From: Azoarcus sp. L1K30
GTDB taxonomy: Bacteria > Pseudomonadota > Gammaproteobacteria > Burkholderiales > Rhodocyclaceae
DNA length: 64,000 bases
NCBI RefSeq assembly: GCF_018122735.1
Contig: NZ_JAGRRD010000001.1
Location: forward strand, 4,894,533 to 4,958,532
Reading direction: 5' to 3'
Of the stretch, positions 1 to 64,000 are shown piece after piece. Every line of letters begins with the position of its first letter. Position 1 is the stretch's first letter. The notes under the pieces are model-generated. The model did no database searches. It worked only from the letters and a program-made list of their open reading frames with translations, and was not told the origin of the DNA. The position numbers were made by a program, and so were the translations under genes.

Positions 1-1
1 C

Positions 2-1417
2 AAGGGCCGCAAGGGAAGCATCCTGCAAGGGTTTTATCGACAGCGAAAGGATGCGGACGGGCGACGCGTGCGGGAGGTGATCGATCTGGATTCGCTCCAA
101 TACAGAGCGCCAGGCGATGTCTCCATCGCCAGTGCGGCACTGAAGGCCGGGCAGCTTGCCGACTTGGTCCTGGCCGATGATCGAGGCGGTCGATTCGCGT
201 GGCGGGTGCTTTCACGCGTGCTGAACTATGCGGCCAAGCTGATCCCGGAGGCCGCCGACAGCCCGCGGGACTTCGATCTGGCGATGAAGCTGGGCTACAA
301 CTGGACATGGGGCCCGTTTGAGATGATCGACCGCCTTGGCCTTGACGCGTTTTCCCGGCGATTGCGGGAAGAAGGTGTCGCCCCAGCCAGTTTTCTCAAT
401 CATGCTCGGGGCCGGCCGATCTTCATGAAAGACGGCGAGCAGATGCGGGTGCTGGATGCGGAGGGAGAATATCAGACGCGCGAGCGGGCGGCGGGAACGC
501 TGCAGTTGCAGGATCTTGCCGCTGGCGCACGTCTTCATCAGCGGTCGCGTTCCACGCTGTGGGATCTGGGCGACGACGTTTGGTGCCTCGAATTCAATGG
601 CAAAGTACCCACCATAGGCCTCGAACTGCTCGATGACATTCAATTGACGCTGAACGAAGCGGTCGCGGCTGACAAAGCCCTGGTGTTTTATCACGAAGGG
701 CCTGTGTTTGCTGCTGGGGCCGACCTGAGGATCGTGCTCGAGACCGCCAGGACCCCCGCTGCTGCAGCACGTTTCATTCAGACAGGGCAGGACGTATTCA
801 AGCAGATTCAGCAGGCGCAGGTGCCTGTAGTGGGTGCGCCGCTGGGCGCGGCACTGGCGGGAGGTCTGGAATTGCTGCTTCACTGCCACGCCATTCAGGC
901 GCATGCAGACGCGAGCATGGGCTTGGTGGAAGTGCAGGTGGGTATCGTGCCGGGTTGGGGCGGATGCCGGGAGTTGCTTAAGCGCTGTGCCGAGCGTTTC
1001 GGTACCGAGAACGCAATTGTCCAGTGCTTTGAGTTGCTCAGAACGAGTGCGGTTGCAGCGTCAGCGCAGGAGGCCAGGGCGCTCGGATTCCTGCGTGACA
1101 GTGATGGCATCAGCATGAATGTGGGGCGAGTGCTGTTTGACGCCAAACAAAAGGCGCTCGCGCTGCGGCAGTCGCCATCGCATAGATCATGTGCCCCTGT
1201 GATGGCGGTCCCAAATGATCTGCAGTTGGCTTCCGGCGGCTATCAGCGCGAACTTGAAGAAGCACTTCTCAGTGTGCTGATGAGTGCAACTGAGCCGGAC
1301 TGGGAAAGGGGCATGTCCGATCGGGAGCGCGAAGTCGATCTGGCGTTGTTTGCCAGGGTCGAAGCGCGCGAGCGCATCGCGCACATGCTGGCACACGGCA
1401 AGCCACTGATGAACTGA
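2..1417 (+). CDS. 3-hydroxyacyl-CoA dehydrogenase / enoyl-CoA hydratase fusion (FadN-like), 3' part
   Basis: This is the C-terminal part of a fatty-acid beta-oxidation fusion enzyme; the frame is open from base 2, so the start lies outside the window. The first ~100 residues match the C-terminal 3-hydroxyacyl-CoA dehydrogenase domain (motif NWTWGPFEMIDRLGL). From about residue 200 a crotonase domain follows, with FAAGADL (oxyanion hole) and GAALAGGLELLLHC, then GIVPGWGGCREL. Dehydrogenase first and hydratase last is the FadN order, opposite to E. coli FadB. The NAD-binding Rossmann domain would be upstream. Family assignment is firm; the acyl-CoA substrate range is unknown. The gene ends just before a strong terminator pair. 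Confidence 0.85.
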   Translation, partial: KGRKGSILQGFYRQRKDADGRRVREVIDLDSLQYRAPGDVSIASAALKAGQLADLVLADDRGGRFAWRVLSRVLNYAAKLIPEAADSPRDFDLAMKLGYNWTWGPFEMIDRLGLDAFSRRLREEGVAPASFLNHARGRPIFMKDGEQMRVLDAEGEYQTRERAAGTLQLQDLAAGARLHQRSRSTLWDLGDDVWCLEFNGKVPTIGLELLDDIQLTLNEAVAADKALVFYHEGPVFAAGADLRIVLETARTPAAAARFIQTGQDVFKQIQQAQVPVVGAPLGAALAGGLELLLHCHAIQAHADASMGLVEVQVGIVPGWGGCRELLKRCAERFGTENAIVQCFELLRTSAVAASAQEARALGFLRDSDGISMNVGRVLFDAKQKALALRQSPSHRSCAPVMAVPNDLQLASGGYQRELEEALLSVLMSATEPDWERGMSDREREVDLALFARVEARERIAHMLAHGKPLMN

Positions 1418-1977
1418 AAGCCACCGGCTCAGCCAAGGGACAAGCTTGGGCCATTCAACGGGGTGACGGAAATCGCGAGCAATCTCTTGCGTGCCCCGAA
1501 CACAAGATTCTGGGGAAAGTTGCTTGTAAGTGCGCTGGGTTGAATATCTACCCCTCCACTGGCGTCACTGGTTTTCCCGGCAGTTGACTCATGGTCCTCA
1601 ACCTCTCCTCCCACTGCCGGGTTTTCCGGCCCGCCATGAATCAACATTGGCGGGCCGGCTTTTTTGGGTGGGCCGCCGCCGCAGCCGGCTGACTTCTCCG
1701 TTGAACATCCGCTTCCCCGCACTCGTTACTTCCTCATCGGATCGGAATGAATGACGCGCTTGATTGCGGTTCGCATCGCGGAACGCTAGCGGAATCAGTG
1801 GCCTACTTTGGATTGGCGTTGCTGGCAGGGTTTCGGTCAGAACACGTGGTAAGAGCTGCACCGGAGGGACCGGCCTGCTTTGGGGCGGAATCGGTAGCCG
1901 GTTTCATTGTATTGCGCGTCAGCGGCAAGGCCGGTCAGGGCACGGTTCCGTGCGGACCGCGCCTTGCACCCTGTGTG
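1418..1977. other. Intergenic region between convergent genes
   Basis: 560 bases lie between the stop codons of the FadN-like gene and of prc. Apart from the terminator hairpins at 1576-1668, no gene or RNA was recognised. Open frames here (for example 1747-2292 on the plus strand) run into prc in antisense and have no recognisable protein family. A tRNA was looked for and not found. Confidence 0.5.
1576..1668 (+). terminator. Tandem hairpins, rho-independent terminator
   Basis: Two perfect inverted repeats follow one another. The first pairs 1576-1584 (cccggcagt) with 1613-1621 (actgccggg) and is followed by tttt. The second pairs 1626-1636 (ccggcccgcca) with 1648-1658 (tggcgggccgg) around an 11-base loop and is followed by cttttttggg. 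The second has the full layout of an intrinsic terminator on the plus strand, about 210 bases after the FadN-like stop codon. Confidence 0.8.
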
Positions 1978-4125
1978 TCAGTTGACGCGCGCCTCGGCCG
2001 GTTTTGGCGTTCTCGCCGCCAGGCCGCCTTCTGCCTGCAGCAGTTCCACCATGTCCCCCAGGATCGAGGTGGCTTCGTCGCGCAGCACGTCGCGGCTGAG
2101 TTTGCTCGACTTCTCGGCGGCCAGTTCGGCGCGCAGGCTGCGCTCACCGGCAATCAGGCCGTCGTCGCGCAGCGCGGAGAGGTCGGGATTGGTGGTCTCC
2201 GAGCCTGCGCGTCCGGCGCTGGCCAGTTTGCGTGCCTTGATACGGGCCTCCTGCGCGCTGCGTTCCTTGCGCCGTTCCGTCTCATTGAGTGAGATCTCGT
2301 TGCGCTTGCGCAGCGCAATCAGTTCGTCGATGTCCTGCTGCAGGTCGCGATAACCCGCATCGGCCGCAACGCGTGCGGCGTGGCGCTGATTCAGAACCGG
2401 CAACAGCTCGGCAATGTGGTTGTCCGGGCTGTATGCGGCCGGTTTGACCTGCGTCCACGGCAATGCGTTGTCGAAGCTCGACTCGCCGAACTGCTCGGTG
2501 TCGGATGCCGAAGGTAGCGTAATGTCCGGGCTGACACCGCGCAGTTGCGTCGTTCCGCCGGCGATGCGGAAGAACTGCGCCACGGTCATCTTCAATTCAC
2601 CGAACTTCGGTTTGGCGTTGTTGGCCATCTCGTCGAGGTTGAGGAGGGTCTGTACCGTGCCCTTGCCAAAACTCTGCTCGCCGATGATTACCCCCCGGCC
2701 GTAATCCTGGATCGCGGCCGCGAAAATTTCGGAGGCCGAGGCCGACGCACGGTTGATCAGCACCCCGAGTGGACCGTCCCACGCCTCTCCGGCCTCACCG
2801 TCAGCTTCCACCCGCAACCTGCCCTGGGCGTTGCGTTGCTGTACGACCGGTCCGGTGTCGATGAAGAGTCCGGTCAGCGAGATGGCCTCGTCGAGCGAGC
2901 CGCCGCCGTTATTGCGCAGGTCCATCAGCACCGCATCGACTTTTGCGGTCTTCAGCTCCGACAGCAGGCGCGCGACATCGCGGCTGGCGCTGCGGAAATT
3001 GTCGTTGCCGTTGCGGCGCGCGCCAACGTCCTGATAGAAGGTCGGCAGCGTGATGATGCCGATGCGCCGGCGTGCGTCACCCTTGCCGATCTCGATGACC
3101 GACTTGCTCGCCGCCTGCTGCTCGAGGTTGATCTTGTCGCGCACGAGCACCACCCGCTTGTGTTCGGCATCGGGGCCGGCATCGGCGGGCAGGACGTCGA
3201 GCACGACGGTCGTGCCCTTCTGTCCGCGGATGAGCACGACCACATCATCGACCCGCCAGCCGACGACTTCGGTCATGGTGGCCTTTTCGCCCTGCGAGAC
3301 GCCGACAATGCGGTCGCCCACCGCGAGTTTTCCGGAGCTGCTTGCCGGGCCGCCGGCGACCAGTTCGCGGATGGTGACGTAGTCTTCGCGCTCCTGCAGC
3401 ACGGCCCCGATGCCAAACAGCGACAGCTTCATCGAGATGGCGAAATTCTCCGATGCGCGTGGTCCCAGGTAGCTGGTATGGGGCTCGATGGAATTGGCGT
3501 AGGCGTTCATGAACACCTGGAACACATCGTCGCTCTTGGTCCGAGCGGTGCGCGAGAGCGCGTTCTCGTACCGTTTGCCCAGTGTTTCGCGAATCGCCTT
3601 GTCGTTCTTGCCGGCAAGCTTCAGGCGCAACCAGTCGTTCTTGACCCGCTTGCGCCACAGGTCGTCGAGTTCGGCGGTCGATGCCGGCCATGGCGCGTCG
3701 GTGCGCACGTATTGATAGCGCTCGTCGATGCTGAAGTCGAATCCGCGCTCGAGCAGTTTGCGCGCAAGGTCGAACCGCTCCTGCACGCGTTGCACGTAAC
3801 GGTTGTAGAGCTCGAACGGGATATCCAGCCGGCGCTGGAGAATGGCGTCGTCGAGCGTCGTGCGGGATGTCGCGAACTGATCGATGTCGGACTGGAGGAA
3901 GAAGATCCGGTCCGGATCCAGCGCCTTGAGATAGCGATCGAAGATCTTCTCCGACATGCTGTCGTCGAGCGGCATGGCCTGGTAGTGATAACGCGACAGC
4001 AGGTTCGCCGCGACCAGTGCGGTCTCGGTCTGTGTCTCGTCCGGTGTCAACGTGGCCGGCGCCGGCATGGCGGCGTGTGCCGCGCCTGCCAGGGCGAGAA
4101 TGATCCACGGGAGGTGTCGCTTCAT
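1978..4125 (-). CDS. prc: Carboxy-terminal (tail-specific) processing protease Prc/Tsp, S41 family
   Basis: Periplasmic serine protease that degrades proteins from nonpolar C-termini. The chosen ATG at 4125 gives a clear signal peptide (MKRHLPWIILALAGAAHA) and has GGAG about 8 bases upstream; an ATG 33 bases earlier would spoil the signal. Domains in order: N-terminal helical domain; a PDZ domain around FGIGAVLQEREDYVTI and ELVAGG...GKLAVGDRIVGV; the S41 protease core with DLRNNGGGSLDEA, the catalytic serine in NRASASASEIFA and the catalytic lysine about 25 residues later in GEQSFGKGTVQ; then a Prc-type C-terminal domain. The length (715 aa) is normal for the family. It stands alone and points away from the arsenosugar-type genes. 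Confidence 0.93.
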   Translation of the reverse strand: MKRHLPWIILALAGAAHAAMPAPATLTPDETQTETALVAANLLSRYHYQAMPLDDSMSEKIFDRYLKALDPDRIFFLQSDIDQFATSRTTLDDAILQRRLDIPFELYNRYVQRVQERFDLARKLLERGFDFSIDERYQYVRTDAPWPASTAELDDLWRKRVKNDWLRLKLAGKNDKAIRETLGKRYENALSRTARTKSDDVFQVFMNAYANSIEPHTSYLGPRASENFAISMKLSLFGIGAVLQEREDYVTIRELVAGGPASSSGKLAVGDRIVGVSQGEKATMTEVVGWRVDDVVVLIRGQKGTTVVLDVLPADAGPDAEHKRVVLVRDKINLEQQAASKSVIEIGKGDARRRIGIITLPTFYQDVGARRNGNDNFRSASRDVARLLSELKTAKVDAVLMDLRNNGGGSLDEAISLTGLFIDTGPVVQQRNAQGRLRVEADGEAGEAWDGPLGVLINRASASASEIFAAAIQDYGRGVIIGEQSFGKGTVQTLLNLDEMANNAKPKFGELKMTVAQFFRIAGGTTQLRGVSPDITLPSASDTEQFGESSFDNALPWTQVKPAAYSPDNHIAELLPVLNQRHAARVAADAGYRDLQQDIDELIALRKRNEISLNETERRKERSAQEARIKARKLASAGRAGSETTNPDLSALRDDGLIAGERSLRAELAAEKSSKLSRDVLRDEATSILGDMVELLQAEGGLAARTPKPAEARVN

Positions 4126-4288
4126 GTTGGGTGCTCCAGAACTGTGTGCGCAATGCACTGCCGCGTGTTGAACGATCCGATGAGGTCGGTGTGGGCCGAC
4201 ACCGTACGGACGAAGCGGCCACCAAGTGATGCAAGCTTAACAGCCCGCAGCCAAGCCAATAAGACCCGCGCGCTCCGTTTCAGTTCTG

Positions 4289-4918
4289 TTACCGGAGATT
4301 GCGATCTTGCACACGCCAGTCGGCGGGCAGCCACTGGAGATCTTCGGGCAGGTCGATGTCGTGTGCAGGCGCGGACTGATGAACGCGCCACCCCGCCCGG
4401 GCCATCCGCGCCAGGGTCATGCCCGCGACCGCGGACGTGCTCCATGGGATGTCATCGAAAAGGGCGGCGTCGAAGCGCTTCAATCCCAGCAGCACATAGC
4501 CACCATCGGCGCTGGGGCCGAGTACGGCGTCGTGCGCGTGTAGCGCCTGCGCCGCGGCGCGCAACACCGTTGCATCGAGCGTCGGGCAGTCGGTACCGAT
4601 GAGCAGCACCGGTTGCCCGGCATCGAGCACCCGGCGGGCCGCGCGAGCCATGCGGGCACCGAGATCGCCTTCGCCCTGTGCCGACCAGCGCAGCGCTGCG
4701 GGCAGCGACAGCGCATGCCAGGCAGGGTCTGCCGGCGACGGCGTGACGCACAGCTCGACCGTACCGGTCTGCGCCGCCATTGCATGCGCAACCGTGTGCA
4801 GCAGCATGCGTTGTGCCAGACGTGCCGCGCCATGCGCACCGAGCACCGGATTCAGTCGGGTCTTGGCGAAGCCGGCGACGGGCGCCTTGGCAAAGATGAT
4901 GATGTGGGTGTCGTTCAT
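4289..4918 (-). CDS. TIGR04282-family glycosyltransferase (DUF2064), arsenosugar-type
   Basis: Small nucleotide-sugar transferase-like protein of 209 aa. The start MNDTHIIIFAKAPVAGFAKTRL is typical of the DUF2064/TIGR04282 family, and the later motifs LLIGTDCPTLD and LGPSADGGYVLLGL fit a GT-A fold with a metal-binding acidic site. ATG 4918 is preferred because the family consensus begins there; a longer frame exists upstream but overlaps arsS. In other bacteria this family co-occurs with ArsS and the TIGR04283 transferase in arsenosugar-type clusters, and here it follows arsS by 61 bases on the same strand, so the two are probably co-transcribed. The actual substrate is inferred from this association only. 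Confidence 0.8.
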   Translation of the reverse strand: MNDTHIIIFAKAPVAGFAKTRLNPVLGAHGAARLAQRMLLHTVAHAMAAQTGTVELCVTPSPADPAWHALSLPAALRWSAQGEGDLGARMARAARRVLDAGQPVLLIGTDCPTLDATVLRAAAQALHAHDAVLGPSADGGYVLLGLKRFDAALFDDIPWSTSAVAGMTLARMARAGWRVHQSAPAHDIDLPEDLQWLPADWRVQDRNLR

Positions 4919-4979
4919 CGGACTCGATGCGTCGAAGGGTCTGTCGAGAAGATGCCGACAAGCGACGCGGGCACGCCCC

Positions 4980-5948
4980 TCAGTCGTGCAGTGCACCGCC
5001 GCAACTACTGCCCTGACCAGCGGTGCAGCCATAGCAGTGATCGGCCACGCGGATCCCGTCGTCGGCGGGATCGACGCGCAGCAGGTCGCGCAGATGCGGA
5101 CGTGCCGACATGCGCGGGCTTGGCAGCGCGAGGCCCAGTTGCTGGTTGAAATCGCAATCGTAAAGGTGCCCCTGCCAATCGACACTGACCAGGCTGCGGC
5201 ACATCACACCGGCGAGATTATCCTGGCGGAAACTCGCTTGCAGCAGCGCCATATAGCGGTTGAATTCGCCCCTGGAGATCAGCGTCGAGCCGAAACGCTG
5301 AATCGGCATGTTGGCCAGTGCATAAAGTTCGTTGAACACGATGCCGAAATGCGCGAACAGTTCGCGCTTGTAGTCGGCTTCCAGTGCCGTTTGGCCGGGC
5401 GGTAAGGACGGACCTTGCGGGTTGTAGACGAGGTTCAGCACCAGCCCCGAATCCGGCTGCCCATAGCCTAGCGCGTTGAACTGCTGCAGCGCGGCGATGC
5501 TCTTGTCGAAGCTGCCCTTGCCGCGCTGGCGGTCCACGTTCTTCAGCGAATAGCAGGGCAGCGAGGCGACCACCTCGACCCGCTGTTCGGCGAGGAAGGG
5601 TGCAAGATCTGCCTGCCCCGGCTCGAACACGATCGTCAGGTTGCAGCGGTCGATCACTTTCACGCCCTGCGCCCGTGCCGAGCGCACCACCTGCCTGAAC
5701 GCCGGATGCAGCTCCGGTGCGCCACCGGTCAGGTCGAGCGTCTCGATGCCGCGGGCGGCGATCACCTGGCTGATCAGCGCGATGTTGTCCGCGTCCATCA
5801 TTTCACTGCGGTTGGGGCCGGCATTGACATGGCAGTGCACACAGGTCTGATTGCAGCGATAGCCCAGATTGACCTGCAGCGTACTCAGACGGTGGCGGCG
5901 CAAGGCCGGAAAGTTCGTGGCCTGGAGCAGGGGCAGCGTGGCGTGCAT
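4980..5948 (-). CDS. arsS: Arsenosugar biosynthesis radical SAM protein ArsS
   Basis: Radical S-adenosylmethionine enzyme of 322 aa. The N-terminal motif CNQTCVHC (CX3CX2C) in VNLGYRCNQTCVHCHVNAGP is the cluster-binding loop, followed by LDLTGGAPELHP. The C-terminal DUF3641-like region carries CRSLVSVDWQGHLYDCDFNQ and ends CYGCTAGQGSSCGGALHD, as in the ArsS (TIGR04167) family. ATG 5948 is chosen because GAAAGGA lies 5 bases upstream; an in-frame start 51 bases earlier has no such site. Known ArsS proteins act on methylated arsenic downstream of ArsM, but no arsM is visible in this window. It is divergent from the buf operon across about 260 bases. Confidence 0.85.
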   Translation of the reverse strand: MHATLPLLQATNFPALRRHRLSTLQVNLGYRCNQTCVHCHVNAGPNRSEMMDADNIALISQVIAARGIETLDLTGGAPELHPAFRQVVRSARAQGVKVIDRCNLTIVFEPGQADLAPFLAEQRVEVVASLPCYSLKNVDRQRGKGSFDKSIAALQQFNALGYGQPDSGLVLNLVYNPQGPSLPPGQTALEADYKRELFAHFGIVFNELYALANMPIQRFGSTLISRGEFNRYMALLQASFRQDNLAGVMCRSLVSVDWQGHLYDCDFNQQLGLALPSPRMSARPHLRDLLRVDPADDGIRVADHCYGCTAGQGSSCGGALHD

Positions 5949-6211
5949 GAAGGTCCTTTCAATTCTTGCGTGCGTTTTGGCAACCGTGCGCACGGTCACC
6001 CCGTTTCTTTGTCGGTCGTCGCTGCTCAGACCTTACATCAAGCGCGGAGGTTCGGCGTGATACCCCTTGACGATTGCGCCTTTCGCGAATGATCACGATT
6101 GCCGTGTAAGAAAGCAGGTCATGCGCCGACGAATGCAGCAACACGCCAAGCATCATGTTCAGCGTGTCATTCCCCAAACCGTTTTTCCCCAAGCTTCGAA
6201 GGAGATTCACC

Positions 6212-6538
6212 ATGTCGCAATCCACCAGGACCCAATCCGCCGCCACTCGCTATGCTTCTGCCGCCGCCATGGCGCTGGCCCTGAGTGCTGCCATCGGCAT
6301 CGCTGCCACGCCAGCCGCCGCACAATCGATGGACAAGGAAAAGTGCTTCGGCGTGGCACTCAAGGGCAAGAACGACTGCGCTGCCGGCCCCGGCACGACA
6401 TGCGCCGGCACGTCGAAGATCGATCATCAGGGCAACGCGTGGTCGCTGGTACCCAAAGGCACTTGCGAGAAGACCATGTCGAAGACTTCGCCGAGCGGCT
6501 ACGGCCAGCTTGAAGCCTTCAAGGAAAAGAAGGTCTGA
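6212..6538 (+). CDS. bufA: Bufferin-type metallophore precursor, DUF2282 (BufA/GigA)
   Basis: Small secreted cysteine-containing protein of 108 aa. An AAGGAG box lies 7 bases before ATG 6212. A long signal peptide (about residues 1-35, ending AATPAAAQS) precedes a mature part with four cysteines in [21 protein letters not shown] and KGTCEKT, the DUF2282 pattern. In characterised bufferins the cysteines are modified to thiooxazole groups by the MNIO enzyme BufB with BufC, and the product binds copper in the periplasm. The three following genes match BufB, BufC and a DoxX protein in the order of the Caulobacter gold/copper-induced gigABCD operon. A metal-scavenging role here is inferred from that match. 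Confidence 0.85.
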
Positions 6539-6566
6539 GCGGCCAGCCACGGAACGGAGGCGTCGT

Positions 6567-7493
6567 ATGTCATCGCATCGGTCTGAAATGCGTCGCACGG
6601 CCGGCGCCCCGACCCTGCCGGCACGCGCCGGGCTGGGGCTCAAGCCCGCGCACTTCGAGGCGGTGTTGAGCACCTGTCCCGATATCGGCTTCTTTGAAGT
6701 CCATGCCGAGAACTACATGGTGCCGGGCGGTTCGCTGCCCCACTTTCTGGAACGCATCCGCGAGCAATATGCGCTGTCGGTGCACGGGGTCGGGATGTCG
6801 ATCGGGGCCGAGGCGGCCCTCGATCGCACCCACCTCGACGCGCTGGCGGCACTGGTGGCGCGCTATGAGCCGCAGTCGTTTTCGGAGCACCTGGCGTGGT
6901 CGACCCACGGCGACGTGTTCCTCAATGATCTGCTGCCCGTGCCGTACACCGCGGCCACGCTCGCGCGTGTGTGTGCGCACGTCGATCAGGTGCAGTCTCA
7001 CCTCGGCCGCAGCATGCTGCTCGAGAACCCGGCGACTTACCTGGAGTTCGAGGCGTCGACCATGAGCGAGCCCGAATTCATTTCCGAAGTGGTGCGGCGC
7101 ACCGGCTGCGGCCTGCTGCTCGATGTTAACAACATCCACGTTTCCTGCGTCAATCATGGCCGTGACCCGCACGCCTATGTGCGCGCATTGCCCCTCGATC
7201 AGGTCGGGGAGATTCATCTCGCGGGTTTCGCCACCCAGACTGACGCGGCGGGCGATCCATTGCTCATCGACAGCCACGGCGCACCCGTGGCCGAGGTGGT
7301 GTGGGCGCTGTATGCCGAAGTAATTACGCTGACCGGTGCCGTGGCGACCCTGATCGAGCGCGACAACGATGTCCCGGCATTCGATGTGCTGCTCGCCGAG
7401 GCTCATCGCGCCGACCGCACGCTGTGCGGGCAGGCCGGGCAAAACATGGCGGACAGTGTGCGAGTGCGACGGGTCGTGCAGGTGCCGGCATGA
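6567..7493 (+). CDS. bufB: MNIO-family (DUF692) peptide-modifying enzyme BufB
   Basis: Multinuclear non-heme iron-dependent oxidase of 308 aa that in bufferin systems modifies cysteines of BufA. Visible family features: LGLKPAH near the N-terminus, [55 protein letters not shown] and GEIHLAGF, which supply the conserved His/Glu/Asp metal ligands of the TIM-barrel fold. CGGAGG lies 6 bases before ATG 6567. The stop overlaps the start of bufC (ATGA), so the two are translationally coupled. Confidence 0.9.
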
Positions 7494-8290
7494 ACGGCGC
7501 CATGCACGTCGGACAAGGCGATTTTGCGGCTGCGCTGCTCGACGCCGGGCGCGAATGTCCGCGCGGCCTGCGAACCTGGAACGGATCCGACCCGAATGCG
7601 CGTTTCGCGGTGTACCGTAACAACGTCCTGGTCTCGTTGGTCGATGCACTGGCGGACACCTTTCCAGTGTGTTGCGAACTGGTGGGCGAGACCTTCTTTC
7701 GTGCGATGGCCCGGGTCTTCGTCACCGATCACCCGCCACGTGCGCGGGTGCTGGCGTTCTACGGCCGGGAGTTTCCAGCGTTCGTCAGCACCTTTGCGCC
7801 GGCAGCGTCGGTGCCCTATCTGGCGGACGTCGCCCGCCTCGAAATGACGCGTCTCGAAGCCTGCCATGCGGCCGATGCATTGCCGCTGCCGCTGTCGGAG
7901 ATTGCGGCCGTACTCGCCACTCCGGCGCAACTGCCAGGACTGCGCGTCCGGTTGCATCCCTCGGTGGCCGTGCTGCGCTCGAAATACGCGGTGCACTCGC
8001 TGTGGGCAGCACATCAGGGCGAGGGCGATCTGTCCGCGGTCGATCCGATGCTGGCGGAGGCGGTGCTGGTACTGCGCGCAGGGTTCGACGTGCGCTGCGT
8101 CCTGCTCGACCCCGCAAGCGCGGTTTTCATCGACGACCTCGTCCACGGGGCCGAGCTCGGCGCTGCTCATCATGCCGCCAGTCTGCTCGATCCTGCCTTC
8201 GATCTCGCGGCCGCACTTGGCCTCGTACTGCAGCACGAGATCATCACTGCACGCCTTACCGGAGATCATGACCATGAACACACATGTTGA
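7490..8290 (+). CDS. bufC: DUF2063-family BufC, partner of the MNIO enzyme
   Basis: Protein of 266 aa with an N-terminal DUF2063 domain: [16 protein letters not shown], then [43 protein letters not shown] and [10 protein letters not shown]. In bufferin and related MNIO systems this family binds the precursor peptide and presents it to the enzyme. ATG 7490 overlaps the bufB stop by 4 bases; a second in-frame ATG lies three codons later. The C-terminus is His-rich (GDHDHEHTC). Confidence 0.85.
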
Positions 8291-8795
8291 ATCTGCAGTA
8301 CGCGCGCCCGCCACGGAGAGAACCGGGCTGGCGCAGTGGGCCGAATGCGGCGTCGGACTGCTCTCGCGCATCCCACCGTCGCTGATCGCTTTCGTCGGTC
8401 GCTTTTCGATTGCCGCGGTCTTCTGGAAGTCTGGCCAGACCAAAGTCGAGGGACTCGCCATCGACCTCATCAACGGCGAGTTCAGTCTGGGGGTGCCGAG
8501 GCTGTCTGATTCGGCGCTGTACCTGTTCCAGGAAGAGTATCGGCTGCCGCTGATCCCGCCGGAGCTCGCCGCGCCGATGGCCGCGTTTGCCGAGCATCTG
8601 TTCCCGATTCTGCTGCTGCTCGGCTTGATGACGAGGCTGTCCGCGCTGGCTCTGCTGGTGATGACGCTGACCATCCAGCTCTTCGTCTATCCTGACGCCT
8701 ATCCGACGCACGGGGTGTGGGCGGCTGTGCTGCTGTATCTGATCGCGAACGGGCCGGGCAGGGTGTCGCTCGACCACTGGATCGCACGGCGTTGA
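8274..8795 (+). CDS. DoxX-family membrane protein (GigD-like)
   Basis: Integral membrane protein of 173 aa with about four hydrophobic helices and the DoxX pattern: [44 protein letters not shown] and [15 protein letters not shown]...SLDHWI. Two in-frame ATGs (8268, 8274) follow GGAG at 8261-8264; 8274 gives the better spacing (9 bases). It overlaps the end of bufC by 17 bases and ends the buf/gig-type operon. The DoxX partner of bufferin operons is thought to help metal or redox homeostasis at the inner membrane, but its chemistry is unknown. Confidence 0.85.
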
Positions 8796-8816
8796 CCAAG
8801 GCGCGGCCCATCTTTT

Positions 8817-8893
8817 CTCCCCATTGGCGAACTCACGCAGGAGCGCCGACGTCGAACTCATGAGCGCGGTCAGTCGCCAATATCATTGGGGAG
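8817..8893 (+). promoter_or_regulatory. Long-range hairpin able to sequester the copA ribosome binding site
   Basis: The 5' arm ctccccattggcga (8817-8830) is the reverse complement of tcgccaat (8874-8881) plus ggggag (8888-8893), with only the six bases atcatt bulged out. The loop is 43 bases. The ggggag segment is the Shine-Dalgarno of copA (7 bases before ATG 8901). If formed, the 8+6 bp stem would hide it. Whether it is a regulatory switch is inference. Confidence 0.5.
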
Positions 8894-8900
8894 CGCACAC

Positions 8901-11270
8901 ATGAACACACACGATTCGGGCTCTCCCGGTCACACCGGGCATGCCACCGATTGCCAGCATGAGCACTCCGCCAAGCCGTTCAAGGACCCGGTTTGCGGCA
9001 TGATCGTCGTGCCCGGCACCAACAGGCCGAGCACCGAGCACGATGGCCAGACCTACCATTTCTGCTCCAGCAAGTGCCACGAAAAGTTCGTGGCCGATCC
9101 GGCGCGCTACCTCACCGGCGCGCACGCGCCGGCCGAACCGGCCCCCAAGGGTATGAAATATACCTGCCCGATGCACCCCGAGATCGTGCGCGATGCGCCC
9201 GGCGAGTGCCCGAAGTGCGGCATGGCGCTGGAGCCGATGGGTGTGCCGACCGAGGATGCCGGACCGCCCCCGGAGTTGATCGACTTCCGGCGCCGCTTCC
9301 GGGTCGGTGCCGTGCTTACCGTCCCACTGCTGATCCTGACCATGGGCCCGATGGTGGGACTGGGCTTCCTGCGCGAGATGTTTGGCGAGCGTGCGGCACA
9401 GTGGGCCGAGCTGCTGCTGGGCTCCCCGGTCATCCTGTGGGCCGGTTGGCCGTTCCTCGAGCGCGGCGTCAGATCAGTGATCAGCCGCAGCCTCAACATG
9501 TTCACGCTGATCTCGCTCGGCGTGGGGTCAGCCTACCTGTTCAGCGTGGCGGCGGTACTGTTGCCCGACATCTTCCCGGCGGGTTTCAGGGATGCCGAGG
9601 GCCATGTCGGGGTGTACTTCGAGGCCGGCGCGGTTATTGTGGTGCTGGTGCTGCTCGGTCAGTTGATGGAGTTGGGCGCGCGCGAACGCACCGGCTCGGC
9701 GATCCGCGCGCTGCTCGATCTGGCCCCGAAGACGGCGCGCATCATCCGCGCCGACGATCGCGAAGAAGAGATCCCGCTCGAGGATGTCGCGGTGGGCGAC
9801 CGCTTGCGGGTGCGCCCCGGCGACAAGGTGCCAGTCGATGGCGTGGTCGTCGAAGGGCGCTCGTCGATCGACGAATCGATGCTCTCCGGCGAGTCCGTGC
9901 CGGTCGAGAAAACCGAAGGCGACGCCGTTACCGGCGCGACGATCAACGGCACCGGCTCACTCATCATCGAAGCCAAACGGGTCGGCGCCGACACCCTGTT
10001 GTCGCAGATTGTCGACATGGTGGCCAACGCGCAGCGCTCTCGCGCACCGATCCAGAAGCTCGCCGATTCGGTGGCGGGCAAATTCGTCCCGGCCGTGCTC
10101 GCTATTGCGGTGATGGCCTTTGTCGGGTGGGCCGTCTGGGGGCCGACGCCCGCACTGGCCTATGCATTGGTGTCCGCTGTGGCGGTGCTGATCATCGCCT
10201 GCCCATGCGCGTTGGGGCTCGCCACGCCGATGTCGATCATGACCGCGACCGGCCGCGGTGCCCAGGCGGGCGTGCTGATCAAGAACGCCGAGGCGCTGGA
10301 GCGCTTCGCCAAGGTCGATGTCCTGATCGTGGACAAGACCGGCACGCTCACTGTGGGAAAGCCCAGACTGGTCGAGGTACTGCCCGCGGCGGGATACGAC
10401 GGGGACGAGGTGCTATTTCTGGCGGCCAGCCTGGAGCGTGCTTCCGAGCACCCGCTGGCCGAAGCGATTGTGAGTGGCGCGGAAGCGCGCGGCATTTCCC
10501 TGGCCAAGACGGAGGCGTTTGCGGCTTTCACCGGCAAGGGCGTCAAGGGTACCGTCGATGGCAGGGCCGTGGCGTTGGGGAATGCCAGACTGCTCGAGGA
10601 AATGGGTGTGGACGGCTACCGGGACATGGCTGAAGCCAATCGCCGTCGCGATCAGGGCGAGACCGTGATGTTCGTGCTGATCGGCAACGAAGTTGCCGGT
10701 CTGGTCAGCGTGGCCGATCCGATCAAGGACAGTACACCGGAGGCTCTGAAGGCCTTGCACGAACTGGGGCTGCGCATTGTCATGGCCACCGGCGACAACG
10801 AACGCACCGCGCGCGCAGTGGCTGCACGCCTCGGCATCGACGAGATTCGCGCTGACGTGCTGCCGGCAGACAAGGCGCGTATTGTCACGGAACTGCAGGC
10901 GGCTGGGCACAAGGTGGCAATGGCGGGTGACGGCGTCAACGACGCGCCGGCGCTGGCTCAAGCCGACGTTGGCATCGCGATGGGTACAGGCGCTGACGTG
11001 GCCATCGAGAGTGCCGGTTTTACCCTGGTCAAGGGCGAACTGACCGGCATCGTGCGTGCGCGGAAACTGTCGGTCGCCACCATGCGCAACATCCGTCAGA
11101 ACCTGTTTTTTGCCCTGGTGTACAACGCCGCCGGGGTGCCGGTGGCCGCCGGGGTGCTCTACCCCTTCCTCGGCATCCTTATCTCCCCCATCTTTGCCGC
11201 CGTGGCCATGAGCATGTCATCCGTCTCGGTTGTTGCCAACGCTTTGCGCTTGCGGCGCGTCGATATCTGA
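8901..11270 (+). CDS. copA: Copper-exporting P1B-type ATPase (CopA-like) with YHS and metal-binding N-terminus
   Basis: Inner-membrane heavy-metal ATPase of 789 aa, predicted to export Cu(I). A His-rich start is followed by a YHS domain (DPVCGMIV ... [12 protein letters not shown], about residues 28-65) and a zinc-ribbon-like module ([10 protein letters not shown]...[12 protein letters not shown], about 93-118) in place of the usual HMA domain. The core has SGES in the actuator domain, the membrane motif CPC ([13 protein letters not shown]), the phosphorylation site DKTGTLT, the SEHPLAEAI His-Pro loop, ATGDN and [16 protein letters not shown]. The last helices carry YNAAGVP and [15 protein letters not shown], the Cu(I) signature. 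ATG 8901 is used because GGGGAG precedes it. It follows the buf operon. Confidence 0.93.
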
Positions 11271-11277
11271 CGCGCAC

Positions 11278-11457
11278 GGATACACCACGCGTAACGAGGT
11301 ACCGGTCAGGGATGTCGTCCGTGACGTGATGGCCGTCGAGGGCTCCCGGTTCGATCCGAACGCCGTCGACGCGGTGCCTGACGAGCTGATGCGCGCATAT
11401 TCCGGGAGTGCCGCTCGCGCGGCGCCCGGGCACTATCGAATACCCACCTTGCGTTGA
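11278..11457 (+). pseudogene. Possible remnant of an HD-GYP domain C-terminus
   Basis: Directly after copA the plus strand can be read as GYTTRNEVPVRDVVRDVMAV followed by EGSRFDPNAVDAVPDELMRA, ending at a TGA at 11457. The G-x-FDP-x-x-VDA pattern is typical of the end of HD-GYP domains, but no start codon, HD or GYP motif is present. It overlaps the end of the cytochrome gene on the other strand. It may be a decayed fragment or chance. Confidence 0.22.
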
Positions 11458-11816
11458 TGCATGCGGACATAGGCCGTGATGTGTGCGACATCATCGGGCG
11501 ACAAACCGGGTACGGGCTTCATGTCGCCGAAGTTCCAATGATGGGCGCGCGAGCCGCTACCTACCGCGAGTTGAAACGCCATATCGCCGTGATGAGACGG
11601 TTCGTAGACCTTGTGCAGAAAGGGCGGGCCTTTTTCCGTCCCCTTCAAATCCGCGCCATGGCACGAGGCGCAGTTTTTCTCGTATAGCGTCTTGCCGGCG
11701 GCCGGATTCGGCATCAGGCCGGGCGATGGCCTGGGCACATCGAAGGTTTGCGCCGTTACACCGGCCGAAAGTGCCATCAGCGCAAGCAGCGAGGCAATAC
11801 CATGGGTTCTTTTCAT
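11433..11816 (-). CDS. Periplasmic single-haem c-type cytochrome
   Basis: Secreted protein of 127 aa: signal peptide MKRTHGIASLLALMALSAGVTA followed by a class I cytochrome c domain. The haem site is CASCH in GKTLYEKNCASCHGADLKGTEKGPPFL, and a downstream GDMKPVPGLSPDDVAHITAYVR supplies the likely distal Met ligand and C-terminal helix. ATG 11816 is preferred because GGAAG lies 5 bases upstream and the signal peptide then starts correctly. It is convergent with copA and downstream of the Met-rich gene on the same strand; possible electron-transfer partner in periplasmic copper handling, not demonstrable from sequence. Confidence 0.88.
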   Translation of the reverse strand: MKRTHGIASLLALMALSAGVTAQTFDVPRPSPGLMPNPAAGKTLYEKNCASCHGADLKGTEKGPPFLHKVYEPSHHGDMAFQLAVGSGSRAHHWNFGDMKPVPGLSPDDVAHITAYVRMHQRKVGIR

Positions 11817-12011
11817 GTCTGCTTCCATTCAGATCATTGCCGCTCCGCTCCGCCTCGCGGGAGCCGAGCAACAGGGGCACGGCGCCGGATCGGCACGCGT
11901 CTGTGTTCGTGGCTGTCCAGCGACACGGACCTGCGATCCCGGGTCTCGACCAGGTCATCGCAGCAGCGTCAGCCACGCGCGGCGTGCCGAACTTCACCGC
12001 TTCCGAAGGAC

Positions 12012-12464
12012 CTACCTCGACATCGGCATTGGCGGTACTCCGGCCCCTTGCATGCGTTGCATCATCATCTGCATCATGTCCATGCGCTGCTCCATGTTGT
12101 GCATGCGCACCCCCATGTCTGCCGGCGCTCCGCCGCCGCCCATCATTCCCATCATGGCCCCCCCCTGCATCATCGGGCAGTCCGCCGTGCCGCCACGCAG
12201 GTTCTGCGCCATGCCGATGTTTTCGCGCATGGTCAGCATGTGCTCTTCCATGGCCTGCGCCCGTTCCTGATCGGTTCTTGCGCCGGCAGCGCGCTGAAGC
12301 TGTGCCTGCATGATCTTGAGGTTGTCCTGCATGCGCTCGAACATGGCGCTGGCCGGCTTCTCGACCGCGTCGGCGCCGCGTACGGGATGGTGGTTCGAGT
12401 CCGCGAACGCCGGGGCTGCCAGGAGGGCGGACATTGCCAGGATTGTCATTGTCACGGTTTTCAT
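12012..12464 (-). CDS. Met-rich periplasmic protein, probably copper-related
   Basis: Secreted 150-residue protein with a signal peptide (MKTVTMTILAMSALLAAPAFA). The middle is a charged helix (ERMQDNLKIMQAQLQRAAG). The C-terminal half is very Met-rich: MMQGGAMMGMMGGGG, then RMHNMEQRMDMMQMMMQRMQ, plus one cysteine (TADCPMMQ). Met clusters of this type bind Cu(I) in periplasmic copper proteins such as PcoE/CopB-type regions. AGGGAG lies 9 bases before the ATG. A CusR/CopR-like palindrome is 70 bases upstream and the copA block is adjacent, so a copper-buffering role is the best inference. No named family was recognised. Confidence 0.8.
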   Translation of the reverse strand: MKTVTMTILAMSALLAAPAFADSNHHPVRGADAVEKPASAMFERMQDNLKIMQAQLQRAAGARTDQERAQAMEEHMLTMRENIGMAQNLRGGTADCPMMQGGAMMGMMGGGGAPADMGVRMHNMEQRMDMMQMMMQRMQGAGVPPMPMSR

Positions 12465-12532
12465 GTTGATGCTCCCTTTGACGACTGGCTTTCAGTTTAC
12501 GTCCGTCATCCCCACCAAACGCTGACCCGGAG

Positions 12533-12550
12533 ATGACATTGCTGTCATCT
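12533..12550 (-). promoter_or_regulatory. CusR/CopR-type copper box
   Basis: Perfect palindrome gatgaca-ttgc-tgtcatc. The half-sites ATGACA and TGTCAT are separated by four bases exactly as in the CusR/PcoR/CopR consensus (AATGACA-ANNT-TGTCATT). It lies about 70 bases upstream of the Met-rich protein start. No copRS two-component genes are in the window. Confidence 0.6.
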
Positions 12551-12706
12551 TCGGCGCGGTTCAATCTTCACTCTGGCCGCAGGCGGCGCTCAGTCGGTCA
12601 CCGTCGCGTGACGACCGTTCCGGCTTCCATGTGCTCCGGAACAAGGCAGGCGAAGTCGACGGAGCCCGACTTTTGACGGAGTATCGCCAGTTCCTGCATC
12701 AGCCTG

Positions 12707-13396
12707 TTAGCGCGGCAACACGACCCCGGGCAAGGTGGCCAGGCTTGACATCACGCCGTCCGGCATCGTCGGCAGGCATTCGGGGAGCTGGTTGAAACGA
12801 TTGCACCACATCACCCGGTAGCCATAGGCTTTGGCTGAGAACGCATCCCAGCTGTTGGACGAAATGAAGCAGCAGCGCCCTGCCGCGACCCCCAGATGCT
12901 TCTCGGGCAGGGCATAGACCAGTGGATGTGGCTTGAAAATGCCGACCTCTTCGACCGACAGGATCTTGTCGAAGAAGGGCTTGAGCCTGGCATTGGTAAC
13001 TGCCGCGGTCAGCATCGCCGGCGAGCCGTTGGACAGAATCACCAGACGCATACCGTCGTCCTTGAGCTGCCGCAGGGTCTCGGCCACTTCCGGATATGCC
13101 TGAATGCTCATGTAGGCGGCCATCAGTTGCACCTTGAGTTCGGCGCGGTCGAGGTCGAAGCTGGCCAGTGCAAAGCTCAGGGCCTCGCCGGTGACTTGCC
13201 AGAAATCCGCGTGGTGTCCTGCCAGCCCGCGCAACCAGGTGTACTGGAGCTGCTTTGCCCGCCACAAATCCAGCACTGGCTTCGCCTTGTCGCCCAGCGC
13301 CGACTCCGCACCTTCGGCCACGCTCGATATGTCGAACAGCGTGCCATAGGCATCGAAAACGCATGCTTCGATTCCCTTCAGTCGCAGTGCCGTCAT
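12707..13396 (-). CDS. (S)-2-haloacid dehalogenase, HAD type II
   Basis: HAD-superfamily hydrolase of 229 aa. The nucleophile motif is ACVFDAYGTLFD (first Asp attacks the substrate carbon). Motif II is VILSNGSP, motif III lysine lies in VGIFKPHP, and the type II haloacid dehalogenase signature SSNSWDAFSAKAYGYRVMWCNR is complete. ATG 13396 has GGAGAG 7 bases upstream. The family hydrolyses short 2-haloalkanoates such as chloroacetate to hydroxyacids; the natural substrate here is unknown. Neighbours do not form an obvious pathway with it. Confidence 0.88.
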   Translation of the reverse strand: MTALRLKGIEACVFDAYGTLFDISSVAEGAESALGDKAKPVLDLWRAKQLQYTWLRGLAGHHADFWQVTGEALSFALASFDLDRAELKVQLMAAYMSIQAYPEVAETLRQLKDDGMRLVILSNGSPAMLTAAVTNARLKPFFDKILSVEEVGIFKPHPLVYALPEKHLGVAAGRCCFISSNSWDAFSAKAYGYRVMWCNRFNQLPECLPTMPDGVMSSLATLPGVVLPR

Positions 13397-13445
13397 CGAT
13401 GAGCTCTCCGTTTCCGGTGTTGATGGTGTCCTGTCAATATCGTTC

Positions 13446-14357
13446 TCAATCACTATCCATCATCATGGCCTCGATTGGCGCGCGAGTGGCAGCGCCCTGA
13501 ATCACTCGCGCAATCAGATCGTTGTCGGCCTCGGGTTCGAGTTCGGCAGGGCCTCCCCTGCGTCCGGTGGGCACCGCAAGCGGACGCCCGTCATCTCCTG
13601 CTTGCAAATGGTATTCGCCTCCGCAGGAACGGCAATACAGGTCTTCCCCGATTCTGGCCTCGCGGCGTACCACGAGCGTCGGGCCACACATGACGCAGTG
13701 TTGTAAGGGTATGCCGTTGTCACTGTGTCCGGCAATATGGTCGAGTGCGCCTGCCTCGCCCAGCGCAATGAAGCGTGTTCCGAGTTCGGCGTCGAACTGC
13801 GTGCCGAGACGGCCGCGGATGATGTCGAGTGCCGTCTGAATAGGCATTCCCGCGCGATAGGGACGGGAACTGGTCATCGCATCGAATGCGTCGCAGATGC
13901 CGACGAGGCGGCCGTCGAGCGGAATCTCTTCACCTGCCAGCCCGTGAGGGTAGCCACGTCCGTCGGGTGTTTCATGGTGATGCAGTACTGCGGGCAGCAC
14001 CAGGGCCGCCAAGGGGTGTCCGGCCAGCATTCTGGCACCCACGTCCGGGTGGGTCCTGATCACGGCATATTCTTCATCGCTGAGCCGGTCTGCCTTGCGC
14101 AGGATTGCGTCGGGAATGCCGATCTTGCCAAGGTCGTGCAGGAAGCCGCCGATCTCGATACGGGCCAGCGCACCGCCGGTAATGCCCGCGGCCTCGGCCA
14201 GCAAGGCGGAATATCTCGACACCCGCCACAGATGGCCTCCGGTGTAGGGATCGCGCGCTTCCACGATCCACGCCATGACCAGAAGGCTTGCAAGCATCGG
14301 GGCAGAGGCGTTGGCCGGTGGGCTCGTGCGTGCGCGCATGAAATCGAATAGTCCCAT
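13446..14357 (-). CDS. HD-GYP domain protein with C-terminal four-cysteine ribbon
   Basis: Likely cyclic-di-GMP phosphodiesterase or binding protein of 303 aa, without a sensor domain. The HD signature is GGFLHDLGKIGIPDAILRK; the GYP signature is LHHHETPDGRGYPHGLAGEE; DAFDAMTSSRPYR follows. After the HD-GYP core there is a small Cys-rich module, HCVMCGPTLVV...YCRSCGGEYHL (two CxxC pairs about 20 residues apart), which looks like a zinc ribbon. The N-terminus (LLVMAWIVEARDPYTGGHLWRV) runs straight into the HD domain. It lies 4 bases after the glycosyltransferase stop on the same strand. Confidence 0.85.
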   Translation of the reverse strand: MGLFDFMRARTSPPANASAPMLASLLVMAWIVEARDPYTGGHLWRVSRYSALLAEAAGITGGALARIEIGGFLHDLGKIGIPDAILRKADRLSDEEYAVIRTHPDVGARMLAGHPLAALVLPAVLHHHETPDGRGYPHGLAGEEIPLDGRLVGICDAFDAMTSSRPYRAGMPIQTALDIIRGRLGTQFDAELGTRFIALGEAGALDHIAGHSDNGIPLQHCVMCGPTLVVRREARIGEDLYCRSCGGEYHLQAGDDGRPLAVPTGRRGGPAELEPEADNDLIARVIQGAATRAPIEAMMMDSD

Positions 14358-14361
14358 TTTC

Positions 14362-15030
14362 CTACTCCCTGATCGGCCGACGAGGCCATGTTGCGGCTGG
14401 CGGCCAAGGCTTGGGAGCCAGTCGCACCCAGGCCGGTGTGTCCACCCGCGTTGCGCTCAGCTGCGCGGTTTCGAGGCGCTCGGCCAGCGCCGCAAACGGC
14501 GCGTCCGCATGCAGCGGGATGCCCCCGGTCGCCAGAAATGCGGTGCGCGTCACGAAGATCGGATATTCGACACCGCAACGGCGATGATTCGTTCCTGTGT
14601 TCCGCAGTCGGGCGAGCAGACAACGCCAGGCGCTGCCACTGTAGCGTAGCCCGATACGTCCCCACTCGCAGCTGCTGCCATTCATGGCCTGATCGATCAG
14701 CTGGTCGACGAAGTCCGGCAGTACGACGCCCTGGCCGACCAGCAACAACACCCTGCCGCCGGCGAAGGCGGTAGCAACGTTGTATTGCATTGCGGGCGGC
14801 CCGGGTACCGAGATGGCACGCACGGCATGGCGCCGAGCCACTGCAAGCGTGTCGTCGGTGCTGCCGCCGTCGACGGCAAGCACCTCCACGCCACATCGGC
14901 GCAAGGGGCCGAGAAGCCGCAACTGCGCATAGGCCAGCGCGGCGTCGTTGAACACCGGGACGATGATCGACAGGCGCGGCGCGGAGGCGTCGGTTCCGGC
15001 ACCGGCATACGGAGGGAATGCGTCGTGCAT
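14362..15030 (-). CDS. TIGR04283-family glycosyltransferase 2, arsenosugar-type
   Basis: GT-A glycosyltransferase of 222 aa. Features: PRLSIIVPVFNDAALAYAQL at the start, then CGVEVLAVDGGSTDDTLAVA (nucleotide-binding VDGGSTDDT), AMQYNVATAFAGGRVLLLVG in place of the usual RALQMNAGA...LLFLHAD, and GVEYPIFVTRTAFLATGGIP. These match the TIGR04283 family often found with ArsS and TIGR04282. Compared with the family, the metal-binding HAD motif is replaced by VGQGVVLPD, so catalysis may be altered. It sits about 9 kb from arsS with the copper island between. Confidence 0.7.
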   Translation of the reverse strand: MHDAFPPYAGAGTDASAPRLSIIVPVFNDAALAYAQLRLLGPLRRCGVEVLAVDGGSTDDTLAVARRHAVRAISVPGPPAMQYNVATAFAGGRVLLLVGQGVVLPDFVDQLIDQAMNGSSCEWGRIGLRYSGSAWRCLLARLRNTGTNHRRCGVEYPIFVTRTAFLATGGIPLHADAPFAALAERLETAQLSATRVDTPAWVRLAPKPWPPAATWPRRPIRE

Positions 15031-15211
15031 GCGAACGTGTCCTTGCCGTGTTCAGGCGGCGCGCTCGCGCTCGTACGCCGAATGCCGGGCGAAGATCATG
15101 GTCAGATCGGTCATGCCGCTACTGCAAGCACCTGGCTGGCGTGCGTAAGGGGCGCGGGGCGCAAGCGGCTGCATGTCGGATCTCCGCAGACGGGGTTTTG
15201 CGCTTGGTCGT

Positions 15212-16345
15212 TCAGGCGGCGGAAATCCTTACGAAGCGCGCGATGAAGGCACGGTCGATGTGGTCTTTCAGATGCCACACCCAGTTTCCCTCGGCCGACC
15301 ATCGGCCCCATGACGCGATCGCATGGCGTGGCCCTGTCGCCAGCAGATAGAGCGAGCGGGGGTGCGGTCGATACGTTCGCAGCGCGTTGCCCTCGATGGT
15401 CGCTATCAGGTTGTGCGCGAGAATTGGTCCGGCGTGCACGGCATGTACGCCCGAGCGTGCCATGCGCACATCCGCGCGCGCGCAGGTGTCGCCTGCGGCG
15501 AAGACGTCGGCATGGGACAGGCTGCGGTGATGCGCGTCCACCAGAATGAAGCCGTGCGCATCGACCGCCAGCCCGCTGCGGCCGAGCCAGCCCAGCGCCC
15601 GCGCGCCGGTCGTGGCGATCACCTTGTGTGCCGGAAGCCGGGTGCCGCCGGCAAGCACCAGACCGGCATCGCCTGCGCTGGCGCGCGAACAGTGGAGCGC
15701 GATGTTGGTCTTGGCGAGCTGGCGCCGGGCACGGCGGATGACCCCTGGCGCGTGGTCTGGCAGCAATCCCGCTTCCGAAACAATCAGATCGATCTGCGCC
15801 GTGCTGCCGTCACGACGGAGTGCGTGGTTTGCCGCGAGCGCCAGTTCCACGCCGGCGGCACCTCCGCCGATCACGCTCAAGCGGAAATCCGGCGTTCGCG
15901 ACGCGGTGGCCAGCACCTGCGGCCATGCATCGAAGAAATCATCGAGGGGCTTCACCGGCAACAGGCGATCGCCCAGTGCCTGCAGACCGGAGGTATCGGT
16001 CTCGCTGCCCACATCGAGCGAAAGCAGGTCGTAGGCCATTGTGCGCCCATTGGCGAGGCGTATGTGGTGCCGGTCTGCATCCATGCCGAGAACATGCTCG
16101 GTGATCAGGGTCGCACCGGCGGCTTCAGCCAACGGACGCAGATCGATGCAGCACGCATTCAACGCGTAATGGCCGGCCATCCAGCCCGGCAGCATGCCGG
16201 AATAGTATTGAAAGGGCGTGGGGGTGACCAGTGTGATGCGCATGCCCGGCGGCTTTCCGCGCGCGAGCCGCTCCAGCACGGAGAGATGTGCATGTCCGCC
16301 ACCTGCGAGGACGAGATGCGTCACGTGCAGCGCTGCCCAAGGCAC
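15212..16345 (-). CDS. FAD-dependent pyridine nucleotide-disulphide oxidoreductase (SelD N-domain / NDH-2-like)
   Basis: Flavoprotein of 377 aa. The N-terminal FAD site is LVLAGGGHAHLSVLERL; then TPFQYYSGMLPGWMAGHY, a signature shared with the oxidoreductase domain fused to selenide water dikinase (SelD) in many bacteria. A second dinucleotide site is LSVIGGGAAGVELALA, and VDAHHRSLSHADVFAAGDTC is the C-terminal FAD motif. No SelD kinase domain follows, so this is the stand-alone form. The start is a GTG at 16345 with no strong ribosome site; a GTG eight codons later is possible. The electron acceptor is unknown. Confidence 0.8.
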   Translation of the reverse strand: MPWAALHVTHLVLAGGGHAHLSVLERLARGKPPGMRITLVTPTPFQYYSGMLPGWMAGHYALNACCIDLRPLAEAAGATLITEHVLGMDADRHHIRLANGRTMAYDLLSLDVGSETDTSGLQALGDRLLPVKPLDDFFDAWPQVLATASRTPDFRLSVIGGGAAGVELALAANHALRRDGSTAQIDLIVSEAGLLPDHAPGVIRRARRQLAKTNIALHCSRASAGDAGLVLAGGTRLPAHKVIATTGARALGWLGRSGLAVDAHGFILVDAHHRSLSHADVFAAGDTCARADVRMARSGVHAVHAGPILAHNLIATIEGNALRTYRPHPRSLYLLATGPRHAIASWGRWSAEGNWVWHLKDHIDRAFIARFVRISAA

Positions 16346-16484
16346 GACAACGGCAGACTAGGCCGGCTGCCGCACGGGGCGTGGGGTGGATCAGCTGGCA
16401 TATTCATGCCGGATCAGGGGTGATCCTTGCAGGGCAGCGTGGTCGCGAATCTACTGCCCGTGCGTCTACCCGTTCCCGCCCGGT

Positions 16485-17561
16485 TCATGTCGCCTCCGCC
16501 TGCCGTGCCAACCGCAATGCGAGTTCGCGCAGGGCCGCGCCGTCTTCCAGACCGTCGATGAAGCGCCGTGGTATGCCGGACAAGCCAGTCTGAGCACCGA
16601 TGAGCGCGCCGGTCAGCATGGCGCGGGACAGGTTCTGTCCGCCCCCGTTGATGGCGTGGAGCACGCCGGCTTCGAAGTCGGTGGAGAAACGCGCCCCCAG
16701 GTAATAGGCGGCGGGGAGCACATGGTAGATCGCACACGGCATTCCATAGACCAGTGACACCTTCCATGCGGGTTCGATGCAGACGCCGGGGTCTGCCGCT
16801 GCCTCGGCGATGAAGGACGGCGTCAGCAAGGCGTCCGGCGAGGCAAAGGAACCCGCCGTCGGGTGTTCCTCCCTGCCGGGGGGGTGCAGCCCGGCGCTGG
16901 TGACGGCGTGAAACGGAAGGGCGCCGGACTTCACCAGCCGCATCAGCTTTCCCGACAGCGTCGCATCCAGTGCTTCACCCTGCACCAACTGGGCCAGCAC
17001 GGCGCCGTAGGCCACTGTCATCGACACCAGCATCGGTTCGATCTGGGTCAACCGGGTGTTGCGTGCCACCGCATCCGCAAGGCGTGCGGGCTGCAGGGCG
17101 TAGCGCAGCGCAATGGCCAGCGTCCGCTCGATGGCCTCGGTGGTGTCGGCATGGCCGCCGCATTCACCCCAGGGCCTGCCCTGGTCCACCCTCAAACGCC
17201 AGGTCTCGCGGATCGACTGGCTCGTATAGCCGCCCGGCCCCTGCATCGGCGAGCCGTCCAGCAGAGGGAAGACGTCCTTGTCCATGCGACGGCAAAAATC
17301 GGCTTCGTCGTATTGGCCGCATTCGACCAGCGAATCCAGCGTGAGCCGCAGCAGAATGCCGGCCTGCGACAGCTCTCCGGCCCGCATGCCTGCATGGTAG
17401 CGGCCGGGCCTGGGGGTGGTGTAGCCGGAGATCCAGTCACCATGGTCGCGACGCAAGTCGTCCAGGTCGTAGTACCAGTGCGGTCCCAGTCCCAGCGCGT
17501 CGCCGATGAAGGCGCCCATCAGCGCGCCAGCGGCGCGGTCTTGAAAGCGTGAGTTGTCCAT
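16485..17561 (-). CDS. ADP-ribosylglycohydrolase-family protein, atypical metal site
   Basis: Protein of 358 aa in the DraG/ADP-ribosylglycohydrolase fold. The first metal-region motif is GALMGAFIGDALGLGPHWYYD. The motif in DraG that reads GGDTDT is here HAINGGGQNLSRAMLTGALIGAQTG, so the second pair of metal-binding aspartates is missing, as in J1-crystallin-like members. ADP-ribosyl hydrolysis is therefore doubtful. ATG 17561 is supported by GAGGA upstream and by the position of the family start. It follows the B12-binding radical SAM gene by 52 bases on the same strand and may share its transcript. Confidence 0.75.
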   Translation of the reverse strand: MDNSRFQDRAAGALMGAFIGDALGLGPHWYYDLDDLRRDHGDWISGYTTPRPGRYHAGMRAGELSQAGILLRLTLDSLVECGQYDEADFCRRMDKDVFPLLDGSPMQGPGGYTSQSIRETWRLRVDQGRPWGECGGHADTTEAIERTLAIALRYALQPARLADAVARNTRLTQIEPMLVSMTVAYGAVLAQLVQGEALDATLSGKLMRLVKSGALPFHAVTSAGLHPPGREEHPTAGSFASPDALLTPSFIAEAAADPGVCIEPAWKVSLVYGMPCAIYHVLPAAYYLGARFSTDFEAGVLHAINGGGQNLSRAMLTGALIGAQTGLSGIPRRFIDGLEDGAALRELALRLARQAEAT

Positions 17562-17613
17562 GGTGTCGTCCTCGTCTGATCGGTTTCGACCGAAGCACGT
17601 CCGGCCCGCGCTG

Positions 17614-19548
17614 TCAGACCCCGTTGCGGGCGTGGGGTTCGCCTTGTTGCAGCGCACGTGCGATGAAATTGCGCGGAACCCGGGCGCGCGGCACCTTGCC
17701 GGTGAACCACTGCCGCACCTCCGTCTCCAGGCCGATGCCGTGCATGTAGTTGTACAGCGCCTTGTTCAGCGCCTTGCCCAAGGCATCGTGATCGACCCCG
17801 GTGGGGTCGATGAAGCCGATGTCGTTCTTCGCGAAGTTGCCCGGTGGCAATGGTTCGAGACGCACGCCGTATTCCGCCGGGTTCATGCCCACCGGCGAGT
17901 GCACGGTGCAGGCGAAGCGGTGGAAGAAGCCGGACTGGATGCAGCCGGCTTCGAACAGCTGGCGCACGTACTCGAGCGCATCCACGGTGTCATGCACTGT
18001 CTGCGTCGGAAAGCCGTACATCAGATAGGCATGGACCAGCACGCCGGCTTCGGCAAAGGCATGGGTGACGCGCGCCACCTGATCCACCGACACGCCCTTC
18101 TTCATCAGCTTCAGCAAGCGGTCCGACGCCACCTCGAGCCCGCCCGAAATCGCGATGCAGCCACTGTCGGCCAGCAGCTGGCACAGCTCGGGTGTGAAGG
18201 ATTTCTCGAAGCGGATATTGCCCCACCACGAGATCGACACCCCGCGCCGCAGCAGCTCTTCCGCGAGCGCCCGCAGGGCCTTGGGGGGGGCCGCCTCGTC
18301 GACGAAGTGGAAACCCGTTTGCCCGGTTTCGGCAATGATGGTCTCGATGCGGTCGACCAGCGTGGCGGCCGAGGCGCCGTCGTAGCGCGAGATGTAGTCC
18401 AGGCTCACGTCGCAGAAGCTGCACTTCTTCCAGTAGCAGCCGTGGGCCACGGTGAGTTTGTTCCAGCGCCCGTCCGACCACAGCCGGTGCATCGGGTTGA
18501 GCATGTCGAGCAGCGACAGGTAGCGGTTCAGCTGCAAGCCGTCCCAGGTCGGGGTGCCGACCTCGGCAAAGGGAATGTCGGGCTCGACCAGGTTGATGTA
18601 GCGCACCGCACCGCTGTCGGGTTCGCGCACGAATGTGCGCACCAGGCGCTGGCGTGAGCGCTTGCCTCGCAGGTGCTCGAGCAGGGCCAGCAGCGGGCGC
18701 TCGCCGTCGTCCAGGGTGACATAGTCGAAACAGTCGAAGACGCGGGGTTCGCCCAGCTCGCGCAGCTCGGTATTCACATAGCCGCCACCGAGCACGGTGA
18801 CGATGGCCGGGTTGTGCGCCTTGATCGACTGAGCGATGCGGAAGGCCGCATACACTGCACCGGGGAAGGGCACGGAGATCAGCACCACCTGCGGCGTGTG
18901 GCGCGCCAGTGCCTCGAGCGTGAGTGCATGCAGGGCCGTGTCGACCAGGTTCGGATCAGCGGCCAGCGCCTGCGCCAGCGGCTCGAAGGTGGGCTGGCTC
19001 AGCGCCAGCGATTCGGCATAGCGGACGAACTCGAAGCGCGGATCGACCGCTTCGCGCAGCACGTCGGCCAGATCGTTGAGATAGAGCGTGGCCAGATGGC
19101 GTGCGCGGTCGTGCACGCCGAGCGCGCCGAAGGCCCAGCCCAGCGGATCGCCGCCGTCCGGATCGACATAGGCGTCGAGCGCATCGAAACGCGGCCCTTC
19201 GGGCAGAAAGGCGCCGCTGCCGATGCGGTGGGAAAGTGTTGAATCGCGCCCCTGCAGAAAGGCGACCGTCGGTTCGATTGTCGCGTGGTAGCGGTCGAAG
19301 TGCTCTAGAAAGCAGGTCACGCTTTCGCTGCGCCGCCGCGCCGGCAGCGCCTGTGCATGGGCACGGATCGCTTCCAGCCCGTCACGCGAGAACAGCCGTA
19401 GCACCAGCGCCAGCGCCAGGTCTTCCTGGACTGCATCGACGTCGCGCGAGCGCAGGAAACCGGTGAGATAGGCGGTCGAGGGGTAGGGCGTGTTCAGCTG
19501 CGTCATTGGCGGAATGACGGAGAGCACACGCAGTGGGGTTTCGGACAT
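17614..19548 (-). CDS. B12-binding domain radical SAM protein with CX4CX2C cluster motif
   Basis: Large radical SAM protein of 644 aa. The N-terminal half includes a cobalamin-binding-like region (QVVLISVPFPGAVYAAFRIAQSIKAHNP..VTVLGGGYVN). The radical SAM core starts at LTVAHGCYWKKCSFCDVSLD, where the three cysteines are spaced CX4CX2C instead of CX3CX2C. SGGLEVASDRLLKLMKKGV and LVHAYLMYGFPTQT are later barrel elements. The start at ATG 19548 (MSETPLRVLSVIPPM) fits the family; the ribosome site is weak. Reaction unknown; members of this superfamily often do methylations or ring rearrangements. Followed by the ADP-ribosylglycohydrolase relative. Confidence 0.8.
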   Translation of the reverse strand: MSETPLRVLSVIPPMTQLNTPYPSTAYLTGFLRSRDVDAVQEDLALALVLRLFSRDGLEAIRAHAQALPARRRSESVTCFLEHFDRYHATIEPTVAFLQGRDSTLSHRIGSGAFLPEGPRFDALDAYVDPDGGDPLGWAFGALGVHDRARHLATLYLNDLADVLREAVDPRFEFVRYAESLALSQPTFEPLAQALAADPNLVDTALHALTLEALARHTPQVVLISVPFPGAVYAAFRIAQSIKAHNPAIVTVLGGGYVNTELRELGEPRVFDCFDYVTLDDGERPLLALLEHLRGKRSRQRLVRTFVREPDSGAVRYINLVEPDIPFAEVGTPTWDGLQLNRYLSLLDMLNPMHRLWSDGRWNKLTVAHGCYWKKCSFCDVSLDYISRYDGASAATLVDRIETIIAETGQTGFHFVDEAAPPKALRALAEELLRRGVSISWWGNIRFEKSFTPELCQLLADSGCIAISGGLEVASDRLLKLMKKGVSVDQVARVTHAFAEAGVLVHAYLMYGFPTQTVHDTVDALEYVRQLFEAGCIQSGFFHRFACTVHSPVGMNPAEYGVRLEPLPPGNFAKNDIGFIDPTGVDHDALGKALNKALYNYMHGIGLETEVRQWFTGKVPRARVPRNFIARALQQGEPHARNGV

Positions 19549-19975
19549 CAGGCTGGGTCTGCAGACGGGTATGGCGCTTTCTACCACGAACTGTTGGTCG
19601 TGGGGGCGCCGTCGAGCGGGCGGGGGCACGAGGCGCAGACCGCCGTTCGGTCGCGGCCTGCCGCGTCGCGGTGATGAGCGAAGTCGCCGTGCAGTGCGTC
19701 ACGTGAGGTCGTGTCGAGTTGGAAAATGTCCACGTGTGCCGATTGTTTGATGCGAAAATCGGCGCCCGGCGCCATCAACCCCGTTCCCGTCGAACCGTGA
19801 TCCGGGTCGAACGATATTGTTTGATGTGCTCCACGAGCTATTGGCCCATCCGGGCGGTCTGGCACGGCGGGCGGGTGCGTGTCCTTTCAGCCGGTCCGCT
19901 TCACCACGCCGGGCATGATGGTCTCATCTGTTTGAATGAACTGCTTGCGCTTCCGATGAGGGCGCGGAGAGAGAA
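19549..19975. other. Intergenic region between divergent genes
   Basis: 427 bases between the radical SAM gene (minus) and the diguanylate cyclase gene (plus). A minus-strand frame of 94 codons (19581-19865) has no family resemblance and is probably not a gene. Promoters for both flanking genes must lie here, but no convincing -35/-10 pair was found. Confidence 0.4.
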
Positions 19976-21358
19976 ATGAGTGAGTCTGCGGGAACGATGG
20001 AAGAACTCTTCGGCTGGGCGTCGCAGGCGGCGCTGTCTGCGGTCAGGACGGAAATCCGCGAGGTCGTCAGCGGCAACAAGTCCGCGCTGGTCGAGGCATT
20101 CTACGGCTACATGATGGAAGACGCCGAGGCGTCGCGATTTCTCTCGGTGAAGGCAGTCGAGGCGCATCTCAAGCCCGGACTGGAAATCTGGCTGGAAAGA
20201 TTGCTGTGCCATCAGACGGCCGAGGAACTCGAAGAGGTGCTTGCGATGCAGCGGCACGTTGGCGAAGTTCACGCGCGTGCGCAAATTCCATTGCAGCTGG
20301 TGGCGCGCGGGATGAGGCTCCTCAAGCGCGAGATCAGCGCACGGCTGGTCGTCGGTCACCTGGGTCGGGACGAGAGCGTCCTTGCGGTCATGTGGGTCAT
20401 TCATCTGATCGACGTTGCATTCGAAACCATGAGTTCGGCCTTCGAGCACTCCAGGGAAGGCGATGTCCGCACCGACGAGGCCTACAGGATGTCTGCAGCG
20501 GGGACCAATCTTTCGCTCGACCGCGAGCGCCAGATCGCCGTGCTGCGCGAATGGGAGAGCAGGCTGTTTCGTGCGATGGCAATGGAAATGCCACTTGAAA
20601 ACGTTTCGTCGCTGCACAGTTCCAGTTTCGGCCTGTGGCTGGACCACAAAGCTGCACTGATCTTCGACAATACCCGCGAGTTGTCGCTGATCGGGGAGTG
20701 CGTCGGAAACATCGACGGCGCGGTCTTCCCCGCGCCGGATGGTGCGGCGAGGCCCATCTCCAGTCCTGAAGGACTCCGGGCGCTGATCAAGTCGGTCACG
20801 GCCGGCGTCGATCAAATTGTTTACCTGCTCAATGCCATGTTCGATCGCCTGGCCGATCTCGAGGTGGGGCGGGATGTGCTGACGCACCTCTTCAATCGCC
20901 GCTTCCTGCCGACTATCATGAAGCGCGAGATCGATCTGAGCCGGCGTACGGGCACGACATTCTGCGTGCTCCTGCTCGACGTCGATCTGTTCAAGGAGGT
21001 CAACGACCGCTACGGGCACGATGCGGGAGACAAAGTGCTGCAGAACGTCGCCGGGCTGCTGCTGGCCCAAGTACGCATCAGTGATTTCGTTTTTCGCTAC
21101 GGCGGCGAGGAATTCCTGATTGTGCTGGCAGAGGTCGATGAGACCAAGGCCCATTTCGTGGCGGAGAAGATACGCCGGAGCGTCGAGGCAAACCCGACCC
21201 CATTGTCCGAAGATCGCAAGATTCAGGTCACACTCAGCATCGGACTCGCACAGCATGACGGACATCCCGATTTCTCACGTCTTGTGGAGCGTGCCGACAA
21301 GGCGCTCTATCAGGCCAAGGCATCGGGCCGAAATCGCACCGTCGTCGCCGCTTCCTGA
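19976..21358 (+). CDS. Globin-coupled sensor diguanylate cyclase (DosC-like)
   Basis: Cytoplasmic oxygen-sensing c-di-GMP synthase of 460 aa, the same length as E. coli DosC. Residues ~1-150 form a sensor globin: the proximal haem His is in MQRHVGEVHARAQIPLQLV. A middle helical domain (~160-290) links it to a GGDEF domain (~300-460): FKEVNDRYGHDAGDKVLQNV, active site RYGGEEF, and an inhibitory I-site RISD five residues before it. All catalytic residues are present, so the enzyme should be active and product-inhibited. GGAGAGAG precedes the ATG. An HD-GYP protein is encoded about 6 kb away. Confidence 0.9.
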   Translation: MSESAGTMEELFGWASQAALSAVRTEIREVVSGNKSALVEAFYGYMMEDAEASRFLSVKAVEAHLKPGLEIWLERLLCHQTAEELEEVLAMQRHVGEVHARAQIPLQLVARGMRLLKREISARLVVGHLGRDESVLAVMWVIHLIDVAFETMSSAFEHSREGDVRTDEAYRMSAAGTNLSLDRERQIAVLREWESRLFRAMAMEMPLENVSSLHSSSFGLWLDHKAALIFDNTRELSLIGECVGNIDGAVFPAPDGAARPISSPEGLRALIKSVTAGVDQIVYLLNAMFDRLADLEVGRDVLTHLFNRRFLPTIMKREIDLSRRTGTTFCVLLLDVDLFKEVNDRYGHDAGDKVLQNVAGLLLAQVRISDFVFRYGGEEFLIVLAEVDETKAHFVAEKIRRSVEANPTPLSEDRKIQVTLSIGLAQHDGHPDFSRLVERADKALYQAKASGRNRTVVAAS

Positions 21359-21516
21359 GCGCCGCGTATGCCGCAAGGGGTTTGGCCCGCGGCGTGGATC
21401 CGCGTCGTCAGCCATAGCGCATCGGAATAGCAGCTAGTGCGATGTCGCGCCTGCAGGCGCCTGCGAAGACTGCGATAATGGAACGCCTGTGCGCGCACAC
21501 GACCGGCGTCGTCTCC

Positions 21517-22710
21517 ATGTCATCTCCCCTTGTTGTCCTGATTCTGTCCCTGCTGCTGGGGGTCCAGCCGGTCACGACCGATCTCTATCTCCCGGCCTTG
21601 CCTGCACTCACCGAGGGGCTCGGGGCGTCGGTGGCGCAGGCACAGCTCACGCTGTCCGCCTTGCTGCTGGCGTTCGGCATGTCGCAACTGGTGTGGGGGC
21701 CGGTCTCGGATCGTTTCGGACGCCGGCCGGTCCTGCTCGCGGGATTGTGCGCATACGTCCTGGCCGCGGTCGGCAGCGCGTTTGCACCGACGATGGCTGT
21801 ACTGATCGTCTGGCGAACCGTACAGGGTGCAGCGATGGGCGCCGCGGTCATGTGCGCGCGTGCGATCGTACGTGACCTCTATTCGCCCGAGGCGGGCGCG
21901 CGCGCCATGAGCAAGGGCTTGTCCGGTCTCGGTGTGATTGCCTGTCTTGGCGCGCCGCTCGGCGGTCTGATTGCCAGGTTCGTGGACTGGCGGCTGGTGC
22001 TGCTGGTGCCGGCACTGTTCACCGCCGTCACGCTCGGCGTGGTGCTCATGCGCTTTCAGGAGACCGTGCTCAATCCGGACCGCAAGGCACTGCAGCCGGC
22101 GCATCTGTTGCGAACCTGGGGCGGCATTCTCCGGCACCCTGTGTTCTGGGCCTTCGCGTTGCTGTCGATGAGCTCCTATGGCGGGCTATTCACTTTCCTC
22201 GCGTCGTCCTCCTTTGTTTTCATCAAGCTGAAGGGCCTGTCGACCTTCGCCTACGGTGCGGTGATGCTGTCGATGTCCGCTTCCTACCTGCTCGGCACCT
22301 TCATGTGTCGCCGTCTGCTGATCCGTTTCGGCGTTCACCGGACGGTTGCCATCGGCGGCCTGTTCTCGGTAGTCGGTGGCAGCCTGATGGGCGTGTTCGG
22401 CTTCGTCGGCATGACCAGCGGCTGGGCGATCATGGTGCCGGTCTATCTGTTCATGCTCGGCCACGGCGTGCATCAGCCTTGCGGCCAGAGCGGTGCCATC
22501 GGGCCGTTTCCGGCCTCGGCAGGCGCGGCCTCCGCGCTGAGCGGATTCCTCATGATGGTGGCCGCTTTCGGCATGGGGCACTGGCTGGGCGCACATCTGG
22601 CACTCGAGGGCTCGGCCATGCCGCTCATCAATGGCATGTGGTTCTGGGGCGTGGTGACGGCGGCGGTGGCCTGGGGGCTGGTGGGGCGGCTGCCGCGTGC
22701 AACACCTTAG
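21517..22710 (+). CDS. Bcr/CflA-family MFS drug-resistance transporter
   Basis: Twelve-helix major facilitator of 397 aa. The DHA1 signature is DLYLPALPALTEGLG in helix 1, WGPVSDRFGRRPVLLAGL between helices 2 and 3 (motif A), and RTVQGAAMGAAVMCARAIVRDLYS in helix 4 (motif B). These place it in the Bcr/CflA drug:H+ antiporter family (bicyclomycin, chloramphenicol and similar). ATG 21517 puts the first residue just before helix 1; starts at 21442 or 21478 are possible, and none has a good ribosome site. Substrate unknown. Confidence 0.85.
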   Translation: MSSPLVVLILSLLLGVQPVTTDLYLPALPALTEGLGASVAQAQLTLSALLLAFGMSQLVWGPVSDRFGRRPVLLAGLCAYVLAAVGSAFAPTMAVLIVWRTVQGAAMGAAVMCARAIVRDLYSPEAGARAMSKGLSGLGVIACLGAPLGGLIARFVDWRLVLLVPALFTAVTLGVVLMRFQETVLNPDRKALQPAHLLRTWGGILRHPVFWAFALLSMSSYGGLFTFLASSSFVFIKLKGLSTFAYGAVMLSMSASYLLGTFMCRRLLIRFGVHRTVAIGGLFSVVGGSLMGVFGFVGMTSGWAIMVPVYLFMLGHGVHQPCGQSGAIGPFPASAGAASALSGFLMMVAAFGMGHWLGAHLALEGSAMPLINGMWFWGVVTAAVAWGLVGRLPRATP

Positions 22711-22830
22711 TTCGCCGGCTCGTCGGCGGTGCAACTGTTGGTTATGATGTTCGCTTTTCCCGAGACGACCTCATCCTGGTGACTGGCCGACCCATGTGTC
22801 CGGTCCAGGCGGTGGAAGGTGGAGCACGAG

Positions 22831-23664
22831 ATGAATGACTCTTCGGCATTTCCGGTCGAGGCCTATCTTCGGCGGATCGGCTTGGCGCAGCTGCCCGCAC
22901 CGACCGCAGCGGGCCTCGCGCAACTGGTCCGCGCGCAATTGCATGGCATCGCTTTCGAAAACCTGGATGTGCTTGCCGGGGAAGAGGTGGCGGTCGATTT
23001 GTCTGCCGTGTGTGCAAAGATCCTCGCGCGCGGTCGCGGCGGCTATTGCTTCGAGCTCAATGCCTTGCTCGCCGAGGCGCTGCGTGTGGCGGGCTTCGAG
23101 TTCGAGTTGCGCATGTCGCGCGTGAGCTTCGGGCGTCCCGCACCGGGGCCACGCACGCACTTGTTGATGGTCGTTCGCATCGATGGCGAACAGTGGCTGG
23201 CGGACGCCGGGTTCGGCGGTCCCGCGCCGTTTGGCACTGTGCCCTTGCGCGCGAACGAGTGTTTCGCGGTGGAGGATCGTGAGTTCCGCTTCCTGCCCGA
23301 GACCGGCGGTCATCTGCACCTGCAGTCGCGCGAGCCCGGCACGGCATGGGCAAACGTCTATTGCATCGATCCCGGTGCAGTCCTGCCGCTGGATGTCGAG
23401 ATGGCCAACCACTTCGTGTCGACCTGGCCGCGTTCGCCCTTCCGGCGCATGTTCATGGTTCAGCGTCAGGGGCCGGATTCGGTCTGCGCCATCGACGGGC
23501 TGGCGCTGATCACGCGCGAACGCTCGTCGGACGCCACGCTGCGGCGCCGCCTCGAGGGTGCGACGGATTTGCGCAATGTACTGGCGAATGTCTTCGGAAT
23601 CTCGGTATCGGACGCGCTGGCGTCGCGCGCCTGGTCAAGGGCGAGCGAATGCGCCGACGACTGA
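22831..23664 (+). CDS. nat: Arylamine N-acetyltransferase
   Basis: Cytoplasmic enzyme of 277 aa that transfers acetyl from acetyl-CoA to arylamines and hydrazines. The catalytic triad is complete: Cys in RGRGGYCFELNALL, His in GPRTHLLMVV, Asp in WLADAGFGGPAPFGTV. HGIAFENLDVLAG is the usual N-terminal motif. ATG 22831 has AAGGTGGAG upstream; a GTG 12 bases earlier is less likely. It stands alone between the transporter and the FadH-like gene. Confidence 0.93.
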   Translation: MNDSSAFPVEAYLRRIGLAQLPAPTAAGLAQLVRAQLHGIAFENLDVLAGEEVAVDLSAVCAKILARGRGGYCFELNALLAEALRVAGFEFELRMSRVSFGRPAPGPRTHLLMVVRIDGEQWLADAGFGGPAPFGTVPLRANECFAVEDREFRFLPETGGHLHLQSREPGTAWANVYCIDPGAVLPLDVEMANHFVSTWPRSPFRRMFMVQRQGPDSVCAIDGLALITRERSSDATLRRRLEGATDLRNVLANVFGISVSDALASRAWSRASECADD

Positions 23665-23707
23665 TGTCGGCGGATGTGCGGGGCTGACGCCTCGGCAGCG
23701 GTCGGAA

Positions 23708-25699
23708 TCAGGATGTCGACAGCGCTTGCGCCGCCTTCCATCCTTCCTCGAATGCACGTTGCGCATCGAGTTCGCCCGCGCGTGCAGCACCGCCGATGAC
23801 CTGTACACGCACGCCGTGCCGGGCGAGCTCGTCGGCAAGCGCACGTTCGGACGCCTGCCCCGCGCAGACGACGATGGTGTCCACGTCGAGGCAAAGTGTC
23901 TCGCCGTCACGGCGGAGGTGCAGCCCGGCATCGTCTATGCCCAGGTATTCGACGCCGTCCAGCTGGGTGACGCTGGCCTCGGCGAGTTCGCGCCGCAACA
24001 CCCAGCCTGTGGTCTTGCCCAAGGTCTTGCCGAACGGTCCCGGGGACCGCTTGAGCATCCAGATTCGGCGTTCGGTCGCAGGTCCGCGGCCATCCTGGTG
24101 CCAGCGCGCGAGATAGGTGTCGAGTCTCTCCGCGCCATGCTGGCCGATCAGCCACGCGGCGACATCGAAACCGATGCCGCCTCCGCCGATGATCGCCACC
24201 CGCCGTCCTGCAGGCGCATGACCGTCAAGCAGTGCCTCGTAGCCGACCACGCTGGGGTGGTCGATGCCGGGGATGTCAGGGCGGCGCGGGCGGATGCCGG
24301 TGGCGACGATGACATCCTCGAAGCCTTGCGCCGCCAGGGCTTCGGCGTCGACCTGGCAGTCCGCGCGCAGTTCGCCGCCGGCATCGGCAAGCAGGGCGAG
24401 GTAGGCATTGACCACTTCGCGGTAATCGGCCTTGCCGGGCACCTGCGCAGCCAGCCGGAACTGGCCACCGGCTTGCTCTGCGGCTTCGAACAGCGTCACC
24501 CGATGTCCCGCCTCGGCGGCGGCAAGGGCGGCCGCGAGGCCCGCGGGTCCGGCGCCGACGACGGCGACCTTGCGCGAGCGGTCAGTCACGATCGGGGTGA
24601 ACTCCGTTTCGCGGCCGGCACGCGGATTGACCATGCAGCTCACCGCTGCACCGGTGAAATAGTGATCGAGGCAGGCCTGGTTGCAGGCGATGCACGGGAT
24701 GATGGTGTCCGCGCGCCCCAATTCAGCCTTGCGCACGAACGCGGGGTCGGCAAGAAAGGGGCGGGCGAGTGCGACCAGGTCGGCGTCGCCGCGGGCGACG
24801 ACAGCGTCGGCCACCTCCGGGGTGTTGATACGGTTCGAGGCGGCGACCGGGATGTCGAGTTCGCGGCGCAGGCGTCCGACCATGGTGGAGAACAAAGCGG
24901 GCGGCACCGTTTGTTGCACCGTGGGCACCGATGATTCGTGCCAGCCCACCCCGGTGCTGAGGACATCGACGCCGGCTGCGGCAAGCGCTTTCGCCATCGC
25001 GACCGTCTCCTGCCATGCCAGGCCGCCGTCAACGAGATCGAGGATGGAGAGCCGGAACATCAACAGGCGGTCGGGGCCGATCGCGGCGCGAACGCGGCGC
25101 ACGACCTCCACTGCGAGCCGGATGCGATTGTGAAGCGGGCCGCCCCAGTCGTCCTCGCGGTGGTTGGTGCATGCGGCGGCGAACTGCGACAACAGATAGC
25201 CTTCCGACCCCATGATCTCGACGCCGTCGTAGCCGGCCGTGACGGCCAGTGTGGCGCAGTGCGCATAGTCGTCGATCGTCTGGTGGATGTCGGCGTCCGT
25301 CATCTCGCGCGGCACCGTGCGCGAGATCGGCGCGCGGATGGGGGATGGCGCCACGATGTCACCATGCATGCCGTAGCGGCCGCTGTGCAGGATTTGCAGC
25401 AGCAGCTTGCCGCCGGCCGCATGGACTGCGGCCGTGACCGGGCGATGCTCGGCGATCTGGGCTTCGCTGTTGAAGTAGCCCGGCCCGGCTTTCATGCGGC
25501 CCGCCGGGTTGGGTGAATAGCCGCCGGTGACCATCAGTGCGGCGCCGAGCCGGGCGCGTTCAGCGTAGAAGGCGGCGAGCGCGGCCACGCCAGTGGCTCC
25601 CGTCTCCTCCAGGTTGGTGTGCATCGAGCCCATGATGATGCGATTGGGCAGCGTGAACGGGCCGAGCGCGAGCGGGCGGAACAGTGCGGGATAGTGCAT
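23708..25699 (-). CDS. NADPH-dependent 2,4-dienoyl-CoA reductase-like / NADH:flavin oxidoreductase (FadH family)
   Basis: Multidomain flavo-iron-sulphur enzyme of 663 aa. An Old Yellow Enzyme-type FMN barrel (FRPLALGPFTLPNRIIMGSMHT; QILHSGRYG; GYDGVEIMGSEGYLLSQF) is followed by the 4Fe-4S cysteines CIACNQACLDHYFTG...VSC and an FAD/NAD(P) module (VAVVGAGPAGLAAALAAAEAGH; VAIIGGGGIGFDVAAWL). The arrangement is that of E. coli FadH, which reduces 2,4-dienoyl-CoA in unsaturated fatty-acid breakdown. Substrate could also be another enoyl compound. Stands alone on the minus strand. Confidence 0.88.
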   Translation of the reverse strand: MHYPALFRPLALGPFTLPNRIIMGSMHTNLEETGATGVAALAAFYAERARLGAALMVTGGYSPNPAGRMKAGPGYFNSEAQIAEHRPVTAAVHAAGGKLLLQILHSGRYGMHGDIVAPSPIRAPISRTVPREMTDADIHQTIDDYAHCATLAVTAGYDGVEIMGSEGYLLSQFAAACTNHREDDWGGPLHNRIRLAVEVVRRVRAAIGPDRLLMFRLSILDLVDGGLAWQETVAMAKALAAAGVDVLSTGVGWHESSVPTVQQTVPPALFSTMVGRLRRELDIPVAASNRINTPEVADAVVARGDADLVALARPFLADPAFVRKAELGRADTIIPCIACNQACLDHYFTGAAVSCMVNPRAGRETEFTPIVTDRSRKVAVVGAGPAGLAAALAAAEAGHRVTLFEAAEQAGGQFRLAAQVPGKADYREVVNAYLALLADAGGELRADCQVDAEALAAQGFEDVIVATGIRPRRPDIPGIDHPSVVGYEALLDGHAPAGRRVAIIGGGGIGFDVAAWLIGQHGAERLDTYLARWHQDGRGPATERRIWMLKRSPGPFGKTLGKTTGWVLRRELAEASVTQLDGVEYLGIDDAGLHLRRDGETLCLDVDTIVVCAGQASERALADELARHGVRVQVIGGAARAGELDAQRAFEEGWKAAQALSTS

Positions 25700-25717
25700 T
25701 GGATCGAGCGGGTCGGG

Positions 25718-26305
25718 TCAGGTGCCCGATTGTGCCCCGAAACCGATCGGGGCCGGTGCCAGGCTCAGAATCTTCTGGTACATCGCTTCTGCCTCTTCCT
25801 TGGGCTTGACGCCGAACAGGGGATTGTCGTTTTCCTCGAAGGCGGCGTCGATGTCCTTCCAGTCGTCCGCCGTCAGCACACGCTCCGCCAGCGGCAGCAG
25901 CTGCTCCTCCTCGGTCTGCAGGTGCCCCCACTCGAGTTCGGCATAGCGTTCGGCGGCCTCGAAGAAGCGTTCCCGGGCGCCGTCGTCGCCATGCTGAAAG
26001 GCGAGCAGGTGCAGCTTGAGCGTCTCCACCATCGGATAGCCGAGTTGGTGCTCACGCTCGAGTCTGGCGATCAGGGCATCGCCATCTTTCGTGCGCCGCT
26101 TCACGGCGGCAAACAGGAACTTGTCCTCCTTGGGATGGTGCCAGCGGTCGGGATAGGAGACGATGTAATCCAGGATCGCTTTCAGCAGCGGGAAATTGGG
26201 TGCTGTGCCCTTGCGCATGTTCTTCACCAGATAGCGCAGCGAATAGAGCACGGCACTGATGGCGAGGTGTTCGTCCTTGATGATCTGGATGGCGTTGGGT
26301 CTCAT
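25718..26305 (-). CDS. Hemerythrin HHE domain protein
   Basis: Protein of 195 aa with a four-helix hemerythrin domain in residues ~1-150. Ligand motifs are IIKDEHLAISAVL, DRWHHPKEDKFLF, EREHQLGYPMVETL and WGHLQTEEEQLLPLAERVL, giving His and Glu/Asp ligands for a di-iron site. A C-terminal tail follows. It is similar in arrangement to the second hemerythrin in the benzoate block (38824-39321; shared H(H)PKED motif). The role could be O2, NO or iron sensing or storage; not decidable. 14 bases separate it from the chemoreceptor gene. Confidence 0.88.
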   Translation of the reverse strand: MRPNAIQIIKDEHLAISAVLYSLRYLVKNMRKGTAPNFPLLKAILDYIVSYPDRWHHPKEDKFLFAAVKRRTKDGDALIARLEREHQLGYPMVETLKLHLLAFQHGDDGARERFFEAAERYAELEWGHLQTEEEQLLPLAERVLTADDWKDIDAAFEENDNPLFGVKPKEEAEAMYQKILSLAPAPIGFGAQSGT

Positions 26306-26319
26306 GATGGGCCTCTGGT

Positions 26320-27249
26320 TCAGCGGGCGCGAAGCGCCTCGGCAATGTCGGAAGTCAGGTGGCGCTGCTGGCCGAGCGCCTCGGTAATCTGGGTCACTAC
26401 CTGGATGCGGCGGCCCGCGCCGGCCCGGATCTCGTCCATGGCAGCGATGGCGCTGCGGCTCGCCGCCGAGCCGGTGACGACGATCTGGTCGGCCTGTTGC
26501 ATCGCATCCGAGGCGTCGCGCGAGATGCGGGCGATCTGCCCGGCGATCTCGCCGATCTGTTCGCTGGCGACCTTGGCCTGTTCGGCAAGCTTGCGCACTT
26601 CATCGGCCACGACTGCGAAGCCGCGACCGGCCTCTCCGGCCCGCGCCGCCTCGATGGCGGCATTGAGCGAGAGCAGGTTGGTCTGGTCGGAAATCTGCTT
26701 GATCGTCTGCACGATGGCACCGATGCGGCCGGACTGGCCCGACAGCGTGTCGAGATCGCGTTCGGCGCGCTCGATGGAGGCGCCCATGCGTTCGATCTCG
26801 GCGCCGGCTTCGGTCATGCGCGCCGCACCGGCCGCGACGCAGGCGCCGCTGGCCTTGGCGAGTTCGTTGGCCGTCGCCATGTCGGACAGGGTCTGGTCGA
26901 TGCTGGCGAGCAGGGCCGAGGTGCGTGCCGTCGCAAGGTCGATATCGATCGCGGGCGCAGGCGGGGGTGGTGCATCGACTGCAGCGGACTTCAGCGCGTC
27001 TTCCAGGCGCAGGTCGAGCGCACGGTTTTCATTGCGCACTGCGTGCAGTTCCTTGTCCAGCGCGGCGAGGCGCCGTTCGTAAGCGGCGCTGCTGCGCCGG
27101 GTGACGATGACCGCGCCGAGGAATGCGCTCGCTGCCAGTGCAATGAGGCCACCGAGCGTCGGATTGTGCTGCATGGCGATGGCCGCGATCGTCAGGATGA
27201 CGCCCAGCAAGGTGGCGAGCGTGGCCGGTCTGCGCAGTCCCTGTTCCAT
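26320..27249 (-). CDS. Methyl-accepting chemotaxis-type protein without periplasmic sensor
   Basis: Protein of 309 aa: two membrane helices near the N-terminus ([17 protein letters not shown] and [17 protein letters not shown]) with only a few residues between, a coiled-coil ([30 protein letters not shown]), then a signalling domain. The hairpin tip is [40 protein letters not shown], the conserved contact region for CheA/CheW. It lacks a ligand domain, so it may sense an intracellular or membrane signal. ATG 27249 has AGGACAGGA just upstream. 13 bases downstream of the thiolase stop on the same strand. Confidence 0.88.
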
Positions 27250-27262
27250 GTCCTGTCCTCCT

Positions 27263-28471
27263 TCAGATGCGTTCGATGGCAAGGGCGATACCCTGCCCGA
27301 CGCCGATGCACATGGTCGCCAGGCCAAGACGCCCACCGCTGGTTTCGAGCTGGTTGAGCGCGGTGGTCACCAGTCGGGCGCCCGATGCGCCCAGCGGGTG
27401 GCCGATGGAAATGGCGCCGCCGTTCGGATTCACTTGCGCAGCGCCATCGGGCAGCCCGAGCTGGCGGGTGACGGCGAGCGCCTGCGCGGCAAAGGCTTCA
27501 TTGAGCTCGATGACGTCGAAGGCGTCGATTTTCAAGCCGAGGCGCTCGATCAGCTTGCGGGTGGCGGGCGCCGGGCCAATCCCCATGATGCGGGGCGGCA
27601 CGCCGGCCGCGGCCGAGCCGAGGATGCGCGCGCGCGGGGTCAGGCCGTGGCGCTTCACCGCGTCCTCGGATGCGAGCAGCACCGCCGCGGCGCCGTCGTT
27701 GACGCCGGAGGCGTTGCCCGCGGTCACCGAGCCATCGGCGCGGACCACGCCCTTGAGCTTCGCCAGCATCTCCAGCGTGGTGTCGGGGCGGGGGTGCTCG
27801 TCCGTGCTCATGCGGAGCGGATCGCCTTTCCTGCGCGGGATGTCCACCGCAACGATCTCGCGCGCGAAGAAGCCGCGTTCGGCCGCGGCAGCCCAGCGCA
27901 GCTGCGAGCGCAACGCGAAGGCGTCCTGGTCGGCACGGCTGACATTGAATTCGGTGGCGACGTTCTCCGCGGTCTCCGGCATCGAATCGACGCCGTGAGC
28001 CGCCTTCATCAGCGGATTGACGAAGCGCCAGCCGATGGTGGTGTCCTCGATCTTCGCACTGCGCGAGAAGGCGGTATCGGCCTTGCCCATGACGAAGGGC
28101 GCGCGGCTCATGCTCTCGACACCACCCGCAATCATGAGCTGGGTTTCGCCGGCAGCGATCGCTCGCGCGGCACTGCCGATGGCGTCCAGGCTGGAGCCGC
28201 ACAGGCGATTGACGGTGCTGCCGGGGACCTCGACCGGCAGGCCGGCGAGCAGCGCGGCCATGCGGGCGACATTACGGTTGTCCTCACCGGCCTGGTTGGC
28301 ACAGCCGTAGATGACGTCGTCCACCTGTGCCCAGTCGACGCCGGCGTTGCGCGCCATCAAGGCCTTGATCGGCAGCGCGGCGAGATCGTCGGCGCGCATG
28401 GAGGAGAGCATGCCGCCGTAGCGGCCGAACGGGGTGCGGATGGCATCGCACAGGTAGACGGTAGCGGTCAT
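27263..28471 (-). CDS. pcaF: 3-oxoadipyl-CoA thiolase
   Basis: Thiolase of 402 aa. The start [20 protein letters not shown] is characteristic of 3-oxoadipyl-CoA thiolases (PcaF/PaaE). Catalytic residues: Cys in [13 protein letters not shown], His in NEAFAAQ...[16 protein letters not shown], and the second Cys in [10 protein letters not shown]. It would cleave 3-oxoadipyl-CoA to acetyl-CoA and succinyl-CoA, the last step of the box route. It is downstream of boxA, separated by a 302-base region that carries a repeat element, so transcription from boxA may be partly interrupted. Confidence 0.9.
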
Positions 28472-28618
28472 CTTGATATCGGCAGCCTGTCAGTCAGTAA
28501 AAGAGGGGGCACGTTGCCGTGCCCGCCTGAAAGAGAGAGTTGAAACAACCCTCTGGAGAAACCAGGGTGATCAACCGGCAATCGATTTCACATTCAAGGG
28601 TGGAATAACGCACGGTAA

Positions 28619-28716
28619 CTCCCTCCCCTTCAAGGGGAGGGTTGGGGTGGGGATGGGTTTGACCGGCGTCGTGGTAACCCATCCCCCTCCTAACCTCCCC
28701 CTTGAAGGGGGAGGAA
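28619..28716. repeat. Mosaic intergenic inverted repeat, copy A
   Basis: Left arm from 28619 reads ctccctccccttcaagggga then gggttggggtggggatgggt. The right arm from 28677 reads acccatccccctcctaacct then cccccttgaagggggagg. The arms are near-perfect reverse complements around a ~17-base centre, and each arm carries its own small palindrome with a TTCAA/TTGAA core. The rest of the 302-base gap between boxA and the thiolase gene (28472-28773) holds nothing else recognised. Confidence 0.85.
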
Positions 28717-28773
28717 TCAGGTGCCGACGCTGACTCCACGCCCCTGATCGCCGGGTTGGCAAGCATGTCTCGC

Positions 28774-30027
28774 TCAGTAGGTCTCGATATGGAAGCGGCC
28801 CTTCGCGAGAATCTGCGGACGCAGCGTTTCCCAGTCGGCGCCGTTGGCACGGCAGATGTCGCGGAAAGCCTCGAGCACGCCGGCTTCCATGCCCTTGAGG
28901 CCGCAGATGTAGATGTAGGCGTTGTCGTCGGTTAGCATCTTGAACACTTTGTCGGCGCGTTCGCGGATGCGGTCCTGCACGTACATCTTGGGTTCGCCCG
29001 GTACGCGCGAGAAGGCGAAGTTGATGTCGATGAAGTCCTTGGGCAGCTTCTGCAGCGGGCCGAAGTAGGGCAGTTCGCCGGGCGAGCGGGCGCCGAAGAA
29101 GAGCAACAGGTCGCCGCCTTCCTTCAACTCCATGCGCCGGCGGCGGCGCTCGGTCATTGCCCGCATCGGTGCCGAGCCGGTGCCGGTGCAGATCATCATG
29201 ATCGACGAGCCCGGATTGTTCGGCATCAGGAAGGTCGAGCCGTAGGGGCCGGTGACCTGCACCTTGTCGCCCTTCTTGAGGTCGCACACGTAGTTCGACG
29301 CCACGCCCCTGGCCGGCTTGCCCTCGTGGTCCTCGGTGACGCGCTTGACCGTCAGCGACAGGTTGTTGTGATGCGGGCGCTCGCCTTCGCGCGGGCTGGC
29401 CACTGAATACATGCGCAGCAGGTGCGGCTTGCCCTTGTCGTCGGTGCCGGGCGGGATGATGCCGATCGACTGGCCTTCGAGTACCGGGAAGGGGGTGGCG
29501 CCGAAATCGAGCACCACATGATGGATGTCGCTCGACGCATCTTCGGCGGTCAGGCGGTAGTTGCCGGTCACCGTCGCGGTCACCGGATTCGCCGGCGAAT
29601 ACAGGTTCACATACGGGTGCGAAGCCGACCACGGCGCCAGCGCCGGTCCGCCGTGGCCCGAGGTGGCGACATCGGTGATCTGCTGCACTTCTGCCGGGGT
29701 TTCGCTGGCGGCGCCGGTTGCGCCGGTGCTGGCTTCAAAGTTGTCGAGCTCGCGCGTATCGGGCAGCACGTCCCAGCCCAGCTGATCATCCAGCGAATAC
29801 GATGCATCGGTCTCGACATTGCGCCAGGAGTCGATCGCGCCGGTCGGACAGGGCGAGATGCAGGCCAGACAGCCGTTGCACACGTCGAACTTGACCACGT
29901 AGTTGCGCGAGTCATGGGTAATGGCATTGACCGGGCAGATCTCTTCGCAGGTGTTGCAGCGAATGCAGATCTCCGGGTCGATCAGGTGCTGGCGGGCAAT
30001 GCTGGCGTGCTCTGCTGGCGCGTTCAT
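28774..30027 (-). CDS. boxA: Benzoyl-CoA 2,3-epoxidase reductase component BoxA
   Basis: Soluble iron-sulphur flavoprotein of 417 aa that passes electrons from NADPH to BoxB. Two ferredoxin 4Fe-4S motifs lie at the N-terminus: [12 protein letters not shown] and [12 protein letters not shown]. After a variable linker, an FNR-like module follows: [10 protein letters not shown] (FAD), [15 protein letters not shown] (NADP pyrophosphate) and [15 protein letters not shown] 30027 follows AGGAGA; an in-frame TTG 18 bases earlier is unlikely. It sits between boxB and the thiolase gene, separated from boxB by repeat copy B. Confidence 0.95.
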
Positions 30028-30067
30028 GATGTCTCCTGTCTCCAAAGGTTGGGTGAGCGACCTCGCT

Positions 30068-30253
30068 CTTCCCCCTTCAAGGGGGGCATAGCCGGGGTTT
30101 CAGCGAGCGCTGCTCGCTGCCGGCGTAGCGGCGAGGCTTTGCCGAGACTACTGGTTGGGAGGGGGATGGGTTTCCGTCGGGATTGGCCACCGTTCTTGCG
30201 AGCCTCAGCCAAAAACCCATCCCCACCCCAGCCCTCCCCTTGAAGGGGAGGGA
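30068..30253. repeat. Mosaic intergenic repeat, copy B (between boxB and boxA)
   Basis: Begins with cccccttcaagggggg (30071-30086), continues with a module tttcagcgagcgctgctcgc that ends in tgccggcgtagcg, then gggagggggatgggttt, and closes with aaacccatccccaccccagc and cctccccttgaaggggaggg. The same modules occur in copies D and E. It fills most of the 252-base gap between boxB and boxA. Confidence 0.85.
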
Positions 30254-30279
30254 GTCCGGTGCCCCGCTTTTCTCTTTTC

Positions 30280-31701
<1,422 letters not shown>

Positions 31702-31847
31702 GTCTCGGGACTCCTCCGATATTTCAATAAGGGCAGGCGAGTTTCATCGCCGCGCTGCCTTGCCACGGACCTCCTGAACCACGCCAAGGCGCCGACTGCT
31801 ACGGCAGAGGGACGGCTTGCCACGCGGCTGAACGAGGGATTCGGTGA

Positions 31848-31870
31848 GCCGGCCGCCGGGGGCGGCCGGC
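31848..31870 (-). other. GC-rich hairpin between boxC and boxB
   Basis: Perfect 10-bp stem gccggccgcc / ggcggccggc with a 3-base loop, 8 bases beyond the boxC stop codon. No T-run follows on the minus strand, so it is not a standard terminator; it may stabilise or attenuate the boxC part of the mRNA. The rest of the 176-base gap up to boxB shows no gene. Confidence 0.55.
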
Positions 31871-31877
31871 AGATGCC

Positions 31878-33566
31878 TTACACCCGGTTCCAGTCGAACT
31901 GGGCCTTCTTGCCCGAGCCGAACAGCTTCAGCGCACCGGTGGCGCCGACAGCGTTCGGACGGATGAAGATCCAGTTCTGCCACGCCGACAGGCGGCCGAA
32001 GATGCGGGTATTCATGGTTTCGGTGATGCCGAAGCGCAGATTGGCTTCGAGACCGGTCAGCGCATCGGGCGACAGTGCCGCGCGCTCTTCGACGGCGATG
32101 CGGATCTCGTCGGCCCAGTCGAGGTCGTCGGGGATGGCAGTGACCAGTCCAAGCTCGAAGGCCTCGGCAGCGCTCAGCTTGCTGCCTTCCTTCGCCTTCA
32201 CCGCGGCAATCGGCGCGTCTTCTTCGTAGAAGCGCGCGGCGATGCGCGACAGGCCATTCACCATCGGCAGCGGGCCGAAGTTCATCGCCGTCAGGCCGAT
32301 GGCATTGGGCGCGTCGGTGGTGTCGAGCATGTAGCTGCGGTCGGCCGCGAGGGCGATCTCGAGCAGGGTGCCGGCGAAGCACGAACCCGGCTCGATCAGC
32401 GCGTACAGGCTGCGCGACGACACATCGATACGGGCCAGCGTGCGGCGCAGCATGCCGAGGGTCTCGCGCACGAACCAGTTGTCCTGATTGCCGACGAGGG
32501 TGGCGTCGATGTCCATTACCACCTGCGCGTCGCCTTCGGTGCGCAACTGCCACAGGCCGACGTCGAGGTGATTGGTGCGCAGGTTGAGGATGGCGTCGTC
32601 GAGTTCGCGCGCCATCTTCAGCGGCCACCAGTTGGCGCCCTCGGCTTCGATCTCCGCCGCGGTTTTCGCGGTGACGGCGGCAGGGGCGCGAACGGTCAGG
32701 GTGACGGTACGGCCGGCGGCGTCGATGGCAGCATCGACGAATTCGTAGTGGTAACCCTTGTCATCGACCGTACGCTCCAGCAGCGGCAGGGCCACGCCCT
32801 TGGCCTGGTCGGGGCGGATGGAGCCCTGGGCGAGTGCGGTGGCGCGGGCGGCAATGTGCTCGCCGAACTGCTGCGCCTTGACCACGTCGTCCACCAGGCG
32901 CCAATCCTTGGCGCGCTGACCGCGCACCCCTTCCGAGATGGTGCAGAAGATGTCGGCATGATCGCGGCGCACCTTGCGCTTGTCGGTCACGCGGGTCAGG
33001 CCGCCGGTGCCGGGCAGCACGCCCAGCAGCGGCACTTCGGGCAGCGACACCGAGGAGTTGCGGTCGTCGATCAGCACGATCTCGTCACAGGCCAGCGCCA
33101 GCTCGTAGCCGCCGCCGGCGGTGGTGCCGTTGCAGGCGGCGATGGACTTGATGCCTGAGTACTGGCTCGCATCCTCGAGGCCGTTGCGGGTTTCATTGGT
33201 GAACTTGCAGAAATTCACCTTCCAGGCGTGGGTCGATACACCCAGCATGTAGATGTTCGCGCCGGAGCAGAAAATCTTCGGCTTGCCCGAGGTGAAGACG
33301 ACGCTCTTGACCGTCGGGTGCTCGAAGCGGATGCGTTGCAGCGCGTCGTGCAGCTCGATATCCACGCCCAGGTCATACGAGTTCAGCTTGAGCTTGTAGC
33401 CCGGGCGGATGCCGCCATCCTCGTCGATGTTCAGCGTCAGCGTGGCCACCTGACCATCCACGTCCAGCTTCCAGTGCTTGTAGCGGGACGGTTCGGTACG
33501 GTAATCCACCGGCTGGATGGCCTCGGCCACGTTCTCGGCTTGCTGCTTGTTTGCGACTGCTTCCAC
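31878..33566 (-). CDS. boxC: 2,3-epoxybenzoyl-CoA dihydrolase BoxC
   Basis: Ring-cleaving enzyme of 562 aa that hydrolyses 2,3-epoxybenzoyl-CoA to 3,4-dehydroadipyl-CoA semialdehyde and formate. It is a crotonase-fold protein with two crotonase-like halves: KIFCSGANIYMLG, AACNGTTAGGGYELALACDE and LPEVPLLGVLPGTGGLTRV in the first half, and SLYALIEPGSCFAGTLLEIALAAD in the second. The start is a GTG at 33566 (GTG GAA GCA GTC) with GAGGAGA upstream. It follows boxR by 24 bases. Confidence 0.95.
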   Translation of the reverse strand: MEAVANKQQAENVAEAIQPVDYRTEPSRYKHWKLDVDGQVATLTLNIDEDGGIRPGYKLKLNSYDLGVDIELHDALQRIRFEHPTVKSVVFTSGKPKIFCSGANIYMLGVSTHAWKVNFCKFTNETRNGLEDASQYSGIKSIAACNGTTAGGGYELALACDEIVLIDDRNSSVSLPEVPLLGVLPGTGGLTRVTDKRKVRRDHADIFCTISEGVRGQRAKDWRLVDDVVKAQQFGEHIAARATALAQGSIRPDQAKGVALPLLERTVDDKGYHYEFVDAAIDAAGRTVTLTVRAPAAVTAKTAAEIEAEGANWWPLKMARELDDAILNLRTNHLDVGLWQLRTEGDAQVVMDIDATLVGNQDNWFVRETLGMLRRTLARIDVSSRSLYALIEPGSCFAGTLLEIALAADRSYMLDTTDAPNAIGLTAMNFGPLPMVNGLSRIAARFYEEDAPIAAVKAKEGSKLSAAEAFELGLVTAIPDDLDWADEIRIAVEERAALSPDALTGLEANLRFGITETMNTRIFGRLSAWQNWIFIRPNAVGATGALKLFGSGKKAQFDWNRV

Positions 33567-33590
33567 TTTTCTGTCTCCTCTTCTCAGGGG

Positions 33591-34502
33591 TCAGCTCATG
33601 ACGAGCTGTCTTAACTTCATGAAACTCTCATCCACCGTCTCACCGGAGGTATCCACCACGGTGTCGGCCTTCGCATACAGCGCCTCGCGGGCAGCGAGGA
33701 TGCGCTTCAGGTCTTCCATTGCTTCATCGTTGCCCGCCATCGGACGCAGGTCGCCCTGTGCCATCACGCGTGCCATGTGTTCTTCCGGCTGCGCCTTCAC
33801 CCAGACGGTGAGGCAGTTCGACAGCAGCAGGTCGTAGGTCTCGGGTTGCGAAACGGCACCACCGCCGACCGAGATCACGCCCTTTTCCTGCTCGCGGAAC
33901 AGCCGCTCCAGCGTGCGGTGTTCGATACGGCGGTAGCCCGGCTGGCCATACAGCGCGAACAGTTCGCTCGACGGCATGCCGGTCTCGCGCTCGATCTCGC
34001 GGTCGAGCTCGATGAAGGGCACGCCCATTTCCTTGGCCAGGCGGCTGCCCAGGGTCGATTTGCCGGCCCCGCGCAAGCCGATCAGGGCCACGCGCTTGCG
34101 CCGCACCGCCTCTTCATGGCCGAAGTCGCGCATCAGACGGAACACCACTTCTTCCAGGCGGTGCTGCGGCAGGCGCTCCAGAAAGCGGCGGATCAGGCGC
34201 TTTTCCACCGTGTCCTCCGCGTCCGGGGCGAGCAGTTCGATCAGCGATACGTCCAGCGCCCGGCTGATGTGACGTAACAGAACGATGGAAACATTGCCTT
34301 CGCCCGCCTCGAGGTGGGCGAGGTGACGTTCCGATACCGCCGCCTCGCGCGCCACCAGCTTCCGCGTCATGCCGCGGCGATCGCGAATCTCGCGAACGCG
34401 CTTGCCCAATGACATCAGGAACTCGCCATCACCGCGTTCGTCGGTGTGGCCCGCATCCTGAGTCTCGGTGTCCTTCAGCGTGTTTTCGGTCTGGGTGCTC
34501 AT
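33591..34502 (-). CDS. boxR: BoxR, benzoyl-CoA-responsive repressor with shikimate kinase-like domain
   Basis: Regulator of 303 aa of the BzdR/BoxR family. Residues ~32-86 form an XRE-type helix-turn-helix (LGKRVREIRDRRGMTRKLVA / REAAVSERHLAHLEAGEGNV). Residues ~135-300 resemble shikimate kinase, with a P-loop GLRGAGKST at 142-150 and SVGGGAVS; this domain binds benzoyl-CoA in known members rather than shikimate. The upstream region is dense in TGCA words matching known BzdR/BoxR operators, so it probably represses itself and boxD. First gene of the minus-strand operon, 24 bases ahead of boxC. Confidence 0.93.
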   Translation of the reverse strand: MSTQTENTLKDTETQDAGHTDERGDGEFLMSLGKRVREIRDRRGMTRKLVAREAAVSERHLAHLEAGEGNVSIVLLRHISRALDVSLIELLAPDAEDTVEKRLIRRFLERLPQHRLEEVVFRLMRDFGHEEAVRRKRVALIGLRGAGKSTLGSRLAKEMGVPFIELDREIERETGMPSSELFALYGQPGYRRIEHRTLERLFREQEKGVISVGGGAVSQPETYDLLLSNCLTVWVKAQPEEHMARVMAQGDLRPMAGNDEAMEDLKRILAAREALYAKADTVVDTSGETVDESFMKLRQLVMS

Positions 34503-34516
34503 GTCTGTCGTCCTTG

Positions 34517-34690
34517 TGCAGAAAACTGCACGGCGTGGTTGAACAATAGTGCAGTTAAAAATGCCGGTCAAGAGGTAAAGTGCAGTTTTTTGCAGATTCG
34601 TGTGTGAAATACTGCATTGGCTTTGCAGCAAGCGCGGGAAATGATGCTCTATACTGCAGTGCAGCAATGCGGATAGCGGAAAAACATGCA
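34517..34690. promoter_or_regulatory. BoxR operator cluster (TGCA words)
   Basis: Ten TGCA words occur in about 175 bases, at 34517, 34527, 34550, 34581, 34591, 34613, 34624, 34654, 34660 and 34687. Two pairs have the TGCA-N6-TGCA spacing known for BzdR/BoxR: 34517-34530 (tgcagaaaactgca) and 34581-34594 (tgcagttttttgca). They overlap or flank both predicted promoters in the 302-base boxR-boxD gap (34503-34804). Confidence 0.75.
34543..34571 (-). promoter_or_regulatory. Predicted boxR promoter
   Basis: On the minus strand TTGACC (34571-34566) and TATTGT (34548-34543) are 17 bases apart, a good sigma-70 pair about 40 bases upstream of the boxR start. A TGCA word lies in the spacer, one TGCA-N6-TGCA pair starts 10 bases behind the -35, and the other covers the likely start of the transcript, which fits autorepression. 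Confidence 0.65.
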
Positions 34691-34699
34691 ATAAAGTGC

Positions 34700-34727
34700 T
34701 TGACGCGTCCTTGCCTGCGTGTATTCT
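34700..34727 (+). promoter_or_regulatory. Predicted boxD promoter
   Basis: TTGACG (34700-34705) and TATTCT (34722-34727) are 16 bases apart, about 75 bases before the boxD start. TGCA at 34687-34690 lies just upstream of the -35, and further TGCA words extend upstream. Confidence 0.55.
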
Positions 34728-34804
34728 ATATCCAGCGGCAGACGCCTCGCATGTGTTTTAGTTCATGTGATGTGAGCTGCCAAATCGATGAGTGGGGAGA
34801 TGCG

Positions 34805-36382
34805 GTGAAACTGAATAATCATCTATGTGGGCAGTGGCTGCAGGGTGCGGGCGAGGGCGTGCCTCTGCTTGATCCGGTCAGTGGCGAAGAGCTGGTCCGG
34901 GTGTCGTCCGAAGGGCTGGATCTCGGTGCTGCGATGGCCTATGCCCGCGATCAGGGCGGATCCGCATTGCGCGCGATGTCCTATGAACAGCGGGCGGCCT
35001 GTCTGGGGCAGATTGCTGAGGTCCTGAGCGCGAATCGCGAGGCCTATTTCGATATCTCGCTGCGCAACTCGGGGTCGACGGCGGCGGATGCCGGTTTCGA
35101 CGTCGATGGCGCGATCTTCACCCTCAAGACTTATGCACGTGCGGGCAAGGTGCTGGGCGCCGCCCGCCAGTTGAAGGACGGCGGGCGCGTCGCGCTGGCC
35201 AAGACCGACGTCTTCCAGGGACAGCACTTCCTGACCCCGCTGCAGGGTGTTGCGGTGTTCATCAACGCATTCAATTTTCCGGCCTGGGGGCTGTGGGAGA
35301 AGGCCGCGCCGGCGCTGCTGTCGGGTGTGCCGGTGCTGGTCAAGCCTGCCACGCCCACGGCCTGGCTCACCCAGCGCATGGTCGAGGACGTGGTTGCGGC
35401 CGGCATTCTGCCGCCGGGCGCCATCAGCATCGTCTGTGGCGGCGCGCGTGACCTGCTCGATCACGTCGATGCGCGCGATGTGGTGTCCTTCACCGGTTCG
35501 GCCGACACTGCGGCGCGCATCCGCAATCATCCCGCGGTCGTGGCGCATTCGGTGCGCGTCAATGTCGAGGCCGATAGCGTCAACTCGGCCGTCCTCGGGC
35601 CGGATGCGGTGCCCGGCACGGCCGAGTTCGATCTCGCGGTCAAGGAGGTCGTGCGCGAACTGACGATCAAGAGCGGGCAGAAGTGCACCGCGATCCGCCG
35701 CATCTTCGCGCCCGCTGCGGTCGCAACGGCCCTGGCCGATGCGGTGGCGGCCAGGCTCTCCGGCATGACCGTGGGCAACCCGCGTACCGAGGGTGTGCGT
35801 GTCGGTCCGCTGGTCAGTCGGGCGCAACAGGCCGCGGCGCTCGAGGGCCTGGCAAAGCTCAAGCTCGATGCAAGGCTCGTGTTCGGCGGTGATCCCGATT
35901 TCGTGCCGGTCGATGCCGACCCTGCCGTGTCTGCCTTCGTTCAGCCCGCGCTGCTGTTCTGCGACAAGGGGCTGGATGCGCAATATGTACACGACGTCGA
36001 GGTGTTCGGTCCGGTGGCGACCGTATTGCCCTATGCCGATCCGGCCGCCTTGGTTGCCATGGTCCGCCGCGGCGGCGGGTCGCTGGTGGCCTCGGTGTAT
36101 TCCGCCGATGCGGCATTCCTGTGCGAATTCATCCCCGCGATCGCCGACATGCATGGCCGCGTGATGGTGGTCGACGGTGTCATCGGCAACCAGCACACCG
36201 GTCACGGCAACGTCATGCCCACCTGTCTTCACGGTGGTCCCGGACGGGCCGGTGGCGGCGAGGAGCTTGGTGGCCTGCGTGCGTTGGCCATGTATCACCG
36301 CCGTCATGTCGTGCAGGGCGGTTCGTCCCTGCTTGATGCGCTGTGCGAAGGCGCGGCTGATGCTGCCCTGCTCGGCGCTTGA
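34805..36382 (+). CDS. boxD: 3,4-dehydroadipyl-CoA semialdehyde dehydrogenase BoxD
   Basis: Aldehyde dehydrogenase of 525 aa that oxidises the ring-cleavage semialdehyde to 3,4-dehydroadipyl-CoA (NADP+ in known enzymes). Visible: FINAFNFPAWGLWEKAAPAL and VLVKPATPTAWLT (cofactor-binding strand), SFTGSADTA, catalytic Cys in IKSGQKCTAIRR, and EVFGPVATVLPY. The N-terminus MKLNNHLCGQWLQG is typical of the BoxD/PaaZ-N type. GTG 34805 is chosen because GGGGAGA lies just before it; an ATG farther upstream would add about 20 atypical residues. First gene of the plus-strand operon. Confidence 0.92.
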   Translation: MKLNNHLCGQWLQGAGEGVPLLDPVSGEELVRVSSEGLDLGAAMAYARDQGGSALRAMSYEQRAACLGQIAEVLSANREAYFDISLRNSGSTAADAGFDVDGAIFTLKTYARAGKVLGAARQLKDGGRVALAKTDVFQGQHFLTPLQGVAVFINAFNFPAWGLWEKAAPALLSGVPVLVKPATPTAWLTQRMVEDVVAAGILPPGAISIVCGGARDLLDHVDARDVVSFTGSADTAARIRNHPAVVAHSVRVNVEADSVNSAVLGPDAVPGTAEFDLAVKEVVRELTIKSGQKCTAIRRIFAPAAVATALADAVAARLSGMTVGNPRTEGVRVGPLVSRAQQAAALEGLAKLKLDARLVFGGDPDFVPVDADPAVSAFVQPALLFCDKGLDAQYVHDVEVFGPVATVLPYADPAALVAMVRRGGGSLVASVYSADAAFLCEFIPAIADMHGRVMVVDGVIGNQHTGHGNVMPTCLHGGPGRAGGGEELGGLRALAMYHRRHVVQGGSSLLDALCEGAADAALLGA

Positions 36383-36411
36383 CTCACCCGAACCCGATTG
36401 GAGAGCAGTCG

Positions 36412-36879
36412 ATGACCCCAGAGATTTTCCAGCGCCTGATTGCAAACGTCACTTCAGCGATCGCCGGCAAGCCCGTCGATGCGCAGCTGGCCGATTTCCT
36501 CAACGAACGGTTTCCGGCCGATGGCGCGGAGTTCCAGACCATCGCGTCCGCCTGTCGCGACGCCGTGGCTGCCGGCTGGATGTGCAAGCTCGAGCATGGC
36601 GGCATCAAGTACGGCCGCGTGATCAAGCCCTGTCCGGAACTGCACGGTTTCAGCGTCGACGTGGTCGAGATGGCCGACGTCGTCGGCCCGCAGCACGCGC
36701 ATCCCAATGGCGAGATCGACATGATCATGCCGCTCGAGGGGGAGGCGAAATTCGATGGTCACGGTGCCGGCTGGTTCGTCTATGGGCCGGGCAGCGTACA
36801 TCGGCCCACGGTCAGCGACGGGCGCGCGCATGTGCTCTACCTGCTGCCCGAGGGGGCGATCGAGTTTACGCGCGCCTAG
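36412..36879 (+). CDS. DUF4863 (4-hydroxylaminobenzoate lyase-like) cupin-type protein
   Basis: Small protein of 155 aa matching the DUF4863 family, which includes p-hydroxylaminobenzoate lyase (PnbB). The C-terminal half looks like a cupin barrel: GPQHAHPNGEIDMIMPLEG, then GAGWFVYGPGSVHRPTVSDG, with His and Glu residues that could bind a metal. No nitro- or hydroxylamino-benzoate genes are nearby, so its job in a benzoate operon is unknown; it might act on a hydroxybenzoate-type side product. GGAGAG precedes ATG 36412. 29 bases after boxD. Confidence 0.75.
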   Translation: MTPEIFQRLIANVTSAIAGKPVDAQLADFLNERFPADGAEFQTIASACRDAVAAGWMCKLEHGGIKYGRVIKPCPELHGFSVDVVEMADVVGPQHAHPNGEIDMIMPLEGEAKFDGHGAGWFVYGPGSVHRPTVSDGRAHVLYLLPEGAIEFTRA

Positions 36880-36937
36880 CGTATTGGTGTGCCCTTGATG
36901 GCATTTATCTCAAGTGGTCGTTGCGGTTGATGATGGG

Positions 36938-37035
36938 CTCCTTCCCCTTCAAGGGGGAGGTTGGGAGGGGGATGGGTTGTCTTTGCGCTGCTTGAAACCC
37001 ATCCCCACCCCAGCCCTCCCCTTGAAGGGGAGGGC
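36938..37035. repeat. Mosaic intergenic inverted repeat, copy C
   Basis: Left arm 36938-36977 (ctccttccccttcaaggggg then aggttgggagggggatgggt), right arm 36996-37035 (aaacccatccccaccccagc then cctccccttgaaggggaggg), centre ~18 bases. Same design as copy A. It lies between the DUF4863 gene and bclA, in a gap of 331 bases that holds no other recognised feature apart from the bclA ribosome site. Confidence 0.85.
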
Positions 37036-37210
37036 GCTTGGCCAGGCCAGCCTGAGTGCCAAACAGCGTTCAGCGCTGCAGTAGCGAACGACAGATTCAA
37101 GGATTTTGCGTCCTGCTGCCGGCAACAAGACCGGTGGGCGCGACTTCCGCAGCCAGGTAGTGGTTGCGATGCACGGCGCATCGTGCCGAGAAAGACGGAG
37201 GAGACAGACA

Positions 37211-38809
37211 ATGCCCACCCTGAGTGCGGCGGACCACGCCACGAGTCCGCCCAGTATCGAGATCCCGCGTCAGTACAATGCCGCAGACGATCTCATCGGC
37301 CGCAACCTCGCGGCCGGTCGCGGCGCCAAGCTGGCCTATATCGATGACGCCGGCAGTTACACCTACGATGAGCTCGCCAGACGGGTGAATCGTTGCGCCA
37401 GTGCGCTGCGAACGGCTGCCGGCCTGCGCCAGGAAGACCGCATCCTGGTGTGCGTGCACGACACGATCGAATTTCCCACCGTGTTCCTTGGCGCGATCAA
37501 GGCCGGCGTGGTGCCGATCGCGGTCAATACCTTGCTGACCGCGCATGACTACGATTACATGCTCACCGACAGCCGGGCGCGCATCGCCGTAGTGTCGGCC
37601 GCGCTGATGCCGCTGGTCGAGCCGCTGCTCGGCAAGGTGCCGACGCTCGAGCGCATCATTGTCGCCGGCACTGCCAACCCCGGGCCGGACAGCCTTGCCG
37701 CCTTGCTCGAGCAGGGCAGCGACGAATTCGACACCGCATCGACGCTGGCCGACGACGCCTGTTTCTGGCTCTATTCATCGGGTTCGACCGGTGCCCCCAA
37801 GGGCACGGTGCACATCCACTCCAGCCTGATCCAGACTGCCGAGCTGTATGCCCGTCCGGTGATCGGCATCGGCGAAGCCGACGTGGTGTTCTCGGCGGCG
37901 AAACTGTTCTTTGCCTACGGGCTGGGCAATGGCCTGACCTTTCCGCTGGCCGTCGGCGCCACCGCGGTGCTGATGGCGGAGCGGCCGACACCGGCGGCGG
38001 TGTTCGAGCGTCTGCGCAAGCATCGGCCGACGATCTTCTACGGTGTGCCCACGCTCTATGCGTCCATGCTTGCCAGTGCCGACTGTCCGACGCGGGACGA
38101 GATGCGCCTGCGCGCCTGTACCTCGGCCGGCGAGGCGCTTCCCGAGGAAATCGGCAAGCGCTGGACCGAACGCTTCGGGGTGGACATTCTCGACGGCATC
38201 GGTTCCACCGAGATGCTGCACATCTTCCTTTCCAACCGCGCCGGCGATGTGCATTACGGCACCACCGGCAAGCCGGTGCCCGGCTATGCGGTGCGACTCA
38301 TCGACGACGAAGGCAACGCGGTGAATGAGCCGGGCGTGCCCGGCGAACTCCAGATCAGCGGGCCGACATCCGCCGCGTATTACTGGAACAACCGCGAGAA
38401 GACCCGTGCCACGTTCCAGGGACAATGGACGCGCAGCGGCGACAAGTACCAGATGGATGCCGACGGCTACTACGTCTACGCCGGCCGCAGCGACGACATG
38501 CTCAAGGTCAGCGGCATCTATGTGTCGCCGATTGAGGTCGAGTCCGCGCTGATCGCCCATGCGGCCGTCCTCGAAGCGGCGGTGGTCGGCTGTGAGGACG
38601 ACGACAGGCTGATCAAGCCCAAGGCCTACATCGTGCTCAAGCCCGGTCTCGTAGCCGACGATGCGCTGCGCGATCAGCTCAAGGCCCACGTCAAGAGCCT
38701 GCTCGCCCCATACAAGTACCCGCGCTGGATGGAATTCGTCGACGAACTGCCCAAGACCGCCACCGGCAAGATCCAGCGCTTCAAGCTGCGCGCCGCGGCC
38801 CAGCGCTGA
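37211..38809 (+). CDS. bclA: Benzoate-CoA ligase
   Basis: AMP-forming ligase of 532 aa that makes benzoyl-CoA from benzoate, ATP and CoA. Core motifs: LYSSGSTGAPKGTVHIH (P-loop), DGIGSTEMLHIFLSN, HYGTTGKPVPGYAVRL, SGDKYQMDADGYYVYAGRSD and DMLKVSGIYVSPIEVE, ending PKTATGKIQRFKLRA with the catalytic lysine. AKLFFAYGLGNGLTFPLAVG is typical of benzoate-CoA ligases. GGAGGAG lies 7 bases before ATG 37211. This is the entry reaction of the box pathway. Confidence 0.94.
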   Translation: MPTLSAADHATSPPSIEIPRQYNAADDLIGRNLAAGRGAKLAYIDDAGSYTYDELARRVNRCASALRTAAGLRQEDRILVCVHDTIEFPTVFLGAIKAGVVPIAVNTLLTAHDYDYMLTDSRARIAVVSAALMPLVEPLLGKVPTLERIIVAGTANPGPDSLAALLEQGSDEFDTASTLADDACFWLYSSGSTGAPKGTVHIHSSLIQTAELYARPVIGIGEADVVFSAAKLFFAYGLGNGLTFPLAVGATAVLMAERPTPAAVFERLRKHRPTIFYGVPTLYASMLASADCPTRDEMRLRACTSAGEALPEEIGKRWTERFGVDILDGIGSTEMLHIFLSNRAGDVHYGTTGKPVPGYAVRLIDDEGNAVNEPGVPGELQISGPTSAAYYWNNREKTRATFQGQWTRSGDKYQMDADGYYVYAGRSDDMLKVSGIYVSPIEVESALIAHAAVLEAAVVGCEDDDRLIKPKAYIVLKPGLVADDALRDQLKAHVKSLLAPYKYPRWMEFVDELPKTATGKIQRFKLRAAAQR

Positions 38810-38823
38810 ACCGGAGAACATTC

Positions 38824-39321
38824 ATGACCGCGATGCAGCAAGCCATTGAAATCATCAAGGACGAACACCGCTCCATGGGCGCCGTGCTCAAGGGCCTGCA
38901 GGCCCATGTCGAGGCCGTGCGCGAAGGCCGGGACAAGCCGGACTTCCCGCTCTTTCAGGCCATGTTCGACTACATCGAGACCATCCCCGACCGCGTGCAT
39001 CACCCCAAGGAAGACGAGACCCTGTTCCGCCTGCTGCGCATGCGCAGCCACGCCGCCGACACCATCCTCGATGAGCTGGAGGGCCAGCACGACGTCTGCG
39101 GCACCCTGCTCGCATCGGTACGCAAGGCGATGGGCGCCTATCGCGAAAGCGGTGACATCGCCGGCTTCGAGCGCAGCCTTGGCGCCTATGCGGAGTTCCT
39201 GTGGGAGCACATGCGCAAGGAAGAAGAAGTCGTCATGCCGCTGGCGGCAGAAAACCTCACCAGCGAAGACTGGGAAACCATCCACGCGGCCTTTCAGGCC
39301 AACCGGAGTCAGGCCTGGTAA
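38824..39321 (+). CDS. Hemerythrin HHE domain protein in the benzoate operon
   Basis: Protein of 165 aa made almost entirely of one hemerythrin domain: IIKDEHRSMGAVLKGL, DRVHHPKEDETLFRLL, EGQHDVCGTLLASV and EFLWEHMRKEEEVVMPLAAENL supply the usual di-iron ligands. It starts 14 bases after bclA and ends 58 bases before the transport gene. An O2-binding protein in an operon whose key step consumes O2 could be a local oxygen carrier or sensor; that is inference. Confidence 0.88.
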   Translation: MTAMQQAIEIIKDEHRSMGAVLKGLQAHVEAVREGRDKPDFPLFQAMFDYIETIPDRVHHPKEDETLFRLLRMRSHAADTILDELEGQHDVCGTLLASVRKAMGAYRESGDIAGFERSLGAYAEFLWEHMRKEEEVVMPLAAENLTSEDWETIHAAFQANRSQAW

Positions 39322-39331
39322 GGGCTTGCGG

Positions 39332-39348
39332 CGGGGCCCGCAGCCCCG
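39332..39348 (+). other. Short GC hairpin before the ABC transporter genes
   Basis: Stem cggggc / gccccg with a five-base loop (ccgca), between the hemerythrin gene and the substrate-binding protein gene. No T-run follows, so full termination is not expected. Confidence 0.35.
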
Positions 39349-39379
39349 TCAATACATCGAAAAACGACAGGAGACAAAG

Positions 39380-40567
39380 ATGAAATCGGAAAACGGTCGC
39401 ACATCGGTACGCAGTGTTGTGGGTCTGGTCGGTGTGGCAGTTGCCGCCTTGCTGCCTCTGGGAGCCGCGCACGCCGCGGAGAAGGTCAAAGTCGGCCTGA
39501 TGCTGCCCTACACCGGCACCTATGCGGCGCTGGGCAATGCCATCACCAACGGCTTCAAGCAATACGTGGCGGAGCAGGGCGGGACGCTGGCCGGGCGCGA
39601 AGTGGAGTACTTCGTCGTCGATGACGAATCGGATCCTTCCAAGGCCACCGAGAACGCCAACAAGCTGGTCAAGCGCGACGAAGTCGACGTCCTGGTCGGC
39701 ACGGTGCACTCCGGGGTCGCCCTGGCCATGGCCAAGGTCGCGCGCGACAGCAAGACGCTGATGATCATCCCCAACGCCGGCGCCGACGAACTTACCGGTC
39801 CGCTGTGCTCGCCCAACGTGTTCCGCACCTCCTTCACCAACTGGCAACCGGCCTACGCCATGGGCAAGGTCGCAGCCGAACGCGGGCACAAGACCGCGGT
39901 GACGCTGACGTGGAAATACGCGGCCGGCGAACAGGCCGTCGATGGCTTCGCAAGCGCCTTCGAGAGCGGTGGCGGCAAGGTGGTCAAGCAGCTCACCTTG
40001 CCCTTCCCGGGGGTCGAGTTCCAGCCCTACCTGACCGAGATCGCCTCGCTCAAGCCCGATGCCGTGTACGTGTTCTTCGCCGGAGGCGGCGCGGTCAAGT
40101 TCGTCAAGGATTACGACGCCGCAGGGCTCAAGAGCAGCATCCCGCTGTACTCGAGTGGCTTCCTCACCGACGGTACGCTGGGCGCAATGGGCGGTTCGGG
40201 CGAAGGCCTGCTGACCGCGCTGCAGTACGCAGACGGCCTCGACGTGGCCAAGGACAAGGCCTTCCGTACCGCCTACGCGATGAGCTACAAGATGCAGCCC
40301 GACGTCTATGCCGTGCAGGGCTATGACGCGGCGCAGTTGCTGAAGTCCGGTCTCGACGCGGTCAAGGGCGGCAAGCTCGAGCAGGGCGCCATGATCAAGG
40401 CCATGGAGTCGGCCACGGTCGATAGCCCGCGGGGTGCCTTCACCCTGTCGAAGGCGCACAACCCGGTGCAGGACATCTACCTGCGCAAGGCCGAAGGTCA
40501 GGAGAACAAGGTGGTCGGCGTCGCAGCGAAAAAGCTGGCCGACCCCGCACGCGGCTGCCGCATGTAA
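39380..40567 (+). CDS. ABC transporter substrate-binding protein (branched-chain amino acid type), benzoate uptake
   Basis: Periplasmic binding protein of 395 aa. Signal peptide up to GAAHAA; mature protein starts EKVKVGLMLPYTGTYAALGNAITNGFKQYV, the HAAT/LivK-type receptor fold. AGGREVEYFVVDD-type strands and a C-terminal NPVQDIYLRKAEG are typical of aromatic-acid receptors. Its position after benzoate-CoA ligase and before LivHMGF-like genes indicates benzoate or a related aromatic acid as ligand (inference). AGGAGAC precedes ATG 39380. Confidence 0.88.
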   Translation: MKSENGRTSVRSVVGLVGVAVAALLPLGAAHAAEKVKVGLMLPYTGTYAALGNAITNGFKQYVAEQGGTLAGREVEYFVVDDESDPSKATENANKLVKRDEVDVLVGTVHSGVALAMAKVARDSKTLMIIPNAGADELTGPLCSPNVFRTSFTNWQPAYAMGKVAAERGHKTAVTLTWKYAAGEQAVDGFASAFESGGGKVVKQLTLPFPGVEFQPYLTEIASLKPDAVYVFFAGGGAVKFVKDYDAAGLKSSIPLYSSGFLTDGTLGAMGGSGEGLLTALQYADGLDVAKDKAFRTAYAMSYKMQPDVYAVQGYDAAQLLKSGLDAVKGGKLEQGAMIKAMESATVDSPRGAFTLSKAHNPVQDIYLRKAEGQENKVVGVAAKKLADPARGCRM

Positions 40568-40603
40568 TTCCGCGTCTCCACGCCCGCTTCAATCCAACCG
40601 TAT

Positions 40604-40627
40604 CCGGGCGCCGCACGCGGCGCCCGG
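40604..40627 (+). other. Strong hairpin overlapping the permease ribosome site
   Basis: Perfect 10-bp stem ccgggcgccg / cggcgcccgg with loop cacg. The 3' arm ends inside the Shine-Dalgarno of the next gene (ggagggga, 40626-40633). Such a hairpin after a binding-protein gene usually protects the upstream mRNA and lowers expression of the permease; here it may also limit ribosome access. Confidence 0.55.
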
Positions 40628-40639
40628 AGGGGAAGACTC

Positions 40640-41506
40640 ATGGATTTCACGACGTTCCTGATACAGATTCTGAACTCGCTGCAGTACGGCTTGCTGCTGT
40701 TCCTGGTGGCCAGCGGACTGACCCTGGTGTTCGGCATCATGGGCATCATCAACCTGGCGCATGGCAGCTTCTACATGATCGGCGCCTATCTCGCCTTCGC
40801 GCTGACGAGCATGACCGGCAACCTGATGCTCGCCATCGCGCTCGGCATTCCGCTGGCCTTCGCCTTTGGCGCCTTGCTCGAATGGCTGCTGTTCGCCCAT
40901 CTCTACAAGCGCGACCACCTCGAACAGGTGCTGCTGACCTACGGCCTCATTCTCATCTTTGAAGAGTTGCGAAGTCTCACCATGGGCGACGATGTCCACG
41001 GCGTGGACATTCCGGCCCTGTTCTCGGCCTCCATCCCCCTGTCCGACACGCTGTCGTACCCGGTGTATCGCATCCTGATCTCGGTGGTCTGCCTCGCCCT
41101 TGCAGGCGGTCTGTGGTGGCTGATGCAGCGCACCCGGCTGGGCATGATGATCCGCGCCGGCAGTCACGACCGCGACATGGTGCAGTCGCTCGGCATCGAC
41201 ATCAACATGCTGTACCGCACCGTGTTCGCGCTCGGCGTGGCGCTGGCCGCGCTCGCCGGCATGCTGGCCGCGCCGATTTCGTCGGTGTATCCGGGCATGG
41301 GCGGCAGCGTGCTGATCATCTCCTTCGTCATCGTCGTCATCGGTGGCATCGGGTCGGTGTGGGGGGCCTTGCTGGCCGCGCTGCTGATCGGCTTTGCCGA
41401 CACCTTCGGCAAGGTGCTGCTGCCCGACCTGGCGGGGCTGGTGGTGTATCTCGTCATGGCGGTGGTGCTGCTGTGGCGCCCGGAAGGCATCTTCAGGAAG
41501 GGATAG
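40640..41506 (+). CDS. ABC transporter permease, LivH type
   Basis: Inner-membrane permease of 288 aa with about eight helices. LivH features: LQYGLLLFLVASGLTLVFGIMGIINLAHGSFYMIGAY at the start, a cytoplasmic loop GMMIRAGSHDRDMVQSLGID (EAA-like contact with the ATPase), and VVIGGIGSVWGALLAALLIG. Forms the channel with the LivM-type protein encoded 6 bases downstream. Confidence 0.9.
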   Translation: MDFTTFLIQILNSLQYGLLLFLVASGLTLVFGIMGIINLAHGSFYMIGAYLAFALTSMTGNLMLAIALGIPLAFAFGALLEWLLFAHLYKRDHLEQVLLTYGLILIFEELRSLTMGDDVHGVDIPALFSASIPLSDTLSYPVYRILISVVCLALAGGLWWLMQRTRLGMMIRAGSHDRDMVQSLGIDINMLYRTVFALGVALAALAGMLAAPISSVYPGMGGSVLIISFVIVVIGGIGSVWGALLAALLIGFADTFGKVLLPDLAGLVVYLVMAVVLLWRPEGIFRKG

Positions 41507-41512
41507 GACACA

Positions 41513-42493
41513 ATGAACCCGACAACCCAATCCCGCATCGCCCTGGTGTTCAAGCTGGCTGTGCTCGCCGCTGTGATCGCCTTTCCGGCATTCGGATCGT
41601 CCTTCTATACGGAAATGGTGGCCAAGGTGCTGGTGCTCGCCATCTTCGCCATGAGCCTCGACCTGCTGGTCGGCTTCACCGGCCTGGTCAGCCTCGGGCA
41701 CGCCGCCTACTTCGGCATTGCCGCCTATGCCGTCGCGCTGGCCACACCCAAGTACGATCCCGCCAACCTGTGGTTCGTGTTCCCGGTCGCCGTGCTGGCG
41801 GCGGCGCTCGCGGCCCTCGTCATCGGCATTTTCGTGCTGCGCACCAAGGGCATCTACTTCATCATGGTCACGCTCGCCTTCGCCCAGATGGCGTACTACA
41901 TCTTTCACGACACTCCGCTCGGCGGCGGCTCCGACGGCATCTACGTCAACTTCAAGCCTGACGCCGCCATCGCCGGATGGACCCCCTTCGACCTCAACGA
42001 ACCGCTGCACCTGTATTACTTCGTGGTGCTCGCACTGGTGGCCGTGTTCGTCTTCCTCACCCTGGTGCTGCGCTCGCCATTCGGCCGGGTGCTGGTGGGT
42101 ATCCGCAGCAACGAACATCGCATGCAGTCGCTCGGCTACGCGACCTTCGGCTACAAGCTGGCCGCGTTTACGCTGGCCGGGGCACTGGCGGGCGTGGCAG
42201 GCTTTCTCTACGCCGTGCTGTTCGGTTTCGTGACCCCGGAATACCTGTCGTGGCACCAGTCGGGCAACGTGCTGATGATGGTTATCCTCGGCGGCATGGG
42301 CAATCTCGGCGGGGCGGTACTCGGCGCCTTCGCCTTCATCGGTCTGCAGGAGCTGTTCTCCGGCTGGACCAAGCACTGGCAGTTGCTGATGGGCGGCGTC
42401 ATCGTTGCCGCCGTGCTGTTCATGCCGGGCGGACTGTCGGCGCTGCCGAAGCGGATCCTGAAACTTGTCAACGGAGAGCGCGGCAATGGCTGA
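41513..42493 (+). CDS. ABC transporter permease, LivM type
   Basis: Inner-membrane permease of 326 aa. Typical LivM elements: MSLDLLVGFTGLVSLGHAAYFGIAAY, FVLRTKGIYFIMVTLAFAQM, the ATPase-contact loop LVGIRSNEHRMQSLGYATFGYKLAAF, and ILGGMGNLGGAVLGAFAFIG. It overlaps the first ATPase gene by 8 bases, so coupling is likely. Confidence 0.9.
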   Translation: MNPTTQSRIALVFKLAVLAAVIAFPAFGSSFYTEMVAKVLVLAIFAMSLDLLVGFTGLVSLGHAAYFGIAAYAVALATPKYDPANLWFVFPVAVLAAALAALVIGIFVLRTKGIYFIMVTLAFAQMAYYIFHDTPLGGGSDGIYVNFKPDAAIAGWTPFDLNEPLHLYYFVVLALVAVFVFLTLVLRSPFGRVLVGIRSNEHRMQSLGYATFGYKLAAFTLAGALAGVAGFLYAVLFGFVTPEYLSWHQSGNVLMMVILGGMGNLGGAVLGAFAFIGLQELFSGWTKHWQLLMGGVIVAAVLFMPGGLSALPKRILKLVNGERGNG

Positions 42494-43286
42494 AGCAGAC
42501 AACAGCATCCAGGTGGCCGCGCCGGCACCGGTGACGGGCGAGGCAATGCTGGTCGCCGACAAGCTCACCCGCCGCTTCGGCGGCCTGGCGGCGAACCAGG
42601 GTGTATGCCTGACCCTCGAGCGGGGCAAGCTGCACGCCTTGCTCGGCCCCAATGGCGCCGGCAAGTCGACCTGTATCAACATGCTGTCGGGCGACCTGCC
42701 GCCCTCCGAAGGCCGCATCCTGCTCGGCGGCAAGGACATCACGCGCCTGGGCGCGGCGCAGCGTTCGCGCATCGGCATCGGTCGCAGCTACCAGCGCACC
42801 AACATCTTTCCGCAATTCAGCGTGCTCGAGAACTGCCGGCTGGCCGCGCAGTCGCGCAACCCGCGGCCGTGGAAGCTCTTCACCGATGCCTTGCGCCTGC
42901 GCGACACGCTGGAGCGCGCACGTGCGGCCATCGTCGAAGCCGGGCTGGCAGGGCGCGAGGAGCGCATTGCCGGCACCATGTCGCATGGCGAACAGCGTCA
43001 GCTCGAGATTGCGATGGTGCTCGCCACCGATGCGCGCGTGCTGCTGCTGGACGAGCCGCTTGCCGGCATGGGTTCGGAAGAGTCGGCGCAGATGGTGGAA
43101 CTGCTCAAGGGGCTCAAGGAGAACCGCGCGATCCTGCTCGTCGAGCACGACATGGACGCCGTGTTCGCCGTGGCCGACACCATCACCGTGATGGTCAACG
43201 GCGTAGTGCTCGAATCCGGGCCACCCGAGCAGATTCGCAACAGCGCGGACGTACAGACCGCCTATCTTGGAGACGGCCATGTCTAA
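42486..43286 (+). CDS. ABC transporter ATP-binding protein, LivG type
   Basis: ATPase of 266 aa. Walker A GPNGAGKST, Q-loop in RSYQRTNIFPQFSVLEN, signature MSHGEQRQLEIAMVLA (SHGEQ, slightly unusual but normal for this subgroup), Walker B VLLLDEPLAGM, and H-loop LLVEHDMD. The ATG at 42486 follows GGAGAG by 7 bases and gives an N-terminal extension of ~25 residues before the ABC core. Overlaps the LivF-type gene by 8 bases. Confidence 0.9.
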   Translation: MAEADNSIQVAAPAPVTGEAMLVADKLTRRFGGLAANQGVCLTLERGKLHALLGPNGAGKSTCINMLSGDLPPSEGRILLGGKDITRLGAAQRSRIGIGRSYQRTNIFPQFSVLENCRLAAQSRNPRPWKLFTDALRLRDTLERARAAIVEAGLAGREERIAGTMSHGEQRQLEIAMVLATDARVLLLDEPLAGMGSEESAQMVELLKGLKENRAILLVEHDMDAVFAVADTITVMVNGVVLESGPPEQIRNSADVQTAYLGDGHV

Positions 43287-43992
43287 TGTGCTGCTCGAAG
43301 CCCGCGAGCTTCATACCTACTATGGTTCCAGCCATATCCTGCACGGGGTCGATTTCCGCATCCATAAGGGTGAGACCCTCGGCCTGATGGGGCGCAACGG
43401 CATGGGCAAGACCACGCTGATCCGCTCCATGCTGGGCCTGGTCAAGCCGCGCCACGGTACCGTGAGCGTGCGCGGCGATCTGATGACGGGCGGTCCAACG
43501 CACAAAATCGCACGCCAGGGCATTGCCTACGTGCCGGAAGGCCGGGGCATCTTCCCCAACCTGTCGGTACGCGAGAACCTGCTGATGGCCGCGCGAGCGG
43601 GTGTGGACGGCCAGTGCGACTGGACCTTCGACCGCGTCATGCACACCTTTCCCCGCCTGGGCGAGCGCATCAACAATGGCGGCGGGCAACTTTCGGGGGG
43701 GGAGCAGCAGATGCTCACCATCGGCCGCGCGCTGATGACCAACCCCGACCTGCTGATTCTCGACGAGGCCACCGAAGGCCTGGCGCCGCTGATCGTGCGC
43801 GAGATCTGGCGCGTCATCCGCGAGATCCGCGACAGCGGCATCGCCACCGTCATCGTGGACAAGAACCATGCCGCGGTGACCTCCATCACCGATCGCTCGA
43901 TGATCGTGGTCAAGGGCCAGGTGGTGTTCGATGGTGCCAGTGAAGAGGTGCGCAATAATCCCGAGCTCATTCAGAAGCATCTGGGAGTGTGA
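43279..43992 (+). CDS. ABC transporter ATP-binding protein, LivF type
   Basis: ATPase of 237 aa. Walker A GRNGMGKTT, Q-loop GIAYVPEGRGIFPNLSVREN, signature LSGGEQQMLTIGRAL, Walker B LLILDEATEGLAP. The H-loop reads VIVDKNHAAV where VEQN is usual; the switch His is thus present in a changed context. ATG 43279 follows GGAG by 6 bases. It ends one base before the next gene's GTG start. Confidence 0.9.
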   Translation: MSNVLLEARELHTYYGSSHILHGVDFRIHKGETLGLMGRNGMGKTTLIRSMLGLVKPRHGTVSVRGDLMTGGPTHKIARQGIAYVPEGRGIFPNLSVRENLLMAARAGVDGQCDWTFDRVMHTFPRLGERINNGGGQLSGGEQQMLTIGRALMTNPDLLILDEATEGLAPLIVREIWRVIREIRDSGIATVIVDKNHAAVTSITDRSMIVVKGQVVFDGASEEVRNNPELIQKHLGV

Positions 43993-43993
43993 A

Positions 43994-44767
43994 GTGAAAA
44001 CCGTCCGCATCGGAGAATGCCGCCTCGAGTACGTTCGCCTGCCGTCCAGTCATCCGCGCGAAGCTGCGCCCGCCATCGTCTTCCTGCACGAAGGGTTGGG
44101 CTCGGTGTCGATGTGGCGCGACTTTCCGCAGAAGGTGGCCGACGCCACCGGCTGCGAGGCCGTGGTGTACTCGCGTGCTGGCTACGGGCGCTCCGGCCCG
44201 GCGAAGCTGCCGCGCGCCGTCGACTACATGCACGATGAAGGCCTCGCCGTCCTGCCCGCGTTGCTGGCCGAACTCGGCCTCGAGCGGCCCATCCTGTTCG
44301 GTCACTCCGACGGCGCCTCGATCGCGCTGCTGTGCGCTGGCGGCACCGAGACGCCGCTGACCGGCGTGATCGCGATGGCCCCGCATGTGCTGGTCGAGGA
44401 CATCTCGGTCAGCAGCATCGCCCAGGCCAAAGTCGCCTACACCACGACCGATCTGCCCGCACGCCTGGGCAAGTATCACGACAATGTGGATGCGGTGTTC
44501 TGGGGCTGGAACGACATCTGGCTGCATCCGGAATTCCGTGCCTGGAACATCGAGGCCTACCTGCCCCGAATCCAGTGCCCGGTGATGGCGATCCAGGGCG
44601 AGGACGACGAGTACGGCACCATGGACCAGATCGAACGCATTGCCCGTGGGGCGGCGGATGTCGAACTGGTCAAGCTCGCCGACTGCCGCCACTCGCCGCA
44701 CAAGGACCAGCCGCAGGCCGTGATCGAGGCGGTGACGGCCTTTATCGAACGCGTGGGCGGAGACTGA
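43994..44767 (+). CDS. Alpha/beta hydrolase (box-cluster lactonase-like)
   Basis: Hydrolase of 257 aa. Nucleophile elbow GHSDGAS, oxyanion region FLHEGLGSVSMW, and likely catalytic His in ADCRHSPHKDQP; acid probably the Asp/Glu cluster in IQGEDDEYG. In box gene clusters of other betaproteobacteria a similar gene is annotated as a lactone hydrolase; the real substrate is unproven and could be a lactone formed from the ring-cleavage product. GTG 43994 is the start, with GGGAG 6 bases upstream and no room for an upstream start. Confidence 0.8.
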   Translation: MKTVRIGECRLEYVRLPSSHPREAAPAIVFLHEGLGSVSMWRDFPQKVADATGCEAVVYSRAGYGRSGPAKLPRAVDYMHDEGLAVLPALLAELGLERPILFGHSDGASIALLCAGGTETPLTGVIAMAPHVLVEDISVSSIAQAKVAYTTTDLPARLGKYHDNVDAVFWGWNDIWLHPEFRAWNIEAYLPRIQCPVMAIQGEDDEYGTMDQIERIARGAADVELVKLADCRHSPHKDQPQAVIEAVTAFIERVGGD

Positions 44768-44768
44768 C

Positions 44769-45197
44769 GTGATCTACGAACGCAACAAGCGCATCCGCTT
44801 TTCGCATTGCGACCCGGCCGGCATCGTGTTCTACCCACGCTACGTCGAGCTCTTCAACGAGGTTGTCGAAGACTGGTTTGCCGACGGGCTCGGGGTGGAT
44901 TTTCATACCCTGCACGAGGAGATGCGCCTGGGCATCCCCATGGTCAAGCTCGATGTCGAGTACCTGGCGCCCTCGCGCTACGGCGACCAGCTTACTTTCC
45001 GCCTGCAGGTCATGGCCATCGGCAACGCCTCGCTGCAGCTCGAGATCGGTGCCTGGGCCGGCGAGCAACTGCGCGTGCGCGGTCACCTGAAGGTGGTGTT
45101 GGCGTCGATGGAAAACCTCAAGCCGGAGCCGATCAGTGCCGATTTCTGGCGGCCGAAGTTCGCCGCCTATCTTGCAGACGCAGCAACAATGGAATGA
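44769..45197 (+). CDS. Benzoyl-CoA thioesterase-like protein (4-hydroxybenzoyl-CoA thioesterase family)
   Basis: Hot-dog fold protein of 142 aa. The catalytic motif is RIRFSHCDPAGIVFYPRYVELFNEVVEDWF, with the active Asp in HCDPAGIVFYPRY. In Azoarcus a thioesterase of this family in the benzoate cluster hydrolyses benzoyl-CoA and is thought to prevent CoA depletion, so that role is likely here. The start is GTG 44769, one base after the hydrolase stop, with GGCGGAG upstream. Confidence 0.88.
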   Translation: MIYERNKRIRFSHCDPAGIVFYPRYVELFNEVVEDWFADGLGVDFHTLHEEMRLGIPMVKLDVEYLAPSRYGDQLTFRLQVMAIGNASLQLEIGAWAGEQLRVRGHLKVVLASMENLKPEPISADFWRPKFAAYLADAATME

Positions 45198-45201
45198 AGA
45201 C

Positions 45202-46008
45202 ATGATGGACTACACCCGCTACACCAGCCTGCAGCTCGTGCGCCACGACCGCGGCATCGTCGAGCTCGTCATGGGCCGCGACGGCAAGCTACCGGCGGCA
45301 GACCATGCCGGGCATGGCGAGCTGGCCGACATCTGGCGCGATCTCGATCGCGACCCCGAGGTCGCCGTGATCATCGTGCGCGGGCAGGCCAAGGGCTTTT
45401 CCGCCGGCGGCACGCTGGAACTGGTGGGCGACATGGTCGAGCACTTCGAACACCGGGCCCGGGTGTGGAAGGAGGCGCGCGACATCGTCTACAACATGAT
45501 CAACTGTTCCAAGATCATCATCTCCGCGATCAATGGTCCGGCGGTCGGCGGCGGGCTGGCAGTGGCGCTGATGGCCGACATCTCGATCGCGGCAAAGAAT
45601 GCTCGCCTGATCGACGGCCACACCCGTCTCGGCGTTGCCGCCGGTGACCACGCGGCGATGATCTGGCCGCTGCTATGCGGCATGGCCAAGGCCAAGCTGC
45701 ACCTGCTGCTGTCGGACGAGATCAGCGGAGAGGAGGCCGAACGCATCGGCCTGGTGTCGATGGCGGTCGAGGCCGACGCCTTGATGGACACCGCGATGGA
45801 GGTGGCGGGCAAACTCGCCGCCGGGCCGCAGACCGCGCTGCGCTGGACCAAGCACAGCCTCAACAACTGGCTGCGCCAGGCCGGGCCGATCTTCGACAAC
45901 TCGGTGGCGCTGGAGATGCTCGGCTTCACCGGCCCCGAAGTCCGCGAGGGACTGGCCGCCGTGCGCGAACGCCGCCCCGCCGAGTTCCCGCAGGGCGCGC
46001 CGATCTGA
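45202..46008 (+). CDS. Enoyl-CoA hydratase/isomerase, probably for dehydroadipyl-CoA
   Basis: Crotonase of 268 aa. Oxyanion-hole motifs: GQAKGFSAGGTLELVGDM and SAINGPAVGGGLAVALMADI; then ARLIDGHTRLGVAAGDHAAMIWPLL, in which Asp of AGDHAA replaces the usual second catalytic Glu. BoxD gives 3,4-dehydroadipyl-CoA, which must be isomerised and hydrated to 3-hydroxyadipyl-CoA; this enzyme is the only candidate in the cluster for that (inference). ATG 45202 or 45205 could be used. Confidence 0.85.
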   Translation: MMDYTRYTSLQLVRHDRGIVELVMGRDGKLPAADHAGHGELADIWRDLDRDPEVAVIIVRGQAKGFSAGGTLELVGDMVEHFEHRARVWKEARDIVYNMINCSKIIISAINGPAVGGGLAVALMADISIAAKNARLIDGHTRLGVAAGDHAAMIWPLLCGMAKAKLHLLLSDEISGEEAERIGLVSMAVEADALMDTAMEVAGKLAAGPQTALRWTKHSLNNWLRQAGPIFDNSVALEMLGFTGPEVREGLAAVRERRPAEFPQGAPI

Positions 46009-46043
46009 TCGCGTCCGCAGCACAACATATTCCGGAGTCCGCC

Positions 46044-47024
46044 ATGCGCGCCCTGATCTGTAACGAATTTGCCCCGCTCGAAGCGCTCCGTGTCGGCGAC
46101 TTGCCCGAACCGCGGCCCGCCGCCGGCGAGGTCACGATCCGCGTGTGCGCGGCCGGCATCAACTTCTACGACACCCTGATCGTGCAGGGCAAATATCAAG
46201 TCAAACCCCCGTTCCCGTTCTCGCCCGGCGGCGAAGTGGCGGGAGAGGTTGTGGCGGTGGGCGAGGGCGTCAGTCACGTCCGCCCCGGCGACCGCGTATG
46301 CGCCTTCACTTCCTATGGCGGCTATGCCCAGGTGTGTCGCACCAAGGCCAGTCAGACCTGGCCTTTGCCCGAAGCGGTGCCTTTCGACGCCGCCGCGGCC
46401 GGCCTGGTGACCTATGGCACCGCCTGGTTCGGCCTGCATGACCGCGCCCGCATGAAGGCTGGCGAAACCGTGCTTGTGCTCGGGGCAGCCGGCGGCGTCG
46501 GCCTGGCGGCCGTGCAGATCGCCAAGGCCGCCGGCGCGCGCGTGATCGCCGCAGCCGGCAGTGCCGAACGTCTCGCCCTGTGCCGCGAACACGGCGCGGA
46601 CGATCTGATCGACTACACCACGACCGATCTGAAGGATGCGGTGAAGGCGGCCACCGGCGGCAACGGTGCCGACATCGTCGTCGACGTCGTCGGTGGCGCC
46701 TATACCGAGGCTGCACTGCGCGCCACGGCGTGGCGCGGGCGCATCCTTATCATCGGCTTCGCCGCCGGCGAGATTCCGCGCATTCCGGCCAACCTGCTGC
46801 TGCTCAAGGGCTGCGACATGGGCGGCGTGTTCTGGGACGAGCTGATGCGGCGCGAACCCGCCGAGGCCGCACGCCAGGTGGCCGCCGTGCTCGCCTGTTT
46901 TGCCGACGGCAGCCTCAAACCCCCAATCACCCGTGCCTGCACCCTCGACGGTGCCGTCGCCGCGATGCAGGCGCTGGCCGCACGGCAGGTGGCGGGCAAG
47001 TTGATCGTACTGCCGCAAGACTGA
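46044..47024 (+). CDS. NADPH:quinone oxidoreductase-like MDR protein
   Basis: Zinc-free medium-chain dehydrogenase of 326 aa. GroES-like N-domain (AGINFYDTLIVQGKYQVKPPFPFSPGGEVAGEVVAVGEGV) and Rossmann domain LVLGAAGGVGLAAVQIAKAAGARVIAAAGS; GGAYTEAALRATAWRGRILIIGFAAGEIP follows. The zinc-binding Cys/His residues of alcohol dehydrogenases are absent, as in quinone/enone reductases. In the box operon it could reduce an enoyl side product or detoxify epoxide-derived quinones (inference). CCGGAG precedes ATG 46044. Confidence 0.85.
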   Translation: MRALICNEFAPLEALRVGDLPEPRPAAGEVTIRVCAAGINFYDTLIVQGKYQVKPPFPFSPGGEVAGEVVAVGEGVSHVRPGDRVCAFTSYGGYAQVCRTKASQTWPLPEAVPFDAAAAGLVTYGTAWFGLHDRARMKAGETVLVLGAAGGVGLAAVQIAKAAGARVIAAAGSAERLALCREHGADDLIDYTTTDLKDAVKAATGGNGADIVVDVVGGAYTEAALRATAWRGRILIIGFAAGEIPRIPANLLLLKGCDMGGVFWDELMRREPAEAARQVAAVLACFADGSLKPPITRACTLDGAVAAMQALAARQVAGKLIVLPQD

Positions 47025-47091
47025 ATCACAACACACAACACACAACACCGACAAATCAAGGGCACCCCCGCCCCAGCAACGGAGAATCATC

Positions 47092-47259
47092 ATGGCTCAA
47101 TATCAATGCAGCGCCTGCTACTTTCCCTACGACGAAACACTCGGCCTGCCCGACGAAGGCATTGCGCCGGGCACGCTGTGGGCCGACGTGCCGGAAGATT
47201 TCGTCTGTCCCGACTGCGGCACGCCGAAGTCGAACTGGATGCAATACCAGCCGGAATGA
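47092..47259 (+). CDS. Rubredoxin
   Basis: Small electron carrier of 55 aa, easily missed because of its length. It begins MAQYQCSACYFPYDETLGLP; the two rubredoxin CxxC pairs are CSAC and CPDC, in the order YQCSACYFPYDE and PEDFVCPDCGTPKSNW, with 33 residues between the pairs, normal for the family. WADVPEDFVCPDC is the typical second half. GGAG lies 8 bases before ATG 47092. It would shuttle single electrons in the cytoplasm; in a box operon the partner could be BoxB, an oxygen-stress system or another reductase. Confidence 0.93.
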   Translation: MAQYQCSACYFPYDETLGLPDEGIAPGTLWADVPEDFVCPDCGTPKSNWMQYQPE

Positions 47260-47278
47260 GTCGGCAGGGCGGCGATTC

Positions 47279-47860
47279 CCGGGTTGGGTGATGGGTTTCA
47301 ACAGTGGCCCAAACCCATCCCCATCCTGTCCTGAGGGCCGGCTTTGCACAGCCGCCCCGCTCTGGCGGCGCGAAGCGATGCTTCACGAAACCCCGCCGCC
47401 TGAACGACAGCGCGTCTTCGCGCTGGCTACCGGGTTGGGGTGAGGATGGGTATCGTTGGCGGCACTTGAAACCCATCCCCATCCTGTCCTTCCCCTTGAA
47501 GGGGAAGGGACCTGCTAATGAGGTTCCGATGGGCAGATTTTGCTCCCTTGCCTTCAAGGGGGTGAAGGCGGGGTTTCGGCGAGCATCGCTCGCTGCCGGC
47601 GTAGCGAAGCGGAAGCTCCCGGACGTGACGGAAAGCGCCCTCCCCTTCAAGGGGAGGGCTGGGGTGGGGATGGGTTTCGAGGGCTTGCCACAAAACCCAT
47701 CCCCATCCTGTCCGGAGGGCCGGCTTTGCACAGCCGCCCCGCTCTGGCGGCGCGAAGCGATGCTTCACGAAACCCCGCTGCCGCCCCCTTGAAGGGGAAG
47801 GTACCTGCTACTGAGGTTCGGGGCCCCCGTCTGCCCTACTCCTTGAAGGAGGAGGCGCGC
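47279..47860. repeat. Mosaic intergenic repeat array, copy D
   Basis: Nearly 600 bases of repeat modules fill most of the 746-base gap between rubredoxin and the PaaH-like gene. An 86-base module (starting aaacccatccccatcctgtc, ending gcttcacgaaaccccgc) occurs twice, at 47311-47396 and 47693-47778. Other modules: gaacgacagcgcgtcttcgc (47402-), ttccccttgaaggggaaggg followed by acctgctaatgaggttc (47490-; again 47786-), cggggtttcggcgagcatcg (from 47569), and cctccccttcaaggggaggg (47639-). Each is shared with copies B or E. Frames of 70-110 codons here only reflect the repeats. Confidence 0.88.
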
Positions 47861-48005
47861 CGTTTCGTACCTCGAACATACCAAGGCAAGGGGCCTGCCA
47901 ATAGAAGAAGTGTAGTTCGGATGGATTCACCCTCATGTTGGAAAGGCGCGACGTCATCCACTCATCGCCCATTCAATTCGATCAACAAACACAAGGATGT
48001 TGCAC

Positions 48006-49553
48006 ATGGCTGCTCTGGCCACTTCCACAAAGGTTGCAGTGATTGGCGCCGGTGCCATGGGCAGCGGCATTGCCCATGTTGCCGCGCGCGCCGGACACAC
48101 GGTCTATCTGTACGACATGAATGCCGACGCCGTGGCACGAGGCAAGGCCGGGATCGAAAAGGACCTGCGTTTCCTTGTCGGCAAGGGCAAGCTTGCCGAG
48201 GCCGAGTGCGCAGCCACGCTGGCGCGGGTCGTGTCGAGCAGCCGGATCGAGGATCTGGCCGACGCCGGCCTGCTGATCGAGGCCATCGTCGAGAACCTGG
48301 AGATCAAGCAGAAGCTCTTCCGTCAGCTCGAGGACATGGTCGGCGCCGAGGCTATTCTCGCGACCAATACCTCGTCGCTGTCGATTACCGCGATGGGGGC
48401 GGCGCTCACGCGTCCGGCCCGGCTCGCCGGCCTGCATTTCTTCAATCCGGCGCCGCGCATGGCGCTGGTCGAGATCGTCTCCGGCCTCCCCACCGATGCA
48501 GAAGTGGCCACCACGCTCTATGACACCGCCAGGGCCTGGGGCAAGGTGCCGGTGCGGGCGACCTCCACCCCGGGCTTCATCGTCAACCGGGTGGCACGGC
48601 CGTACTATGCCGAAGGCTTGCGTGTGCTCGCCGAGCGCGCGGCGACACCGGCCACGGTGGATGCGATCCTGCGTGAGGCCTGCAACTTCCCGATGGGGCC
48701 ATTCGAACTGATGGACCTGATCGGCCACGATGTGAACTACGCGGTGACCCGCTCCGTGTTCGATGCCTATTTCGGTGACAAGCGGTTTACGCCCAGTCTG
48801 ATCCAGCAGGAACTGGTGCTGGCGGGGCGGCTCGGGCGCAAGTCTGGGCAGGGCTTCTACGACTATCGTGACGGGGCCGTAAAGCCCGTCGCTACAACGG
48901 AATCGCCCGCCGTCGCGGTTCGCGCCGTGACCGCTATCGGGCACCTGGGCGTGGCCGAAGCGCTGCTTGCCCGCTTCGAGGCCGCAGGCATCGAGGTCAG
49001 GCGCGAGGCCGGCGAGGGGAGCGGATGTCTCCGCATCGGTGCGGCTCGACTCGCACTGTCCGACGGGCGCACAGCAACCCGCCGCGCGGCCGAAGAGGTC
49101 ACGCCCGACCTGGTCCTGTTCGACCTCGCGCGCGACTACGCGTTGACACCGCGGCTGGCACTCTCGCGCGCGGATCAGTGCGGCGAGCAGGCATGGTGCG
49201 ACGCGGTCGGCACCTTGCAGGCGACCGGCATCGCGGTGAGCCGCGTCGATGATATTCCCGGGCTGCTAGCCTTGCGCACCGTTTGCATGCTGGCAAACGA
49301 GGCTGCCGACGGCGTCGTGCAGGGCATTGCCTCTGCCGCCGACATCGACACCGCCATGCGCTACGGCACCAACTATCCGGAAGGGCCACTGGCATGGGCT
49401 GGTCGCATGGGGGCAAGTTTCGTGACCCGCGTACTCTTAAACTTGCGCGAACACTATGGTGAGGAACGCTATCGGGTGTCGCCCTTGCTGCTACGCTGCG
49501 CCCAAGGCGGCAGTGATTTACTGAGTGCGGAGGGCCAGAGCCCGGCGATCTGA
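48006..49553 (+). CDS. paaH: 3-hydroxyadipyl-CoA dehydrogenase (PaaH type)
   Basis: NAD-dependent dehydrogenase of 515 aa with a duplicated C-terminal domain. Rossmann site VAVIGAGAMGSGIAHVAARAG; catalytic His in RLAGLHFFNPAPRMALVEIVSG; first C-domain TPGFIVNRVARPYYAEGLRVL...FPMGPFELMDLIGHDVNYAV; second C-domain ending YGTNYPEGPLAWAGRMG. This layout matches PaaH/PaaC of the phenylacetate route, which forms 3-oxoadipyl-CoA; in the box pathway the same product is needed for the thiolase. ATG 48006 has AAGGA 8 bases upstream; an ATG at 47997 is too close to that site. Confidence 0.9.
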   Translation: MAALATSTKVAVIGAGAMGSGIAHVAARAGHTVYLYDMNADAVARGKAGIEKDLRFLVGKGKLAEAECAATLARVVSSSRIEDLADAGLLIEAIVENLEIKQKLFRQLEDMVGAEAILATNTSSLSITAMGAALTRPARLAGLHFFNPAPRMALVEIVSGLPTDAEVATTLYDTARAWGKVPVRATSTPGFIVNRVARPYYAEGLRVLAERAATPATVDAILREACNFPMGPFELMDLIGHDVNYAVTRSVFDAYFGDKRFTPSLIQQELVLAGRLGRKSGQGFYDYRDGAVKPVATTESPAVAVRAVTAIGHLGVAEALLARFEAAGIEVRREAGEGSGCLRIGAARLALSDGRTATRRAAEEVTPDLVLFDLARDYALTPRLALSRADQCGEQAWCDAVGTLQATGIAVSRVDDIPGLLALRTVCMLANEAADGVVQGIASAADIDTAMRYGTNYPEGPLAWAGRMGASFVTRVLLNLREHYGEERYRVSPLLLRCAQGGSDLLSAEGQSPAI

Positions 49554-49627
49554 GCGGACGCCGGGAGAGGGGGACGGTCCATTCCGCGAGTGTCTCGCGC
49601 CGGCGTGTGGAGCGACTATTCTCAAGT

Positions 49628-49678
49628 GAGCAATAATCCCGTATTGTTGCTCCATGAGAAATTTAGATTCCTTAAATT
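49628..49678 (+). promoter_or_regulatory. Inverted repeats in the formate dehydrogenase upstream region
   Basis: gagcaa (49628-49633) pairs with ttgctc (49647-49652), and inside it caata (49631-49635) with tattg (49642-49646). A second, AT-rich repeat aattta / taaatt lies at 49660-49665 and 49673-49678. They sit 60-110 bases before the formate dehydrogenase start and could be operator and promoter sites; no regulator is identified. Confidence 0.35.
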
Positions 49679-49737
49679 AACTTTAATCGCGCCCTCGACA
49701 GACCGGGCGCGCCAGTCATTCCGAAGGGAAAACATCG

Positions 49738-51447
49738 ATGCTCGTCAAAGCCGGCTCGCGTCGCGGCCCCAATCGTCCGCCTCTTCCTGAATCCGCCCGC
49801 GCGGCGGCACAGGCAGCGCTTGCCGGCGAGACGCCGCGCCGCGACCGCCTGATCGAATATCTGCACCGCCTGCAGGACGCCCACGGTGCGCTGTTCGCCG
49901 ATCACCTCGCCGCACTGGCAGAGGCGATGAAGCTGGCGCAGGCCGAGGTGTATGAAGTCGCGACCTTCTATCACCACTTCGATGTCGTGGCCGACGGCGA
50001 GGCCGCGCCGCCCCTGCTCACCGTGCGCGTATGCGATTCCCTCACTTGCGCCATGCACGGCGGTGTCGAACTGGCCACGGGGCTCCAGGGCCGGCTCGGG
50101 GCCGATGTCCGCGTGCAGCGCGTGCCCTGCGTCGGGCGTTGCGACTGCGCGCCGGTGGCCGTAGTGGGGCAGAACCCGGTGGTGCAGGCCAACGCCGACA
50201 AGGTTGCGGCGGCGGTGGATGCGAATGACCGCGTCGAGCCCGCGCCCGACATCATCGATTTCGAAGCTTACCGGGCCGCGGGTGGCTATCGGCTGTACGA
50301 GTCGGTCTGCAGTGGCGAGCATGGAGCCGAAGAGATCCTCGCCGTACTCGACACCGCCATCCTGCGTGGACTGGGCGGTGCGGGTTTTCCAGCTGCGCGC
50401 AAGTGGCGCACGGTGATGGCGCAGCCGGCGCCGCGCAACATGGCGGTCAACATCGACGAGGGCGAACCCGGCACCTTCAAGGACCGCCACTACCTCGGCC
50501 GCGACCCGCACCGTTTCATCGAAGGCATGCTGATTGCCGCGCGTGTGGTCGGCATCGCCGCGATCTGGATCTACATCCGCGACGAGTACCCGGCCCTGCG
50601 TCAGATGCTCAATGCCGAACTCGACAAGGTGCGCGCAGCCTGGCCCGAACTGCCGCCGATCGAGGTGCGCCGCGGCGCCGGCGCCTACATTTGCGGCGAA
50701 GAGTCGGCGATGATCGAATCCATCGAAGGCAAGCGCGGCATGCCACGCCTGCGTCCGCCCTATGTCGCGGAGGTTGGCCTGTTTGGGCGGCCCACGCTGG
50801 TGCACAACCCGGAAACCCTGTGGTGGGTGCGCGACATCGTCGACACCAGCCTGGTGCAGGGCTATGACTGGCTGGAAAAGCGTGGTCGCAACGGTCGCCA
50901 GGGCCTGCGCAGCTTCTCGGTCAGCGGGCGGGTGGCCAAGCCCGGGGTGATCGTTACCGATGCCGGCATCACCGTGCGCCAGCTCATCGACGAACACTGC
51001 GGCGGCATGTTGCAGGGGCACGAACTCTATGGCTACTTTCCCGGCGGTGCCTCGGGCGGCATGCTGCCGGCGAGCCTGGCCGACGTACCGCTCGACTTCG
51101 ACACCCTCGCGCCCTACGGCTGCTTCATCGGCTCGGCCGCCATCGTCGTGTTCTCCCAGCACGACAAGGCACGCGTGCTGGCCGAGAACGCGATGCACTT
51201 TTTCGCTCATGAATCCTGTGGTCAATGCACGCCCTGCCGCGTCGGCACGGCCAAGGCTGCCGGCCTGATGGCGGCACCCGAATGGAATGCGCCGCTGCTC
51301 GACGAACTCGGCAGTGCGATGATGGACGCCTCGATCTGCGGCCTCGGCCAGGCCGCGCCCAACCCGGTGCGCTCGGTGCTGCGCTACTTCCCGCACGAGG
51401 TCGGCGCCACGCCATCTGATTTTCGCGCGGAGGAGGGCGCAGCATGA
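49738..51447 (+). CDS. NAD-dependent formate dehydrogenase diaphorase subunit, NuoE-NuoF fusion (FdsG+FdsB)
   Basis: Protein of 569 aa. Residues ~1-165 are a NuoE/FdsG-like domain with 2Fe-2S cysteines in VCDSLTCAMHG and VPCVGRCDCAP. The rest is NuoF/FdsB: RGLGGAGFPAARKW and NIDEGEPGTFKDRHYLG (FMN/NAD sites), AYICGEESAMIESIEGKRG, an SLBB region, and the 4Fe-4S motif ESCGQCTPCRVGTAKA. The two are separate subunits in most soluble formate dehydrogenases. It passes electrons from the catalytic subunit to NAD+. The stop overlaps the next start (ATGA). AAGGGA precedes ATG 49738. Confidence 0.9.
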   Translation: MLVKAGSRRGPNRPPLPESARAAAQAALAGETPRRDRLIEYLHRLQDAHGALFADHLAALAEAMKLAQAEVYEVATFYHHFDVVADGEAAPPLLTVRVCDSLTCAMHGGVELATGLQGRLGADVRVQRVPCVGRCDCAPVAVVGQNPVVQANADKVAAAVDANDRVEPAPDIIDFEAYRAAGGYRLYESVCSGEHGAEEILAVLDTAILRGLGGAGFPAARKWRTVMAQPAPRNMAVNIDEGEPGTFKDRHYLGRDPHRFIEGMLIAARVVGIAAIWIYIRDEYPALRQMLNAELDKVRAAWPELPPIEVRRGAGAYICGEESAMIESIEGKRGMPRLRPPYVAEVGLFGRPTLVHNPETLWWVRDIVDTSLVQGYDWLEKRGRNGRQGLRSFSVSGRVAKPGVIVTDAGITVRQLIDEHCGGMLQGHELYGYFPGGASGGMLPASLADVPLDFDTLAPYGCFIGSAAIVVFSQHDKARVLAENAMHFFAHESCGQCTPCRVGTAKAAGLMAAPEWNAPLLDELGSAMMDASICGLGQAAPNPVRSVLRYFPHEVGATPSDFRAEEGAA

Positions 51448-54233
51448 CGACCCTCACCACCGACACCATCGCCTTCGAACTCGACGGCAAGACCATCGAC
51501 GCCGAGCCGGGCGAAACCATTCTGCTCGCCGCCCGCCGCGCCGGCGTCGACATCCCGCATCTGTGCTACACGGACGGCCTGCGTGCCGACGGCAACTGCC
51601 GCGCCTGCGTGGTCGAGATCGACGGCGAGCGCGTGCTCGCCCCGTCGTGCTGTCGTGCGCCCAAGCCCGGCATGAAGGTCCGGGCCGCAAGCGAGCGCGC
51701 CCGCGCCTCGCAGCGCATGGTGCTCGAACTGCTGCGTGCTGATGTCGCACCCGAAAGCGAGAAGACCGACTCCGAGCTCGCCTATTGGTGCGACCAGCTC
51801 GGCGTCGGCGCCAGTCGCTTCGCGCCACGCCAGCAGCCTGCGACCGACACCAGCCACCCCGGCATTGCGGTGAACCTCGCCGCCTGCATCCAGTGCAATC
51901 GCTGCGTGCGTGCCTGTCGCGAAGAGCAGGTCAATGACGTCATCGGCTACGCCCACCGTGGCGAAGCCTCGAAGATCGTGTTCGATCTCGACGTGAGCAT
52001 GGGCAGCTCCACCTGTGTCGGCTGTGGCGAATGCGTGCAGGCCTGTCCGACCGGTGCGCTGCTGCCGGCCACGGTCGGCGCCATTGCTGCTGCAACGGAG
52101 CGTGTTGCCGAGGTGAAGCCCCCGCGCTTCGTCCCCACGCGCAAGGTCGATTCGCTGTGCCCCTTCTGTGGTGTCGGCTGCCAGCTCACCTATCACGTGG
52201 CCGGCGAGGGCGCCGCACAGAAGATCGTCTTCGCCGAAGGCCGCAACGGCCCGGCCAACGCCGGTCGCCTGTGCGTCAAGGGCCGCTACGGTTTCACCTA
52301 CAGCCGCAACCGCGAGCGCCTCACCGTGCCGCTGATCCGCAAGCCCGGCATCCCCAAGGGGGTGAATCTCGATCCGGCCAACCCGCTCGCCGCCTTCCGC
52401 GAAGCCACGTGGGAAGAGGCGCTCGACTTCGCCGCCAGCGGGCTCGCCCGCATCAAGCGCGAGCACGGCCCGCAGGCGCTGGCCGGATTCGGCTCGGCCA
52501 AGGGCAGCAACGAGGAGGCCTACCTGTTCCAGAAGCTGGTGCGCACCGGCTTCGGCACGCACAACGTTGACCACTGCACCCGCTTGTGCCACGCCTCATC
52601 GGTGGCGGCGCTGCTCGAAGGCATCGGCTCCGGCGCGGTGTCCAACCCGGTGCGCGATGTCGAGTTTGCCGACCTGATGATCGTCATCGGTGCCAACCCG
52701 GCGGCCAATCACCCGGTGGCGGCAAGCTTCATCAAGAACGCCAGCGAGCGCGGATCGAAGCTGGTGATGATGGACCCGCGCCAGACCCCGCTCGCGCGAC
52801 ACGCCTGGCGCACGCTGCAGTTCCGCCCCGACGCCGACGTCGCGCTGCTACTGTCGATGGCCTGTGTGATCATCGAAGAAGGACTCACCGATCCGGCCTT
52901 CATCGCTGCTCGCACCGAAGGCTTCGATGCCTTCCGCGACGCCGCATTGCAGTACCCGCCAGAGCGCATGGCGCCGATTACCGGCATCGACGCCGACACC
53001 GTGCGCGAAGTCGCCCGCGCCTACGCCCGCGGCCCCAACAGCATCATCTTCTGGGGCATGGGGGTGTCGCAGCACACCCACGGCACCGACAATGTGCGCT
53101 GCCTGATCGCACTGGCGCTGATGACTGGCCAGATCGGCCGCCCCGGCACCGGACTGCATCCGCTGCGCGGGCAGAACAATGTGCAGGGCGCGTCCGACGC
53201 CGGCCTCATCCCGATGATGTTCCCCGACTACCAGCGCGTGGCAGAGCCCGGCGTGCGCGCGCGTTTCGAGGCGCTGTGGGAGACGACGCTGCCCTCCGAG
53301 CCCGGCCTGACCGTGGTCGAGATCATGGATGCCGCCGCCGCCGGGCGCATCCGAGGCATGTATATCGAAGGCGAAAACCCGGCGATGTCCGACCCCGACC
53401 TCGAGCACGCCCGTGCCGCGCTCGCCGGGCTCGAGCATCTGGTGGTGCAGGACATTTTCCTTACCGAAACCGCGATGCTTGCCGACGTCGTGCTGCCCGC
53501 TTCCAGCCTGTACGAGAAGACCGGCAGCTTCACCAACACCGACCGCCTGGTGCAACTGTCGCAGCCGGTACTGCCGCTGCCCGGCCAGGCGCGTCAGGAC
53601 TGGTGGATCATCCAGCAGATCGCGCAGCGCATGGGGTTGGCCTGGGATTACGCCGGCCCGGCCGGCATCTTCGCCGAGCTCACCCGCGCCATGCCCAGCT
53701 ATGCCGGCATCACCTGGGCCGCGCTCGAAGGCGAGGGCGCCGTGGTGGCACCTAAAGTAGCGGTGGATGTCCCGTCGCAGCCGGTGCTGTTCCAGTCCGA
53801 CTTCCCCACCCCGAACGGCCTCGGCCGCTTCGTCCCGGTCACGCCGCTGCCCGCGGCCGAGCTGCCGGATGCCGATTTTCCGCTGGTGCTCATCACCGGG
53901 CGCGTACTCGAGCACTGGCACACCGGCAGCATGACCCGCCGCGCCGATGTGCTCGACGCGCTCGATCCGCAGCCGTGGTGCGGCATGCATCCGGATGACA
54001 TGACGAACGCAGGCCTCGCGCATGGGGACCGGGTGGTGCTCGAAACCCGTCGCGGGCACATCGAACTGGAAGCCCGTGCCGACGAAGGCGTCCAGCCCGG
54101 TTCGGTGTTCATGGCCTTCTGCTACGTCGAGGCCGCCGCCAACCTGCTCACCCAGCCCGCCCTCGACCCCTTCGGCAAGATTCCCGAGTTCAAATATTGC
54201 GCGTTGCGGGTGAGGCAGGCTTGTATGCACTGA
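51444..54233 (+). CDS. NAD-dependent formate dehydrogenase catalytic (molybdopterin) subunit
   Basis: Molybdo-iron-sulphur enzyme of 929 aa. Clusters in order: 2Fe-2S (CYTDGLRADGNCRACVVE...SCC), two 4Fe-4S ferredoxin motifs (CIQCNRCVRACREEQ; CVGCGECVQACPTGA), then the 4Fe-4S of the Mo domain (LCPFCGVGCQ...GRLCVKG). The active-site region is VDHCTRLCHASSVAALLEG, with Cys (codon tgc, not TGA) as Mo ligand next to the conserved His. GQNNVQGASDAGLIPMMFPDYQ and the C-terminal VLITGRVLEHWHTGSMTRR bind the pterin guanines. Oxidises formate to CO2; BoxC releases formate, so the two steps link. The FdsC and FdsD accessory genes usual in fds operons are not seen. Confidence 0.92.
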   Translation: MTTLTTDTIAFELDGKTIDAEPGETILLAARRAGVDIPHLCYTDGLRADGNCRACVVEIDGERVLAPSCCRAPKPGMKVRAASERARASQRMVLELLRADVAPESEKTDSELAYWCDQLGVGASRFAPRQQPATDTSHPGIAVNLAACIQCNRCVRACREEQVNDVIGYAHRGEASKIVFDLDVSMGSSTCVGCGECVQACPTGALLPATVGAIAAATERVAEVKPPRFVPTRKVDSLCPFCGVGCQLTYHVAGEGAAQKIVFAEGRNGPANAGRLCVKGRYGFTYSRNRERLTVPLIRKPGIPKGVNLDPANPLAAFREATWEEALDFAASGLARIKREHGPQALAGFGSAKGSNEEAYLFQKLVRTGFGTHNVDHCTRLCHASSVAALLEGIGSGAVSNPVRDVEFADLMIVIGANPAANHPVAASFIKNASERGSKLVMMDPRQTPLARHAWRTLQFRPDADVALLLSMACVIIEEGLTDPAFIAARTEGFDAFRDAALQYPPERMAPITGIDADTVREVARAYARGPNSIIFWGMGVSQHTHGTDNVRCLIALALMTGQIGRPGTGLHPLRGQNNVQGASDAGLIPMMFPDYQRVAEPGVRARFEALWETTLPSEPGLTVVEIMDAAAAGRIRGMYIEGENPAMSDPDLEHARAALAGLEHLVVQDIFLTETAMLADVVLPASSLYEKTGSFTNTDRLVQLSQPVLPLPGQARQDWWIIQQIAQRMGLAWDYAGPAGIFAELTRAMPSYAGITWAALEGEGAVVAPKVAVDVPSQPVLFQSDFPTPNGLGRFVPVTPLPAAELPDADFPLVLITGRVLEHWHTGSMTRRADVLDALDPQPWCGMHPDDMTNAGLAHGDRVVLETRRGHIELEARADEGVQPGSVFMAFCYVEAAANLLTQPALDPFGKIPEFKYCALRVRQACMH

Positions 54234-54565
54234 ATTAATCAACTTGATTTGTCAATCCACTATTTTCCGAGGAGAGTGTAAAACCAGGTCAAGAGTGTGA
54301 TTTTTGTCACACATGGCATTGAACAATGGCGACGTCGTGAGGATGGGAATTGAAGCGCCTGCCTTCAGCGGCTATAAAACAGGTATTCATCGGCGTTCGA
54401 CGCGATCTTAGAAATGCGCTGATGCCGATGCAGAACAACAGGAGGAGCGGAGCGGGTTCTCCCACTGGCACTGCGGCACGGAGATGTCTTCATCTGTGGC
54501 CACGGGGCGTCGTTGGCCACGAACTCCCCGATCGCATGGATTTCACCCCGAGGGGGCGTCAGCGC
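54234..54565. other. Regulatory region before the sigma-54-type regulator
   Basis: 332 bases between the formate dehydrogenase and regulator coding starts. It holds aatcaa-c-ttgatt (54237-54249) and the CRP-like box at 54295-54312. The frame of the regulator stays open back to 54350, but the extra residues are not conserved-looking. Confidence 0.45.
54295..54312. promoter_or_regulatory. CRP/Vfr-type binding site
   Basis: gtgtga-tttttg-tcacac: perfect match to the TGTGA-N6-TCACA consensus of CRP-family regulators. It is about 255 bases before the chosen regulator start (ATG 54566), or 40-130 bases before alternative starts, and 60 bases after the formate dehydrogenase stop. Confidence 0.6.
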
Positions 54566-55897
54566 ATGCTAGGTCGTAAGGGATTATTGCTTGATCGGAC
54601 TGGTGAAACAGGTAAGTCGCTCGAAGGGTTGAAGCTGTCTGGCTGGGATTTCCAGGTCACGACGTCGCTTGAGCGCGCGCGCAAGGTGCTTGGCAACGGC
54701 GAAACACTGGTCGGCCTGGTGGTGTTCGATGCGGTCGATTCATGGCCGCTGCGCGATCTCGAGTCCATGCTCTCGCGTCATGAGGTCGAATGGATCGCGG
54801 TGCTGCCGCGTGCTTTGCTCGATGACCCGACGCTGGCGCCGGTGTTGCGGCGCAATTTCTACGATTTCCATACATTGCCGCTCGATCGCGAGCGAATGCT
54901 GATCACGCTCGGGCATGCGCACGGCAAGGCCAGCCTGTGCCCGGGTGTGCCGCGTCACGAAGAGGGTGACGGGCGATTCGGCATGACCGGGCGCAGTGCA
55001 AAGATGCTGCACCTGTACCGTCAGATCGAGAAGATTATCACCGTGGATGCACCGGTGCTGATCGGCGGCGAATCCGGCACCGGCAAGGAACTCGTCGCGC
55101 GCGCAGTGCATGGGCATTCCGCTCGTTCGCAGGGGCCGTTCATCGAGATGAATTGCGGGGCCATTCCCGCCAACCTGATCCATTCCGAGCTCTTCGGCTA
55201 TGAGCGCGGTGCCTTCACCGGTGCGCATCAGCGCACCATCGGGCATATCGAGGCCGCCAATGGCGGCGTGCTCTTTCTCGACGAGATCGGCGACCTGCCG
55301 CTCGACCTCCAGGCCAGCCTGCTCCGCTTTCTTCAGGAGAAGACCATCGTGCGTGTCGGCGGTACCGAACGCCTGCGCATGAATGTGCGGGTGATTGCCG
55401 CGACCCATGTCGATCTCAAGCGGGCGGTGGAGCAGGGGCGGTTCCGCGAGGACCTGTATTACCGCCTCAACGTGCTCCATCTGGTGGTGCCGGCCCTGCG
55501 CGAACGCAGGGACGACATCGAATTGCTGGCCCAGATGATCTACGGCAAGAACCAGGATCAGCGCAGTCCGCAGGTGCGGGGCTTCAGTGCCGAGGCCTAC
55601 CAGGCGATGACGGCCTACGACTGGCCGGGCAATGTGCGCGAGCTGATCAATCGGGTCCAGCACGCCATGATCATGACCGAGAACCGCTTCATCAGTGCCG
55701 CCGATCTCGGCTTGCCGGCGGTCGGGGCGCATGAGACCACGCCGACGCTGGACGAGGTCAGGACGACGGTCGAGCGCGAAATGATCGAGTCCAGCCTCAA
55801 GCGTTACCAGAACAACGTATCGGCGACCGCACGCCAGCTCGGTGTGTCTCGCGTCACCCTGTATCGCATGATCGACCGTCTGAAGATCGTTTTGTAG
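54566..55897 (+). CDS. Sigma-54-interacting transcriptional activator, VpsR-like, probable regulator of the Fap-like locus
   Basis: Regulator of 443 aa: a degenerate receiver-like N-domain (~1-130, without the phosphoacceptor Asp pattern), an AAA+ domain (~150-370) with Walker A GGESGTGKE, the sigma-54 contact loop GAFTGA, Walker B GGVLFLDEIGDLPLDLQ and R-finger region REDLYYRLNVLHL, then a Fis-type HTH (SATARQLGVSRVTLYRMIDRL). Close relatives (VpsR type) control biofilm polysaccharides. The start is uncertain: ATG 54566 is best placed behind GAGGGGG; upstream ATGs 54425 or 54536 exist. 44 bases before the outer-membrane protein gene. Confidence 0.88.
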   Translation: MLGRKGLLLDRTGETGKSLEGLKLSGWDFQVTTSLERARKVLGNGETLVGLVVFDAVDSWPLRDLESMLSRHEVEWIAVLPRALLDDPTLAPVLRRNFYDFHTLPLDRERMLITLGHAHGKASLCPGVPRHEEGDGRFGMTGRSAKMLHLYRQIEKIITVDAPVLIGGESGTGKELVARAVHGHSARSQGPFIEMNCGAIPANLIHSELFGYERGAFTGAHQRTIGHIEAANGGVLFLDEIGDLPLDLQASLLRFLQEKTIVRVGGTERLRMNVRVIAATHVDLKRAVEQGRFREDLYYRLNVLHLVVPALRERRDDIELLAQMIYGKNQDQRSPQVRGFSAEAYQAMTAYDWPGNVRELINRVQHAMIMTENRFISAADLGLPAVGAHETTPTLDEVRTTVEREMIESSLKRYQNNVSATARQLGVSRVTLYRMIDRLKIVL

Positions 55898-55941
55898 CGC
55901 TTGGCGGCATCGTGCGCCGGCCAACTCTGGGAGGAGAGTGT

Positions 55942-57234
55942 ATGAAGTTCAAGCCGACACGGATTGTGCAGGCCCTGGGGCAGGGCTTTGCCGGATGCGT
56001 CATGCTTGCTGCGCCGGGTCTGGCGATGGCGGCCGATGCCGCCGATCCCGACATGGCGCAGATGCGACAGCAGATCGACGCGCAGAATGCACAGATCGAC
56101 GTCCTGAAAGCCAACCTTGCCCGACAGGAGGCTGCGCTAGCCGAACTGAAGCGCTCGCTCGGAATCAGCGAGGTCCGCGGCCGTGGCGTCGACGCCCCGG
56201 CCGGCGGCAAGGAGCAGCCGGTCGTCGTGGCGCAGCAGGGTAACCCGCAGAAGCCGGTCGGACAGGCGCCGGATCCGGCGCGCGACACCCGGTCGCGCGA
56301 GATGGCGACGATTTTCGAGACCCCCGGGGTGCTCACCGCGCCCGGCAAGTACGTGCTCGAGCCCTCGCTGCAATACGCCTACTCGTCGAGCAACCGCATC
56401 GCGCTGGTCGGCTATACCGTCATCCCCGCCATCCTCATCGGCCTGATCGACGTGCGCGAGGTCAAGCGCAACACCTTTACCGCCGCGCTGACGGTGCGCC
56501 GCGGGATTACCAACCGCTTCGAACTCGAGGCGAAAGTCCCCTGGGTCTATCGCAGCGACACCAGCATCAGCCGCGAGATCGCCGAAGGCAGCTCGGTCGA
56601 CAGCGTCTTCGATGCCGATGGCAGCAACCTTGGCGATGTCGAGATCACCGGGCGTTATCAGCTCAATGACGGCGGCGGCGACAGCCCTTACTACATCGCC
56701 TCGCTGCGCCTGAAAACCCGCACCGGCAAGGACCCTTTCGAAGTCCGCACCAACTACACCCTGCCCGGCGGGCGAGGCACCGGCCTGCAAAGCGAACTGC
56801 CCACCGGCTCCGGCTTCTACACCCTCACGCCGGGCCTGACGGTGTTGATGCCGTCGGACCCGGCGGTCTTCTTCGGCGGTGTCAGCTATCAACATAGCTT
56901 CAAACGCGACAACGTGAAGGCCAATACAGATGGTGGTGACGTGCTCATCGGCGAGGTGGCACCGGGCGGGGTGATCGGATTCAACTTCGGCATGGGCCTC
57001 GCGCTCAACGACCGCTCCTCTTTCAGCATCGGCTACGACCATCAGTCGGTGGGCAAGGTCAAGATCAACGGCAAGACCGCGGCCGGCTCGGTGACGGTGC
57101 AACTGGGCTCGCTGCTGCTGGGCTACTCGCACCGGCTGAACTCGGGCAACACCGTCAATCTCTCGCTCGGCGTCGGTGTCACCAGCGATACGCCGGACCT
57201 GCAACTGACCCTGCGCATGCCGATGACGCTATAG
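55942..57234 (+). CDS. FapF-like outer-membrane beta-barrel protein with N-terminal coiled coil
   Basis: Exported protein of 430 aa. Signal peptide ends at GLAMA. Residues ~40-80 form a coiled coil (DMAQMRQQIDAQNAQIDVLK / ANLARQEAALAELKRSLG), then a linker rich in Q, P and G, then from ~130 a beta-barrel of alternating amphipathic strands (YVLEPSLQYAYSS, FTAALTVRRGITNRFELEAKVPWVY, SFSIGYDHQS, LLLGYSHRL) ending in LQLTLRMPMTL. This is the plan and the length of FapF, the trimeric secretin-like channel of the Pseudomonas functional amyloid. Similarity is by architecture; sequence identity was not computed. GGGAGGAGAG precedes ATG. Confidence 0.7.
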   Translation: MKFKPTRIVQALGQGFAGCVMLAAPGLAMAADAADPDMAQMRQQIDAQNAQIDVLKANLARQEAALAELKRSLGISEVRGRGVDAPAGGKEQPVVVAQQGNPQKPVGQAPDPARDTRSREMATIFETPGVLTAPGKYVLEPSLQYAYSSSNRIALVGYTVIPAILIGLIDVREVKRNTFTAALTVRRGITNRFELEAKVPWVYRSDTSISREIAEGSSVDSVFDADGSNLGDVEITGRYQLNDGGGDSPYYIASLRLKTRTGKDPFEVRTNYTLPGGRGTGLQSELPTGSGFYTLTPGLTVLMPSDPAVFFGGVSYQHSFKRDNVKANTDGGDVLIGEVAPGGVIGFNFGMGLALNDRSSFSIGYDHQSVGKVKINGKTAAGSVTVQLGSLLLGYSHRLNSGNTVNLSLGVGVTSDTPDLQLTLRMPMTL

Positions 57235-57237
57235 GTG

Positions 57238-57687
57238 CGGAGGGGATGGGTTTGAGGTGTCGCCGACATAACCCTTCCCCATCCTGTCCGGAGGGCCGGC
57301 TTTGCACAGCCGCCCCGCTCTGGCGGCGTGAAGCGATGCTTCACGAAACCCCGCCTCCGCCCCCTTAAAGGGGAAGGGACCTGCTAATAGGGTTCTGGCG
57401 GCACCGTTTGGCTCCCTCCCCTTCAAGGGGGTGAGAGCGGGGTTTCAGCGAGCATCGCTCGCTGCCGCCCGAACGACAGCGCGTCTCTGCGCTGGCTACC
57501 GGGCTGAGGTGGGGATGGGTTTCGAGGACTCGCCGCCGAACCCATCCCCATCCTGTCCTTCCCCTTGAAGGGGAAGGGACCTGCTAATAAGGTTCTGGCG
57601 GCACAGTTTGGCCCCTCCCCCTTCAAGGGGGAGGTTGGGAGGGGGATGGGTTTCAGCTGCACTTGAAAGCTTCGAAACCCATCGGCG
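57238..57687. repeat. Mosaic intergenic repeat array, copy E
   Basis: Fills the 491-base gap between two convergent genes of the Fap-like locus. It contains the 85-base module at 57270-57354 (also twice in copy D), ttaaaggggaagggacctgc (57365-), cggggtttcagcgagcatcg (57438-), gaacgacagcgcgtctctgc (57470-), gaacccatccccatcctgtc (57538-), ttccccttgaaggggaaggg (57558-) and cctcccccttcaagggggag (57614-). Order of modules resembles copy D, which suggests duplication of a whole array. Confidence 0.88.
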
Positions 57688-57725
57688 ATGCCCGTCTTCA
57701 TGCATTCTTCGATGCGCCATTTCCC

Positions 57726-58826
57726 TCAGCGCACCAGCGACTGGATCATCGTGTCCCGGATGGAGTGGTTCATCTGCACGCCGCGCAGCATCTGGACGCT
57801 GTTGACCGAAGCACTGATCGTCGTCACGGCCTGGATCTTCTGGTTGTCCAGGGAGTTTTGGATGACGGTGGCGAGGGCGGCATCGTTGAGCCCGTTGGCG
57901 ACGAAGGCATTGTTCGGTCCATTCTGAATCACTGCCAGCGTCGTACCGTCCGGCATACCCTTGCCATGGATGTCGCCGAGGTTGGCCAGCGTGACGTTGG
58001 TCACGCTGTTGAGTTCGCCGTTGATATAGACCAGACGTTCGATACCGAAGGATACGCGCAGACCGGAGGGGGTTTCGAAACCGCCGCGCAGGCTGTCGAG
58101 CGTGCTGTCCGTGACCGGGGGCGCGTCCGCGAGCAGCACGGGCATGCGCCGGAGAACGGACGGTGGCAGTGGATGCTCGGCGGCCGCATCGATTGCGGCA
58201 ATCTGTGCGGCCTCCCTTGTTTCGATCAACGCCTCCAGGCCGGACGGCGCGCTCGCAACGTCAGCCGCTGCCGGCGTCATGGATGGGGCAATCGTGGCGT
58301 AGACCGGGGGGCTGATCGCAACCGGTGCTGCGGTCTTCAGCACTTCCGTGATGCTCAGAATCTTCGCGTCCGCAACGGGGGCCGGCGAATCCTTGCGCGC
58401 TGCGAGGGCCGCGGGCGTGTCGCCATAGCTGTCGAGAATTTCACGCGGACTGCGAATCGTGGCTTCGGCGACCTCTGCGAGGACGGCGATGGGTTTGACC
58501 ACGGCTTCCTCGACGGGGGCCATGCCCTCCTGCGCAACGTCCTTGCGGCCACAGGTCTCGGTGTAGTCCAGCGGCCAGTCGGCCAGTGCCAGCAATTCCG
58601 CCGGCAGCACCTCGTGCTTCGAGCAATCGGCCGGATGGAAACCCTGGCGGCTGGCGACGTCGGCTTCGGTGCCCATGACGCTGGACATGCCGTCACCCGC
58701 GGTCTCGGACGACACCACCTCGCCATCGACCAATGCCTGTGCAATGTTCGCACCCATCAGCACCGTCACCGTAGTGGTGGTCGTGGCCAGGGCAGCGATC
58801 AGGGCGAAGGTGCGTGGGCTCGTCAT
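57726..58826 (-). CDS. Secreted protein of the Fap-like locus (FapE-position)
   Basis: Exported protein of 366 aa, family not recognised. A signal peptide (MTSPRTFALIAAL...) is followed by a long Ala/Pro-rich region with two cysteines (ADCSKHE, ETCGRKD). At 242-249 comes LDSLRGGF, then a C-terminal domain GLRVSFGIERLVYINGELNS with VIQNGPNN, VIQNSLDNQK and a last DTMIQSLVR. LDSxRGG and QNS-type motifs recur in the small protein at 59551-59901. ATG 58826 fits the signal peptide. It follows the C39 gene by 10 bases on the same strand and is probably exported by or for the same system. Confidence 0.6.
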   Translation of the reverse strand: MTSPRTFALIAALATTTTTVTVLMGANIAQALVDGEVVSSETAGDGMSSVMGTEADVASRQGFHPADCSKHEVLPAELLALADWPLDYTETCGRKDVAQEGMAPVEEAVVKPIAVLAEVAEATIRSPREILDSYGDTPAALAARKDSPAPVADAKILSITEVLKTAAPVAISPPVYATIAPSMTPAAADVASAPSGLEALIETREAAQIAAIDAAAEHPLPPSVLRRMPVLLADAPPVTDSTLDSLRGGFETPSGLRVSFGIERLVYINGELNSVTNVTLANLGDIHGKGMPDGTTLAVIQNGPNNAFVANGLNDAALATVIQNSLDNQKIQAVTTISASVNSVQMLRGVQMNHSIRDTMIQSLVR

Positions 58827-58836
58827 GGCGCGTGCC

Positions 58837-59544
58837 TCAATAGTCCCATGCCCCACGGCGGAGCAACTGCACATCCGCCACGTTGTTCTCGAGGCCGCGT
58901 GCAATCGGTGCGCGCGGCAGGACGCGCCAGTCGGCCACGTCGTTGAAGCGGGCTACACCCGCCTTGTTCCTCACCACGAGCAGGATGCCGTTGATCCAGA
59001 TCTTCTCGAACGCCTTGCGTTCCATGGCCCGGGTGCCCATCGCCGGATCGCCGATCAGCACCTTGCCGTAGCGCAAGCCCTTGATCACGACGAAGTGGGC
59101 GTAGCCGTTCTCCTGGATCAGGGCGATGGCCGGCACCGACGCCATCACGAGCTGGTCCAGCGATGCCTCGACACCGTCGGTGCGAAAACCCAGATGGTCG
59201 AGATAACGCTTCATGTCCAGCATGGAGAAGCCTTCACGGCGGATCTTCGCCTGGTCGCCATGCTCGAACATGACCTCGAACACTTTCGATTCGGTTACCG
59301 CATAACCGTAATGGTGGGTCAGCAGCGTCGCCACTGCGGCCGAACCGCAGCTGAAGTCATATTGCTGGCGCATCGTGGACACGAAGCGAGCCTCCCGCAG
59401 GCTTACCGTCGGCACCGTCAGGTTCCCGCCCAGGGGCGAGAGCAGCCGGAGCTGGTCGGAGAAGGCCGCCGTGGCGACAAACAGGCATACCATCGCCACG
59501 ACGATCGTCAAGCCGGAAGGTGACACGATGTGTTTTTGCATCAT
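58837..59544 (-). CDS. C39-family peptidase of the Fap-like locus (FapD-like)
   Basis: Secreted or membrane-anchored cysteine peptidase of 235 aa. After an N-terminal hydrophobic segment (LTIVVAMVCLFVATAAF), the catalytic Cys is in RQQYDFSCGSAAVATLLTHHYG, His in NGYAHFVVIKGL, and Asp in VLIGDPAMGTR: a complete C39 triad. There is no ABC transporter domain, so it is the stand-alone type found as FapD in amyloid operons. C39 enzymes cut after Gly-Gly; two neighbours carry LDSxRGG, a possible target. It is 6 bases after the small protein gene and 10 before the next. Confidence 0.82.
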   Translation of the reverse strand: MMQKHIVSPSGLTIVVAMVCLFVATAAFSDQLRLLSPLGGNLTVPTVSLREARFVSTMRQQYDFSCGSAAVATLLTHHYGYAVTESKVFEVMFEHGDQAKIRREGFSMLDMKRYLDHLGFRTDGVEASLDQLVMASVPAIALIQENGYAHFVVIKGLRYGKVLIGDPAMGTRAMERKAFEKIWINGILLVVRNKAGVARFNDVADWRVLPRAPIARGLENNVADVQLLRRGAWDY

Positions 59545-59550
59545 GCGCCC

Positions 59551-59901
59551 TTACTGCACCTCTACATTGAGGATGACCGAATTCTGGATCAACACACCGT
59601 TGCCGGAGTTCTGGATGAACATCGGCATGCCCGATGCGCCGGCGAGGGCGCCTTCCGACACGATGTTGTAACCCGTTACGACGTTATGTGCCTCCACTTC
59701 ACTTACGCTTCCAACGGCGATGATTTCGCTCAGATGCTGGTCCGATCCGCCTCGCTGACTGTCAAGCACATTCGCATCAAGGGGCGCACCGCCAAACTCG
59801 ACGGTGTCCGGGAGGGCCTCTTCTGCATGAACCGAGGCCGGCGTACTGCACGTTGCTGCCAGCGCAATGCCCAGGGCGATCATGGACAGATGGGGTCTCA
59901 T
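59551..59901 (-). CDS. Small secreted protein with LDSQRGG and QNSG motifs
   Basis: Exported protein of 116 aa, family not recognised. Signal peptide up to about residue 26 (PASVHA). LDSQRGG lies at 46-52. The C-terminus FIQNSGNGVLIQNSVILNVE matches the end of the large Gly-rich protein (QNSGIGSLVQQSANVQANL), with eight identities in 19 positions. It could be a minor amyloid subunit or a nucleator. ATG 59901 has AAGGAGG 8 bases upstream. Same strand as the Gly-rich gene, 73 bases downstream of it. Confidence 0.65.
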   Translation of the reverse strand: MRPHLSMIALGIALAATCSTPASVHAEEALPDTVEFGGAPLDANVLDSQRGGSDQHLSEIIAVGSVSEVEAHNVVTGYNIVSEGALAGASGMPMFIQNSGNGVLIQNSVILNVEVQ

Positions 59902-59974
59902 GGTCAGCCTCCTTATCCTGCTGTGCTGCATGGACACCGGGCGTCATGCGGACCGCCCGGCATCGTCTTCAGGC

Positions 59975-61645
59975 TTACCTGAGGGTCAGGTTGGCCTGTA
60001 CGTTGGCACTTTGCTGCACCAGCGATCCGATCCCGCTGTTCTGGGAGTTGAGGATGATGCCGGCACCATTGGTGAAGCTGCCGCTGATGGCGTTGGACAT
60101 GTCGAAGTGTCCCGCATCCACGGTCACCGTACCGCCAGCACCGCCCATGCCGCCGCTGCCACCCTGGCCGGAGCCACCGGTCGCCGCACCGGCCGTCACC
60201 GTGCCGCCAGCGCCGCCTGCACCGCCTTGGCCGCCCTGGCCGGAGCCGCCTGCGCCGCCCGATCCGCCGGTCGCTGCGCCACCGCTTGCGCTGCCGCTCG
60301 TCGCCGCGCCACCCACACCGCCTTCGCCTGCCGTGTTGGAGGCCATGCCGCCGGCACCGCCGCTGGACGAGCTGTTACCCGATGTCGCCGAAGCGCTCGA
60401 GGTTGCTGCGCCACCGGTCGAGGTGTTGGTGCCACCGGTTGCCGAGCCCGCGCCCGCTGTCGCCGTTGCACCGCCCGAGGTCGCTGCGCCACTGGTGCCG
60501 GTGCCGGCGCCGGAGCTGGCGGTCGAGGTCGCCGAGCTGGGGCCGTTACTTGCGGTCGATGCACCCGAGGTGCCACCGGCCGAGGATGCCGCACCGCCGG
60601 TGCCGCCTGCGCCGCTGTTCGCATTGGCGGTGTTCGTCACAGTAGCCGGGTCATCGCCCCTGCCGCGCGTACGCGCCGTGCCGTCGGCCGCTTTCGCCCA
60701 TGCATTGCCGGAGTCGGCAGAGCCGCCATCCGCACCGCTGCCACCTGCCTTGCTGCCCGCCCAGGCGTCGCCATTGCTGGCCTTGCCGTAGGCCTTGGCA
60801 TCGCCCGAGGTGCCATAGGCGTCGCCCGAGGTCGCGTAATCCGAAGATGTGGCGCTGCCGCCCTTGGCCATCGACCCGCCAGCCTTGCCCATGGCATTGC
60901 CGCCGGTTGCGCCGTCGGATGCGCTAGCGCTACCCGAGGACGAAGTCGCATCGCCGCCACTGCCCGCCCTTGCGTTCCTGGCGTTGCCGCCATCGCCGGC
61001 GGTGCCGCCCTTCACATAACCGCTGTCGGCATTGCCACCGGTCGCACTGCCGCCGGATGAGCCGTCGCCGCCGTTGCCGCCGTAGGCCTTGCCACCATCG
61101 GCACCATTGGCGCCATAGGCCTTGCCGCCGTAGGCGCTGCCGCCGTCACCACCGTAAGCCTTGCCGCCGTTACCGCCATTGCCGCTGTTCATGTTGTGGG
61201 CGCTGTTACCCAGATCATGCACCTGGATCTTGGTGACCATGCCCTCGAGCTTGGTCATTGCAACGGCCGAGGTCTTGTTGAACGAGTCGGTCATCGTCGA
61301 CGTTGCGGTACTGCCGTTGAGCGCAGCGGCGTTGCCATAATCCTTGGCCATCGCCATGCCGCTGCTGCTGTGGTCGGAGTTGTCGCTGTTGTCCGAATTG
61401 TTGCTGTTGTCGGAGTTATTGCTGTTGTCCGAGTTGTTGCTGGCGTCCGAATACGAACTGCTGTCCCACGTTGCCGTTGAATACTCATTGGCTTGCGGGC
61501 CCGTACCGCCCTGTGTCGAGTTGGCAGTTGCGTTCTGCGTTGCCGTATTGGTTGCTTCGTTGAGGTTATTGGTCGGGTTTGCCATTGCCTGCGAGGCAAA
61601 TCCGAACGCGAGCGCGATGGCACCCGAGAGCAGACTGAGCTTCAT
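59975..61645 (-). CDS. Gly/Ala/Ser/Asn-rich secreted protein, candidate amyloid subunit
   Basis: Exported protein of 556 aa with extreme composition. Signal peptide ends at ASQAMA. Then an Asn/Thr region, an Asn-Ser-Asp repeat (SDNSNNSDNSNNSDNSD), a short mixed segment (ALNGSTATSTMTDSFNKTSA), a Gly/Tyr/Lys region (GGKAYGGDGGSAYGGKAYGA), long Gly/Ala/Ser/Thr stretches, and a conserved-looking C-terminus ending QNSGIGSLVQQSANVQANL. No canonical FapC repeats and no C-terminal CxC were found. GGAGGAAAATC precedes ATG 61645. First gene of the minus-strand run, so probably the most expressed. Amyloid function is inferred from context and composition. Confidence 0.6.
   Translation of the reverse strand: MKLSLLSGAIALAFGFASQAMANPTNNLNEATNTATQNATANSTQGGTGPQANEYSTATWDSSSYSDASNNSDNSNNSDNSNNSDNSDNSDHSSSGMAMAKDYGNAAALNGSTATSTMTDSFNKTSAVAMTKLEGMVTKIQVHDLGNSAHNMNSGNGGNGGKAYGGDGGSAYGGKAYGANGADGGKAYGGNGGDGSSGGSATGGNADSGYVKGGTAGDGGNARNARAGSGGDATSSSGSASASDGATGGNAMGKAGGSMAKGGSATSSDYATSGDAYGTSGDAKAYGKASNGDAWAGSKAGGSGADGGSADSGNAWAKAADGTARTRGRGDDPATVTNTANANSGAGGTGGAASSAGGTSGASTASNGPSSATSTASSGAGTGTSGAATSGGATATAGAGSATGGTNTSTGGAATSSASATSGNSSSSGGAGGMASNTAGEGGVGGAATSGSASGGAATGGSGGAGGSGQGGQGGAGGAGGTVTAGAATGGSGQGGSGGMGGAGGTVTVDAGHFDMSNAISGSFTNGAGIILNSQNSGIGSLVQQSANVQANLTLR
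61389..61442. repeat. 18-bp tandem repeat in the Gly-rich gene
   Basis: Three 18-base units (ttgtccgaattgttgctg and close variants) at 61389-61406, 61407-61424 and 61425-61442, flanked by degenerate half units. They encode the Asn-Ser-Asp hexapeptide repeats, and could change in number by slippage. Confidence 0.8.
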
Positions 61646-61972
61646 GATTTTCCTCCACTGTGGCGAGTGAGGGCAGGGCAAGATGTCCCACCTCGAGGAC
61701 GACGGTGGCAACTCCCGTGCCATCGGGCTGAAAGCGCCGCAGGAAGGGGCGTTCGGCGTTTGAACGGAATGCAGGTTGCGCGCCTGGCGGCGTGAACTGT
61801 CAAGGTTTGTTACAGGTCGGCCGGGGGTGAGCCCCCATCTGCTATGCCGAAGAGGCTACGTCGCCGCGCCAGGACGACGCTATGACGTGCGTTGAATCAT
61901 CGGAACGCGAGGTGTATCAGATGTGAAACGTCCGGGAAGGCAGCGGCCATCGCGTGCCTTCCCGACCGCTCA
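61646..61972. other. Region upstream of the candidate amyloid gene
   Basis: 327 bases. On the minus strand TTGACA (61803-61798) is the best -35 candidate for the Gly-rich gene, but no good -10 lies 16-18 bases on. ggggg-tgag-ccccc (61823-61836) is a small hairpin. No sigma-54 -24/-12 element (TGGCAC-N5-TTGC) was recognised, although a sigma-54-type activator gene is in the locus. Confidence 0.4.
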
Positions 61973-63778
61973 TCAAACCCGCGTCAGTGGCCAGAACAGC
62001 GGAATCAGCACGCTGGCGCTGAGCCACACGACGATGTTCAGCGGGACGCCCAGGCGGGCAAAATCGGTGAAGCGGTAGTTGCCGGCGTTGTACACCAGGG
62101 TGTTCGTCTGGTAGCCGATCGGGGTGGCAAAGCTGGCGCTGGCGGCGAACATCACACCCACCACGAAAGGGCGCGGGTCGACGCCGATGTGCTCGGCGAT
62201 GCCGATCACGATCGGTGTGAACAGCACCGCCACGGCATTGTTGCTGATGAATTCGGTCGCAATCGAGGTGATCAGGACGATCAGCGACAGCATGGCCCAC
62301 GGCGGCAGATCGCCGCCGATGCTCACCAGACTGCCCGCGAGCAGTTTGTCGAGACCGGAATCACGCATCGCGATACTCATTGCCAGCATGCCGAAGATCA
62401 GCACCAGGATGGGCCATTCGATCGATTTATAGGCCTCGTCCGCGCGCAGGCATCCGGTCAGCACTACGATGACCGCGCCGATGATCGCCAGCCCCTCGAT
62501 CGGCATCACGTCGAAGGCGGCCAGTGCCATCACCCCGACAATGGTCGCCAGCGCGATCGGCGCCTTGGCGTGATTGTTCACCGGTGCCTTGCCATCGGTG
62601 ATCGCGAACAGGTCACCGTTCTCGCAGAAACGCTTGATCTGGGCCGGGGTGCCCTCCACCAGCAACACGTCGCCGAACTGCAGCTGGAAATCGTCGCCGA
62701 TGTCGGCAATCGAGGCGTTCTTGCGATGTACCGCGATCAGGTGGATACCGTAGCGCGCGGCAAGGTCGAGATCGCGAATCGGCCGCAACACGTAGCGCGA
62801 AGTCTGGCCGACGATCGCCTCCACCATTACCACGCCCCGGCGGCGCAGGGTTTCGAGGTCGTGCGGATCGGTATTCTGGCTCTGCAGACCGATCAGATCG
62901 GTGCTGCTGCGCAGATCCATCATCGCGCTGCTGCGGCTATGCACCACCACGCGGTCACCCACCTGCAGTGTGGTGTCGGGCGAGGGGGCCGAAATCTCGT
63001 CGTCGCCGCGAAACAGGTTCAGCACCTTGATCACGCCATTGGACAGGCGCGCTTCCTTCAGCGTGCGTCCGGCCAGGCGCGAGCCCTCGGGCACGAACAG
63101 TTCGGTCATGAACAGGCGGTCGCCGCTGCCGGTGAATTGCTGGGTCAGGGTCTCGCGCACCGGCAGCAGACGGGGGGCGAACCACAACATCAACGCGCAG
63201 CCGAGCAGGGCCAGCACGATCGCCGCCGGGCTGATCTCGAACATGCGGAACGGCGTCAGGCCATGGCTGCGGGCCACGCCGTCGACGAGGATGTTGGTCG
63301 AGGTGCCGACCATGGTGATCATGCCGCCCAGAATGGTGGCGTACGACAGCGGAATCAGCAGGCGTGACGGCGCCACGCTGTAACGGCCGGCCATCGCGAT
63401 CACCGCCGGAATCATCACCATGACCACCGGGGTGTTGTTGATGAAGGGCGACACGAACAGGCCCACCGCGAGCATGGCCAGCAGCAGCCGGCGCTCGCTG
63501 TTGCCGGCCATCGTCCCCAGCCACTCGCCCAGGCGGTCCACGCAGCCGGTCTTGCTCAGCGCACCGCTGATGATGAACAGGCAGGCAATCGTGATCGGCG
63601 CACTGTTGCTGAACACGCCGAGCACCTGCTTCGGCGAGAGCAGACCGAGCGCCATCAGCAAACCGACCGCACTCATCACCGCTACGTCGGGCTTGATCCA
63701 TTCGCGCACGAAGCTGGCGAACAGCGCAATCAGCACGAAGCCGACAATCAGGGCGTGGTATGTCTCGGGGACCAGCAT
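61973..63778 (-). CDS. SLC13/DASS-type permease with two TrkA-C domains
   Basis: Inner-membrane transporter of 601 aa. An N-terminal half with about six helices (TIACLFIISGALSKTG, FINNTPVVMVMIPAVIAMA, ATILGGMITMVGTSTNILVDG) is followed by two cytoplasmic RCK_C/TrkA-C domains (~210-375: FVPEGSRLAGRTLKEARLSN...LQVGDRVVVHS, then FQLQFGDVLLVEGTPAQIKRF), and a second half with FISNNAVAVLFTPIVIGIAE and FATPIGYQTNTLVYNAGNYRF. NNTP and NNA are the SLC13 substrate/sodium sites. Members carry sulphate, dicarboxylates or similar anions; substrate undecided. GAAGG precedes ATG 63778. Confidence 0.85.
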   Translation of the reverse strand: MLVPETYHALIVGFVLIALFASFVREWIKPDVAVMSAVGLLMALGLLSPKQVLGVFSNSAPITIACLFIISGALSKTGCVDRLGEWLGTMAGNSERRLLLAMLAVGLFVSPFINNTPVVMVMIPAVIAMAGRYSVAPSRLLIPLSYATILGGMITMVGTSTNILVDGVARSHGLTPFRMFEISPAAIVLALLGCALMLWFAPRLLPVRETLTQQFTGSGDRLFMTELFVPEGSRLAGRTLKEARLSNGVIKVLNLFRGDDEISAPSPDTTLQVGDRVVVHSRSSAMMDLRSSTDLIGLQSQNTDPHDLETLRRRGVVMVEAIVGQTSRYVLRPIRDLDLAARYGIHLIAVHRKNASIADIGDDFQLQFGDVLLVEGTPAQIKRFCENGDLFAITDGKAPVNNHAKAPIALATIVGVMALAAFDVMPIEGLAIIGAVIVVLTGCLRADEAYKSIEWPILVLIFGMLAMSIAMRDSGLDKLLAGSLVSIGGDLPPWAMLSLIVLITSIATEFISNNAVAVLFTPIVIGIAEHIGVDPRPFVVGVMFAASASFATPIGYQTNTLVYNAGNYRFTDFARLGVPLNIVVWLSASVLIPLFWPLTRV

Positions 63779-63884
63779 GGTGCAGCCTTCAGCGTCACGG
63801 AGTTTCGGTAGCGCTAAATTACCGCAGTGCGGAAAGACTTCAAAAGAATAAAAAGTTTAGCTTATAGATGCTCTGGTTCTATTT

Positions 63885-64000
63885 GAACGACGGCGCGTCG
63901 CTGCGCTGCGACCGGGGGGCGGCTCTTTCGCCCTCCCCTTGTATGTTCAAGGAAAGGGCAAGAAGAGAGCTCCTCCCCCTTCAAGGGGGAGGTTGGGAGG
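63885..64000. repeat. Mosaic intergenic repeat, copy F (cut by window end)
   Basis: Starts gaacgacggcgcgtcgctgc, a variant of the module in copies D and E, continues gccctccccttgtatgttca and agg, and ends cctcccccttcaagggggag then gttgggagg at the last base. The second arm lies beyond the window. Confidence 0.75.

Follow-up and report, generated by a model that had tools for sequence, protein, structure and literature searches.

A six-gene cluster with FapF- and FapD-like components

The window, a 64,000-nucleotide stretch of DNA from Azoarcus sp. L1K30, contains a cluster of six genes which a first-pass annotation had described as a divergent Fap-like locus with a sigma-54-type activator, a FapF-like barrel, a C39 peptidase and three secreted proteins, and all of these were found where that annotation had placed them. 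The activator gene (ORF 54350..55897, forward strand) encodes a sigma-54-dependent protein with a VpsR-type N-terminal domain, as is evident from Pfam matches to Sigma54_activat (E 1.7e-70) and VpsR (E 6.2e-11) and from a GAFTGA motif. The start at 54566 chosen in the first-pass annotation is plausible relative to the ORF start at 54350.

The outer-membrane barrel is encoded at 55942..57234 (forward strand; alternative start 55912). It matches the NCBIfam FapF model with E 1.5e-48, at a score (165.7 bits) below the curated cut-off of 700, and crystallised FapF (PDB 5o67) with E 1.7e-35 over residues 131-438, while a heptad-like stretch, read from the sequence, precedes the barrel domain at the N-terminus. 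FapF is the only PDB relative below E 0.1, and the barrel groups beside FapF rather than with unrelated porins. Judged by these matches, the locus encodes a secretion barrel of the type of FapF, itself a 12-stranded barrel.

The other four genes lie on the reverse strand. One of them (58837..59544) encodes a C39 cysteine peptidase of 235 residues which resembles both FapD and FilB (Peptidase_C39 E 1.3e-24, FapD E 1.6e-43, FilB E 5.4e-36). Peptidase_C39 is the only match above cut-off, the NCBIfam FapD score (148.6 bits) lying below the curated value of 330, and the protein lacks an ABC transporter part; in the PDB it comes closest to C39 domains of the ABC type. C66, H150, D166 and Q60 are kept in 31/31 peptidases of this type and in 19/19 FapD rows, and on the strength of these residues and matches we assign it as a FapD-type C39 peptidase with a catalytic cysteine. 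Because its N-terminus is of the Sec type, cutting would occur in the periplasm.

Three secreted proteins, two of them with a double-glycine leader

The three secreted proteins, whose signal peptides were read from the sequence, gave no match above cut-off in Pfam or NCBIfam. The 392-residue ORF of p392 (57726..58826, reverse strand) is listed from a TTG at 58904, with a Met at 58826 that follows the C39 gene. It comprises a Sec-type signal, a long variable region, a double-glycine leader (PPVTDSTLDSLRGG, 58080..58121, reverse strand, RGG codons 58080-58088) and a FapE-like C-terminal domain. Comparison with the FapE profile gave a score of 39.9 over 33 columns with the leader included (maximum of 100 column shuffles 19.4); with the leader left out, the likeness of the mature part is marginal (16.6 versus a shuffled maximum of 15.8). 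The NCBIfam FapE model matched 0/55 p392 members at E 0.1, and a fold search with p392 returned no solved fold at E 0.001 or better. The predicted model, which is poor (mean pLDDT 58.5), places a helix at residues 266-272 just ahead of glycines 274-275. A Fap repeat in mature p392 was rejected, 84/100 shuffles being as good in a direct comparison.

The smaller p128 (128-residue ORF; 59551..59901, reverse strand; listed from a GTG at 59937, with the likely Met at 59901) has a Sec-type signal, a double-glycine leader (APLDANVLDSQRGG, 59746..59787, reverse strand, RGG codons 59746-59754) and a mature part which, by profile comparison only, resembles one Fap repeat (score 24.2; maximum of 100 column shuffles 15.1). 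The Fap-repeat HMM reaches p128 only at E 0.1-9, the NCBIfam FapB and FapC models match 0/87 p128 members at E 0.1 and none of the six window proteins at E 1, and a PDB profile search with p128 gave no match at E 10. Its AlphaFold model (mean pLDDT 56.5) was too poor to use as evidence, and a 77-residue fragment from the degraded locus L133 was dropped from the p128 rows. Database relatives of p128 have no Pfam domain, and those with protein-like names are nearly all called 'hypothetical protein'. Within the searches made, the earlier suggestion of an undescribed system is thus supported; a published Fap survey (PMC12392863, section 6) was filtered on FapBC-repeat hits, and a survey keyed to that repeat would probably drop such loci.

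The third protein has 556 residues (59975..61645, reverse strand; p582 family, 582-residue ORF from 61723). It is rich in Gly, Ala, Ser, Thr and Asn (24.1, 18.0, 15.6, 9.7 and 8.5%, respectively) and contains no cysteine, in agreement with its earlier description as Gly/Ser/Asn-rich and free of CxC. The leader pattern is found in 0/28 of these Gly-rich proteins. Their conserved C-terminal segment (GHFDMSN...SQNSGIGSLVQQSANVQANLTLR, 59978..60112, reverse strand) is similar to mature p128, with a profile score of 28.8 against a maximum of 16.8 in 100 column shuffles. A Fap repeat in this C-terminus was rejected after direct comparison (38/100 shuffles as good). The earlier statement that there are no FapB/FapC repeats stands for the Gly-rich protein, in which none was found, but has to be modified for the mature p128 family, given its profile-profile resemblance to one Fap repeat.

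The Gly-rich protein is likely to be the bulk subunit of a fibre or matrix. It could instead be a flexible adhesin, matrix or glycoprotein-like chain, anchored by p128 and p392, in which case the secretion system would have a non-amyloid product. The low-complexity composition fits such a chain, as do a C-terminus unlike the Fap repeat, the absence of the protein from the repeat HMM matches and the lack here of the three imperfect repeats that make up the known core of FapC (described in section 6 of PMC12392863). The similarity of p128 to the Fap repeat, that of the Gly-rich C-terminus to p128, and a pore and protease of the amyloid-exporting type all speak against it, and we regard a non-amyloid product as possible but doubtful.

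The leader register is shared with FapE

The leaders of p128 and p392 follow the pattern L-7, R-3, G-2, G-1, which is present in nearly all relatives checked and was absent from the first-pass annotation. The motif reads [RS]G[GR] in 29/29 p128 rows and RGG in 30/30 p392 rows. In the named loci, RGG occurs in 78/79 p128 proteins (the remaining one has RRGA) and 79/79 p392 proteins, and 119/120 database p128 members among the matches listed carry the motif; P0073 is without it. In true fap loci this motif recurs in FapE at an identical register, except that -1 is R/K (19/19). In favour of cutting there, N-terminal FapE peptides are missing from published mass spectrometry data according to passages of PMC5557850; against it, the gap spans ~70 residues and extends beyond the FapE motif, which lies near residue 40.

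Passages of the same paper report that the active-site Cys of FapD is needed for secretion. In excerpts from 2017 and 2018 the FapD substrate is called unclear or undetermined (PMC5557850, PMC6173800), one from 2025 has FapD 'thought to' process FapE and FapF (PMC12822426), and a docking paper has it modify FapC (PMC10638192), which counts against our best explanation. Since the substrate is unsettled in this literature, the leader register offers a site to test. The double-glycine leaders of p128 and p392 are likely cut by the periplasmic C39 protease, and their register would indicate what the Fap protease cuts, a target long sought; as the leader keeps a single register in FapE and in two of the three secreted proteins, the FapD substrate question reduces to a point mutation.

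C39 enzymes usually need G/A at -1. The R/K of FapE at this position counts against the cutting model, as FapD has no conserved active-site switch to go with it: an 'acidic-switch' comparison with peptidases of the present type (G at -1) found none. Either the cut falls after the invariant first glycine or the -1 residue is tolerated, and the occurrence of p128 with GR beside p392 with GG in L120, L121, L122 and L127 fits both.

A different target for the peptidase would be the barrel itself, processed so as to open or close the pore, an idea raised for FapD and FapF as well; p128 and p392 would then carry their leaders as docking sites only. GG/GA motifs in the FapF linker are discussed in passages of PMC5557850, and between residues 61 and 150 a GG or GA of some kind occurs in 23/29 barrels of this type and a loose leader-like match in 10/29. 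However, the linker has no conserved GG, and its best GG/GA column pair reaches 14% of the 29 rows, versus 29/29 for the p128 leader and 30/30 for that of p392, making processing of the barrel an improbable explanation of the conserved leaders.

ORFs were also ranked with a leader matrix (-1 and -3 blanked) whose columns -3, -2 and -1 are invariant partly through collection of the leaders by that pattern. In each of the 4 scored Fil loci, with 79-101 ORFs, the gene beside FilB ranked first, as it did among 117 ORFs in L116. These ranks of the FilA-type targets are post hoc in that the targets were picked after the motif listing; in the fifth Fil locus (L135) no leader protein was found, the top match being an opposite-strand ORF that overlaps the barrel gene. 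Across 18 fap loci FapE ranked 1 to 12 and was first in 6, with the best FapE window falling outside the N-terminal motif in L107 (among those six), L110, L118 and L119, and with one of two FapE genes scored in L108 (rank 10 of 83). Ranks of 14 and 12 in L047 and L049 were not convincing and were set aside.

Conservation of the locus and its promoter

Conserved synteny, proposed in the first-pass annotation as a check, was borne out: all six genes are present in 14/19 fetched same-family regions (19 of 38 places; of the rest, one is the window and 18, with open frames of 503-1157 residues, were left out). A second set of 38 regions covers 40/51 places and leaves out the window's own, 4 that are true-fap-like, 3 weaker standalone ones and 3 with frames of 857-1036 residues. 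The core of p128, C39 peptidase and p392 recurs across many Pseudomonadota. It is complete in 78/80 named loci and occurs in 27 unnamed loci, mostly with the barrel and the Gly-rich protein; the two sets share some genomes and overlap in part (L148 and L043, for instance, have identical barrels) and are not independent. Gene by gene, the 80 named loci hold C39 in 80, p128 and p392 in 79 each, and the barrel and Gly-rich protein in 75 each, with a linked activator gene in 51.

The figure of 75 for the Gly-rich protein was reached with a regular expression. The C-terminus HMM finds 59/80, an undercount because low-complexity members are missed, and fails in 7/14 distant loci (L121-L123, L127, L129, L131, L132), six of which hold a similar G/S/N/T/A-rich protein by eye, L123 having none. 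In the five named loci without a Gly-rich match (L156, L164, L170, L184, L219) the C39 gene lies <2 kb from the start of the sequence stretch examined.

Upstream of the Gly-rich gene is a sigma-54 (-24/-12) promoter-like site (TGGCACGGGAGTTGCC, 61707..61722, reverse strand). A sigma-54-like core with <=1 mismatch occurs at this place in 41/72 named loci versus 3.1% of 4000 random windows (3 of the 75 Gly-rich loci have no usable upstream stretch; 2 of the 72 regions, without any candidate, were kept), and ahead of 13/27 Gly-rich genes versus 3.0% of 3000 windows and 1/28 p128 genes.

With a pore, a protease and a FapE-like protein in common, the cluster might be thought an ordinary fap operon that has drifted. 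However, the barrel tree sets the type of this locus (48 rows, support 97) apart from Fap (18 rows, support 99) and from the Fil group, the gene order is unlike fapABCDEF, FapA and FapC were not found among the six window proteins, and both types occur together in genomes G180 and G235. Drift of an ordinary operon is accordingly disfavoured and seems to us very unlikely. On the evidence of sequence and conservation, the cluster is related to Fap, the amyloid-secretion system of Pseudomonas, and forms a branch of its own, a sister of Fap, in keeping with its first description as divergent. It is an already known type of system, here in a new form, the leaders on two secreted proteins being new. 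Together with its relatives it constitutes a widespread Fap relative in Burkholderiales, Rhodocyclales and other groups, and may thereby represent a component of the matrix in environmental biofilms that is still unstudied.

A predicted route to a surface fibre

What is observed comprises the parts and how far they are conserved, the register of the leaders, the catalytic residues and the promoter enrichment; around these we infer a scheme of regulation, cutting, export and fibre formation. The VpsR-type activator likely activates the sigma-54 promoter that precedes the Gly-rich gene. Sec is the predicted route out of the cytoplasm for the secreted proteins, the peptidase and the barrel. The helical leader of p128 and of the FapE-like p392 is then likely recognised by the C39 peptidase, with cleavage at R-G-G or beside it; the sequence is compatible with a cut after the first glycine as well as after the second. 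Export of the mature proteins, and of the Gly-rich protein, would be through the barrel. Outside the cell, p128, with its one repeat, would serve as nucleator in the manner of FapB, while the Gly-rich protein would join as bulk subunit via its conserved C-terminal segment and p392 would take the part of FapE. The surface fibre, and its amyloid nature, are predicted from relatedness and composition. Taken as a whole, we think it fairly probable that this sister of Fap pairs a FapF-like pore with a C39 protease that resembles FapD and is predicted to be periplasmic, and that of its three secreted-type proteins two have a conserved leader likely cut before export through the pore to a predicted surface fibre.

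Comparison with known systems

Curli (Csg) fibres are secreted amyloids which pass through an outer-membrane pore, the same general logic as the route predicted here, although no Csg domain is present in the six window proteins. Peptidase-containing ABC exporters share the C39 domain and the leader logic, the double-glycine leader consensus of bacteriocin ABC exporters being L-7, G-2, G-1, but this locus has no ABC transporter part. In the Fil system (filABCD..., annotated as a putative pilus system) a C39 peptidase, FilB, likewise adjoins a related barrel, and in 4/5 loci the peptidase has beside it a small secreted protein whose sequence includes a leader-like motif (FilA-type; DUF6160 in L136). 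Fil differs in the identity of this small protein, in a motif ending G-Q, in a FadL-type neighbour (read from the sequence) and in its separate barrel group; FilA (DUF6160) and FilD have no match among the six window proteins.

The closest comparison is with fapABCDEF of Pseudomonas. Common to both are the FapF barrel and the FapD C39 peptidase, catalytic triad included, as well as a FapE-like protein whose motif keeps the register; a sigma-54 activator gene is likewise present in 14/16 fetched fap regions. The present locus has neither the single operon order of Fap nor its multi-repeat FapB and FapC (mostly three Fap repeats each), and the FapA chaperone, often lost in Fap, has no match among the six window proteins. 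Its barrel forms a separate group, its leader ends RGG where that of Fap ends RG[RK], and it adds a second leader-bearing putative substrate (p128) and a Gly-rich protein with a C-terminal segment of its own. We lean slightly towards a single secretion class with three branches, namely Fap (FapE at LRG[RK]), Fil (FilA-type at VTGQ) and the present system (p128 and p392 at RGG). On this view the present locus, having two canonical substrates, would be the clearest form of the class and would answer what FapD cuts.

Composition and kinship of the locus

The compact six-gene locus at the end of the window is a conserved sister system of Fap, the functional amyloid system of Pseudomonas (FapA-F), and may plausibly form fibres. 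A sigma-54 activator (54350-55897, with sigma-54 and VpsR domains and GAFTGA) and a FapF-like outer-membrane barrel (55942-57234) lie on the forward strand. They face, on the reverse strand from 61645 downward, ORFs for a 556-residue Gly/Ala/Ser/Thr/Asn-rich secreted-type protein (the Gly-rich protein), a 128-residue protein (p128), a C39 peptidase and a 392-residue protein (p392), in that order. The neighbours at 49738-54233 and 61973-63778, an NADH/formate-dehydrogenase-type gene pair and a CitMHS/TrkA-C transporter, look unrelated to the unit.

The first-pass annotation had described a divergent Fap-like locus and suggested comparing the barrel with FapF and the peptidase with FapD; the results support this description. 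Against NCBIfam the barrel matches FapF (E = 1.5e-48) and FilC (1.5e-17), the barrel of the filABCD (Fil) loci, while the peptidase matches FapD (1.6e-43) and the Fil peptidase FilB (5.4e-36), all with scores below the curated cut-offs, which therefore indicate kinship and not identity. FapF was also the only match below E = 0.1 in a PDB search with the barrel. The FapD and FapF models each find a single match in the genome, both at this locus. The Gly-rich protein, p128 and p392 match no Pfam or NCBIfam family above cut-off. The divergence is seen in a 73-row barrel tree (quick method, midpoint root only, long branches flagged for several rows, and the loci from the GTDB scan described below thinned to every fourth), in which the 48 rows of this type (the window's locus and its relatives) fall on one side of a branch with support of 97, as do 18 Fap rows (99) and five Fil rows (99), with two other barrels ungrouped. 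Two genomes (G180 and G235) carry a fap operon and a locus of this type together.

Conservation and host range

Of 150 genomes from the host's family, 29 gave a match in a FapD search. In 14 of the 19 regions fetched, none of the six genes is missing, their order is the same and the blocks of four and two genes converge; the locus is conserved as a unit. Five of these 14 have a second Gly-rich copy. The remaining regions comprise two true fap operons and three other C39 loci. In a phylum sample of 398 genomes (40 matched, 38 regions fetched), 14 regions are of this type (L120-L132 and L134) and one, L133, is a degraded copy (C39 of 183 residues, barrel of 162, p128 fragment of 77). The p128 HMM misses L127 and L131, the p128 of L127 being located by eye and a database p128 (P0117) probably being that of L131. 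The Gly-rich HMM matches seven of the 14, and reading the other seven by eye located a similar G/S/N/T/A-rich protein in six; L123 has none by HMM or by reading. L121 (8424-12870) carries its p128-C39-p392 block as a tandem duplicate, each copy preceded by a Gly/Asn-rich ORF and the two encoding identical p128 and p392 proteins.

A GTDB genome scan with the peptidase returned at least 594 stretches, 579 of them encoding a relative. Among the best 80 of these at least 579, some from genomes shared with the family and phylum samples, C39 is present in 80, p128 in 79, p392 in 79, the barrel in 75, the Gly-rich protein in 75 and the activator in 51; the full core of p128, C39 and p392 is found in 78, and core plus barrel in 73. 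Hosts among these 80 include Aromatoleum, Thauera, Dechloromonas, Variovorax, Polaromonas, Cupriavidus, Paraburkholderia, Ralstonia, Herbaspirillum and Lysobacter. Database matches add p128 relatives from Halomonas and Sphingomonas, the close named relatives of the window's own p128 being Parazoarcus communis and Azoarcus proteins.

Double-glycine leaders in p128 and p392

Both p128 and p392 are predicted to be secreted and carry a double-glycine leader, APLDANVLDSQRGG followed by SDQ in the window's p128 and PPVTDSTLDSLRGG followed by FET in its p392. The leader stands at one register in all 29 p128 and all 30 p392 family members (window included), ending in RGG (24/29) or [RS]GR (5/29) in p128 and in RGGF in every p392. 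In the best-80 loci RGG is found in 78 of 79 p128 proteins (the other has RRGA) and 79 of 79 p392 proteins, and the 120 p128 proteins listed from the database divide into 109 with RGG, ten with RGR and one with no motif. Of 147 distinct leaders, 145 have Leu at position -7; this position and the GG match the double-glycine leader consensus. The catalytic triad of the C39 peptidase and the preceding Gln are invariant. The leader motif is absent from the Gly-rich protein (0/28), and the barrel linker has no conserved GG/GA pair, the best being present in 14% of 29 rows.

The spacing from Sec-type signal to leader in p392 varies from fewer than 30 to more than 200 residues (L122, L132, L125, L037 and the window), and the long pro-region of the window's p392 would go with the predicted cutting at the leader. 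In its predicted model, weak like that of p128, a helix (266-272) lies immediately ahead of the GG.

Relationship of the secreted proteins to the Fap repeat

The mature p128 profile is similar to those of the Fap repeat (24.2; shuffles ≤15.1), mature p392 (32.5; ≤14.4) and the Gly-rich C-terminus (28.8; ≤16.8), forming a chain of similarity. Neither the Gly-rich C-terminus nor mature p392 matches the Fap repeat in direct profile comparison, and an HMM built from 116 Fap repeats gives E-values as low as 1.8e-5 for FapE and of only 0.1-9 for p128. We infer from the profiles that p128 may be a one-repeat FapB-like protein.

Putative sigma-54 regulation

Some 60 bp ahead of the Gly-rich ATG stands a sigma-54-like site, TGGCACGGGAGTTGCC. 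Such matches are no commoner than chance across the whole window (31 versus 37 expected), so the argument for the site rests on its position and conservation. With at most one mismatch it precedes 13 of 27 Gly-rich genes of relatives, versus 3.0% of random windows, and one of 28 p128 genes; in the partly overlapping best-80 set the figures are 41/72 versus 3.1%. GAFTGA is intact in 40 of 52 linked activators. True fap operons, too, have a sigma-54 activator gene of this kind close by in 14 of the 16 regions fetched (L102-L112, L115, L118 and L119), with none seen in L113 and L114.

Comparison with Fap, Fil and the FapD substrate question

In Fap, FapE carries an E-[LM]-x-x-[LMQ]-R-G-[RK]-[YF]-like motif at the same register, shortly past the signal region, and [RHT]G[RK] is found in all 19 FapE proteins from true fap loci. 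Profiles of p392 and FapE align over 33 columns across the leader motif (39.9; 100 shuffles ≤19.4). With a leader matrix that ignores -1 and -3, FapE ranks between 1 and 12 in 18 fap loci and first in six; in four (L107, L110, L118 and L119) the top-scoring segment lies elsewhere than the N-terminal motif. By the same matrix, the secreted protein adjacent to FilB (DUF6160 in L136) scores best of 79-101 ORFs in four of five Fil loci, these four being related to one another and the targets picked after the motifs were listed; the fifth, L135, has no leader-bearing secreted protein beside FilB. The Fil-type region L139 (9860-14191) encodes several FilA-like proteins in tandem, and in three of four of them a leader-like ATGQ motif is present. 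L116 (7938-9321), L047 (9522-12564) and L049 (9447-12075) are loci of yet other kinds: each has a C39 peptidase close to a small protein of secreted type whose leader-like motif ends in G-R or G-A, and L047 and L049 also have a barrel-like protein.

The portions of the Fap literature consulted describe FapD as periplasmic, with a cysteine required for FapC secretion, a target reported as unclear, canonical C39 sites absent from Fap proteins and complete N-terminal processing in FapE alone, whose first ~70 residues yielded no peptides (PMC5557850). Passages elsewhere describe FapD, in a 2013 paper, as a protease that likely acts on Fap proteins (PMC3684753), refer to FapF as having a double-glycine motif (PMC5135000), again report the substrate as undetermined while placing fapD and fapF homologues together in five further phyla (PMC6173800), and, in a 2025 review, have FapD "thought to" process FapE and FapF (PMC12822426); a docking paper takes the opposing view that FapD modifies FapC (PMC10638192). 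No FapD cleavage site was found named in the excerpts of open-access Fap literature searched. On sequence grounds we propose the conserved leader motif as a candidate FapD-type cleavage site. The peptide gap in FapE is longer than this site predicts and fits only loosely; the leaders of the present type make the question of the protease's substrate a testable one.
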